A stretch of 38,304 nt of DNA from a virus, in the IMG/VR virus record IMGVR_UViG_3300045051_000975, positions 1 to 38,304 of that record. The stretch is one strand, 5' to 3'. How positions within the stretch are numbered: position 1 is the stretch's first letter; each line of letters starts with the position of its first letter. Below are positions 1 through 38,304 of this stretch, in pieces. The translations under genes were made by a program, and so were the position numbers. The notes under the pieces were generated by a model. That model worked only from the letters and a program-made list of their open reading frames with translations, was not told where the DNA came from and did not search any database.

Positions 1-299
1 GGACTCTGTCGAGCCTTTGTGAACTCCTCTGGCGACGTGAGTTCCACACAGGATTGCGGTACCAAGCTCGCTCCCACCCTGGATCGTGGAATTCCGACAA
101 CCCGGAGGCTTCGGTTCACCACGCCCTGCCTGACACTTATCAAATCTCCCACGCGAACATCGCGTGACGGTTTCGCGGGTCGGCCATCGATTTCCACGCT
201 TCCCGCCCGGCAGGCATTGGTCGCCAGGGATCTGGTCCTAAAAATGCGGACCGACCAGAGCCACTTGTCCAGCCGTCCTGTCGCAACGGAGTCGTTCAC
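1..299 (-). CDS. hslR: Hsp15-like S4-domain RNA-binding protein, 3' part outside window
   Basis: The minus strand is open from a GTG at 297-299 to the window edge. The translation starts with a short tail followed by RLDKWLWSVRIFRTRS, the hallmark N-terminus of heat-shock protein 15, and continues through an S4 RNA-binding domain (GSVEIDGRPAKPSRDV, then VGDLISVRQG). Hsp15 binds stalled 50S subunits carrying nascent-chain tRNA and helps recycle them. An in-frame ATG at 330-332 would add 11 residues, but it lies inside a perfect hairpin stem. The GTG follows a GGAGG and gives the usual 8-10 residues before the RLDKWLW motif. The C-terminal basic tail is not in the window. Host gene, outside the prophage. 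Confidence 0.8.
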   Translation of the reverse strand, partial: MNDSVATGRLDKWLWSVRIFRTRSLATNACRAGSVEIDGRPAKPSRDVRVGDLISVRQGVVNRSLRVVGIPRSRVGASLVPQSCVELTSPEEFTKARQS

Positions 300-323
300 G
301 TGGCCGACATCCTCCGGACGACG

Positions 324-353
324 CGACCGCATGTCCGGTTGAACATGCGGTCG
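324..353 (-). terminator. Perfect hairpin between DUF3016 gene and Hsp15 gene
   Basis: A perfect 11-bp stem (cGACCGCATGT pairing with ACATGCGGTCg) encloses an 8-nt loop. It lies directly downstream of the DUF3016 stop and upstream of the Hsp15-like start, on the transcribed minus strand. No T-tract follows, so it may be a weak terminator or an RNA-processing or leader structure rather than a classical intrinsic terminator. Confidence 0.45.
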
Positions 354-377
354 GAACTTACGTAACCGGCGAACAGC

Positions 378-893
378 CTACTTCTTTTTCGTAGCAAGGT
401 CGCGGCGGATCCAATCATCCAACAGGCTTTTATCGTACACGCGCGGATCGGAACGATCCGGATGGATGTTCATCAGGTAGCTCATGTCGCTGAGGTGACG
501 TGAGCCTTCCTTGATCACCGCGCCGGTCGCGTCCGTTAGCTTGTACGAAAGATCGATGCGCGGCGGATAGATGTCCTTCATGATCCGCGCATCACGCAGT
601 GAGGACGAACGCCACGGCTCGATTTCGCCCGCAAGATCGACGTCGGTGATCGACACGGAAAGCTTCTGTCCCTCTGCGACGTAACGGCTGGCGCGTTCAA
701 CGATGTGCCGCTTCAGAAGGTCCAGATTGGCATCGCGGCCCCAATCAGAGCCACGTTGGGCATCGGCTGCATCGGTGAACTTGTCCGGATTGACGAACGT
801 GACTTCCACTCGATCGGATTTTTGATCAGCGGCAAACAAGGTTCCCGCAGCCAAACCTAAAATACCAAGCAAGGTAACTCGTAGCGTTTTCAT
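378..893 (-). CDS. DUF3016 family secreted protein
   Basis: This is a 171-residue protein with a clear Sec signal peptide (MKTLRVTLLGILGLAAGTLFA, cleavage near residue 21). It continues with VEVTFVNPDKFTDAADAQ, the typical opening of DUF3016 proteins, and ends in a lysine-rich tail. The family is periplasmic or exported and has no established function. It is a host gene transcribed leftward toward the Hsp15-like gene, divergent from the gene interrupted by the prophage. The 169 bp between it and that gene (894-1062) must hold both promoters; I could not assign -35/-10 boxes with confidence. Confidence 0.75.
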   Translation of the reverse strand: MKTLRVTLLGILGLAAGTLFAADQKSDRVEVTFVNPDKFTDAADAQRGSDWGRDANLDLLKRHIVERASRYVAEGQKLSVSITDVDLAGEIEPWRSSSLRDARIMKDIYPPRIDLSYKLTDATGAVIKEGSRHLSDMSYLMNIHPDRSDPRVYDKSLLDDWIRRDLATKKK

Positions 894-1062
894 AGTGGGG
901 ATGATGACGTGACTTTAACACAAAAAGTTTCCAGCGCGAGTGCGCTCACCCCTCTGATACGAAATAGTTCCCCCGGCGGATTCACCGCTGCGCAAATTTC
1001 CTGTCCCGGCGAAAACCCCGCGGCGATGCTTTGCTTTTCATTACTTGGGTGTACGCTTTCGC

Positions 1063-1190
1063 ATGTTTGCCAACCTCCTCCAGCTGATCACGCGACGGCC
1101 ACCGCCGGAGTATGATCAACTCTTCATCGAGGAAGTCCGGCTGGCAGATTATCTCCCCAAAGGAAGAGAGCAGATGGTTAGGGAATCGCC
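1063..1190 (+). pseudogene. 5' fragment of host gene interrupted by prophage (probable TonB C-terminal-domain family)
   Basis: The frame opening at ATG 1063 (MFANLLQLITRRPPPEYDQL and onward) runs to residue 43 (ESP) at the prophage end, and then hits a stop at 1201 inside phage DNA. Joining it to 38231 after removing the phage and one 5-bp duplication keeps the frame open: ESP then AGRAEIECVVDREGRVRLPR. That second part resembles TonB C-terminal domains of the energy-transducer type, with the pattern V-V-D-x-x-G-R-V. The frame is also open upstream back to 958, so the true start is uncertain. The gene is inactivated by the insertion. Confidence 0.65.
1186..1190. repeat. Target-site duplication, left copy (tcgcc)
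   Basis: Five bases immediately before the TG at the left end. The partner tcacc follows the CA at the right end, with one mismatch (G/A). Mu-family transposition makes 5-bp duplications. Both versions encode Ser-Pro in the interrupted gene. Confidence 0.7.
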
Positions 1191-1271
1191 TGAAAAACCC
1201 TGAATCGGGCGGAAAGTCCCTGATCTTCAGAGGTGAATCGGGCCGCCGGGTTGAGTCGGCGCGAGCGTTTC

Positions 1272-1327
1272 AGGTTTGGGAACTTCGGGTCGAATAGACC
1301 GCGCAAAAAGCATAGGTTTGGGAACTT
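1272..1327 (+). repeat. Left-end transposase-binding repeats
   Basis: Two identical 14-mers AGGTTTGGGAACTT lie at 1272-1285 and 1314-1327, exactly 42 bp apart (four helical turns). The same 14-mer occurs in inverse orientation at the right end. Two weaker relatives sharing TGAATCGGGC lie nearer the terminus at 1201-1210 and 1234-1243. By analogy with the attL sites of Mu these are the binding sites of the MuA-like transposase; assignment of the weaker pair is tentative. Confidence 0.75.
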
Positions 1328-1339
1328 TTTCGCGTTCCC

Positions 1340-1354
1340 TTGAGTGGCTTTTAA
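1340..1354 (-). repeat. TTTAAGCCACT-like motif, copy A
   Basis: The bases here read TTGAGTGGCTTTTAA on the plus strand. The core GAGTGGCTT is shared with a motif at 12843-12862, and TGGCTT also with 9912-9929. All three follow a stop codon or the last gene of the leftward early block. Role unknown. Confidence 0.35.
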
Positions 1355-1361
1355 CCCAACC

Positions 1362-1910
1362 TTAAGCGCTGAATAAATCGCTTTGAGTCGCATCGGATTT
1401 CGCACTCTTCGGCCGGCGCTTTGCCGTTGCAAGCACGCGGTGCGCAGCCGCGATCGCGTCGATCGGGTCGGGGCCGCTGGTCGTTGTCGCTGCGCCGCCC
1501 GTCTTCAGGAAGCGCAGGTCCATGACGTTCCTGAGGCGCTTGCGCTCCTCATAGAGCTCTTCGCCGTTGTGCACGTACCACAGGCGCACGCAGCGCTCCA
1601 AGTACGCGGGGAAGTATTCGATCTTGGCCGTCGCGCCATGCTTGGCGATGCCGTTCAGGATCTCGCGGAGGATCGACTCATAGCGACTCACCGGAATCGA
1701 AATCGCGCGCTCGCCGAGCCACGTCGCCGGCCAGGTCAAAACCGTCATCAGCGCACCTTGGTCGCGCAGCCACTGCTTGGCGCTAGCATTCTTGTAGAAA
1801 TGCCGGTTGATGTCAGCCAAGATACCCTGCAGCACCTCCTCGGGCGGACGCTCGCGCGCGTACGAGGAGGTGCCATTTGGCGAGATGAACTGACCGAGCA
1901 CGTCCATCAA
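1362..1910 (-). CDS. Hypothetical protein at distal end of early operon
   Basis: This 182-residue protein of unrecognised family is the last gene of the leftward block. It has a mixed alpha/beta look in the first 130 residues (with the aromatic stretch LRDQGALMTVLTWPATWLG), and a low-complexity, basic Ala/Lys-rich tail (ATAKRRPKSAKSDATQSD). No motif could be assigned. The start ATG overlaps the stop of the upstream gene by 4 bp (ATGA), typical of this operon. The position, just inside the left end, is where transposable phages carry variable, non-essential genes. Confidence 0.7.
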   Translation of the reverse strand: MMDVLGQFISPNGTSSYARERPPEEVLQGILADINRHFYKNASAKQWLRDQGALMTVLTWPATWLGERAISIPVSRYESILREILNGIAKHGATAKIEYFPAYLERCVRLWYVHNGEELYEERKRLRNVMDLRFLKTGGAATTTSGPDPIDAIAAAHRVLATAKRRPKSAKSDATQSDLFSA

Positions 1911-2311
1911 CTAGCGGGCTTGGCAATTTCCACCCACTCCAGCGGCGGAAACTTCGCGTACTTCACACGCTCCTTCTGCAACGCCGATTTCCACGCGCTC
2001 ACTCGGTAAAGCTCCTCCCGATACTCCGCCAGTTCAGCCGAGATTCGGTCCCGCGACGTCTGCAGCTTTTCGTTCTCCACCTCCAGCAGCGCCACCTTCG
2101 CCTGTAGCGTCGAGATATGGTCGATGTAGTGACTCTCTCGCTCCATCACGTCCATCAAACACGCATGCTGCGAATCCAGCGCATCCGATACCGTCTCCAC
2201 CCGCATCTCCGTCGTCGCCAGTAGTGCCATCACCGCGACCACGAATGCCAGAAACGGCAGCAGTGGCAGCCCGCTCTTCCCCTGTTTGTTCTCTTCGTTG
2301 TTGTTGCTCAT
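1907..2311 (-). CDS. Membrane-anchored coiled-coil protein
   Basis: The protein has 134 residues. A short polar N-terminus (SNNNEENKQGKSG) precedes one transmembrane segment at about residues 14-32 (LPLLPFLAFVVAVMALLAT). A long heptad-rich coiled coil covers residues about 60-110 (LQAKVALLEVENEKLQ). It overlaps its neighbours by 4 bp on both sides, so it is cotranscribed and translationally coupled. The build (single TM plus coiled coil) resembles phage inner-membrane accessory proteins; the function is unknown. Confidence 0.7.
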   Translation of the reverse strand: MSNNNEENKQGKSGLPLLPFLAFVVAVMALLATTEMRVETVSDALDSQHACLMDVMERESHYIDHISTLQAKVALLEVENEKLQTSRDRISAELAEYREELYRVSAWKSALQKERVKYAKFPPLEWVEIAKPAS

Positions 2312-2763
2312 CTACGCTCTTTCTCGCGCCTCTTCGTCTTTTGAAATTTTCGATAGAACGGCTCCGGCGACTTCTCAACCTCCTCAGCCGTCTTCTCCCG
2401 CTTGAACTCCGCGGCAACTTCATCGAGCACGATCAACGGCGCAGATAGCCCGAGCAGTTGCGATGCGCCCTCCCACGATTTCCCCACCGATCGCGACTTC
2501 TTCACAATGATCGTAACGCATGAGCGGTCCTCCCCGCGCCACTCATCCACGCCTACCACCACCGATTCCCACTTCGGTTCTCCATCCATCCACATCCGGT
2601 AAACCCAGTCCGACCTCACCGGCAACGGAACCAGCACCAATGGTCCGTTCACCTTCATTCGCGCATCCCACAGCCGCCTAAACAACTCCATCTGCCACGG
2701 CTGTACCACAGGCGACATCCCGCGTAGCGCACGAAAAATTCCGTATTGCTCCTCCGGATTCAT
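2308..2763 (-). CDS. Hypothetical protein
   Basis: This is a 151-residue soluble protein, not recognised. The central part is rich in beta-prone, aromatic sequence (SDWVYRMWMDGEPKWESVVV). The C-terminus is very basic and rich in Arg/Lys (YRKFQKTKRREKERR), which would suit nucleic-acid binding. Four-base overlaps on both sides support the frame and the start at 2763. Confidence 0.65.
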   Translation of the reverse strand: MNPEEQYGIFRALRGMSPVVQPWQMELFRRLWDARMKVNGPLVLVPLPVRSDWVYRMWMDGEPKWESVVVGVDEWRGEDRSCVTIIVKKSRSVGKSWEGASQLLGLSAPLIVLDEVAAEFKREKTAEEVEKSPEPFYRKFQKTKRREKERR

Positions 2764-2987
2764 TCGCTCGAGTCCGAAATCTCACCTTTGTGCCCGCATC
2801 CAGGTGCCTTGCACTTCCCGTACCCACTCCACCAGTACATCGTCCCGTACTCACTCCGCGATCTTCCGCTCTCCCTCACCACCGCTACAAACGTCCCCTT
2901 CTGACACTTCGGGCAGTACGTCGTCACCCTCTCTCGCCTCAGAAGTCTCCGCAGCCACTTCAAAAACTTTTCCACTCTCGTCTTCAT
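2760..2987 (-). CDS. Small zinc-ribbon protein
   Basis: The protein has 75 residues starting at ATG 2985-2987. A longer in-frame extension upstream exists, but it would overlap the preceding gene antiparallel to its codon pattern and crosses AT-rich repeats, so the internal start is preferred. A basic helix (KFLKWLRRLLRRERV) precedes a probable zinc ribbon: CPKC at 25-28 and CKAPGC at 59-64, followed by H66. It is likely a small nucleic-acid or protein-binding factor. The 127 bp upstream contain a set of 13-bp-spaced A/T repeats. The 3' end overlaps the next gene by 4 bp. Confidence 0.6.
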   Translation of the reverse strand: MKTRVEKFLKWLRRLLRRERVTTYCPKCQKGTFVAVVRESGRSRSEYGTMYWWSGYGKCKAPGCGHKGEISDSSE

Positions 2988-3004
2988 CTCGCGATCTCGG
3001 TTCG

Positions 3005-3052
3005 AAATTTTTTGCTCAAATTTTTGTGGGAAATTTTTGACAGATTTTTTTG
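3005..3052. repeat. Four phased AAATTTTTG repeats, 13-bp spacing
   Basis: AAATTTTTTG at 3005, AAATTTTTG at 3018 and 3031, and ATTTTTTTG at 3044 start exactly 13 bp apart. They stand in an AT-rich island in otherwise GC-rich DNA, in the leader of the zinc-ribbon gene. The array could be an operator array, a bent-DNA element or an AT-rich promoter for the distal accessory genes; the sequence alone does not decide. Confidence 0.5.
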
Positions 3053-3114
3053 GAAATCTTGGACGTGTGAAGGGAGGAGGAGAGGAATATGGGGAAGCCG
3101 CTGCCTCCGGCCCG

Positions 3115-3483
3115 CTACGGGGTGACGAAAAAAGGGTGCTGGGGGGTGTAGTGGGGTCGTGATGACGCCGCAGAATCAGAACGGGCGGTCCTCGTCGGCC
3201 TGATGGGGCTCTCCGGATTGTTCGGCTCCTTGCGCCGCAAAACCTCGACTCGATGCGCCGACGGTTCCGTCTGAAAGGTGCGCCGAGCATGCTTCGGATC
3301 CGACTCTGCAAGCCTCATGGCTTCGTGAGCAGTCGTCGCCATCACCTCGGACTGGGCAAACGTCATCACGCATAACGTCACCCTGTGCGGCCTCGGCTCC
3401 TCGACCACATCGAGCGGCTTTTCCGCCTTACGCATCTCGTCGGCGTTCGCCTGGCTGATGAGTTCTCCGATGCTCTTCATCAA
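3115..3483 (-). CDS. Hypothetical protein
   Basis: This 122-residue protein overlaps the upstream gene by 4 bp. The N-terminal 80 residues look structured (VTLCVMTFAQSEVMATTAHE, MRLAESDPKHARRTF). The C-terminal 40 residues are Pro/Arg/Ser-rich and probably disordered, ending at the AT-rich intergenic stretch. No family is recognised. The last portion may be read-through into non-coding sequence after loss of a stop, since its composition differs. Confidence 0.55.
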   Translation of the reverse strand: MMKSIGELISQANADEMRKAEKPLDVVEEPRPHRVTLCVMTFAQSEVMATTAHEAMRLAESDPKHARRTFQTEPSAHRVEVLRRKEPNNPESPIRPTRTARSDSAASSRPHYTPQHPFFVTP

Positions 3484-4007
3484 AATGGCACCGGCTCTTT
3501 GACCGGCAGCTCTGTTTGCACCGCGACCGGCGCGGCTTGTCGCTCGGCGCGTTCTTTCTTTTGAGCCCGGCTCGCCATCGTCACGAAACGCTTGTTAATC
3601 GCCTTCGGATCGAAGTGGTCGAGCGGTTCACCACTGGCGCTGCGTGCGCCCGAGAAGCGCTCGCGCGCGAGCTTTCCCGAGCCCTTCGATCCATACGCCT
3701 TGCGCTCGTACCAGTCAGCCTGCCGCGCCCGGTTGTACGCGTGATAATCCTCCTGGCAATCAGCCCAGCGCGCCGATCGATCGAGGTCGGCCGGATGCGC
3801 AAGAAAATCCAAATAGCAAAACAACGCCGTCACCTCGTCCCGCCCGAACGCCCCGCCACTCGTTGTGACCAGCGGACCGCCCACCGCTTCCATGCACTGC
3901 AACACGACCTTTCGACGCCGCTCGTCGTCGCTCTTTTTCCAGCCATTCGCCGCGCAAGCAGCCGGCCAGAAATCCCGGAAATACGTTACGCGTTCGGAGG
4001 GGCTCAT
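3480..4007 (-). CDS. Hypothetical protein
   Basis: The protein has 175 residues, linked by 4-bp overlaps to both the integrase gene upstream and the 122-residue gene downstream. Its N-terminus (SERVTYFRDFWPAACAANGW) is followed by a helical region, and the C-terminal third is basic and rich in Lys/Arg/Gln. No catalytic motif is visible. Its tight coupling to the recombinase gene makes an accessory DNA role possible, but that is inference only. Confidence 0.65.
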   Translation of the reverse strand: MSPSERVTYFRDFWPAACAANGWKKSDDERRRKVVLQCMEAVGGPLVTTSGGAFGRDEVTALFCYLDFLAHPADLDRSARWADCQEDYHAYNRARQADWYERKAYGSKGSGKLARERFSGARSASGEPLDHFDPKAINKRFVTMASRAQKKERAERQAAPVAVQTELPVKEPVPF

Positions 4008-5044
4008 ACTGCCAACGCCTCCACGCTCGCACGCACGTTCGGATTATTCGCCGACGTGTGAGTGTAGATCAGCGTCGTCTCAACGCTGACGTGCCCCAAA
4101 ATATCCTGCACCGACCGAATATCGACCCCACTCTCAAGCAAGTGAGTCGCATACGCGTGCCGTAGCCGATGAGGCGTTGCCAATCCCAGCAAACCAACCC
4201 GATCCGCAGCCTCGCGCATCACCGTCTGAAGCGTCTTGTCCATCAGCCGCCAGCGCACGATATGGCCAAGCCGCGGATGGCGACAGCGGCCAGGTGCCGC
4301 GAAAACGAAAAACCACGGCCACGCCAACCCATACCGCGGGCACTTATTATAGACTGGATCCGGCAATGTGACCGGCACGCGGTCGATCTGATCTCGCTGC
4401 CAGAGCGTCTGCACGCGATCGATCTGCGCCTTGAGATCAGGGAGAATCGCGCGAGGCAGCGGCACCACTCGATCTTTGTTTCCTTTTCCGCCGCGCAGCA
4501 GGAGTTGGGATTTTTCCCAATTGATATCCTGCACGCGCAAATTCAGCAGATCGGTGATCCGCATTCCCGTGAAATAGAGCAGCCGGAAAATCAGGCGGTA
4601 CGGGTAGTCGTCGCTATCTACTGCCGCACCGATGAGCTCGCGCACCTGCTCGCGCGTTAACACCGTCGGTAGCCGATTCGCCATCTTCGGCCGAGGAATT
4701 TCACCAAGCCGGCCAAGCGGTTCCTTCCGCACCTCCTTGTAGTAATAGACGAGCGCGTTGAGCGCTTGCTTGAGCGTGGTGCCGCTGCGCGGACTTGGAC
4801 CCGTGACGAGCTGCGCGAGGTAACGCGTCACGCGATCGCTCGAATCCATCGCGGTGCGCGCATCGGGCGACATGGCTAGCCAAATTCCATACCGCCGTAC
4901 CCACATGCAATAGCAGCGCTCGGTTGTGAGCGACCACTTGCGTAGCCGGATGTCCGTCCGCGTGGCTTCGATCTGCGTATTGATTTGCTCGCGCTGCTTT
5001 TCTGACAGCCGCAGCCAGCGGATTCTAGTGATCGAAACCTTCAT
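4004..5044 (-). CDS. Tyrosine recombinase of integron-integrase (IntI) type
   Basis: The protein has 346 residues. A SAM-like core-binding domain (residues 25-110, with LRKWSLTTERCYCMWVRRY) precedes the catalytic domain. Catalytic set: R162 (TGMRITDLL), K190 (GKGNKDRVVPLP), H292 and R295 (PHRLRHAYATHLLE), H318 (LGH) and the nucleophile Y328 (YTHT). About 102 residues separate K190 from H292, roughly 30 more than in Xer proteins. The extra segment (LPDPVYNKCPRYGLAWPWFF) lines up with the helix insertion that marks IntI proteins. Integron integrases recombine folded single-stranded attC sites with attI. Here the gene sits in the early operon of a transposable phage that already has a DDE transposase, so it is not needed for phage integration. 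Overlaps the downstream gene by 4 bp. Confidence 0.85.
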   Translation of the reverse strand: MKVSITRIRWLRLSEKQREQINTQIEATRTDIRLRKWSLTTERCYCMWVRRYGIWLAMSPDARTAMDSSDRVTRYLAQLVTGPSPRSGTTLKQALNALVYYYKEVRKEPLGRLGEIPRPKMANRLPTVLTREQVRELIGAAVDSDDYPYRLIFRLLYFTGMRITDLLNLRVQDINWEKSQLLLRGGKGNKDRVVPLPRAILPDLKAQIDRVQTLWQRDQIDRVPVTLPDPVYNKCPRYGLAWPWFFVFAAPGRCRHPRLGHIVRWRLMDKTLQTVMREAADRVGLLGLATPHRLRHAYATHLLESGVDIRSVQDILGHVSVETTLIYTHTSANNPNVRASVEALAV

Positions 5045-5077
5045 GCTGATATACGAACCCGAGTTCCAGAATCACCT

Positions 5078-5382
5078 GTTAGGCCAGCGCATGGCGGTGC
5101 TCCCACAGAAAGCTCGTGGTCGAGTTGATGTCGTTGAAGTGTGCGAGGCAGTGCGGTTGCCACATGTAAGCGTTCTTTTCGCTTCCGAACGTGTCGCGGA
5201 TGGCGCAGACAAAGCGTTCCAGAAATTCAGCCGTCGCGTACTCGTCTTCCTTGTCGAAATTATACCCGGCAGCACCGCAAGCGATGTCGCGGACGCGTTG
5301 GCGAAGCGCGGCCTTTTCTTGGGCCTCGCGGATTTCCTTTTTGGTGGATTTTTTCATAGCTGAAAGTTTTTCGGAGCCTAAC
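5078..5382. repeat. Inverted GTTAGGC / GCCTAAC pair bracketing a small gene
   Basis: GTTAGGC occurs at 5078-5084 and its complement GCCTAAC at 5376-5382. They exactly bracket the 92-residue ORF beside the IntI-like gene. GTTRRRY and RYYYAAC are the R-box consensus of integron recombination sites. No L boxes or full attC fold were found, so this may be chance. Confidence 0.3.
5079..5357 (-). CDS. Hypothetical protein next to IntI-like recombinase
   Basis: This 92-residue protein starts KKSTKKEIREAQEKAALR (basic, helical). It continues with a region containing FDKEDEYATAEFLERFVC and ends in FNDINSTTSFLWEHRHALA. It is not recognised. Its stop overlaps the GTTAGGC at 5078-5084. It reads toward the recombinase gene, 34 bp away, in the same direction, and is probably cotranscribed with it. 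A competing frame (5072-5275) has poorer composition. Confidence 0.6.
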   Translation of the reverse strand: MKKSTKKEIREAQEKAALRQRVRDIACGAAGYNFDKEDEYATAEFLERFVCAIRDTFGSEKNAYMWQPHCLAHFNDINSTTSFLWEHRHALA

Positions 5383-5468
5383 CAGTCGCTAGACCCAACG
5401 AGCCTAGCCGGGGCTGTTTTTCGGGAGCGCCATCTGCGCTCAACATTGGAGAGTTCATCGAAAGAGAT

Positions 5469-5750
5469 TTAGCCACGAGCGTCGGCTCGTTGGTCACCTG
5501 TTTTGTTCAGCGAAGAAAGAATCTTGGCGCGTCCTCGCGCATTTTCCGCGCGTGCGGCCATGCAGAGCCACGTTCCATCGTGGTCGCCTTCGCGCTCGGC
5601 CCTGATCGCCTCTTCCTTGAGTTTTATTTCCCGTTCATCGAAGCGCCGGAGCAGTTCGCGAAGTTTCTCGTCGCGTGTGCCTGTCGGCGCGGGAAGCGGC
5701 TTGAAGGTCTTTTCTACTTCCTCGACTATTTTTTCGAGATTGTTGAGCAT
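5469..5750 (-). CDS. Small helical protein
   Basis: This 93-residue, charged, predicted all-helical protein starts MLNNLEKIVEEVEKTF and has a central KLRELLRRFDEREIKLKEEA. It has no membrane segment and no known domain. It is separated from the next gene by 111 bp (5358-5468), where I see only a 26-codon ORF and a short AGCGC hairpin. Confidence 0.6.
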   Translation of the reverse strand: MLNNLEKIVEEVEKTFKPLPAPTGTRDEKLRELLRRFDEREIKLKEEAIRAEREGDHDGTWLCMAARAENARGRAKILSSLNKTGDQRADARG

Positions 5751-5778
5751 TAGAATCGGAAAGCTGAACCAGACGCCA

Positions 5779-5818
5779 TTGCCAACGTCCCTACGGCTTC
5801 GCCTCCGGGCCGTGGCAA
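5779..5818. repeat. GC-rich inverted repeat (REP- or terminator-like)
   Basis: TTGCCAACG at 5779-5787 pairs with CGTGGCAA at 5811-5818 with a single bulged base, and the enclosed GC-rich arm can fold further. It lies in the 167-bp gap (5751-5917) downstream of the FN3 gene. It may end transcription of the upstream early genes or be a REP-like element; no T-tract follows. Confidence 0.4.
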
Positions 5819-5917
5819 GTCTTGATGTTCTGCGAATAAATGCCCGGCGCGCGGAGGTTTGGTTTGTTCAGTTCTCCAACGGCACGCCCCAGTTTTTCCA
5901 CGCGCCGAGCAAAGTGG

Positions 5918-6403
5918 TTACGGCGCGGATGCGACAAGCACCGAATTTCCCGGAGAAACGTTCAGCGTCTTCGAGCCCGGTCTGCTCGCATTCGTCGAAT
6001 TCTTCACGGTGATCGAATCGTTTGGATTGAGCGTCACGGCGACGAGCACCGTCGGTGCAACGGTCGCGCCTCCGGGTGCGGGCAACGCGGCCGGCGTCGT
6101 GCCTGTGGCGACGTTGCTCCATGGCGAGAGCGTCGTCGCATTGTAGGCAAGAATCCGGTACGAGTACGTCGTACCGTTCGGCAGCGCCGCATCGATATAG
6201 TTCGTCGACGTGTATGGCACCGTCGCGACGTCCGCGAATGCGCTGTCGGCCGGATTGGAGCCTGGCGCACGTTGCACCTTGAAGCCCGTTTCCGTGGTGT
6301 GCGTGTACGTCCAGGTGACGGTCAGACTGGCAGCGTGCAGGCTCGAAACAGCGACAGCGCAAAGCGCAGCCGCGAGGGGGAATAATTTGAGTACTGATTT
6401 CAT
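5918..6403 (-). CDS. Secreted fibronectin type III domain protein
   Basis: The protein has 161 residues from the ATG at 6401-6403, chosen because it begins a clean Sec signal peptide (MKSVLKLFPLAAALCAVAVS, cleavage after LHA) and overlaps the upstream gene by 4 bp. Residues about 27-115 form one FN3 domain: LTVTWTYTHTTETGFKVQR, then TNYIDAALPNGTTYSYRILA and WSNVATGTTPA. A Thr/Val/Pro-rich linker and a second beta-rich segment follow. An exported adhesion-type domain inside the early replication operon is unexpected. It may act at the cell surface of the lysogen, for example in superinfection exclusion; this is inference. Confidence 0.75.
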   Translation of the reverse strand: MKSVLKLFPLAAALCAVAVSSLHAASLTVTWTYTHTTETGFKVQRAPGSNPADSAFADVATVPYTSTNYIDAALPNGTTYSYRILAYNATTLSPWSNVATGTTPAALPAPGGATVAPTVLVAVTLNPNDSITVKNSTNASRPGSKTLNVSPGNSVLVASAP

Positions 6404-6621
6404 CGGGTGAAAAGATTTTGGAAACGGCACGTCGCCCAATTGAGCTCGACGCCGATCTCGACGGGGCCGAGCGACAGTCCGATTCGGTGGCCGAAGTCTG
6501 GCATATAGGTCGGGCCAAAACTCCAGGTGAAGAGGTCGAAGCAGATTTCCGCTCGCTCCCTCGATCCGAACGTCAGGCGAGCCCTCCACCACTGCCAGCG
6601 AGTCGGCCGGTAGAATTTCAT
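6400..6621 (-). CDS. Small hypothetical protein
   Basis: The protein has 73 residues and is rich in aromatics and arginine (YRPTRWQWWRARLTFGSRER, then FDLFTWSFGPTYM). The pattern of alternating beta segments suggests a compact beta protein. It is translationally coupled to the FN3 gene by a 4-bp overlap and starts 6 bp after the gam stop. No family recognised. Confidence 0.55.
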   Translation of the reverse strand: MKFYRPTRWQWWRARLTFGSRERAEICFDLFTWSFGPTYMPDFGHRIGLSLGPVEIGVELNWATCRFQNLFTR

Positions 6622-6627
6622 TGCGCC

Positions 6628-7203
6628 TTAAGCTTTGACCGTTTCGCCGGTCTCGACCCTCGGCGTGACGAAGAACTCCTCGGTCTGCGCAATCCGCAGG
6701 CCGACCGCCGTCAACGGCACCGGCTCGTTTTTATCCGTGAGCAGGCACTGCACGTTTTCGTCATCGACGGTGTGCGTCCCGACATCGCTGAGGATTTTCG
6801 CTTTCGCGATTTCCTCGATCATGCGCACGTAGCGGCCAAGCCCGCGCGCTTTCAATGCGATGATGATCTCCTGCTCATCCTGGCCACGGCGCAGCGTCTT
6901 CACCGCCGGATTGCCGTCGCGCCAGCCGTAAACTGCCGAGTGAAGCGAGGCGCTTTTCTTATCCTTCGGCAGCAGCTCGGAGCGGTGCTCTTTGCCGTAC
7001 GCGTCCGCGAGCGAAATCATTCCTTTAATCGCGTCTTGGATCGGCTTCAGCTTTTCGCCGAACTTCGCCTGCACGCGCAGCAGGACCATGTCGCGCTTGG
7101 CCTTTAGCAGCGCCTCAAAGCGTTGCAGTTCGGCGATGCGATTGACGGTGATGAAGAATTCGTCGCGATCAGGAATCGCGAGGGCTTTGGCTCGTTTAGT
7201 CAT
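6628..7203 (-). CDS. gam: Gam-like host-nuclease inhibitor (DNA-end-binding)
   Basis: The protein has 191 residues from the ATG at 7201-7203, which overlaps the previous gene by 8 bp; an upstream ATG at 7224 would add seven hydrophobic residues. The organisation matches the Mu Gam family: an N-terminal helix around RIAELQRFEALLKAKRDMVL, a long helical arm, then a beta segment (SLHSAVYGWRDGNPAVKTLR) and a C-terminal helix region. Gam is a Ku-like protein that binds double-strand DNA ends and blocks exonucleases such as RecBCD during transpositional replication. Its position downstream of MuA/MuB genes in the early block agrees with Mu. Confidence 0.8.
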   Translation of the reverse strand: MTKRAKALAIPDRDEFFITVNRIAELQRFEALLKAKRDMVLLRVQAKFGEKLKPIQDAIKGMISLADAYGKEHRSELLPKDKKSASLHSAVYGWRDGNPAVKTLRRGQDEQEIIIALKARGLGRYVRMIEEIAKAKILSDVGTHTVDDENVQCLLTDKNEPVPLTAVGLRIAQTEEFFVTPRVETGETVKA

Positions 7204-7495
7204 GGCGGGGAATAAGAGGTTCAACTCGCTCGAAGCCGTGTCCGAGTCTCGTGCCGACCTCGGCCCGGTAGAACGCCGAGAAAAACTTGGCGTCAGCCGG
7301 ATCCGGTTTGAGATTCAGCGACGTCGATTCGCCGAACGTCTCGACTTCGCCCGTATCGGAAAACCGAACACGGCCCGCGCTGATCGGCTTCGACTTCGGG
7401 AAGGCCGCCGCAAGATCGGAATGGATCAGCCCGATGCCGAGTCCCATGATCGCGAATTTGCTGCCGTCGCCGCTTTTGAAGAGCACGTATTTCAT
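7196..7495 (-). CDS. Hypothetical protein
   Basis: This is a 99-residue soluble protein (MKYVLFKSGDGSKFAIMGLG, then HSDLAAAFPKSKPISAGRVR). Its alternating hydrophobic pattern suggests a small beta-sheet fold. The start codon overlaps the upstream stop by 1 bp (TGATG), and its end overlaps gam by 8 bp. The family is not recognised; small genes of this kind commonly lie between B and gam in transposable phages. Confidence 0.6.
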   Translation of the reverse strand: MKYVLFKSGDGSKFAIMGLGIGLIHSDLAAAFPKSKPISAGRVRFSDTGEVETFGESTSLNLKPDPADAKFFSAFYRAEVGTRLGHGFERVEPLIPRHD

Positions 7496-7719
7496 CAGCG
7501 TTGCGAGTTGAGGGTTGAGAGTTGAGAGACCGGAGCGGTGTCGTGTGCGCGCACCAGGGCTTCGCCGAACGCGATCGCGCCAAAGAAAAAGAAAAACGCT
7601 GCGATCACCGCGGCACCTAGCAGCAGGGTGCTACGGCGCAGCACGAGCGAGCCGCTGGGCAATGATACGGAGAGCCCTTCGATTCGCGCAGGGGCTTTGG
7701 AAGCTGGAAAGTGCTTCAT
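7495..7719 (-). CDS. Single-pass membrane protein
   Basis: The protein has 74 residues. One strongly hydrophobic segment at about residues 32-52 (LLLGAAVIAAFFFFFGAIAF) follows a polar N-terminus. The C-terminal residues SQLSTLNSQR are encoded by the heptad repeat at 7505-7525. Four-base overlap with the upstream gene. Function unknown. Confidence 0.55.
   Translation of the reverse strand: MKHFPASKAPARIEGLSVSLPSGSLVLRRSTLLLGAAVIAAFFFFFGAIAFGEALVRAHDTAPVSQLSTLNSQR
7505..7525. repeat. Tandem heptad GAGTTGA x3
   Basis: GAGTTGA, GGGTTGA and GAGTTGA follow each other without gaps. A related stretch (CTCAACTCTCGAC) occurs near 8406. The repeat is inside the 3' end of the small membrane-protein gene. 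Confidence 0.6.
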
Positions 7720-7907
7720 GACCGTCGGCCTTTCTTTGCGCGCCGCGCGCGCCTGCGGATAATTTCTTCAGCCCAGCGGATGTTCGCTTTGGCCTCTTCG
7801 AGTTGAAGCTGCGCCGGACCCGTCGATCCGAAGCAAAGCCAGTTTTCCGCAAATTTGGCGGCTTGCTCGGCGCGTGTGATCGCAGTCGTCAGGTTATCGA
7901 CCTTCAT
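7716..7907 (-). CDS. Small basic helical protein
   Basis: The protein has 63 residues (MKVDNLTTAITRAEQAAKFA at the start). It has a helical core and a very basic end (RRRARRAKKGRRS), which would fit nucleic-acid binding. It overlaps both neighbours by 4 bp. No family recognised. Confidence 0.55.
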   Translation of the reverse strand: MKVDNLTTAITRAEQAAKFAENWLCFGSTGPAQLQLEEAKANIRWAEEIIRRRARRAKKGRRS

Positions 7908-8080
7908 CGTTTTTCCTCCGCTTGGCGCAGCTCGCGGTGCGCACGCTCCAGCTCTTCAGTGAGCTGCTTGTTTTCCCGTTCGAGCGCCCGGCGGTCGCGC
8001 TCGTCGAACTTCGAATTGATGAACGAAAGGAACAGCGCCAGCACGAGCACGCCGCAGATGATCGAAAGCGTGGTGATCAT
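7904..8080 (-). CDS. Small membrane protein with coiled-coil tail
   Basis: The protein has 58 residues from the ATG at 8078-8080; the longer in-frame version lacks coupling to its neighbours. A transmembrane segment (TTLSIICGVLVLALFLSFI) is followed by a charged coiled coil (RDRRALERENKQLTEELERA). The start overlaps the preceding microgene by 4 bp (ATGA). It may interact with that microprotein in the inner membrane; function unknown. Confidence 0.6.
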   Translation of the reverse strand: MITTLSIICGVLVLALFLSFINSKFDERDRRALERENKQLTEELERAHRELRQAEEKR

Positions 8081-8166
8081 GGCCTGCCGTCCTTCTGAAT
8101 TTCGCGGATCACCAGCAGCACGATCAGCGCGAGGAAGAGCGATGCTTGGAGCAAAGTGATGCTCAC
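8077..8166 (-). CDS. 29-residue membrane microprotein
   Basis: A GTG at 8164-8166 starts SITLLQASLFLALIVLLVI followed by a charged end REIQKDGRP. The start overlaps the upstream stop as GTGA, and the stop overlaps the next start as ATGA, so it fits perfectly into the coupled chain. One transmembrane helix is obvious. It is too short to be caught by ordinary ORF thresholds. Confidence 0.6.
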   Translation of the reverse strand: MSITLLQASLFLALIVLLVIREIQKDGRP

Positions 8167-8423
8167 GACGCACCGCCTTTCCGATACTTCGCGAGCAGAC
8201 CTTTCGCCGCGCGATCAATCAGCGCGGGGGTCATGTCGAGCGCCTGCTTTGCTAGTCGATCCGCGGCCAGCAAATCGTTGAGGCTATATTCGCCGCCGTG
8301 CCGCACGGCGTTGGTGTTCGCAAACCGGATACTCCGGCACGCGGCGAGCGCTAGATCGAGCTGGCACCGCTCGGCGTCGCGCGATGGTTTGCGGGTGGAT
8401 TTGCTCTCAACTCTCGACTTCAC
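8163..8423 (-). CDS. Hypothetical protein
   Basis: The protein has 86 residues from a GTG at 8421-8423 that overlaps the upstream stop as GTGA. The helical sequence includes RCQLDLALAACRSIRFANTN and SLNDLLAADRLAKQALDM. The 3' end (encoding GGAS and stop) is nearly identical in DNA to the 3' end of the upstream gene over about 18 bp, including the GTGA junction. No family recognised. Confidence 0.55.
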   Translation of the reverse strand: MKSRVESKSTRKPSRDAERCQLDLALAACRSIRFANTNAVRHGGEYSLNDLLAADRLAKQALDMTPALIDRAAKGLLAKYRKGGAS

Positions 8424-8692
8424 GACGCACCGCCTTCCGCTTTCGCAAGCTCGCGTGCACCCGCAGGCGACAGCGTCGCGAAGAAATACGGTTTAAACTC
8501 CCCCTCCGCTGCCTGGGCGGGCAACAGGATCACGAGCGGCGGCACGATCAGCTCGAGCTCCCGCAGCACGAGCATCGTGTGGCGGTCGAAAACTTCCGCG
8601 CCATTCCGAATGGTCTGCAACGCGCGCAGCTCATGGGGCAAGAGACGGAATTCAGCGGGCGCTTCCACGTTCTCGAGGGCATCGGTGCTCAT
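8420..8692 (-). CDS. Hypothetical protein following MuB
   Basis: The protein has 90 residues from the ATG at 8690-8692, selected for its 4-bp overlap with the MuB stop. It contains LLPHELRALQTIRNGAEVFD and a hydrophobic stretch (LELIVPPLVILLPA), then KPYFFATLSPAGARELAKAE, which looks like a winged-helix-type wing and end helix. It may be a small regulator; unproven. Confidence 0.55.
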   Translation of the reverse strand: MSTDALENVEAPAEFRLLPHELRALQTIRNGAEVFDRHTMLVLRELELIVPPLVILLPAQAAEGEFKPYFFATLSPAGARELAKAEGGAS

Positions 8693-9828
8693 GACTCGTC
8701 CCCCTCGTCTTCGCTGAGTCCGACCGCCGCTCCGTCGACTGCCTCGAGGTGATCGAGCGTCACGGCCTTGCCACGCGCGAGCGACTTTGCTTTTTGCAGC
8801 CGCGAGTAGAGAATCCGCAGCGGTCCAGGCTGGCGCGCCCAGGTGTTGAGCAGCGGATAACACGCCGCGAAATCCTCGACGCCAAACTGCTCCGCGATCG
8901 ATTGCACGTCGCTTTTCGGCAGCTTCCCGTCGAGCTGCAGCACGTCCTCAATGCCACCGATCCGGGAAACGAACTGCTTGAAATAATTCTTGTCCTTCCC
9001 GCTCATCAGCTCGGAGCGGAAGATCGGCGTCCACGTCATGATGATCGTGCAGTCGGTGTCGTCTTGGAGCTCCTGCAGGTAGCTGAAGATCGGCTGCACC
9101 GGTCCCGTCTTCGGGTTGTAGAGCTTCTGCACGTTTTCGATGATGATCGTGCGCGTGTCGTTCACGTTCTCCTCGATCTTCGCCAGGCGCTCGTGCGTGC
9201 GCACGTGGGGGAGGATGTTGTAGCAGCAGCCGAGCTTCATCAGGAAGCGGGCGAGCGACGGATTCGGCGCTTCGAACCGCACCGTCGATCCGTGGTTATT
9301 CAAAAGCGTGTAGTGCTTTGTCGCCTGCGTTTTCCCCGTGCCGGTGTCGCCTTCGATCGCGCCAAACTTACAGACCGCATCGCGCGCGCGCTTCCGGTCG
9401 ATGTAGTTCCGAACCTTCTTCCAGACCGAGAGCTCCTCGTTGTAAGCGACCTTGCCGGTCTGCTCGGCGATGAGCTCGTGCTTTTTCAGCAGTGCCACCA
9501 TTTCGAGGAGAGCGGTGATCGCTTTCTCGCCGGCCGCTTGGCGGAAGTAGCGCCCGGTCGTGACCTGATAAATGTACTGCTCCTTGTTTTGATAGGTCGA
9601 CGGCTCGAGCTTTTTCAGGAGCGCAGCGACGATCGCGGGCGAGCCGTTGCAGCGCGCCATCATGAATTGATAAAGCCACGCTGAGGCGTGTTTCGTGGCC
9701 TCGGGATAGTGGGCGATCGACGCCTCGAATTGGCTGAGATCGCGGCGCACGGTGAGCCGCTGATCGTTGTTTGCGACCGCAAGCGCGGAGGTCCCCCGCG
9801 CATCGGTTTCAGTTGTGAGTGCTGTCAT
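8689..9828 (-). CDS. MuB-like transposition AAA ATPase
   Basis: The protein has 379 residues. Walker A is GDTGTGKT at 160-167. The Walker B-like strand TIIIEN is at 227-232 (with Glu-Asn in place of the usual Asp-Glu), and a sensor-type strand CTIIMTW follows. The N-terminal 150 residues are helical. In the Mu family this ATPase coats target DNA as a helical filament, delivers it to the transposase and confers target immunity. It follows the transposase gene by 83 bp, a gap holding only a GC-rich hairpin (about 9878-9901). Length and gene order match the family (MuB about 312 residues). Confidence 0.85.
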   Translation of the reverse strand: MTALTTETDARGTSALAVANNDQRLTVRRDLSQFEASIAHYPEATKHASAWLYQFMMARCNGSPAIVAALLKKLEPSTYQNKEQYIYQVTTGRYFRQAAGEKAITALLEMVALLKKHELIAEQTGKVAYNEELSVWKKVRNYIDRKRARDAVCKFGAIEGDTGTGKTQATKHYTLLNNHGSTVRFEAPNPSLARFLMKLGCCYNILPHVRTHERLAKIEENVNDTRTIIIENVQKLYNPKTGPVQPIFSYLQELQDDTDCTIIMTWTPIFRSELMSGKDKNYFKQFVSRIGGIEDVLQLDGKLPKSDVQSIAEQFGVEDFAACYPLLNTWARQPGPLRILYSRLQKAKSLARGKAVTLDHLEAVDGAAVGLSEDEGDES

Positions 9829-9911
9829 GTCTGGTCGGGCTGAGTTGGTTAGCTACTTGTTGTCTGGCTGGGCTAGGTCGCGCGGGGTGTGTCACCGCCT
9901 CGCGCGGCCGC

Positions 9912-9929
9912 TTAAAACTGGCTTAAAGT
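9912..9929 (-). repeat. TTTAAGCCA motif, copy B
   Basis: TTAAAACTGGCTTAAAGT at the transposase stop matches 12845-12862 at 16 of 18 positions. It contains CTTAAA twice, 11 bp apart. Confidence 0.4.
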
Positions 9930-12050
9930 GTCGTTCGCCGTCTGCGTATCGCGGGCGATCTGGGCGAGCTCCGCGTCGAGATCCGCGCGGTGCTTTTGGC
10001 GCTTCGCCTCGAGGCGCTTCGCTGGCTTCGGCTCTGCTGACTCGATCGCGGGCGCAGCCGCGAGCACCGCTTCGTTGCGGTCGCGCAGCTGCTGCACCGC
10101 GGTGTTGGTGTCGGCGAGATAGTAATCGGCGAGGAGCACGCGATCGGCCTTGCGCGCCGCAGCCACGCGGCCCTGCTCACGCCGCACGGCCTCGACATCG
10201 GCGCGGCACACACGCTCCTGCTTTGTCACACTACCAAGGATACGGCCCTTGTCGGTGAGCACGATCCGCCCGCCGTCTTTCGGCAGCGCCGCCTCGTATT
10301 CGCGACCTTCGTTTTCCTCGCAGAGGAGCGGATGATCTACCTCGCGGAAAATAGCCAGGTCGTCGCCGAGTGCTTCGCGCTTCAGCGAAATTTTGCCGTC
10401 GCGCACGCGCACGGGGAAGCGCGGGCCTTCGAGCCAGACAAGCACGTCGTCGTCGACCGGCGTCATCTCGACGCCCTGCAGCAAGCGGCAGAAACGCTCG
10501 GCCGGGCATTCGAGCCGGGAAATGATCGCGTCCTTGTCCTGCGTTCTCGCGATCGCATCCTGATCCGCCGCCGAGAGCAGCGGCAGTTCAGCGATCGGCC
10601 GATAGTTTTCGGCGGGCGAGCGGCGGAATTCCGTGACGCGAGTAAACCCCTGCAGCGCGTGGTTCGTGCGGAAGCGGAAGAGTCGCAGTGCCTGCTCGAT
10701 CGCGGCATGCGCGTCTTCGAACAGCAGATATCCGGAATCCAATTTTCTGATGACGCTTTCCAGTCCGCCAGCCCGCTCCAAGAGCTTGAGCGCGTAGCGT
10801 TCCTGATCTTTCAGCGCCGACGGTGCCGAGTCATATCTCGGACCGGTCGATCCCGGCAGCCGCGCGAGCTGCGTCATCAGCAGTCGCCAGAAAGCCTCGA
10901 TCGGTGCCTTGTCATAGGGCGCGCCACCCGACTCGCTGAAGCCGTACTCGGTGAGCCGCTGTTTCACGGTGCCCGTAGCCTCGAAGCGGATACGCTCGCC
11001 AAAGAGTCCGCGCATCGCCTCGCGCTCGAACGCCGGCACGCACGCTGCCGCATTCTCGTGCACGATCGTGATCGGCCAGGGCGGAAGCCCAAACCGGCGC
11101 AGCAGTCCCGTCACGACATGCAGCGACATGTCGCCCGTAACACCGTGGCGGGCTTTGCGCTCGAGCGCGTCTTCCGCCTCCGGGCTTTTCAGCGCACGGG
11201 GCTTGGCGACGTTGGCGACATCGACGCCTGTCGCCGCATCGAGCCCGAGCACGAGCAACGGGTAAACGATTTCGCCGCGCCCTCCGGAAAGGTATAGGCA
11301 CCGAAAGTCCGGGCGCGAGTCGTCGAGAAATACAAACTGGAGCGGCAGGAGTGGTGCGCGATCGGTGAGCACCTGGTCGGGCTGGCCGCGATGCGCCGCG
11401 AGGTAATCGTGCGCCATCTGCTTTCGCGTCGTCTCGCGCTGCGGCAATGCGCGGCGAAACGTATCGATGCTCCAACCTTCCGGCAGCTCGCTGTCGCGGC
11501 AAAGCAGCGGGTGTGGCCGGGCACGTCCCGTGCGGCGGCACCATTCATCGACCGTGCCATAGCCGGGTACCGGAAAGCCTTTGAGCCAGATTTCTCCGAT
11601 CACATGCTTACGCAGCGCCGACGCCACGTCGTCGCGCCCCTTGAACTGTGCAAGCTGCTCACCGAGCCAGCGCTTGAATTCCTCGGGCAAGACCGTCTCT
11701 CGGCCTTTGTACGCGCGGCAGAGCACGCGCCAGTCGCCCGCTTTGAAAACCGGCCCCAGCTTGCGGTAGTCGCTCGGCTTGTGTCCACCGTTCGAATACG
11801 CTCGATAAAGATTGAGGAGCGCCTTGGCCGACCATCCCCATCCGAAGTGTGCCCGCCGCATCGCCGCTGACATGGCGCCCGCTTTGAGGTTTTTCGCCCG
11901 CCGCATTTCCTTGAAGCACTCGAAGAGCTCCATCACGCGCGACCGCTCATCTATGTCGTACCGTTTCCACTCGCCGTTCAGGTCGCAGTCCGGCACGTCG
12001 AACAACAGTCCGTCGCTGCCGCCACACGTGGTGATCTCGTAGATGCTCAT
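9912..12050 (-). CDS. MuA-like DDE transposase
   Basis: The protein has 712 residues, close to MuA (663). An N-terminal DNA-binding region covers about 1-215 (WSAKALLNLYRAYSNGGHK). The RNase H-like catalytic core begins near 235 (LQFVFLDDSRPDF, catalytic D243 or D244). The second acidic position falls in ITIVHENAAACVPAFE, where a Glu (E332) occupies the place usually held by Asp before Asn/Gly. The third is E385 in KAPIEAFWRLL. A beta-barrel and a basic C-terminal tail (residues 600-712) would contact MuB. It carries out replicative transposition by pairing the phage ends. The downstream sequence contains a TTTAAGCCA motif at the stop. Confidence 0.9.
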   Translation of the reverse strand: MSIYEITTCGGSDGLLFDVPDCDLNGEWKRYDIDERSRVMELFECFKEMRRAKNLKAGAMSAAMRRAHFGWGWSAKALLNLYRAYSNGGHKPSDYRKLGPVFKAGDWRVLCRAYKGRETVLPEEFKRWLGEQLAQFKGRDDVASALRKHVIGEIWLKGFPVPGYGTVDEWCRRTGRARPHPLLCRDSELPEGWSIDTFRRALPQRETTRKQMAHDYLAAHRGQPDQVLTDRAPLLPLQFVFLDDSRPDFRCLYLSGGRGEIVYPLLVLGLDAATGVDVANVAKPRALKSPEAEDALERKARHGVTGDMSLHVVTGLLRRFGLPPWPITIVHENAAACVPAFEREAMRGLFGERIRFEATGTVKQRLTEYGFSESGGAPYDKAPIEAFWRLLMTQLARLPGSTGPRYDSAPSALKDQERYALKLLERAGGLESVIRKLDSGYLLFEDAHAAIEQALRLFRFRTNHALQGFTRVTEFRRSPAENYRPIAELPLLSAADQDAIARTQDKDAIISRLECPAERFCRLLQGVEMTPVDDDVLVWLEGPRFPVRVRDGKISLKREALGDDLAIFREVDHPLLCEENEGREYEAALPKDGGRIVLTDKGRILGSVTKQERVCRADVEAVRREQGRVAAARKADRVLLADYYLADTNTAVQQLRDRNEAVLAAAPAIESAEPKPAKRLEAKRQKHRADLDAELAQIARDTQTANDTLSQF

Positions 12051-12841
12051 CCGCGACTCTCCTTCGCGAGCTTTCGCGCCCTCACGGCCTGAGCTTCGAG
12101 CTTGTCGGCGACCGTCTCCCAGAACTTCCTGTCGGTCATTTTTTTGAACGTCGTCGACTCAAAGAGCGTGTCGATCTGGCTGAGCGGCCGGTACATCTCG
12201 TCCAGGAATTCCAGTTGGTTCGGGTCGGCCCGTTGCGACTTCGGCTTGCGCCGACGGCTCGCATCTTCCTCCAGCGCTTCGACGTCGGCTGCGTTTTCCG
12301 CCCGCCGGAAATCGATCAGCATCCTTTCGAGCGACCGACCGCCGACGAACTTCGCGATCGCGTCCTCGACCGATGACTGCCGCTCCTCCGAGAGCGATGG
12401 CAGCAGCACGATGTCGAGCGGCGTGCACGTGGGCATCGAAACCGGCGCGTCAGGTGCCTCGGGCTGAAAGTGGCCCTGCTCAAGGTCGGCAAGAAAATGC
12501 TTGCCGACCTGCATGTAGACTTGGCACGAACGGATGCTCTTTTCCTGCGCAACTGCGGGAATCGTCAAAAGCGCAGACTCTGCGCTTTTGGTCATTTGGA
12601 TGACCCAGCCCTCCCATTTGCCGTGTCCAAGCGTCTGTTTTTTCGCGAGCAACATGACGCCTAACCGCACGACATCCGCCACGAACCGGCTCCGCTGGGC
12701 CTCGACCTTGGCGTAGCACTGGGCTAGCTGCTCGTCGGTGACTTTGCCGCCGATTTCCTTGAGAGCGGCGAGCGATGTCACGCTCGGCTGGCCGGGGTGA
12801 ACGATCTCTGTTTTTGTTGGGGTGAGACGGTTGTGAGACAT
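12047..12841 (-). CDS. DUF3102-like phage protein
   Basis: The protein has 264 residues. Residues 36-110 carry the pattern of DUF3102-type phage proteins: an initial helix, then LGVMLLAKKQTLGHGKWEGW and later SIRSCQVYMQVGKHFL. This region recalls small-protein factors with a helix-turn-helix-like core. The C-terminal half is charged and contains RRRKPKSQRADPNQLEF. Such proteins sit near replication or partition genes in phages. Coupled to the transposase gene by a 4-bp overlap, it may assist transposition or regulate it. Family assignment by pattern only. Confidence 0.55.
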   Translation of the reverse strand: MSHNRLTPTKTEIVHPGQPSVTSLAALKEIGGKVTDEQLAQCYAKVEAQRSRFVADVVRLGVMLLAKKQTLGHGKWEGWVIQMTKSAESALLTIPAVAQEKSIRSCQVYMQVGKHFLADLEQGHFQPEAPDAPVSMPTCTPLDIVLLPSLSEERQSSVEDAIAKFVGGRSLERMLIDFRRAENAADVEALEEDASRRRKPKSQRADPNQLEFLDEMYRPLSQIDTLFESTTFKKMTDRKFWETVADKLEAQAVRARKLAKESRG

Positions 12842-12842
12842 G

Positions 12843-12862
12843 TTTTAAGAGTGGCTTAAAGT
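12843..12862 (-). repeat. TTTAAG-agtgg-CTTAAA inverted repeat, copy C
   Basis: An inverted repeat TTTAAG-agtgg-CTTAAA overlaps the stop of the 116-residue gene and sits 2 bp upstream of the DUF3102-like start. It is similar to 9912-9929 and partly to 1340-1354, and could be an operator or coupling site. Confidence 0.4.
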
Positions 12863-13195
12863 CTGGTGCAGCAGCCGGTGGTGGTGGCGCTTCTGGGCCA
12901 TGGCGCGCCGGATCATTTTTTTGCCCTGGGCAAGCAGCCAACCGGAGGAGCGATTGACCTCGTCGGCTGTGGCGCTCTCGTCGTTCAGACGATAGCCCTT
13001 TTGCCCGGAGAGCAGCGCGCCGTCGCTGTGCTCGGCGATCGCGCGGATCTTCCGCTCGTCGAGTCCGCACGCCGCCTCGATCTCAGCTGCGCGCACCCAC
13101 CCGCGCCCGCGAAGCCAGGAGCAAAACGCATCGACTTCCGCCTGCGTCACCTCGGGCGCGCCGCCCGCGAGATAGATTTCGAGCTGGCTGGTCAT
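12845..13195 (-). CDS. Probable winged-helix regulator
   Basis: The protein has 116 residues. Residues 17-70 fit a winged-helix pattern: VDAFCSWLRGRGWVRAAEIE, CGLDERKIRAIAEHSDGALL, then GQKGYRLND as a possible wing. The C-terminus is basic with KKMIRRAMAQKRHHHRLLHQ. Lying just upstream of the transposase genes, it might control the transposition module. It overlaps the gene before it by 4 bp. Confidence 0.5.
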   Translation of the reverse strand: MTSQLEIYLAGGAPEVTQAEVDAFCSWLRGRGWVRAAEIEAACGLDERKIRAIAEHSDGALLSGQKGYRLNDESATADEVNRSSGWLLAQGKKMIRRAMAQKRHHHRLLHQTLSHS

Positions 13196-13398
13196 GCGAT
13201 TCGGGTAACGCGGTGTTCGGGCCGACCCTTGGTGATGCGACGAACGCTCACTCGTATTGCGCAGTTGTACCCAGCGGCGTAATACACCCTCCCCAGAGTG
13301 AATGTCGGAACGTCGAACCCTTCACCGACGGCAAGGCTCGTCAGCCGCACCTTGTGCGCATTGTGATACGAAGCATGGACAAGCTTTGGCATACGCAT
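13192..13398 (-). CDS. Small hypothetical protein
   Basis: The protein has 68 residues, basic and beta-rich (KVRLTSLAVGEGFDVPTFTL, then RVSVRRITKGRPEHRV). The start abuts the stop of the upstream gene, and a second Met two codons later is possible. It is not recognised. Confidence 0.5.
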   Translation of the reverse strand: MRMPKLVHASYHNAHKVRLTSLAVGEGFDVPTFTLGRVYYAAGYNCAIRVSVRRITKGRPEHRVTRIA

Positions 13399-13767
13399 TC
13401 AGGCGGCAATGCCCGTGCGGAGCGTGTGCAGCACGGTTGCGCGCGCGGCAGCTTCGAGGCCGGAGAAGAGTTCCAAAATCAGCGCGGTGCGCGTGGGCTC
13501 GGGCAGCACCCGCAGCAGCTCGTTGCGCATCGGACCGGTGAGCCTCGACAGGATGAAATTGCGATAGCCCTCGATCGGCACCCGGATGCTAGAGCGCATC
13601 GCGCCCTTGCCTGCACCGTTGAGCGCCGTCAGTTCACCTTCCGCGATCAGGTCGAGAATGTGCTGCCTTGCGTAGCCGAGTCGTTCACTGATCTCGGCGA
13701 CCGTCAGCACCGTGCGCCCCGGAAAATCCAGCGACGCGAAGAACGTGAACTGTTCGAGAGGCGGCAT
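13399..13767 (-). CDS. MerR/excisionase-type helix-turn-helix protein
   Basis: The protein has 122 residues. Residues about 20-65 form an excisionase-like HTH: VLTVAEISERLGYARQHILD, then LIAEGELTALNG and a basic wing ending in SSIRVPIEGYRNFIL. The helical C-terminus may mediate dimerisation. It probably works as an early regulator or DNA-architectural factor for transposition or the lysis-lysogeny decision. Located between the Ner-like end of the operon and the transposase. Confidence 0.65.
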   Translation of the reverse strand: MPPLEQFTFFASLDFPGRTVLTVAEISERLGYARQHILDLIAEGELTALNGAGKGAMRSSIRVPIEGYRNFILSRLTGPMRNELLRVLPEPTRTALILELFSGLEAAARATVLHTLRTGIAA

Positions 13768-13771
13768 TCGA

Positions 13772-14173
13772 TCAGCTGCGGGTTCCGCCGACGGCGCTCT
13801 TGAAAATATGTCCGGGGAGACCCGTGGAAGAATCCCCTAATTTCGCAGGGCCAAAAAAACGCGCGTTGCGGCCTGCGGAATCGGTCACGATGCAAGCCTC
13901 GACGCGCTTGATTTCGTCGCCGCACATGACGCAGACGTCGAGAGTCACACTATCGATCGTGAACGCCAGCAGAGCGGCCGGCGTCTTGCCAGGCTGACTG
14001 AGGCAGGCCTTGATCGCTTCGAGCTTGCGATCGACGTCATTGACCGCCGGCTCCATCAGCGCGCGGAAGCGGTTTGTTTGTTGGTCGTTGAGACCGACCG
14101 TGCGAGAAAGGAGGCGCAGCTCCTGGATTTCATCCGCGACGCTAATCGCGGGCATAGTGTTAGGCGTGTTCAT
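13772..14173 (-). CDS. Hypothetical protein with CxxC pair
   Basis: The protein has 133 residues. A helical N-terminal half (IQELRLLSRTVGLNDQQTNR) is followed by a beta segment with VCVMCGDEIKRVEACIV. It contains one CxxC and a later Cys, which might bind a metal as a half ribbon. The C-terminus has FFGPAKLGDSSTGLPGHIFK. No known family. Confidence 0.5.
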   Translation of the reverse strand: MNTPNTMPAISVADEIQELRLLSRTVGLNDQQTNRFRALMEPAVNDVDRKLEAIKACLSQPGKTPAALLAFTIDSVTLDVCVMCGDEIKRVEACIVTDSAGRNARFFGPAKLGDSSTGLPGHIFKSAVGGTRS

Positions 14174-14186
14174 AGGTTGGAGAAAT

Positions 14187-14420
14187 TCAGTTCGAGCGCG
14201 GGTCCGCGCCGCCGATGATCCCTTTCAGCTCCATTTGCTTTTTGTGGGCTTCGCGGAGGTGGAAGAGCGCTTCGGAGGCGAGCTTTGCTTCGGGCTCTTC
14301 AAGCACCTCAACGCATGTGACCAAAACGGCCTCGCGCTCTTGCTCGCTGACTTCAGCGATGTGGCGGAAAGCCACGCGCGCGGTGATCCGCATCGCGGCG
14401 AGTGATTCGGCCTCAGACAC
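14187..14420 (-). CDS. Small helical early protein
   Basis: The 77 residues are predominantly helical and acidic (SEAESLAAMRITARVAFRHI, EVLEEPEAKLASEALFHLRE). It overlaps the Ner-like gene by 8 bp and so is the second gene of the leftward operon. No family recognised. Confidence 0.5.
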   Translation of the reverse strand: MSEAESLAAMRITARVAFRHIAEVSEQEREAVLVTCVEVLEEPEAKLASEALFHLREAHKKQMELKGIIGGADPRSN

Positions 14421-14601
14421 TGAGCGCCTCCTTCACTTTCTTCACGACGCGCGGATACGTGCCGTGGTTGATCGCCTTCGAGACGACCGCAATGTCGTGC
14501 CCGACGGTCGCGGCGAGCGCTTTTACCGTAAGCTCATTATCCACGAGCTTGCGCTTGATCGCTTTTTTGAGGCGTTTTTGGGCTTGCGGCGAGGGCTGCA
14601 T
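14413..14601 (-). CDS. Cro/Ner-like early regulator
   Basis: The 62-residue protein is a single compact HTH of lambda-Cro or Ner size: KLVDNELTVKALAATVGHDI followed by VVSKAINHGTYPRVVKKVK. It is the first gene of the leftward early operon. Its ATG lies only six bases from operator O1, so a bound repressor would block the start of this operon. By analogy with Mu Ner it would damp early transcription and shut down repressor synthesis after infection. Confidence 0.75.
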   Translation of the reverse strand: MQPSPQAQKRLKKAIKRKLVDNELTVKALAATVGHDIAVVSKAINHGTYPRVVKKVKEALSV

Positions 14602-14606
14602 CGTTC

Positions 14607-14621
14607 TTGAACTGAGTTCAA
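14607..14621. promoter_or_regulatory. Operator O1, TTGAAC-TGA-GTTCAA
   Basis: A 15-bp site with perfect 6-bp half-sites spaced by three bases, next to the Ner-like start codon. It is a likely binding site for the repressor and/or Ner. Confidence 0.75.
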
Positions 14622-14629
14622 ACCTTTGA

Positions 14630-14644
14630 ACGAACTGAGTTCAA
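14630..14644. promoter_or_regulatory. Operator O2, degenerate left half
   Basis: This repeats CGAAC-TGA-GTTCAA, 23 bp from O1. The TGA spacer and right half are identical, and the left half has one or two changes. An extra TTGAAC half-site is at 14626-14631. Confidence 0.65.
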
Positions 14645-14653
14645 GAAAAAAAT

Positions 14654-14668
14654 TGAACAAACTTCAAG
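14654..14668. promoter_or_regulatory. Operator O3, TTGAAC-AAA-CTTCAA
   Basis: A one-mismatch copy of the 15-bp site just upstream of the repressor ATG, with a run of A before it. Occupancy would allow repressor autoregulation. Position may be off by one base. Confidence 0.65.
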
Positions 14669-14674
14669 TCACGG

Positions 14675-15151
14675 ATGACGCCCAAAGATCGCCTTAAACG
14701 AGCACAGGAGCTGCTCGGGTTGCCGGCTTACAGGCTGGCAGATGAACTCAAGATTACGCCTGAGTGGCTGAGTAAAATATACCGAAACAAGGCGACCGTA
14801 TCTGATGACATTGGGCTCCGGCTCGATGCCCTGCTTCGAAACCGCGGCATTGACCCCAGTTCAATTGAACAAAGTTCAATAAGCCCCGCGGAGGAGTCGC
14901 CCGGCGACTACGCAATTTTACGCGATAAAGAGGCTCACAACCTACCGGGTTCAAAAATCAGGATTTCCCCGATGGTCGATCCGCGCTTCGCCACGAAGCG
15001 GCTTCCCTCCACCCGACAAGACTGTGAAAACTATTTCGCCGAGCTCATGAAGCGTGCCGCTGCTTCGGACAACCCGAATGCTTTTCCCGCCATCATGGAC
15101 CGGCTGATGAAAAAATTCCCGCTCGATGAGTGGGACGAGATCGAACCGTGA
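14675..15151 (+). CDS. XRE-family phage repressor
   Basis: The protein has 158 residues. The N-terminal HTH spans about 3-55: DRLKRAQELLGLPAYRLADE, LKITPEWLSKIYRNKATVSD and IGLRLDALLRN. A Ser-rich linker is followed by a C-terminal region (RQDCENYFAELMKRAAASDN) likely used for oligomerisation. No LexA-type Ser/Lys protease motif is visible, so induction would not be by RecA-driven self-cleavage. It is divergent from the Ner-like gene across a 73-bp operator region, and carries a fourth operator within its own codons 64-69. No Shine-Dalgarno sequence is evident before the ATG. Confidence 0.75.
   Translation: MTPKDRLKRAQELLGLPAYRLADELKITPEWLSKIYRNKATVSDDIGLRLDALLRNRGIDPSSIEQSSISPAEESPGDYAILRDKEAHNLPGSKIRISPMVDPRFATKRLPSTRQDCENYFAELMKRAAASDNPNAFPAIMDRLMKKFPLDEWDEIEP
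14865..14879. promoter_or_regulatory. Operator O4 inside repressor gene, TTGAAC-AAA-GTTCAA
   Basis: A perfect-half-site copy of the 15-bp operator about 200-260 bp from the main cluster, overlapping the 12-bp palindrome GTTCAATTGAAC at 14859-14870. It may support looping with O1-O3 or act as a roadblock. Confidence 0.65.
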
Positions 15152-15160
15152 TTTTCTCCC

Positions 15161-15532
15161 GTGAAAGTAAAGGCGGCAGTTTTGGTTCTACTCTTGGTCG
15201 GAATTGGAGTGACGATCGCCGTGCGCAGATATTCTGCGCAGGCACAGGCGAAAGCAGTCGCACTCGAACGAGCGAGGGTAAAACGCGCCGAAGAAGAAAA
15301 GGCCTCCGATGAGTTTCGGAAAAAACAGGCGGCACCCCATATTGAGAAATTGCAGAAGATCGCCGCACTGCGCGCTAAAACTGAGGCACTTCAAACTGCC
15401 GAAAACAATTCCATGCCGGCGATGGCGAGCGCTCTAAAGAGCGCCTTGAGGGATTTGGACAAGATGCAGCGCGAGGAGGAAGCGGCGATCGAACGGATCA
15501 ACTCCGCACAAAATCCTCAATACAGTCCATAG
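15161..15532 (+). CDS. Membrane-anchored coiled-coil protein
   Basis: The protein has 123 residues from a GTG start. An N-terminal membrane anchor (VKAAVLVLLLVGIGVTIAVR) is followed by a long helical charged region (ALERARVKRAEEEKASDEFR, KLQKIAALRAKTEALQTAEN). Starting nine bases after the repressor stop, it could be cotranscribed with it and so expressed in the lysogen. This would allow a role in immunity or superinfection exclusion, but that is speculation. An Rz-like spanin is an alternative. Confidence 0.55.
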   Translation: MKVKAAVLVLLLVGIGVTIAVRRYSAQAQAKAVALERARVKRAEEEKASDEFRKKQAAPHIEKLQKIAALRAKTEALQTAENNSMPAMASALKSALRDLDKMQREEEAAIERINSAQNPQYSP

Positions 15533-15546
15533 ACACAACGGTGTCT
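15531..15546 (+). terminator. Short hairpin after repressor-linked gene
   Basis: Perfect 6-bp stem AGACAC-AACG-GTGTCT immediately beyond the 15532 stop. No T-run follows, so termination is uncertain. It separates the repressor transcript from the late genes. Confidence 0.35.
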
Positions 15547-15588
15547 TAGGTAATTCCGCGCGGGTCGCGTACTCTCGCCGGCATCGAA

Positions 15589-16104
15589 ATGCCGGCCACC
15601 CCGCAAAGTCGAGCCAGTTCCGCCAGACACAACGTCACTGACGTTATTGCGCGCTTTGACCGCGCCTCAATTGAGGCCGTGTGCCGAGCCGGCCAGCTGG
15701 TCGCCCTGCATTTCGGCACGGCAAGTGGGCGCGTCGTCGTTACCGTACCGGCCAAGGATTTCACACTCAGCTGTCGCGGCCCGCTCGATACAAATCGAAA
15801 TCCTCTTCCGAATCCGGAGGATTTCGACGAGCCGCGCGAAGAGGCACCGATTCGAAACGATTCCCCGAAATTGGCCGCTGTGGACGACGCGCGCAGCATG
15901 TCGGATGACCAGCGCGAGCGTTTCAAATCTGCGCTGAAAAATTTCCGGCTGGGTCGTTTCAAGACCAAGCGCGAGGCCGTCGAATTCTACGGGCTGGGCC
16001 ACATGTACCAGGGCTTCGTCACATGGAGCAACCGGCCGGAGAATCAGCCCGCCACAGACGGCGTGCGCGCGTTCCAGTTCAAACCGGCAGGGCATCCGCT
16101 ATGA
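15589..16104 (+). CDS. Hypothetical protein opening the rightward late block
   Basis: The protein has 171 residues: an N-terminal part with RFDRASIEAVCRAGQLVALH and a beta segment, a Pro/Asp-rich linker, then a helical end (DQRERFKSALKNFRLGRFKT, KREAVEFYGLGHMYQ). No enzyme motif is found. It precedes a small HTH gene by a 4-bp overlap. In Mu this place is taken by late activators and lysis genes; neither similarity is visible here. Confidence 0.6.
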   Translation: MPATPQSRASSARHNVTDVIARFDRASIEAVCRAGQLVALHFGTASGRVVVTVPAKDFTLSCRGPLDTNRNPLPNPEDFDEPREEAPIRNDSPKLAAVDDARSMSDDQRERFKSALKNFRLGRFKTKREAVEFYGLGHMYQGFVTWSNRPENQPATDGVRAFQFKPAGHPL

Positions 16105-16313
16105 CAAGCCCTGTACTCATCCAAGCGTGCGAGGCTGCGTGGACTGACCTCGAAAAAAATCCGCATCGGATTTTCAAGGATGTCGCGATCGAGCACGGCC
16201 TGAGTCCGCACACCTTCCATAAATGGATTGCGCGATGGAAGCCCGGCGTGATCCAAGCGATCCGCGCGCGCCGCGGGCTCCCGTTGATCAGCCGGAGAGG
16301 AGTATCTGCATGA
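16101..16313 (+). CDS. Small helix-turn-helix protein
   Basis: The protein has 70 residues from the ATG at 16101, coupled by ATGA to the gene before. The central HTH reads RIFKDVAIEHGLSPHTFHKW with a following basic segment (IQAIRARRGLPLISRR). It could be a late transcription activator or a small-terminase-like DNA binder. The position argues mildly for control of the late operon. Confidence 0.55.
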   Translation: MTSPVLIQACEAAWTDLEKNPHRIFKDVAIEHGLSPHTFHKWIARWKPGVIQAIRARRGLPLISRRGVSA

Positions 16314-16597
16314 GCGCCCGGTCGCACTTCAGTCGATACAGCCCAGGCTACGTCCGCGGCGTGCTGTACGCCCTGGTGGCATTCCTCACGAGCTTCATCG
16401 CCGTATTTGAGGATGTGCCGCCTGCGCAATTTGCGACGCTCACGCTGATCGGTTGGGCGATCCTTTGGGCAAAAGTCTTTCTGCCGACGGCCGTCACGAT
16501 GCGCGCTTTCTTCGATGGCACCATGGAGCGCATCGCACAGCAGGCATCTCCGCAGGCAGCGACGCTCCCGGCCAACCCACAAGTCCCCACTTCATGA
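16310..16597 (+). CDS. Two-TM holin-like protein
   Basis: The protein has 95 residues from the ATG at 16310 (ATGA overlap). Two hydrophobic segments (VLYALVAFLTSFIAVF and FATLTLIGWAILWAKVFL) are joined by a short acidic loop. A polar C-terminus follows. The size and build fit a class II holin, which forms holes in the inner membrane. It lies next to lipoprotein genes, as expected in a lysis cluster. Confidence 0.55.
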   Translation: MSARSHFSRYSPGYVRGVLYALVAFLTSFIAVFEDVPPAQFATLTLIGWAILWAKVFLPTAVTMRAFFDGTMERIAQQASPQAATLPANPQVPTS

Positions 16598-17067
16598 AAA
16601 CCCTAAAGCTCCTCGCATTCGCCTTTGTCGCGATGCTCGCGTTCACGTCATGTAATTCCACCACGAACGCGCCGGCCGCCCCGACTCCGGAGCAGGGCGC
16701 AGCGCTTCTGCGTGTCAGCGTATCCACCGCTGCCGTACTCGTCGTGCGAAATAATCCGAGCTACGTCACCGCGCTCCAGGCTGTCGGCACTGCGCTCGAT
16801 GCACTCGTGATCGGCACGACCGATGAAGTGATCACGCAGGAAGCGATCGACCAATTCGTGAAAGGCATCGCCAAGCGCAACGGCGTAGCCGACGCCGATC
16901 TTCCGCTCTTCATCAATCTCACGCACGAGTTCACGCGTACCTGGCAGGACACGTTTAAAGTGCCCGTGATTCACCGGCTCGATCCGAACGTCACGCTCTG
17001 GATCGCCGCGGTGCGCGACGGAATCAACGGCGCGCTCAGCTCGATCAACAGCGCGCATACGCCGTGA
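16594..17067 (+). CDS. Phage lipoprotein
   Basis: The protein has 157 residues. The signal peptide MKTLKLLAFAFVAMLAFTSC ends in a lipobox Cys at 20. A mature helical protein follows (TPEQGAALLRVSVSTAAVLV, then LFINLTHEFTRTWQDTF). It is larger than an Rz1 outer-membrane spanin and is not obviously Pro-rich. Coupled to the holin-like gene by 4 bp. It could take part in lysis or in surface exclusion. Confidence 0.65.
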   Translation: MKTLKLLAFAFVAMLAFTSCNSTTNAPAAPTPEQGAALLRVSVSTAAVLVVRNNPSYVTALQAVGTALDALVIGTTDEVITQEAIDQFVKGIAKRNGVADADLPLFINLTHEFTRTWQDTFKVPVIHRLDPNVTLWIAAVRDGINGALSSINSAHTP

Positions 17068-17345
17068 TTACTCCGGCGGAAATCGAGGCCGTAGCCAAAG
17101 CCATTTCCGATCTGCGACGCATCGCTGAATTCCTCCACGACTTTTCCGTTCGTGCACAACTCGACTCAAATCTCTCGGAGGAGCAGCGCTGCGCTCTGCG
17201 CGATGCCGCTGCTGTGCACGCTCCTTTGCCTGTCGAGTTGCGCCAGCTTTGCCCCACGTGCCCCTATGCCGATCGCGTATCAGGACAGGACAGCAGCGCT
17301 GTTGCACCATCCTCAATTCGAGCGGGCGCGAGCAGTGGCGCCTGA
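17064..17345 (+). CDS. Small hypothetical protein, overlapped by lipoprotein gene
   Basis: The protein has 93 residues from a GTG, joined to the preceding stop as GTGA. Helical first half (ITPAEIEAVAKAISDLRRIA, then RAQLDSNLSEEQRCALRDAA). The second half overlaps an out-of-frame lipoprotein gene and looks low-complexity, so its C-terminus is less certain. No transmembrane segment is present, so it is not a classical Rz. Confidence 0.5.
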   Translation: MITPAEIEAVAKAISDLRRIAEFLHDFSVRAQLDSNLSEEQRCALRDAAAVHAPLPVELRQLCPTCPYADRVSGQDSSAVAPSSIRAGASSGA

Positions 17346-17412
17346 GTTCGTCGACGAAGTTCTGAAAACCATCCGCGAACTCTCCATCGAAGGCGCCGCA
17401 CACGGCCACTGA
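17203..17412 (+). CDS. Rz1-like lipoprotein embedded in another frame
   Basis: The protein has 69 residues from the ATG at 17203. The lipoprotein signal MPLLCTLLCLSSC has its lipobox Cys at 13, followed by a Pro-containing segment (ASFAPRAPMPIAYQDRTAAL) and a helix. The gene overlaps the previous frame by 143 bp out of phase, like Rz1 inside Rz. It is probably the outer-membrane spanin or a related lysis lipoprotein. An upstream start in this frame would spoil the signal peptide. Confidence 0.5.
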   Translation: MPLLCTLLCLSSCASFAPRAPMPIAYQDRTAALLHHPQFERARAVAPEFVDEVLKTIRELSIEGAAHGH

Positions 17413-17415
17413 TTC

Positions 17416-17835
17416 ATGCCCACACTTTCTCCCGAACAAGTCGGCGTCTGGACAATCTGTTTCCTGCTCGCGCTCGACGTATTCCTCCGGATCGCGGCGC
17501 ATCTGCGCGAGAAAAAATCCGCCGAAGAAGGTACGCGCACGATCGTTTCGCCGACGCCTCTGGAAGTCAAAACGGCCGTGATCTACACGCCGCTCGCGAA
17601 ACACGACGAGCTCGTAAAGCGCGTCGAAAAGATCGACGAGAAGATCGACGAGCGGATCAGCGGCCTCGCTGAAGCCTCATCGAAAGGCCGCGAGAAAATT
17701 TACACCCAACTCGGCGAGCAACGCATGATGCTCGCGAAGAATACAGAGAAAACGGACCTCACCTACGCGCAGGTTCAGCAGCTCGACGCCAAGATCGATC
17801 GGCTCCTCGCGCGGCCCGTAGTGCACACGACATGA
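17416..17835 (+). CDS. DUF2730-like (Mu gp25-type) membrane coiled-coil protein
   Basis: The protein has 139 residues. An N-terminal transmembrane segment (VGVWTICFLLALDVFLRIAA) is followed by a coiled coil with KHDELVKRVEKIDEKIDERI and VQQLDAKIDRLLARPV. Length, topology and position two to four genes before the terminase agree with the DUF2730 proteins of transposable phages. The function is not established. Confidence 0.55.
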   Translation: MPTLSPEQVGVWTICFLLALDVFLRIAAHLREKKSAEEGTRTIVSPTPLEVKTAVIYTPLAKHDELVKRVEKIDEKIDERISGLAEASSKGREKIYTQLGEQRMMLAKNTEKTDLTYAQVQQLDAKIDRLLARPVVHTT

Positions 17836-18098
17836 CGCCCGAAATGAAACAACAGCTCGAGGCCTTCTCGCTTGCGGCACTCGCTGCAATCGGCGACGTC
17901 GGCATGATTGAATCCACGCTGGTGCGTGATGCGCGGTTGCAGGTGCATCCGCAGATCACCGGTCCGGAACTTTCCGAGACGCTGCGCGGCCTCGCTGATC
18001 GCGGCCTCGTGCGCTCCTTCATTCCCGCGCTCGGCGCCCACCGCTGGCGTGTGACGGATGTCGGCCGCGACATCGCCGTCGAGAAGGGCCTCGCATGA
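17832..18098 (+). CDS. Small winged-helix-like protein (Mu gp26 position)
   Basis: The protein has 88 residues. The sequence LVRDARLQVHPQITGPELSE followed by TLRGLADRGLVRSFIPALGA and HRWRVTDVGRDIA fits a winged helix with its recognition helix and wing. In Mu-like phages an ArsR/wHTH-like small protein often occupies this position. Overlaps both neighbours by 4 bp. Confidence 0.55.
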   Translation: MTPEMKQQLEAFSLAALAAIGDVGMIESTLVRDARLQVHPQITGPELSETLRGLADRGLVRSFIPALGAHRWRVTDVGRDIAVEKGLA

Positions 18099-18190
18099 AG
18101 ACGCTTTTTTTGACGCGCCTCTCCGTATTCTTCGTATTCGGCATGCTGGCCGGCGCGTTGCTCACCCTTGCTTGCCTCGCATTTCGATGA
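18095..18190 (+). CDS. 31-residue membrane microprotein
   Basis: The peptide KTLFLTRLSVFFVFGMLAGA followed by LLTLACLAFR makes a single transmembrane helix. Its ATG overlaps the preceding stop (ATGA), and its own stop overlaps the next start (ATGA), which strongly supports translation. Role unknown; it may belong with the neighbouring membrane proteins. Confidence 0.6.
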   Translation: MKTLFLTRLSVFFVFGMLAGALLTLACLAFR

Positions 18191-18519
18191 ACGACGTCGT
18201 GCGAGATCACACCGATGCGGCACGCGAGATTCGCGTGAAGGCTGCGCAGCGCGAGCTCAGTGAAGAGCGCCGCACGCATGCGTCGCGGCTCCTGACGATC
18301 GTGATTCTCATCCTGGTCGTGAACGCGGTGCAGACGCTCGCGTTCATGTCGATCGCCAAAAAACCGACTGTCGTTTTTCTACCGATGGAGCGGCGCGTAT
18401 CCCCATCGGTGAACACGCAGGAACTTTATCTTCGCGATTCTGGTTCGGCAAAGCTGCGCAAAAACAAAACCCCGGCTGCCGCAGTGTCTGGCGGCAGCCG
18501 GGAAAGCGCCCGTTTCTAA
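18187..18519 (+). CDS. Single-pass membrane protein
   Basis: The protein has 110 residues from the ATG at 18187. An N-terminal cytoplasmic helix rich in Arg (RVKAAQRELSEERRTHASRL) is followed by one transmembrane segment (LTIVILILVVNAVQTLAFMS) and an external tail with VFLPMERRVSPSVNTQELY. Its topology would suit a spanin-like or signal-arrest-type protein. No family recognised. Confidence 0.55.
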   Translation: MNDVVRDHTDAAREIRVKAAQRELSEERRTHASRLLTIVILILVVNAVQTLAFMSIAKKPTVVFLPMERRVSPSVNTQELYLRDSGSAKLRKNKTPAAAVSGGSRESARF

Positions 18520-19157
18520 TGGCCGACGGAAAAATCAGAGGCGCGTTTAACGATGAACAGTTCGAGGCGTTCTGCCGCGAACTGCAGGAGCTGCCCGCGA
18601 AACAGCGGACGCTCGAGGGAATCGCTACGCTGTTTGAGCAACGCACCGGAATCCGCGCCTCGGTTATGGCCGCGAAGAGTTTCAAGGACGGCCCGTTCTC
18701 CCGCTACCTCGAGCGCCTGAACAGCGGGCGGGAAACCCGCGAAGCCCTTTGCGCTGCCGCCGGTGCCGGCGTGCATCCGCTCGATGCGATCGAGGAAGCC
18801 GCTGTGATTGAGCTGCAGGACCACCTTACCGGCGCGGAAGGTGGCGACGTCGACGTGCAGTGGATCATCAGCCAGCTCGTGAAGCTGCGCATGTCGATTT
18901 CGATGCGCGAGGAGACCCGGCGCAAAGCCGAAGACCTCGAGCGCAAGCAACGCGAGACCACGGCGAAGCTCGAAATCGCTGAGCAGCAGATGAAGCTCCG
19001 CGACGAACAGATCGCCCGGCTACAGCGCGAGAAGGAGGACTGGGAGCAGAAGAAGGAAAAGGCCAAGGCTGCAATCGCCCAGGCAGCAAAGAAGGGCGGC
19101 ATCACCGCCGACACCCGCAAACTGCTCGAAAAAGCGCTCACGGAGGAGGCGTCATGA
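18519..19157 (+). CDS. DUF3486 protein (Mu gp27-like), probable small terminase
   Basis: The protein has 212 residues. N-terminal helical region (FCRELQELPAKQRTLEGIAT, then RTGIRASVMAAKSFKDGPFS), followed by a long coiled coil (EETRRKAEDLERKQRETTAK and on to about 190). DUF3486 proteins precede the large terminase in transposable phages and are considered to be the small terminase subunit. The start overlaps the previous stop (TAATG). Role in DNA recognition and packaging is inferred from family and position. Confidence 0.7.
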   Translation: MADGKIRGAFNDEQFEAFCRELQELPAKQRTLEGIATLFEQRTGIRASVMAAKSFKDGPFSRYLERLNSGRETREALCAAAGAGVHPLDAIEEAAVIELQDHLTGAEGGDVDVQWIISQLVKLRMSISMREETRRKAEDLERKQRETTAKLEIAEQQMKLRDEQIARLQREKEDWEQKKEKAKAAIAQAAKKGGITADTRKLLEKALTEEAS

Positions 19158-19330
19158 AACCCCCGTTTCTTTCGCTTATACGCGTTTCGCCGTCATCTCT
19201 GTGCAGGGTCGGCGAGATTTCGACGATTTGGCGGGTCTTAAAGACTTTTAAAAAGGGTCCTGAGCTCGGCGAAACCCTGATTTTCGGTTTCAGAAACGTA
19301 CCCATGGCTGGCGCGGAGGTGGCCCGATGA
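19154..19330 (+). CDS. 58-residue ORF coupling gp27-like and terminase genes
   Basis: The frame from the ATG at 19154 stays open to 19330 and overlaps the previous stop and the terminase start, both as ATGA. The peptide (KPPFLSLIRVSPSSLCRVGE to VPMAGAEVAR) is basic and has no known domain. Coupling at both ends supports translation, but the sequence might also simply be a translated spacer that carries ribosomes to the terminase start. Confidence 0.45.
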   Translation: MKPPFLSLIRVSPSSLCRVGEISTIWRVLKTFKKGPELGETLIFGFRNVPMAGAEVAR

Positions 19331-20748
19331 CCCCCTCGGCAGGTTTCTCCATCCATGTGCCGACCTCGCCCAGCGAGCGCGTCGCCTGGGAAAAGAAGAT
19401 CCGGAAGACCCGGTTCCTCGGCTACCAGTCCCGCTGGTTCCTGGACAAGTCGCGGCTGAAGATCATGGAGAAGTGCCGCCAGGCAGGCATCTCCTGGACG
19501 GATGCGCTCGACTCGTTGATGGAAACGGCCGGCGCGGAATGGCCGTTCGATTGCTGGGTTTCCTCGCGCGACCAGATCCAGGCGCAGCTTTACGGCCAGG
19601 ACGTCGCGGCCTGGGCGAAGAAGATCAACGCCGCCGTCGGCGAGCTCGGCGAAAGCGTGCTCGAAGATTCGAACGGGCGGAAGATCAGCGCGCTCCGGCT
19701 GCCGCTGGCAAACGGTCGCAGCATCTGGTCGCTTTCTTCGAACGTTGATGCGCAGGCCGGCAAGCGCGGCACGCGCAAGATGGACGAGTTCGCACTGAAC
19801 CCGGAGAACCGCCAACTCTACGCCATAGGCAAGCCCGGCACGCAATGGGGCGGTCGCGTCTGCATTTTCTCCACACACCGCGGCACCGCGAATTTCTTCA
19901 ATGAGCTGATCGTCGAGATCCGCGAGAAGGGAAACCCGAAAGGTTTTTCGCTGCACCGGGTCACGATCATCGACGCCGTGAACGACGGCCTGCTCGTGAA
20001 GCTGAAGCAGCAATGGGAGCGGATGGACAAGAACGACCCGCGTCTCGTGATGAGCGAGGACGAGTGGCTGCAATCCCAGCGCAACGAATGTCCCGACGAG
20101 GAGACCTGGCAGCAGGAGTACATGTGCAACCCGGCGGATGATGCGTCGGCATTCCTTAGTTATGAATTGATCCAGAGCTGCGAGTACCGCGGCGGCGAAG
20201 TGTGGCTGACCGATCTCGCGGATGCGAAAGGGCAGCTCTTCGTCGGCGTCGACGTCGGCCGCGATCATGACCTCACGGTAATCTGGGTGATCGAGAAGCT
20301 CGGCGAAGTTTCCTACACGCGCCGCGTCATCGAGCTCTCGAAGCAGACCTTCGACGCACAGGAGCACGCGCTCTACGAAATCCTTCCGCTCCCTCAGATC
20401 CGCCGGTGCTGCATCGACCGCACGGGCATCGGCCGCCAGTTCAGCGAACGGGCGCAGCAGCGTTTCGGCACGTACAAGGTCGAGCCAGTAAACTTCACCG
20501 CGCAGGTGAAGGAGGAACTTGCCTATCCGCTCCGCGCCGCGTTCGAGGATCGCAGCGTTCGCATCCCGAATTCGAATACGATTCGCTCCGACCTGCGCGC
20601 GATCAAGAAAGAGACAACCGCCGCGGGTAACATCCGCTTCACCGCTGATCGCGGGAAGAACGGACACTCAGATCGTTTCTGGGCGCTCGCGCTCGCGCTC
20701 CACGCCGCGAAGCAACCTGCAGCCAACTTTTCCGCGACGCTCATCTAA
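19327..20748 (+). CDS. Terminase large subunit (Mu gp28-like)
   Basis: The protein has 473 residues. An adenine-binding/Walker A region lies at about 49-57 (KCRQAGISW). Walker B with catalytic Glu is in RKMDEFAL (D153, E154). The C-terminal RNase H-type nuclease starts at 305 (FVGVDVGRDHDLTVIWVIE, D309), has a second Asp in CCIDRTGIG (D364) and a last one near SDRFWALAL. It is the motor that packages phage DNA by headful, taking host DNA beyond the ends, as in Mu. A long antisense frame (19138-20667) is only a GC-rich shadow. Confidence 0.9.
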   Translation: MTPSAGFSIHVPTSPSERVAWEKKIRKTRFLGYQSRWFLDKSRLKIMEKCRQAGISWTDALDSLMETAGAEWPFDCWVSSRDQIQAQLYGQDVAAWAKKINAAVGELGESVLEDSNGRKISALRLPLANGRSIWSLSSNVDAQAGKRGTRKMDEFALNPENRQLYAIGKPGTQWGGRVCIFSTHRGTANFFNELIVEIREKGNPKGFSLHRVTIIDAVNDGLLVKLKQQWERMDKNDPRLVMSEDEWLQSQRNECPDEETWQQEYMCNPADDASAFLSYELIQSCEYRGGEVWLTDLADAKGQLFVGVDVGRDHDLTVIWVIEKLGEVSYTRRVIELSKQTFDAQEHALYEILPLPQIRRCCIDRTGIGRQFSERAQQRFGTYKVEPVNFTAQVKEELAYPLRAAFEDRSVRIPNSNTIRSDLRAIKKETTAAGNIRFTADRGKNGHSDRFWALALALHAAKQPAANFSATLI

Positions 20749-20750
20749 CC

Positions 20751-23036
20751 ATGCCCAGCGCACTCGACATTCTGCGACAGGATCAGGAGCGCTCTCTCCG
20801 CGTCGCGGGTTCGCTCGCGCTCGCGAAGCGCGATGCTGCTCCAGCGATCGTGGGAAAATCCGGCGGCAGCGTGCCTGCGTATCTGTTCGCACAGCCAGAT
20901 CTCGGAGAATCTTCACCGACCGCACGGCTTACGCGCCCCTACGCGCAATCGCCGTGGATTCAGCGCGCGATCAATCTCAAGGCCGGGGAAATTTCCGCCG
21001 TGCCGGTGAAGTTCTACGAGGGCGACAACGAATTCGCCTCGCCGGATTTCGACGCGTTCTGGGCCGCGCCCTTCATCCGTCATGACCGCACCCGCTTCTC
21101 CCTCGGCGAAGGCCAGCTCCACTTGACCGGCTGGCTCGATCTTGCGGGCGAGTACTTTGTTCTCCGCGGCGACGACTGGTTGGTTCCGTTTCCCGAGGTC
21201 AGCATGGCAGCGGGCAAGCTCTCGCCGCTCGTGATCGCGCGGCCTGATCGGATGCGTCCGGTTTACGCCGGCGGGGAAATGCTTGGCTGGGAGTTCACCG
21301 ACGCGATGGGCAAGCGCTGGCCGCTCCTGCCGGAGCAAGTCGAGCACGTCTGTCTGTGGAATCCGTACGACGAGAAGCGCGCGCTCGCGCCCGTCGAGTC
21401 GGTCATGCTTGCGGCCGAGTCGGATTATCTCGCGGGGCTCTATGTCCGGAATCTGATGCGCAACAATGGCGACCAAGGCGTTTACGTCATCGCCAAGAAC
21501 GGAATCCCGACGGATCCACAGCGCGATCAGATCACCGAGCAATTGAGCGCGAAGCGTCGGGCGTCGCTGCGTGGTGATTATCGTCCGGTATTTTTGACGG
21601 GCGACATCGCGATCGAAGATGCGAAAGCGCAGGTACCGGACGCCAATCTCAACGCCGGCCGCCTGCTCGATCGTCACACGATTTTCATCGGCCTTGGGCT
21701 GCCGGCGTCGATGGCGGACGTTCAGGCGAGTTATTCGATCGGCTCGGATTCAGACCGTGCGCGGTTGATCAGCGGCACGTGTCAGCCGCTCGCGAAGCTC
21801 ATCAACGCTTCCTTCGGCCGTATCGGTTCGAGGATGGTCAGCCGCCAGCTCATCGCTGAGAGCGACTGGGATGAGCACCCGGTGTTGCAGCAGATACGTC
21901 GCGAGCGCTTCGCTTCCGCAAAGGATCTCTGGGATCGCGGTATTTCTTGGAAGGTCATCAATGACCTGCTCGATCTCGGCATGCGGCCGTTCCCTGGATG
22001 GGACGTTGCTTACATGTCGTTCAGCGTGGCGCCGGTCGATCTTTCCGGGACGACACTTGATCGCACGCCCGCGACTGATCCCTCGCTCGCAGACACAACT
22101 GAGGAGACCGGAAGCGAAGACGATCCGGAGATGCGGCGCATCAAGCTCGCGCTGCTCGCCCGTCGGCGTGCAAAGATGAAATGCGTCGAGGCGAAGGCGG
22201 ATCCTTTTGCAGAGTTCGTTTGTGCATGCGGCGGCGCGCTCATCGCGAAGGCTCGCGATTCGAAAGAGCGCAAGCTGTGGGAATCGTACATGCAGTTCCG
22301 CCGTCCGACGGTGAACGCATTCCAGGCATCGTTCCGTCGCGTGCTCATGAAGGCGCGGCAGGAAGTGCTCCGCAAGATTGAGGCGGCACCGAACCAGGGT
22401 AAATCGATCGAGACGAAATCGGCCGCTGCGGATTTCCTTTTCAACCTGGCCGACTTTGTCGCGGATTTTCACGCGGCGATGCGCAACCGGCAGAAGGATG
22501 CGCTCGCGACCGCTGGTAAACAGTTCTTCGACGAGATCAATTTCAAGGATCCATTCCAGCTGCCGCAAAAAGAGGTCCTGGATTTCCTCGCCGAGCGGAA
22601 AAACAAGCTGCGCGACGTCCCGCAAGAAACCTTCGATCGACTGAAGAAGTCGCTCGAGGAGGGCCTGAACAACGGGGAAACACAGGACGAGCTCGGCGGC
22701 CGCGTGAAGGATCTTTTCAATGACATGGCCGACGGTGAGGCGCGGCGTATCGCACTCACCGAGACGGGTGCGGCCTACGGTGCCGGCCGCCATCTCGGTA
22801 TGAAGCAAGCCGGGATCCAGCGGAAGAAGTGGCTCACCTCTGGCAACGATAACGTCCGCGCCGCACACGAAGCCGCGAACGGGCAGACCGTCGGGGTCGA
22901 TGAACCGTACGTCATCGTCAACGAGGACGGGGCCACGGACGAGATCATGTTCCCCGGCGACTCCGGCGGCGCTCCTTGGAACGTGATCAACTGCCACTGC
23001 ATCAGCCTCGCGCAGGCAGACAAGGGGGACGAATGA
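20751..23036 (+). CDS. Portal protein fused to MuF-type head-morphogenesis domain
   Basis: The protein has 761 residues. Residues about 60-430 follow the HK97-family portal pattern: SPWIQRAINLKAGEISAVPV, a central wing region (EQVEHVCLWNPYDEKRALAP) and IFIGLGLPASMADVQASYSI. A helical linker leads to a MuF (SPP1 gp7) domain at about 660-761: ALTETGAAYGAGRHLGMKQA, KKWLTSGNDNVRAAHEAANG and the end VINCHCISL. In Mu these are two genes (gp29 and gp30). The portal forms the DNA-translocating dodecamer at the capsid vertex; MuF proteins are minor head proteins. The frame is open throughout, so the fusion is real in this sequence. Confidence 0.85.
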   Translation: MPSALDILRQDQERSLRVAGSLALAKRDAAPAIVGKSGGSVPAYLFAQPDLGESSPTARLTRPYAQSPWIQRAINLKAGEISAVPVKFYEGDNEFASPDFDAFWAAPFIRHDRTRFSLGEGQLHLTGWLDLAGEYFVLRGDDWLVPFPEVSMAAGKLSPLVIARPDRMRPVYAGGEMLGWEFTDAMGKRWPLLPEQVEHVCLWNPYDEKRALAPVESVMLAAESDYLAGLYVRNLMRNNGDQGVYVIAKNGIPTDPQRDQITEQLSAKRRASLRGDYRPVFLTGDIAIEDAKAQVPDANLNAGRLLDRHTIFIGLGLPASMADVQASYSIGSDSDRARLISGTCQPLAKLINASFGRIGSRMVSRQLIAESDWDEHPVLQQIRRERFASAKDLWDRGISWKVINDLLDLGMRPFPGWDVAYMSFSVAPVDLSGTTLDRTPATDPSLADTTEETGSEDDPEMRRIKLALLARRRAKMKCVEAKADPFAEFVCACGGALIAKARDSKERKLWESYMQFRRPTVNAFQASFRRVLMKARQEVLRKIEAAPNQGKSIETKSAAADFLFNLADFVADFHAAMRNRQKDALATAGKQFFDEINFKDPFQLPQKEVLDFLAERKNKLRDVPQETFDRLKKSLEEGLNNGETQDELGGRVKDLFNDMADGEARRIALTETGAAYGAGRHLGMKQAGIQRKKWLTSGNDNVRAAHEAANGQTVGVDEPYVIVNEDGATDEIMFPGDSGGAPWNVINCHCISLAQADKGDE

Positions 23037-23683
23037 GCACGTACGAACAACGCCACGCCAAACGGTATGCGCTCTCGCTCGAGGCGCTGCGGCCGCTGCT
23101 TAAGCCGGGCATGCACGTTGTCGAGTTGGGAGCGCGAAGCACATTTGCAGACGCACTTCAGCGCGAGCTGCAGGTAGAGGTCGAATCCAGCGAGGACGAA
23201 GATCTGCGCTTCCTCGAATGTTATCCCCCCGACCTGCCGTTGGTGGTCGACGCCGTGCTTTGCATGGAAGTGATCGAGCACATCCACGATCAGGAGGCAA
23301 AGCCGTACTCGACCGAGTGGTCTGGCAGTGGCGTCGCGCAAATGCTCAAGGCCGCGCTCTCCGCGTTGAAGCCCGGCGGGCTTCTGTTCCTCACCACGCC
23401 GAATGCCGCGTCTCTGAATGTGCTCCACAAAGTTCTCATGCAGCAGCCGCCGATGGTTTATCGGCCGCATGTACGCGAGTACGGCCCGCACGAGCTCGCT
23501 TACATTGTACAGGCTGCTGGCTTCGAGCGGGTCACCGTCACGTCGCATGACTCGTGGAACAACGACTGCATGCCACCCGACGCGGAGCGCCGATTGCGCG
23601 AAGTCATTCCAGCGCTCGGGTACCGCGCCGACTGCCGAGGCGAAAACCTTTTTCTCACTGCGTTCAAACCTGCTTCGACATGA
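23033..23683 (+). CDS. SAM-dependent methyltransferase in head operon
   Basis: The protein has 216 residues from the ATG at 23033 (ATGA overlap). Class I Rossmann methyltransferase: motif I HVVELGA (28-34), acidic/post-I region VDAVLCMEVIEHIHD (72-86), then LKPGGLLFLTTPNAASLN and AYIVQAAGFERVTV near the end. The pattern matches small-molecule, sugar or protein methyltransferases (Methyltransf_11/23 type) rather than DNA methylases, since no NPPY or PC motif is seen. The placement between portal and protease, coupled to both, suggests modification of a virion component or glycan. Substrate unknown. Confidence 0.8.
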   Translation: MSTYEQRHAKRYALSLEALRPLLKPGMHVVELGARSTFADALQRELQVEVESSEDEDLRFLECYPPDLPLVVDAVLCMEVIEHIHDQEAKPYSTEWSGSGVAQMLKAALSALKPGGLLFLTTPNAASLNVLHKVLMQQPPMVYRPHVREYGPHELAYIVQAAGFERVTVTSHDSWNNDCMPPDAERRLREVIPALGYRADCRGENLFLTAFKPAST

Positions 23684-24423
23684 ACTCCACGCTCGCTCTC
23701 ATTCGCTCCGCGTCGCCGGAGAAACCGTTACGCCGCGAAATCTCGGTGGAGGCGAAGGTCCTCAACGAGTCCGAAGGCCTCGTGCGCTATGTCGCGAGCG
23801 ACGAAACGCTCGATTGCTACAACGAGATCGTGCGCGCGAACGGCTGGCGCTTTACGCACTTCTCGAAGAACGCGCCGTTCGTCGATTCGCACGACTACTC
23901 GAGCATCAAGTCGCTGCTCGGCCAGGTCGTCAGCTTTGCGGTGCAGGGCAATCAATTGATCGAGGACGTGAAGTACGCGCTCACGCCCGACGGGAATACG
24001 CTCGCCGATTGGACCTTCCGCATGGTCCGCGACAAGTTTCTGCGGGCTGTATCCGTCGGCTTTGTACCGTCGAATTACGCCACGAAGTGGGACGCCGATA
24101 AGTCCAAGCTGCTCGCGCAGATCGCCGAGCTCGGAATGGACGCTCAAGCCGCGGCTAAACTCAGCTGCGTCTATATCGAGCAGGAGCAGATCGAGCTCTC
24201 GCAGTGCGTGATCGGTGCAAATCCGAACGCGCTCGCGAAATCCTTCGAGACGGTGGCGCGCGCCTACAAGGCGGGCTGCCTCAGCGAGGAGAACGTTCAC
24301 CAATTTTCCGCCCTGATCGCCAACGGAGAACCCGTGAGCTCGGCCCGTTCCTGCGCCGACGCTGAGCTCGCCCGGCGGCGCAGACGAGCCGCGATCATGC
24401 TGGAAATCTCGAAGTTCAATTAA
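23680..24423 (+). CDS. HK97-type prohead protease
   Basis: The protein has 247 residues, from the ATG at 23680 (ATGA overlap). It has the S78 prohead-protease pattern: a beta-rich start with VRYVASDETLDCYNEIV, catalytic His at 71 in APFVDSHDY, and the catalytic Ser at 125 in RAVSVGFVP. The C-terminal part has QIELSQCVIGANPNAL. It matures the capsid by cleaving the scaffold part of the major capsid protein. It is followed by the capsid gene after 7 bp. This replaces the protease/scaffold gene of Mu itself. Confidence 0.85.
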   Translation: MNSTLALIRSASPEKPLRREISVEAKVLNESEGLVRYVASDETLDCYNEIVRANGWRFTHFSKNAPFVDSHDYSSIKSLLGQVVSFAVQGNQLIEDVKYALTPDGNTLADWTFRMVRDKFLRAVSVGFVPSNYATKWDADKSKLLAQIAELGMDAQAAAKLSCVYIEQEQIELSQCVIGANPNALAKSFETVARAYKAGCLSEENVHQFSALIANGEPVSSARSCADAELARRRRRAAIMLEISKFN

Positions 24424-24430
24424 CCATTAA

Positions 24431-25789
24431 ATGAAAAGATTACTCTACATTCTGCAGTATCTCGCAGCCGTGACTCTCTGCACGGCGCACAATATGTTCA
24501 AGCGCGGCGGCCTTGCGACAGTTCCGCTCGCTTTTGCGGTCGTCGGTGAAGGCGGCGACGACTTCGAAAAGGAAGTTCTCACTGGTTTCAAATCCATGCG
24601 GAAAAGCCAGGAGGATTTGACGGCGAAATTCGACAATCTCGATCGCGAGACGAAAAAGGCGTTCGAAGAACTCACCAAGGTAAAGAACAACCTCAACTCG
24701 GTCGCCGAGTTCGAGCAGAAGCTTGCCAAGGTGAATTTGCTGCTGCGCCGGGAGCAGCGCGCCGCTTACGATCCGATCAAGCGAATCGAGTGCGATGACG
24801 AATTGCGCACGCGCATCAACGCTGCGGTTCGTCTCGCCTCCAAGGATCCTGCGATTCGCGCGATGGGCGAGGAGATGGCAAAGAACTTGACCAAGCGCTC
24901 GCTGTATAGCGAAGCCACGCCTGGCTCGACCTTCATCACCGCCGATCTCGCCAGCGAGATTTACGACACGCTCGCCAGCTACGGCGTCTGGCGCACGTTC
25001 GGCGTGCAACGCCTCGGCACTAAAACGACCAAGTTCCCGGTCTCCACGGCCCGGCCGGTCGCGCTGGCTGTTCGCAAACTCTCCAACCGAAAACTCACCG
25101 AAGATGCGACGATCGCCGGCACGTCCGTTGATTGCGATGTCGTGCTCTGGGGTGTGCTGCTCGGTGTCGAGCGCGAACTGCTCGAGGATGCTGAATACGA
25201 TGTGACGAGCTATGTGCTGGAGAACTTCGCCGAGGCGATGGCGTTTCGCCTCGACCACCTCTGCCTCACAGCGGACGGTGGCAACGACGAGTTCGACTCC
25301 GATATTTCCGGCGTGCTCACCACAGGCACCGCTGCGACGGCCACTGCCGGCAACACGTCGATCGCCACGCTGGATTTGGAAGACTTCGTCAACTGTCTCA
25401 CGACGGTCGACGAAGGCGTGCTGAATCGGCCGACTCGCTGGTGGGCGCATCCGCGCAACATCGCGCGCTTCGCGCTGGTTCGCGACGACAACAATCGTCC
25501 GATCTTCCAGACGGCGCTCGAAATGCCGACGGCAGGTATTGGCTCGATCCTCGGTTCGCCGGTCACCCCGGCCAACGTGATGCCGAGCACAAATGCCGCC
25601 GGCGATAAAGTGGCGGTGTTCGGCGATCCTCGCGGTCACGTGCTCGGGCTTCGCACCGACATCGGCTTCGATACGAGCGACGACTTCGCCTTCGACGGTG
25701 TGAAACGGATGTTCCGCGGCTTGGCCCGCGCGGGAGCAAAGACCCGCAAGGCTGGCGCGTTCGCCGTCCTCACGCTGCCCGCAAGCTGA
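24431..25789 (+). CDS. Major capsid protein, HK97 fold
   Basis: The protein has 452 residues. Residues about 50-100 form a helical delta/scaffold domain (KSMRKSQEDLTAKFDNLDRE, KAFEELTKVKNNLNSVAEFE). The mature shell protein likely starts around 135-150 and shows typical HK97 features: TPGSTFITADLASEIYDTLA, a central LLGVERELLEDAEYDV with SYVLENFAEAMAFRLDHLCL, and the C-terminal GDPRGHVLGLRTDIGF. The N-terminus (RLLYILQYLAAVTLCTAHN) looks like a signal peptide, which is odd; a downstream ATG at 24494 (MFKRGGLATV) may be the true start. Two hairpins follow the gene. Confidence 0.85.
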   Translation: MKRLLYILQYLAAVTLCTAHNMFKRGGLATVPLAFAVVGEGGDDFEKEVLTGFKSMRKSQEDLTAKFDNLDRETKKAFEELTKVKNNLNSVAEFEQKLAKVNLLLRREQRAAYDPIKRIECDDELRTRINAAVRLASKDPAIRAMGEEMAKNLTKRSLYSEATPGSTFITADLASEIYDTLASYGVWRTFGVQRLGTKTTKFPVSTARPVALAVRKLSNRKLTEDATIAGTSVDCDVVLWGVLLGVERELLEDAEYDVTSYVLENFAEAMAFRLDHLCLTADGGNDEFDSDISGVLTTGTAATATAGNTSIATLDLEDFVNCLTTVDEGVLNRPTRWWAHPRNIARFALVRDDNNRPIFQTALEMPTAGIGSILGSPVTPANVMPSTNAAGDKVAVFGDPRGHVLGLRTDIGFDTSDDFAFDGVKRMFRGLARAGAKTRKAGAFAVLTLPAS

Positions 25790-25802
25790 GTTCTCTTCGA
25801 GT

Positions 25803-25834
25803 CCCGCTCCAGCGAGCGGGGCTCTTTAGAGCCC
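25803..25834 (+). terminator. Two overlapping perfect hairpins after capsid gene
   Basis: CCCGCTC-CAGC-GAGCGGG (25803-25820) and GGGCTC-TTTA-GAGCCC (25819-25834) are both perfect and share bases 25819-25820, so they compete. They probably protect the abundant capsid mRNA from exonucleases or partly end transcription there. Confidence 0.55.
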
Positions 25835-25838
25835 TCTG

Positions 25839-25937
25839 ATGATTCCAAAGCCACAGATTAAAAACCCGCCAGTGCCGGTCGTCACGCGCCCGATGCCGCC
25901 ATCGCCGTCGCGACCATCACCCATCGTTGCGAAATGA
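25839..25937 (+). CDS. 32-residue proline-rich microprotein
   Basis: The ATG at 25839 starts IPKPQIKNPPVPVVTRPMPP followed by SPSRPSPIVAK. Its stop overlaps the ATG of the next gene (ATGA). About a third of the residues are Pro, so it is likely extended. It could be a minor virion peptide or just a coupling leader for the next gene. Confidence 0.45.
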   Translation: MIPKPQIKNPPVPVVTRPMPPSPSRPSPIVAK

Positions 25938-27046
25938 TTTTCCCGTCGGTCAAAGCTCATCCCCGGTTCCTGCACGTCATCGAAGGCGCGAAGTTCGCGA
26001 CTGCGTTACGCAACTACAACGCCTCGCTCATCCAATTCGACGGCGGGTTTGTGATCGCATACCGGAGCGAAAACGCGCGCGGCTGGTCGCGAATCGCCGT
26101 GCAGAGTTTGAAGAAAAATCTTCAGCCGAGCTCGCTCGCGTTCATTGAGTGCCCCGAGGGCGTCGAGCATGAGGATCCACGTTTGTTCGTGGCCGACGGT
26201 AAGCTCTATCTTGCCTTCATCGAATTAAACGGTCGCCATCGCGACGGACTCTTCACGCAAGAGCTCGTCGAGCTCGGCGAGGATGCGAAGGCGGTGCGTC
26301 GAATTCCGCTCGCGATCGGGCAGAATGGGAAACGCAGCGAGAAGAACTGGATTTTCTTCGACGTCGGCGAGGGGAAGATCGGTGTCATCTATTCCCTGCG
26401 TCCGCACCGGGTCTTCATTATTTCATCGGAGACTGGATCGGTAGTCGAGGAGCACACGACACCGGGAATCGAGCGCTGGCCCTTTGGCACGCTGAGTGGG
26501 GGCACGCCCGCGGTTCGATTTGGGGATAGCTTCATTCACGTATTCCATTCGCACCAGCCGGACGCGAAACGTTCGCGCCGATACAGCATGAGCGCGGCGG
26601 CCTTCTCCGCGAAGGCTCCTTACGAGTGCATTTCGGTCAGCAAAGAGCCGCTGGTCTGGGCGAGCGACGAGGACGTTTCGATCGTGAATCCGCGCCGCCC
26701 CAATTGGAACCCGCTCTGCGTGTTCCCGGCCGGTTTGTTTATCTCGAACGCTCTCGATCCGCTCTTCGCGGTTTCCGCCGGGATCAATGACACGTCGATG
26801 GCGAGCTTCGGGTTCAAGCTCGCGGATCTGAATTTGGTCGCCGTCGAAAAACTCCCGAGAAACGCGGCGATCGTTGCTGGAAAAGAAATGCCGCGCGGCG
26901 CGGTGCGCGTGCGGGTCACGCCGGCTCCGCACGGAAAGGTGCGAAGCCTTGGCGAGCCCGGCGGACGCTACGTCACCGGCGATGAATTCATCACCACGCC
27001 TGCGCGCGCGGCTGCGCTCGGCGCACAAGTAGAGGTCATCGGATGA
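25934..27046 (+). CDS. GH130-like five-bladed beta-propeller with phage-type C-terminus
   Basis: The protein has 370 residues. Blade motifs agree with the glycoside phosphorylase/hydrolase family GH130 and its relatives: EHEDPRLF at 78-85 (Asp 81 is the candidate acid), EKNW at 136-139, SGGTPAVRFGDSFIHVFHS at 188-206, and SAGINDTSMA at 281-290. Residues about 320-370 differ: VRVRVTPAPHGKVRSLG, then YVTGDEFITTPARAAALG, a pattern seen in small phage head-associated proteins. A sugar-active or sugar-binding domain may thus be tethered to the virion. It sits between the capsid and connector genes and is coupled to both. Activity not proven. Confidence 0.7.
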   Translation: MIFPSVKAHPRFLHVIEGAKFATALRNYNASLIQFDGGFVIAYRSENARGWSRIAVQSLKKNLQPSSLAFIECPEGVEHEDPRLFVADGKLYLAFIELNGRHRDGLFTQELVELGEDAKAVRRIPLAIGQNGKRSEKNWIFFDVGEGKIGVIYSLRPHRVFIISSETGSVVEEHTTPGIERWPFGTLSGGTPAVRFGDSFIHVFHSHQPDAKRSRRYSMSAAAFSAKAPYECISVSKEPLVWASDEDVSIVNPRRPNWNPLCVFPAGLFISNALDPLFAVSAGINDTSMASFGFKLADLNLVAVEKLPRNAAIVAGKEMPRGAVRVRVTPAPHGKVRSLGEPGGRYVTGDEFITTPARAAALGAQVEVIG

Positions 27047-27705
27047 ACGCCGGATTTTCAAACCTCGCCTCGCTCAAGGAATGGCTGCTCACGGAGGCGC
27101 TGCGCACGAGCACCGACTATGACTCGCAGATTCTAGCGATCGGGCTCGGCGTCGCCGGGATCTTCGAGACGCATTGCAACCGGAAGTTTGCGCGACAGGT
27201 CGGCGCGACGTACGAGTTCCGCGCCGAATTGGATCGGATCGTGATCGATCGCGCGCCGGTCGAGCAGATTACCAAGATCGAGTTGCGCGACCCGTTCGGT
27301 GCAGACTGGGTCGACCAAGGCACCGTCTCGGCATTGCTCGATTACCTAAACGAGGAAGCGGGGCTCGTCGCGCTGCTGACTCCGCTTGGTACGTATCGCG
27401 GTCGCGGTCGAATCACTTTCGACGGTGGCTTCTGGTGGAATCAACAGGAGCCTGACTATGACCCGCCGGTAACGCCTACGGAAGAGGATCCCGATTTATC
27501 GGCGCAGCCTGAGGGAAGCAACGCGCTGCCGGATAATCTGAAACTCGCTTGGCTCCTCCAGTGCGAGCACGTCTGGCAGCAGCGGGACAAGCTCGGCCTA
27601 GCCATCGCCAAATCGCCGACGACGGATTCAGCCATCGCACGCACCGAAATCCTCCCGCTCGTGAAGGAGCAGCTACAACCCTTTGTCCGCTACGCGATGC
27701 TCTGA
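27043..27705 (+). CDS. Head-tail connector (HK97 gp6-like)
   Basis: The protein has 220 residues. The helical start with LASLKEWLLTEALRTSTDYD, then IFETHCNRKFARQVGATYEF (the typical NRxF signature), IVIDRAPVEQITKIELRD and a late segment PDNLKLAWLLQCEHVWQQRD fit the gp6/phiE125 gp8 adaptor family. The protein forms the ring below the portal. ATGA overlap with the GH130-like gene. It has a Pro/Glu-rich insertion before the last helices. Confidence 0.8.
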   Translation: MNAGFSNLASLKEWLLTEALRTSTDYDSQILAIGLGVAGIFETHCNRKFARQVGATYEFRAELDRIVIDRAPVEQITKIELRDPFGADWVDQGTVSALLDYLNEEAGLVALLTPLGTYRGRGRITFDGGFWWNQQEPDYDPPVTPTEEDPDLSAQPEGSNALPDNLKLAWLLQCEHVWQQRDKLGLAIAKSPTTDSAIARTEILPLVKEQLQPFVRYAML

Positions 27706-27707
27706 CC

Positions 27708-28283
27708 ATGGCCGACGCGTTCAAATTCGATCTTACGAGCAATGCCACGGAAATCGTGAGCAAGCTCGAGCGTTTCCCGACCGATATGGCCCAGGCGATC
27801 GGCGCAGCGATGCGGAAGGAAAACGAACTGACGATCAACGCAGCGATCGAAAAGCGCATGAGCGGTCCGCGTCCTGCCGTTCTCGGACGCGTCTCGAGCG
27901 AGCTTGCGCGGAGTCTGCACCAGAGCGACGTGGTTATCGCAGGCAACACGATCCTCTCGGCTATCGGTTCAAACAAGAGTTACGCCGGCTTCCACGAGCG
28001 CGGTTTTCAGGGCTACGAGTACGTCGACGCATATGACCGGAAGCAAAACGTCTACGCAGGGGGCTCGAAGACGTACAAACAGATGGACGCACGCGGGCAC
28101 ATCAAGACCCGGACGCGCAAACCGAAATCTGTCTCTGGTACTGTGCGTGTGAGAGCACATCGGCGGAAATTCAATTACGCCGGGCGGCCATACATTTGGC
28201 CAACGCTGCAGGAGCGCGCGCCGAATTATTCGAAGTCGATTAGTGAAGCAATCGTGCAGGTTTGGAATGGAGGTGCTTCATGA
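27708..28283 (+). CDS. Tail-completion / HK97 gp10-like morphogenesis protein
   Basis: The protein has 191 residues from the ATG at 27708, two bases after the connector stop. Helical N-terminus (LERFPTDMAQAIGAAMRKEN) then VSSELARSLHQSDVVIAGNT, SAIGSNKSYAGFHERGFQGY and the end RPYIWPTLQERAPNYSKSIS. The pattern Y-A-x-x-x-E-x-G and the late R-P-(F/Y)-x-x-x-x-L are typical of HK97 gp10 and Mu virion-morphogenesis proteins. It probably joins head and tail. Confidence 0.7.
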   Translation: MADAFKFDLTSNATEIVSKLERFPTDMAQAIGAAMRKENELTINAAIEKRMSGPRPAVLGRVSSELARSLHQSDVVIAGNTILSAIGSNKSYAGFHERGFQGYEYVDAYDRKQNVYAGGSKTYKQMDARGHIKTRTRKPKSVSGTVRVRAHRRKFNYAGRPYIWPTLQERAPNYSKSISEAIVQVWNGGAS

Positions 28284-29011
28284 GCGCCGAGGCACTGACC
28301 CGCCAACTTCTACTGCGCGTGCAGAACGATGCGTACGGCCGCATCCTGGCTCATTCGTATTTCTCGGACGTCGCGATCATCCAGGAGCGAAAAGCACTTA
28401 CGACGCAGGAAATCGCGAAGCTTCTGAGCACGGTGAAAGGTCGGTCGAATAAGGTAGGCGCAGCGATCATCGTGCACCGTCCATCGTATTTTCCCGCGAG
28501 CGATGACACGTCGGGCCGAGGTCAAATTCTGCAATCTTTCACCGCGCTCGAGCACCCGACGATCAACGCAGGCGACATCGGCACCGGAAAAAGCGCTGAG
28601 GAGCTTTCGCTCGAGCTCTTTCTTTTGTTCAACCAGGTCGCGGCCTCCGTGCCGTCGCAGGTGTACACCGCTTTTCCAGGCGGCGCAGTGACGCCAGATG
28701 ATTCTTTCGAAGGTTTTAATGCGTGGTTAACCCGTCTTCAATTGTTCGGAAACACCGAGCACATGGAGCGCTGCGGCGTCCCGCTGATCACTCCCGATTC
28801 GGGTGCGTCGCCACAGAGCGTGACACTCACGACCGCAACCGGTGGCGCGTCGATTTACTACACGACCGACGGCTCCTTCCCCTCCGATCAAAACGAGGAG
28901 GCGACGCTTTACACCGGCGCGATTGCGATCGCTGAGCCGACGACCATTCGAGCGGCCGCACAAAAGACCGGCATGCAGCAGTCGGGCATCGCCGAAGCGA
29001 CTTTCACCTAA
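28280..29011 (+). CDS. Virion protein with chitobiase C-terminal (Ig-like) domain
   Basis: The protein has 243 residues from the ATG at 28280 (ATGA overlap). The N-terminal part (to about 165) is of unknown fold and contains IIVHRPSYFPASDDTSGRG and ELSLELFLLFNQVAASVPSQ. Residues about 168-243 form a chitobiase/beta-hexosaminidase C-terminal-type domain: SVTLTTATGGASIYYTTDGS, LYTGAIAIAEPTTIRAAAQ. The position fits a tail-terminator-like protein decorated with an Ig-like domain. The domain may bind cell-surface sugars. Confidence 0.65.
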   Translation: MSAEALTRQLLLRVQNDAYGRILAHSYFSDVAIIQERKALTTQEIAKLLSTVKGRSNKVGAAIIVHRPSYFPASDDTSGRGQILQSFTALEHPTINAGDIGTGKSAEELSLELFLLFNQVAASVPSQVYTAFPGGAVTPDDSFEGFNAWLTRLQLFGNTEHMERCGVPLITPDSGASPQSVTLTTATGGASIYYTTDGSFPSDQNEEATLYTGAIAIAEPTTIRAAAQKTGMQQSGIAEATFT

Positions 29012-29029
29012 TCGCGTTTTTTTCCACCC

Positions 29030-30193
29030 ATGAACCTCGCAACATTGTTAGAAGGTCCCGCGAACCTCACTCATCGCGGCCAGTTCCTGAAATTCAAGGG
29101 TGGCCTCACGGTCACTCCTTTGCTCGACGTGTTCAACATCGAGACCGACATGGAGGGCGTGATCGATAAGCGCGCGCTCGAGCGCAGCATCATCATCAGC
29201 GGCACTCCGACCGGCGTAATGGATGATGACCTGCTCGGCATGACGCACCGCTGGACGAATCCGAAAATCGGATCGCTCCTCACTCCGCGTTACGATGTCT
29301 CCGCAGTCGATGCCTCCGCCGATACGTTGACGCTGGTCGGCAGCGATGCGCCGCGCACGGGTTGCCTTGTTGAAGTCGCAGTGTTTCCAGGCGGGACCCT
29401 TCCGGCGGGTTTGGCAGCAGACACGCCATATTACTGGGGCGCGGCCGGCACGCTGCACGACACGGAGGCGCACGCGATCGCCAACACGAACAAGATCGAC
29501 ATTACCGACGCAGGCTCTGGCGACTTCGCGATCATTGAGCAGGAATACATCCAGATCGATGCCGTCTCGGCGAATCGCCGCTTGCTCTTCCATAACGGTG
29601 CCGTGTCAGACATGCCGCCGATCATTCAGTCGGCCGTGCAGACCCTGTTTGGCCCGATGTCATTCGCGATTTTCCCGAAGAACAATCGCGCCTGGTCGGC
29701 CGCGAACAACCTCTACACCGTCTCGAAAGTCGCGCTTACCGATACCGCGTCGGACAAGACCACGATCCCCACGCAGGAATACACGGGAGCGTTTGGCGCA
29801 TCCCCGTGGGATTCATTCAAGCTGCGCGGCCCGGCGACCACCACGCCGAAGCTGAGCACGCAGGCGATCTCGACGGATGGCCGCGGCAACGTCGGCCTGC
29901 AGATTACCGGCCTGAACGTATCCACAAAGTTCATTCCGCAGGGATTGAGCCATCAGCAGATGCTCGACCTTCTGCAGCTGCAGGGCGGCACGGTTGCGCG
30001 CGGCAAGAGCCAGGTGCGCGACGATCTCGTAATCAGCGGCACGGGTGTTTACGTGACCGTCTACAACGGTACGCCAAAGCAACTGCCGCAGACCTTCCAG
30101 ACGACCGGCCCGCTCGCCGGCGAGCTGGAGATCGAAGGCGCGATCAAACCCGGCACCGGCTACTTCCGCGTCGCGACGACCGCGGAAACCTGA
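29030..30193 (+). CDS. Probable major tail tube protein
   Basis: The protein has 387 residues with a beta-rich sequence throughout: LLEGPANLTHRGQFLKFKGG, ERSIIISGTPTGVMDDDLL, FGPMSFAIFPKNNRAWSAAN, and the end GELEIEGAIKPGTGYFRVA. Position (after connector and terminator genes, before fibre and tape measure) and size suggest the tail tube. No contractile-sheath gene accompanies it. Identity is inferred from order, not from a clear motif. Confidence 0.5.
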   Translation: MNLATLLEGPANLTHRGQFLKFKGGLTVTPLLDVFNIETDMEGVIDKRALERSIIISGTPTGVMDDDLLGMTHRWTNPKIGSLLTPRYDVSAVDASADTLTLVGSDAPRTGCLVEVAVFPGGTLPAGLAADTPYYWGAAGTLHDTEAHAIANTNKIDITDAGSGDFAIIEQEYIQIDAVSANRRLLFHNGAVSDMPPIIQSAVQTLFGPMSFAIFPKNNRAWSAANNLYTVSKVALTDTASDKTTIPTQEYTGAFGASPWDSFKLRGPATTTPKLSTQAISTDGRGNVGLQITGLNVSTKFIPQGLSHQQMLDLLQLQGGTVARGKSQVRDDLVISGTGVYVTVYNGTPKQLPQTFQTTGPLAGELEIEGAIKPGTGYFRVATTAET

Positions 30194-30214
30194 ACCGCGT
30201 AGCGAGTCACCCGT

Positions 30215-30895
30215 GTGGAAATCTTCCTCGACACCTATCTGCTCTGCTCACCCAACATCGCCCTCGGGCGAGTTGGGCCGAGCGGAATGTCTCTCAATGG
30301 GGACTCGATCGTTGATCCAGTCCCATTTTTCCGTGCGCTCGCGATCGCATACTTCGCGCGCGGCGGAGAAAGTGTTGAGTGGCAGTTTCGTGTCGTGCGG
30401 CTCTTCAACACGGAGCGCCTTGCGCATAAGTTCGCGCTGCTGCACCGCACGCAGCTTCCGCGACAAGGCCGGATTAAAGTTACCGTCGGCGCGAGTGGTG
30501 ACACCGAGGATATCTATCTCGAGGACGCCATCGTGCAGCCGACTGCACCGTCGATCGTCGGGACGGCCGTCGTCGTTCAGTACTCCGTTAAAGGCGGCAT
30601 TCCGAGTACCGATGTGCCCGACCCGCTGCCGAGCACGGATCCGGAGGAAGAATCCGTGAGCTTTCGTAGAGGTAAAGTTTCGATCGGCAACGGCGACGAA
30701 ACGGTCGACGTGACGTTTTCTGCTCCGCTCGCCGGCGATCTCGTGATCAGTCCGCGTATCAGTCACGTCAGCGGCGAGGACGCGATCGATTGCGAACTAC
30801 TCGAGGACACGATTAGCGCCGACGGTTTTTCAGTGAAGCTCAGCGCAGCGACAACCAGCGCGAATTACAAACTGCACTACACCGCCTTCGCATGA
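30215..30895 (+). CDS. Tail-associated protein with beta-sandwich C-terminus
   Basis: The protein has 226 residues from a GTG start. N-terminal half with VEWQFRVVRLFNTERLAHKF and GRIKVTVGASGDTEDIYLED, a Pro/Asp/Glu linker (PDPLPSTDPEEE), then a beta-sandwich domain from about 148 (VSFRRGKVSIGNGDETVDVT, FSAPLAGDLVISPRIS, ending GFSVKLSAATTSANYKLHY). The last domain resembles H-type-lectin-like adhesion domains of phage tail proteins. It is coupled to the fibre gene by ATGA. Confidence 0.55.
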   Translation: MEIFLDTYLLCSPNIALGRVGPSGMSLNGDSIVDPVPFFRALAIAYFARGGESVEWQFRVVRLFNTERLAHKFALLHRTQLPRQGRIKVTVGASGDTEDIYLEDAIVQPTAPSIVGTAVVVQYSVKGGIPSTDVPDPLPSTDPEEESVSFRRGKVSIGNGDETVDVTFSAPLAGDLVISPRISHVSGEDAIDCELLEDTISADGFSVKLSAATTSANYKLHYTAFA

Positions 30896-33210
30896 AGAAA
30901 TTTCTTCTCAGTTTTTGCGTGCTGCTCAGCGCAGCCATCGCGAGCGAGCGCCGCACGGACCTGACGCTCCTCGGCAGCGTTAACCAACTGCTCAGCGGTG
31001 CGACGTTCACGGTCAAATCGGGCGCGACGTTCATCGTCGAGAGCGGCGCGACATTCACTGTCCCTGCCAGCTCACTCCCAGCAGCGGCCGCCGACGGCAC
31101 CACGAAGGGCGTGGCGACGTTCACCGCCTCGGATTTCAACGCATCAAGCGGCGTCATCTCCATCGATTACACCAATGGCCAAGCGGCAAGCGGCAGCACG
31201 AAGGGGTTTCTGACGTCGACAGACTGGACCACGTTCAACGGCAAGGAGAGCGTTCTGACGTTTAATTCACCGCTGAGCCGGTCGACGAATACGATTTCTA
31301 TCGCGAATGCCGCAGCAGATGGAGCGACCAAAGGAGCGGCCGCATTTACCGCTGCCGACTTCGACGCAACCTCCGGCTTAATTTCGATAGATTACACGAA
31401 CGGTCAGGCGGCCTCCGGTAGCACGAAAGGTTTTCTCACTTCGACCGATTGGACTACGTTCAATAATAAGGTGAGCACTGGCGCGATCACGGGAAGCGGG
31501 CTCACGATGGCGACAAGCCGCATACTCGGGCGTACGAGCGCGAGCGCGGGAGCAGTGGAGGAATTAACGACCAGCGAAGTGCTCGATCTGGTTGGATCAA
31601 CTCGGGGGAGTCTACTTTATCGCGGCGCTAGCGGATGGGCTATCCTTGCTCCCGGCACAAGCGGTTATCGCCTGCAGAGCAACGGCGCAGGCGCTGATCC
31701 AACCTGGGAAGCCGTAATCGGCACTGGCACGGTCACTCACACCGGAGGCGCGCTCACATCAAACGCCGTCGTGCTCGGCGCTGGCACCGACGATGCAAAG
31801 GTGGTGGCCGGGATCTCCACCGATGGCACCTCCGCGCTGAATCTCGGCGTCGCTGGATCATCTGTCGGCAAGGTTGTATTTTCAAATGCGACCAGTGGCT
31901 CGATCACGTTGCAGCCAACCACGGGCGCGCTGGGCACCATCACGCTCACGCTGCCCGCTGCCTCTGGGACACTGTTCACGTCGGCGACCACCGTCGACGC
32001 ACTCGATGCGGCCAACTTTGCCGCCGATGCCGGCGCCAATGATACGTACACCGCGACGCTTTCGCCAGCGCCATCAGCCTACGTCACTGGCGTGCACTAT
32101 CGCTTCAAAGCGAACACCGCGAATACCGGAGCAGCCTCGATCAACTTCAATTCGCTTGGCGCAAAAACGATCAAGAAAGCGGCCGGGGGAATCACGACCG
32201 ATTTGGCCGACAATGATATTCGCGCCGGGCAGTGGGTAGATCTCGTTTACGACGGCACCAACATGCAGATGCAGTCGACGCTCGGCAACGCCGCGGCCGG
32301 GGGCGGTTCTGGTACGGTGAGTAGCGGCACCACGAGTCAGCTCGCCTACTATGCGACGAGCGGCACCACGGTTTCAGGGCTGGCGACTGCGAATAACTCG
32401 ATCCTTGTCACTAACGGTTCCGGCGTGCCGTCGCTTTCAACGACGCTCCCATCTTTCACTGAGTCCGGTACGGTCACCTGGGGCGCGAGCGGGCCATCGA
32501 TGACCGCCAATAGCACCTACGGAGTTTTGATAGCGGCGGCGGCTTCGAGCAGTGCCCTGACGCAATTCAACACTTCGCTTTCAACCGGTTTTTCCGAGGC
32601 GAGATTCAATAACGACATCAACAATTTTCTCGAAGTGGGCCATACGGGTTCGGCCTACTCCGGGAGTTTTCTCTCTGGTGGCCCATCTGGCGCGTCCGCC
32701 TACGTAACGACAAACGGCACCGTTCCGCTCGTATTGGGTTACAATGCCCTCGCGAAGTTCGTCATCAACGGATCAGGCGCCTTTTTTTATACTCTTCCGA
32801 GCATTTCTCCAGCTAGCGGCGGGGCCTACCTCACGATCAATGCGAACGCCTCAACGGCGGGCGGACTCATTTTCAACTACAACGGATCGCTTGACGCTTA
32901 CATCCTGACGTCGGCGACAACGAACAACGTCATCGTCGGTTCTACGGTGGGCGATCTGTGCGTGATGATGGCCTCGAAGAACATCCTCTTTTCCACGGAT
33001 TCGGGGACCACTACCGAGCTCAAAATCGATACGTCCCACAACTTGATCGCTGCTGGCTCCATGAAGACGGCCGCGCCAAGTGGCGGCACTGCTGCAGCGT
33101 GGAAGTTTGGCACGGTCGCTACCGTTACGCCCACCGCCCAGAACCGAACCATCGAACTCGATGTCGCGGGCACACGTTACTTTCTCACCGCCAAAACAAC
33201 GAACGACTAA
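30892..33210 (+). CDS. Repeat-containing tail fibre / adhesin
   Basis: The protein has 772 residues and is rich in Ser, Thr, Gly and Ala. A signal-peptide-like N-terminus (MKKFLLSFCVLLSAAIAS) is followed by three SGATF mini-repeats (35-57). Two near-identical blocks at about 66-118 and 141-193 follow, 75 residues apart, with shared GVISIDYTNGQAAS / TKGFLTSTDWTTF. Beta-helical-looking sequence then extends to the end, and the last residues (RTIELDVAGTRYFLTAKT) look like a fibre tip. It should bind the host receptor. No recognisable chaperone domain was seen. Confidence 0.75.
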   Translation: MKKFLLSFCVLLSAAIASERRTDLTLLGSVNQLLSGATFTVKSGATFIVESGATFTVPASSLPAAAADGTTKGVATFTASDFNASSGVISIDYTNGQAASGSTKGFLTSTDWTTFNGKESVLTFNSPLSRSTNTISIANAAADGATKGAAAFTAADFDATSGLISIDYTNGQAASGSTKGFLTSTDWTTFNNKVSTGAITGSGLTMATSRILGRTSASAGAVEELTTSEVLDLVGSTRGSLLYRGASGWAILAPGTSGYRLQSNGAGADPTWEAVIGTGTVTHTGGALTSNAVVLGAGTDDAKVVAGISTDGTSALNLGVAGSSVGKVVFSNATSGSITLQPTTGALGTITLTLPAASGTLFTSATTVDALDAANFAADAGANDTYTATLSPAPSAYVTGVHYRFKANTANTGAASINFNSLGAKTIKKAAGGITTDLADNDIRAGQWVDLVYDGTNMQMQSTLGNAAAGGGSGTVSSGTTSQLAYYATSGTTVSGLATANNSILVTNGSGVPSLSTTLPSFTESGTVTWGASGPSMTANSTYGVLIAAAASSSALTQFNTSLSTGFSEARFNNDINNFLEVGHTGSAYSGSFLSGGPSGASAYVTTNGTVPLVLGYNALAKFVINGSGAFFYTLPSISPASGGAYLTINANASTAGGLIFNYNGSLDAYILTSATTNNVIVGSTVGDLCVMMASKNILFSTDSGTTTELKIDTSHNLIAAGSMKTAAPSGGTAAAWKFGTVATVTPTAQNRTIELDVAGTRYFLTAKTTND

Positions 33211-33213
33211 AAG

Positions 33214-33639
33214 ATGAAACGCACTCTCCAATTTCTTTCGCTTCTCGCCTTCAGCGCTACGCTCTACGCGGAGCCAGTCACGCTCACAAATTTCGAAGCG
33301 CAGAAACTCTACATCGCGCTCAACGGAATCGAAGCGGGGCTCACCGCCGCGAACACGACGCTCGTCGCGGACAATCTGAATGCGCTCTTGCCAAAGGTAC
33401 AGGCCTACGAGAAGGGCAACGCGGCCGCTCAGAAAAAATTCAAAATCACAGCCGCGACCAAGGCGGACGATGCTGCCGCGGAAACGTTCTCTGCTGAAGT
33501 CGAGGCTAACGCGGCTGCGCAGATCACAATCGATCTTTCGCGTCTGAGTTTAAGCGACGACGAAATCACCGCGGCGAAAATCAAGCCCGGTACGCTCGCC
33601 ATCATTCGCCAGCATTTGAGACCGGCTCTGAAGAAGTGA
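33214..33639 (+). CDS. Small exported-looking protein between fibre and tape measure
   Basis: The protein has 141 residues. The N-terminus MKRTLQFLSLLAFSATLYAE is a textbook Sec signal with cleavage after YA. The mature part is helical (ALNGIEAGLTAANTTLVADN, AYEKGNAAAQKKFKITAA) and ends LAIIRQHLRPALKK. In siphophages this place often holds a tail-assembly chaperone, but those have no signal peptide. Function unclear. Confidence 0.6.
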   Translation: MKRTLQFLSLLAFSATLYAEPVTLTNFEAQKLYIALNGIEAGLTAANTTLVADNLNALLPKVQAYEKGNAAAQKKFKITAATKADDAAAETFSAEVEANAAAQITIDLSRLSLSDDEITAAKIKPGTLAIIRQHLRPALKK

Positions 33640-33676
33640 TCGGGCTCTTAGCTCTAGACTAATTGCTTTCGCGTAC

Positions 33677-35722
33677 ATGGCCGACCAACTCACGCTCGAA
33701 ATCCTGATCAAAACGGCCCTACAAGGCCGCGGGATTTCTGCGACCGCAGATGAGGTCAAGCAGCTCACGCAGGAAATCGACAAGGCCACGCCGGCCGGAA
33801 AGCAATACAACCTGGAGCAAGACGCGCTCGTCAAACGCGTCGGCGAGCTGCGCCAGGCATCGAGTGCTGCGAAACCGGAAGTTGAGAACGTCGAGAAGGC
33901 CACAAAGAAGGCTGGAGATGCGGCGCAGCAGACAGGCAAGCATGTGCAGGGCATGGGCCGTGACCTCAACGAGGGCGCCGCTGCCGGGCGAATCCTGCTA
34001 GAGGTTTTAAGCGGAAACTTTCTTGCACTCGGTCAAGTTGGAACGGCCGTTAAGGGTTTGGGCGTCGCGTTGAAGGCAAATCTGATCGGCACCCTCGTTA
34101 CGCTTGGCGCCGTTGCTGCTCAGTTTGTAATTCCGTTCGTCGCCGGGTTCGCGAAGGCAAAACGCTCGGTTGAAGACGTCGTTGATGAATTACAAAAGGC
34201 GGAAGAGGCGGGCACGAAATTCGCTAACGCAAAGCTGACGAAGTTCGCCGATGAAATGGAGCTCAATCGGGCAAGAGCGGAAGCCGTCCGAAATGTGCTC
34301 CGCGAGATTTTAGAGCTACAGGGCAAGCGCGCCGAAGCTGAGGCGGCCGCGTCGCGCGCGAAAATTGATGCGAATCCGCTTCTCACAGATGAGCAAAAAA
34401 CGCGACAGAAACAGGCGATCGATGAGAAACTGGTCGCGAGCCAGCGCGAGCGCGAAGACGCGGCGAGAAATGAAGAGCTGGTTAGGAGCGCGCAGGAAAT
34501 CCTCGATGCGAATAAGGTTCTGGAAAACGCCGAAAAGGAGCGTGCCGCTGCCGACGCCAAATTGACCGCGGCAACCCAAGCCCGCGCAGACCGAATCGAA
34601 AAAGAAAAAACCGCTGCAGGATTACAAAAGCAGGTCGACGCCGCGTCCGCCGGTACCGGTCCGGGCACATCAGCCGAAGAGCTTCGACAAAATGCGGAGA
34701 ATTTTCAGCGACTCCAAAACCTAAAGGGGGAATTGGCATCGGGAAAATCTGAAAGCCAGCTCACACGTGAAGTAGGCGATGCCAAGGGTGAATTGGCTAA
34801 GTTTACGGAGTCCGCAAAAGCTGCTGATGAGGCTCTTAAAAAAATCCTCGCAACGAATGGACCGCAATTGGATGCCGCCCCAAAAAAGGAGGCGGAGATT
34901 CAGGCGACTCGTAAGGCTGAGGATGAAAAGCGAGCCGTCACAGCGGCCCAAGATCAAAAGGCCGCCATTAACGCAGACGCCCAGGCGCTCGCGGATTTTA
35001 AAGCGAAACAGACTGAGCTAAAAGCTGCGGTCGATGCAGCGGTTCAGAATAATGATACTGTTGCTGAAAGGGCCGCGCGGAAGGCGCTGGGCGATTTCAA
35101 TTCAACGTTCAAACAAGGTCTCACCGGTGCCGACGACCGAAAGAAGCTGAGCGACGCCGCCGATCAGCGAGCATTTTCGCAGCATCAGGTTGAAAACACC
35201 GCGGCCGTTGATCGTTCTACGGCGGCCACATCATCGCTCGAGAAGGCGATCTACTCTGCGCGTCCGAACCAAGGTGGAACGATAACGACCCCATCGGGTG
35301 AAAAGATCGATATCACGGCGAGCGATAGTGTGGCCAAGGCCAAAAAGGTGGATCAAGCGCTCACCGATTTCTACGCCCCACTTGATGCCCAATCGTCGAC
35401 CGTTCGACCGACCGCGTCGGCTCGCCAAACGGTGTCGCAGGGAGACAATTCCGCTGATGTTCAGGCAGCCAATAACGACGCGCTCGCGAAGGTTGCTGAT
35501 GCGGTAAAGAGCCAGCAGCCATTACAGCCGCTCGACACCCAGCCACTTGAACAGGCGAACGCTGAAAAGCACCAGCAGATCGTCGGCGCACTCCAGGCTT
35601 CCGCCCAAAAAATCGCACAGCTGGCGGCCACCGATCAGGCGCAAGCCCAGCAGATCGCTGATATCTGGAAGGAGATCGCGGCGATTAACACCGCGGCTCG
35701 CAACGCGAAGGATGTTTCATAG
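33677..35722 (+). CDS. Tail tape measure protein
   Basis: The protein has 681 residues and is very rich in Ala, Lys, Glu and Gln, with long helical heptads (residues 30-100 and 180-500). A hydrophobic patch near 120-155 (LKANLIGTLVTLGAVAAQFV) may form the membrane-inserting segment. The position upstream of the tail hub gene and its size, which would give a tail of about 100 nm by the usual 1.5 Angstrom per residue rule, agree with a long flexible tail. No lytic transglycosylase or peptidase domain is visible in it. Confidence 0.75.
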   Translation: MADQLTLEILIKTALQGRGISATADEVKQLTQEIDKATPAGKQYNLEQDALVKRVGELRQASSAAKPEVENVEKATKKAGDAAQQTGKHVQGMGRDLNEGAAAGRILLEVLSGNFLALGQVGTAVKGLGVALKANLIGTLVTLGAVAAQFVIPFVAGFAKAKRSVEDVVDELQKAEEAGTKFANAKLTKFADEMELNRARAEAVRNVLREILELQGKRAEAEAAASRAKIDANPLLTDEQKTRQKQAIDEKLVASQREREDAARNEELVRSAQEILDANKVLENAEKERAAADAKLTAATQARADRIEKEKTAAGLQKQVDAASAGTGPGTSAEELRQNAENFQRLQNLKGELASGKSESQLTREVGDAKGELAKFTESAKAADEALKKILATNGPQLDAAPKKEAEIQATRKAEDEKRAVTAAQDQKAAINADAQALADFKAKQTELKAAVDAAVQNNDTVAERAARKALGDFNSTFKQGLTGADDRKKLSDAADQRAFSQHQVENTAAVDRSTAATSSLEKAIYSARPNQGGTITTPSGEKIDITASDSVAKAKKVDQALTDFYAPLDAQSSTVRPTASARQTVSQGDNSADVQAANNDALAKVADAVKSQQPLQPLDTQPLEQANAEKHQQIVGALQASAQKIAQLAATDQAQAQQIADIWKEIAAINTAARNAKDVS

Positions 35723-35724
35723 CG

Positions 35725-37707
35725 ATGGCGACCTGGACTCTGAAGATTGGTGAACTCACGCGGACGTTTGCCGGCTGGGGCATCGACGCAGACTCGGTGC
35801 AGTTGGTTTTTCGTAGCTTCGAAAGCGACACACTCTCGTGGGCGATGACCGAGGCCGATGCTCTTGCCGAGCCGCCATTCGCCTACGATCAGCCGGTCAC
35901 GCTATATAAAGACGGCGTGAAATGGTTTGTTGGTCGCATCCACGATGACCCGGTCGAATTCGCGGCCAAAGGCGAGGTGCAACGTTACATCTGCAAAAAC
36001 GCCTGGGCGGACCTCGAAACCTGTATCTGGGAGCAGGCGCGCACGGAGACGCTGGATCAGTCGAATCCGATCACGCTTTTCATGAGCCGCCAGCTGCTCA
36101 CTTTCCGCGCTGGCGTCGGCAAAATCGATACCAAGAGCCAGCTTGAGGACGTGCTAGACTTCGCGATCGCTGACGGAATTCAGATCGCGTACATCGTCGA
36201 CTTCGAGGGTCTGGTGCCGCAGTACCAGGAGGTGCGCGACGCGACCGTGGCTGCGATCGCGCGAATGATGGGTAAATGGACGCCGGACATCGCGAGCCAT
36301 TTCGACTATACGACCGAGCCTTACCCCACGGTCATTTTCAAGCGCCGCGGCAATCCGATCACGCCCGTCACACTGGATCTCTCGGCTTATGTCCCGGCGA
36401 CTGGACTGGTCGGGGCACGACCGATTCGCGCTCTCCGCGAGCTCTTCGTTGACGGGGTGAAAATCAATTACCTCGGTACTGAATCCGCGCCGACCGAAGG
36501 TGGCAGTCCTTACACCACGCTCTTCAGTTCATCAGCAGGCACGATTTTCGCTCGGCCAAAGGTGTTGAAGTTCACGGTCGATCTGTTCGGCCGCGGTACG
36601 GCAAATCAAGAGACGCCGACCGCTGATTTTGTGGCCGCTTTCTACGCGATCCTGCAGAAGCTTTTTTATCAGGCAGTGTTGACATTTAGACACCTGGATG
36701 TGCCCGGCACCTATCGCCCTGGCATGATCATAAATTTCACGGGTGGCCGTGCTGAATGGACTACAGCGAAGGCGATCGTCCAGGCCGTCACAGAGACGCC
36801 GGCAATCGGTGAGACAATCGTCGAGTGCGGTGCTCCGCCATTCCTCAACAAAGGAAGCTTCAACGAGCTCGCCCGGATAGCTGCCGGCGTGGACACCTAC
36901 GGCGTGCTTTCCCCGGCCACGGTTCCGAGCAGCGGCATCGCGGAAAGCGTGGAGTGCTCATTGGCCTGTGAATCAAAATCCGGCAGCGCTTCACTGTGTG
37001 GACTCGAAGAATTTAACGACGGGAATCCGGCCAGCGTTCCGGCCAAGCGGTATCGGAAAAAGGTAAAGACCGGTCAGATCAATTATACCTGCAACGGCAT
37101 CCCCCACATCACCGACTACGTCAACACCGACGTGTATGACGCAGCGACCTGCGTCCAAAGCGGCACGCCCTCGGTCCCGATCAATGGAAGTTTCAACGCC
37201 GCGACATCGATTGTGGTCACAAAAACCAGCTTCCGATTCGACGTGAATTTCGTCGGCATGGGAGGTGGTGCAGGTTGCGCGGGTGGTCAGGCCATGACCG
37301 AGACTTCGTGGGCTGAGTCGGTCCTCTCTGAAGAAGACACCGATTCAGATGCCGAAAATAGGGCGATGGCCGCGATAACCGACTGGACAACTGCTCCAGC
37401 CGACTGCACCTCGCATACGTCATATCGCACTCAACGGACTGGCTCCGAGATCGGCTTCAGTTTCCGCAAGGGGCGCTCGCGTGTCTCGTTTAATGCGTCG
37501 AGCGAGGCCACCTATCGGGTTCGAACCTACTTTCGCCGGCGGGTCTACGGCAGCGGATCGACCTTCGCGGCCTATGTGGTCAATGAAACGGATATAAGCG
37601 CTGGAGTTGGACCGGTCGTGATGCCCTACGTCGACACCCCTTCCGAAGACGGATATGAGATCCTTGCGGCCGGCGCGACGGTGTATCGTCTGCCGCCCTC
37701 CCCCTGA
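35725..37707 (+). CDS. Tail hub / baseplate protein
   Basis: The protein has 660 residues. The N-terminal 90 residues (WTLKIGELTRTFAGWGIDAD, then TLSWAMTEADALAEPPFAYD and VTLYKDGVKWFVGRI) match the usual start of tail hub proteins (phage late-control D/gp27-like). A central region (residues 100-390) is followed by a Cys-containing segment from 410 (ESVECSLACESKSGSASLCG) and a beta-rich end. Position after the tape measure is the standard one for the hub. The last base overlaps the next start (TGATG). Confidence 0.65.
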   Translation: MATWTLKIGELTRTFAGWGIDADSVQLVFRSFESDTLSWAMTEADALAEPPFAYDQPVTLYKDGVKWFVGRIHDDPVEFAAKGEVQRYICKNAWADLETCIWEQARTETLDQSNPITLFMSRQLLTFRAGVGKIDTKSQLEDVLDFAIADGIQIAYIVDFEGLVPQYQEVRDATVAAIARMMGKWTPDIASHFDYTTEPYPTVIFKRRGNPITPVTLDLSAYVPATGLVGARPIRALRELFVDGVKINYLGTESAPTEGGSPYTTLFSSSAGTIFARPKVLKFTVDLFGRGTANQETPTADFVAAFYAILQKLFYQAVLTFRHLDVPGTYRPGMIINFTGGRAEWTTAKAIVQAVTETPAIGETIVECGAPPFLNKGSFNELARIAAGVDTYGVLSPATVPSSGIAESVECSLACESKSGSASLCGLEEFNDGNPASVPAKRYRKKVKTGQINYTCNGIPHITDYVNTDVYDAATCVQSGTPSVPINGSFNAATSIVVTKTSFRFDVNFVGMGGGAGCAGGQAMTETSWAESVLSEEDTDSDAENRAMAAITDWTTAPADCTSHTSYRTQRTGSEIGFSFRKGRSRVSFNASSEATYRVRTYFRRRVYGSGSTFAAYVVNETDISAGVGPVVMPYVDTPSEDGYEILAAGATVYRLPPSP

Positions 37708-38102
37708 TGCTTATCCGCCGATCGACTTGGATTGTTATTGATTCAGGCGCCGGCGGGGTGGTCACGCCGGAGCTTGCGGCAAAGGGGCGCGAGTTGGCCG
37801 TCGCAACCCATGGCATACCACCGGCCCCCGAGCATGCATCATTAATGACCAAAGCGCGGCGGCTCAGGGCAGAACTCGCGGCATGGCGACGGCAGGGCTT
37901 GAAATTTGTTTCACGAGCGACGCGGTTGGAGCGCGGCGCGATCTGCGAAGGGGATGCCACGCGGCCGGCCTGTCCATACTGGAACGGCAAAGGCAATTTC
38001 GGCTTGGGCGAATGCACTTATCCGGGCTGCGGATGCACAAAGGGCAAGCGAGCCTTGGCATCGAGCATGTGCCCGCATCGGCCATCGAAGTGGCCACGCT
38101 GA
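37707..38102 (+). CDS. Cysteine-rich tail-end protein
   Basis: The protein has 131 residues and is the final gene before the right end. Helical N-terminal 75 residues (ASLMTKARRLRAELAAWRRQ), then six Cys in about 45 residues: C-x9-C, followed by CTYPGCGCTKGK and a later MCPHRPSKW. Such clusters at the ends of siphovirus tail cassettes bind iron-sulfur or zinc (compare lambda gpL). The short overlap with the hub gene suggests a common tail-tip role. Confidence 0.6.
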   Translation: MLIRRSTWIVIDSGAGGVVTPELAAKGRELAVATHGIPPAPEHASLMTKARRLRAELAAWRRQGLKFVSRATRLERGAICEGDATRPACPYWNGKGNFGLGECTYPGCGCTKGKRALASSMCPHRPSKWPR

Positions 38103-38125
38103 GACTCCCTCTACGCAGCCCTTAA

Positions 38126-38147
38126 TTGAGCTTTAAACCAGGCTCAA
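38126..38147 (+). terminator. Inverted repeat after last late gene
   Basis: TTGAGC at 38126-38131 pairs with GCTCAA at 38142-38147 around a 10-nt loop, in the 128 bp between the last gene and the right end. No T-tract follows. It may end late transcription before the host flank. Confidence 0.35.
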
Positions 38148-38181
38148 ACCGGTGAAGAAATGACGCCTTGATGTCGGGCAA

Positions 38182-38215
38182 AAGTTCCCAAACCTTTGCG
38201 GCGAGTGCCCAAACT
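38182..38215 (-). repeat. Right-end transposase-binding repeats
   Basis: AAGTTCCCAAACCT at 38182-38195 is the exact complement of the left-end 14-mer, and a weaker copy AGTGCCCAAACT lies at 38204-38215. Their cores are 21 bp apart (two helical turns). The outer copy is 16 bp from the terminus. Confidence 0.75.
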
Positions 38216-38230
38216 CAAAGCGGCGTTACA

Positions 38231-38235
38231 TCACC
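38231..38235. repeat. Target-site duplication, right copy (tcacc)
   Basis: Follows the terminal CA and matches tcgcc at 1186-1190 at four of five bases. Confidence 0.7.
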
Positions 38236-38304
38236 GGCGGGGCGGGCCGAAATCGAATGCGTGGTCGATCGCGAAGGGCGGGTGCGTTTGCCGCGAATCG
38301 TTTC
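38231..38304 (+). pseudogene. 3' fragment of interrupted host gene (TonB C-terminal-like), continues beyond window
   Basis: Read from 38231 it gives SPAGRAEIECVVDREGRVRL and then PRIV, in the same frame as the fragment at 1063-1190. The V-V-D-x-x-G-R-V pattern is that of TonB C-terminal domains. The remainder is outside the window. Confidence 0.65.

Follow-up and report, generated by a model that had tools for sequence, protein, structure and literature searches.

The 38,304-b window analysed here, which is an IMG/VR virus record in full, contains a gene between its major capsid protein (MCP, 24431-25789) and head-tail adaptor (27043-27705) whose predicted product is a resident head-cluster protein with a GH130/GT108-like five-bladed propeller at its N-terminus, an arrangement that homology firmly supports. 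Sequence comparison shows that in at least three head modules putative propellers of this family carry the local MCP-adjacent small protein at their C-terminus, namely in that of the window's gene (25934-27046), a lambda-type module and a module with a third MCP type. We consider it somewhat probable that the product is an enzyme of the GH130/GT108 clan, tethered to the capsid, which makes or modifies virion glycans, where we infer both the docking and the work on glycans. The fusion gene and its neighbours are arranged as follows.

20751..23036, + strand: portal fused to a Mu-F-like head morphogenesis domain (domain match)
23033..23683, + strand: SAM methyltransferase (Methyltransf_23, Pfam E 1.4e-12), located after the portal, whose stop its start overlaps (ATGA), and before the protease
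23554..24423, + strand: prohead protease-like protein (NF045541 E 3.1e-9; phrog_4523); true start probably near 23690
24431..25789, + strand: MCP, HK97-type (Phage_capsid E 1.4e-27)
25839..25937, + strand: proline-rich ORF, 32 aa; stop overlaps (ATGA) the start of the fusion gene
25934..27046, + strand: fusion gene, 370 aa; five-bladed GH130/GT108-like propeller followed by a head-cluster domain at the C-terminus
25958..26848, + strand: propeller domain, residues ~9-305 (AlphaFold2 model against GH130 structures, Z 25)
26876..27043, + strand: C-terminal domain, residues 315-370, homologous to an ORF that stands alone at this site in related phages
27043..27705, + strand: head-tail adaptor (phrog_442 E 3.6e-5); start overlaps (ATGA) the fusion gene stop

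The overlap makes translational coupling of the proline-rich ORF with the fusion gene possible, and an internal ATG at residue 318 (MPRGAV...) could be the start of a separate protein of ~53 aa. The same record encodes a tyrosine integrase and a MuB-like transposition AAA protein, at 4004-5044 and 8689-9828 (-); together with the portal-Mu F fusion, they suggest a transposable or temperate tailed phage. A protein in the tail-tube position (28262-29011) ends in a chitobiase/Fn3-associated Ig-like domain (CHB_HEX_C_1 E 1.1e-16).

Single-sequence searches with the 25934-27046 protein returned no Pfam, PHROGs, phage or plasmid match and no meaningful PDB match, and its relatives were therefore sought by profile scans of IMG/VR. 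PF04041 was matched at E <= 0.1 by 32 of the 37 family members, of which L001 passes the Pfam cut-off (57.6 bits against 26, E 1.3e-15), and the family profile matched GH130 structures at E 1.7e-14. An AlphaFold2 model of the window's protein, built from a 14-row alignment, has a mean pLDDT of 79.4, and a five-bladed propeller fold is near certain for this model. Foldseek with the propeller model placed GH130 phosphorylases on top (E 6.8e-11), while a structural aligner gave Z-scores of ~25 for GH130 (residues 9-307), 20-22 for GT108 and 17-19 for GH43-type structures. The preliminary description of this DNA, made from the letters alone, had proposed a five-bladed propeller of the GH130 type; the predicted model bears out the fold, with GH130 the best match and above GH43-type structures. 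The assignment to GH130 itself stands on fold and active-site residues but not at the Pfam threshold, which is passed by L001 and not by the window's protein. Matches to the propeller model in BFVD include the algal and giant virus proteins Q8QNP4, A0A481ZE78 and A0A3G5AFP7, with the names EsV-1-17, Pithovirus LCPAC404 and a Solivirus protein named fucosyltransferase.

GH130 beta-mannoside phosphorylases and hydrolases (4udg, 5b0p, 7fip, 9fj8; PF04041) share with the window's protein the five-bladed propeller, by profile and fold matches, and the positions of the EDPR Asp, R44, H205, Y217 and D286. They differ from it in sequence, at 12-17% identity and with an EKNW signature in a protein that lacks a Pfam match, and in its phage late-gene context and fused head-cluster domain. 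The GT108 mannosyltransferase-phosphorylases of Leishmania (6q4w-6q50) have the same five-bladed fold and provide a precedent for its use as a nucleotide-sugar glycosyltransferase, although their fold match lies below that of GH130 and no sequence match with the window's protein is detectable. The GT91 fungal beta-mannosyltransferases (PF12141) gave sub-threshold matches from two family members, including L017 (E 1.6e-4), but none from the window's protein; a PF12141 profile run against nine records returned no match, and the controls were equally silent. We found no earlier report of a GH130-like enzyme in phages or viromes in the searchable literature.

The four motifs read in the preliminary description are present in order in the open 370-aa frame 25934-27046 (+), as EDPR (residues 80-83), EKNW (136-139), GGTPAV (189-194) and GINDTS (283-288). 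Across 36 non-redundant relatives, whose identity to the window's protein is mostly 21-34%, R44, D81, R83, E136, K137, N138, W139, F141, Y153, H205, Y217, P265, G283 and N285 are invariant (36/36), and E80 and D286 are kept in 35. Because the motif residues are invariant or nearly so, the motifs are not a product of chance. The putative active-site features are listed below.

26171..26182, + strand: EDPR motif (80-83), with D81 aligned at the proposed GH130 catalytic Asp position (role of this Asp, PMC4599007)
26339..26350, + strand: EKNW motif (136-139), invariant in the family
26546..26548, + strand: H205, invariant, aligning with the YHG histidine of GH130
26780..26791, + strand: GIND motif (283-286), with D286 aligning with the Asp of the GH130 YGxxD motif

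Mutants E141Q, D142N, K199A and D363A of the GH130 enzyme BT3780 were all inactive (PMC4599007). Sequence alignment and spacing, rather than structural superposition, make E80, D81, K137 and D286 the likely equivalents of E141, D142, K199 and D363, and a catalytic role of the propeller is likely because its conserved residues map in this way to positions that inactivate BT3780 when mutated. K137 possibly corresponds to the lysine that confers beta-1,2 specificity (Lys199), and the spacing from catalytic Asp to Lys is 56 residues (D81-K137) against 57 in BT3780. In the low-resolution family alignment, residues 142-200 contain no well conserved basic or acidic column, the GH130 phosphate-binding residues could not be mapped, and no conserved acidic pair like Glu227/Glu268 of BT3780 was seen.

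The origin of the C-terminal domain emerged from syntenic relatives found by scanning with the record's own portal and MCP, several of which have a stand-alone ORF of 60-77 aa in the gap between MCP and adaptor. A BLAST comparison of the tail (residues ~315-370) with all forward-strand ORFs of at least 30 aa in 24 related-MCP loci gave six matches only (E <= 1), the best at 1e-7 (L185 5778-5993 and L197 5782-6015). All six are ORFs just after the MCP; five precede an identified adaptor gene, and the L188 locus ends too early. An HMM of seven MCP-following ORFs scored the window's protein at 30.5 bits, while shuffled-tail controls reached at most 5.9 bits. Both results agree with the earlier suggestion that the last ~50 residues are a small head protein and, because the tail matches stand-alone ORFs between MCP and adaptor, the putative propeller has been added to a protein already resident in the head cluster. 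Homology became clear with the nearer MCP relatives only. Among the ORFs of the syntenic portal/MCP relatives, propeller profiles had no match and none was found to match the methyltransferase 23033-23683. Two other candidates for the tail were rejected: the lambda-type tail, against which, as against its stand-alone homologues, similarity was not significant, and the syntenic ORF L098, which matched at 47.6% over 21 aa only, with 23 of 20,000 shuffles as good. The tail is modelled with low confidence in the AlphaFold2 model.

Most MCP relatives have, between MCP and adaptor, an ORF of ~150-195 aa with a signal-peptide-like start, absent from the 38,304-b record; it has the look of a secreted protein inside a head gene cluster. 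Examples are L185 5246-5731, L186 4176-4628, L197 5315-5776, L202 4422-4862, L203 5719-6189, L102 9012-9587 and L105 3238-3810.

A profile of the nearest propeller relatives brought in 65 loci and revealed fusions in other head modules. The gene order in 22 lambda-type loci is portal, protease/MCP, propeller with tail, FII, as far as each locus extends. An HMM made from the stand-alone MCP-adjacent small proteins of isolated phages only (Synechococcus phages S-LBS1, S-CBS1 and S-CBS3, Roseobacter phage CRP-811 and Acinetobacter phage Alexa) matched these 22 tails at E 8.6e-10 to 0.004. With the third MCP type, the tails of L125 (1.6e-8), L151 (1.2e-4) and L160 (0.0075) are related to the small protein after their own MCP type, of which L125 and L160 also retain a stand-alone copy. 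The tails of L119, L121, L123, L129 and L131 resemble this small protein by eye, though not significantly, and were left out of the fusion count. Head modules of several unrelated kinds have the propeller gene next to the MCP. A given tail type matches the protein of its own lineage only; consequently, separate fusions or tail exchange occurred, either of which implies selection for the local head protein. A maximum-likelihood tree places the window's protein beside the lambda-type clade with modest support (87/75) and a long branch. Further fusions in other phage lineages thus lend weight to the suggestion, first raised from the window's gene, that a sugar-active domain is attached to the phage head.

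A comparison with lambda gpFI, described as attached to the prohead's gpE lattice (PMC4856287), indicates what such tails may do. Lambda gpFI is a small protein encoded between MCP and FII, and the fusion genes take the same position, beside FII in the lambda-type loci and before a head-tail joining gene in the window (25934-27046); the lambda-type tail model is weakly like the C-terminal domain of gpFI. Modelled alone (pLDDT 84), the lambda-type tail superimposed on this domain (2lsm) with Z 5.9 and rmsd 2.2 over 46 residues (Foldseek E 0.5); no Foldseek match had E below 0.001, and the unrelated GINS and ribosomal L9 domains scored alike. The fusions differ from gpFI in that a sugar-enzyme propeller replaces its N-terminal half, and the window's tail is not detectably similar in sequence to the lambda-type tail. 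The predicted gpFI likeness is a pointer to capsid binding, a lead rather than proof.

The propeller is also recurrently associated, beyond the MCP, with sugar or methyl modification genes. A GT4 gene lies directly upstream of it in 27/36 non-redundant loci (phrog_2170, E 1.5e-53 in one example), and other loci have GT2, a GT9-like fusion, or Methyltransf_24 or FkbM methyltransferases. A search of IMG/VR with the window's methyltransferase (23033-23683) found two close relatives; in both cases the next gene upstream encodes a GH130-like propeller and lies near an MCP. Nine loci with the third MCP type also have a Methyltransf_23 gene close to the propeller. The pair of propeller and methyltransferase is recurrent, though split in the 38,304-b record. 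A PF00535 (GT2) profile had no match in this record; therefore, the host or the propeller itself would have to supply the donor or core glycan.

In our proposed mechanism, the C-terminal head-cluster domain would bind the capsid or prohead in the way gpFI binds the gpE lattice, and hold the N-terminal propeller at the shell. The propeller would then transfer (or trim) a sugar on capsid glycans, most likely a beta-linked mannosyl or similar residue, and the methyltransferase may cap this sugar; here we infer docking, enzymatic activity, reaction direction, sugar and target alike. Phage capsids can carry glycans, as in Che8 (PMC11256854, PMC12619734). Like capsid-glycosylating mycobacteriophages of this kind, the window's phage would use its own sugar-modification genes on capsid proteins. 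The Che8-type phages depend on glycosyltransferases, however, and we found neither a GH130-like enzyme nor a head-protein fusion reported there. To our knowledge, the few known cases of phage capsid glycosylation are tied to stand-alone glycosyltransferases. A bolder version, in which phages repeatedly fused the propeller to their own gpFI-like MCP-binding protein and so obtained a capsid-anchored glycosyltransferase that glycosylates the shell during assembly without a classical glycosyltransferase, is one we put forward tentatively and regard as doubtful.

We favour the making or editing of the phage's own glycans over action on the host surface because glycosyltransferases neighbour the propeller in other phages and methyltransferases recur. 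It is unlikely that the capsid instead displays a domain that binds or hydrolyses host-surface or environmental glycans, whether by lectin-like adhesion or by local depolymerisation. Such display would fit fusion to MCP-adjacent small proteins in several lineages, as well as the lambda-type loci, where no glycosyltransferase or methyltransferase of the tested kinds lies beside the propeller; yet other lineages pair the propeller with intracellular glycosyltransferases and methyltransferases. GH130 does include hydrolases (PMC4599007), but the acidic pair of BT3780 has no conserved counterpart at the low resolution of our alignment, and the catalytic positions kept are more than a pure lectin needs.

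We give still less weight, as a rather improbable reading, to an intracellular enzyme of glycan metabolism, an auxiliary metabolic phosphorylase or a modifier of host surface glycans, whose fusion to a head domain is incidental. GH130 enzymes are mostly catabolic phosphorylases, and in the cellular homologue L017 the propeller is joined to a polysaccharide pyruvyl transferase; against this, in several unrelated modules the gene is part of the late head operon, next to the MCP, and at least three show it fused to the local head protein, a recurrence not expected of an incidental fusion. Sugar decoration of DNA by phage glycosyltransferases is known (Pyle 2024, as cited in PMC12619734), but a role in DNA hypermodification, with the sugar placed on phage DNA, is very improbable here: the genes lie with head proteins rather than nucleotide metabolism and are fused to head-cluster proteins.

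Because unrelated lineages have joined a propeller of this kind to a head protein of their own, our results suggest that the capsids of many phages have a sugar enzyme attached. If the preferred reading of a capsid-tethered enzyme is true, joining a sugar enzyme to a head-cluster protein would give phages a general means of capsid glycosylation, capsid glycans would be likely in a large number of IMG/VR phages, and the fusions would offer a natural way of anchoring proteins on proheads. The GH130/GT108 fold as a viral transferase also becomes testable.

The propeller domain occurs inside sugar-polymer enzymes as well. GH130-like propellers are fused to a GT9-like region in L010 (4402-6837) and L002 (1631-4129), and the pyruvyl transferase fusion of L017 (2743-5130) is from Acetobacteraceae, with L111 and L112 alike by resemblance.
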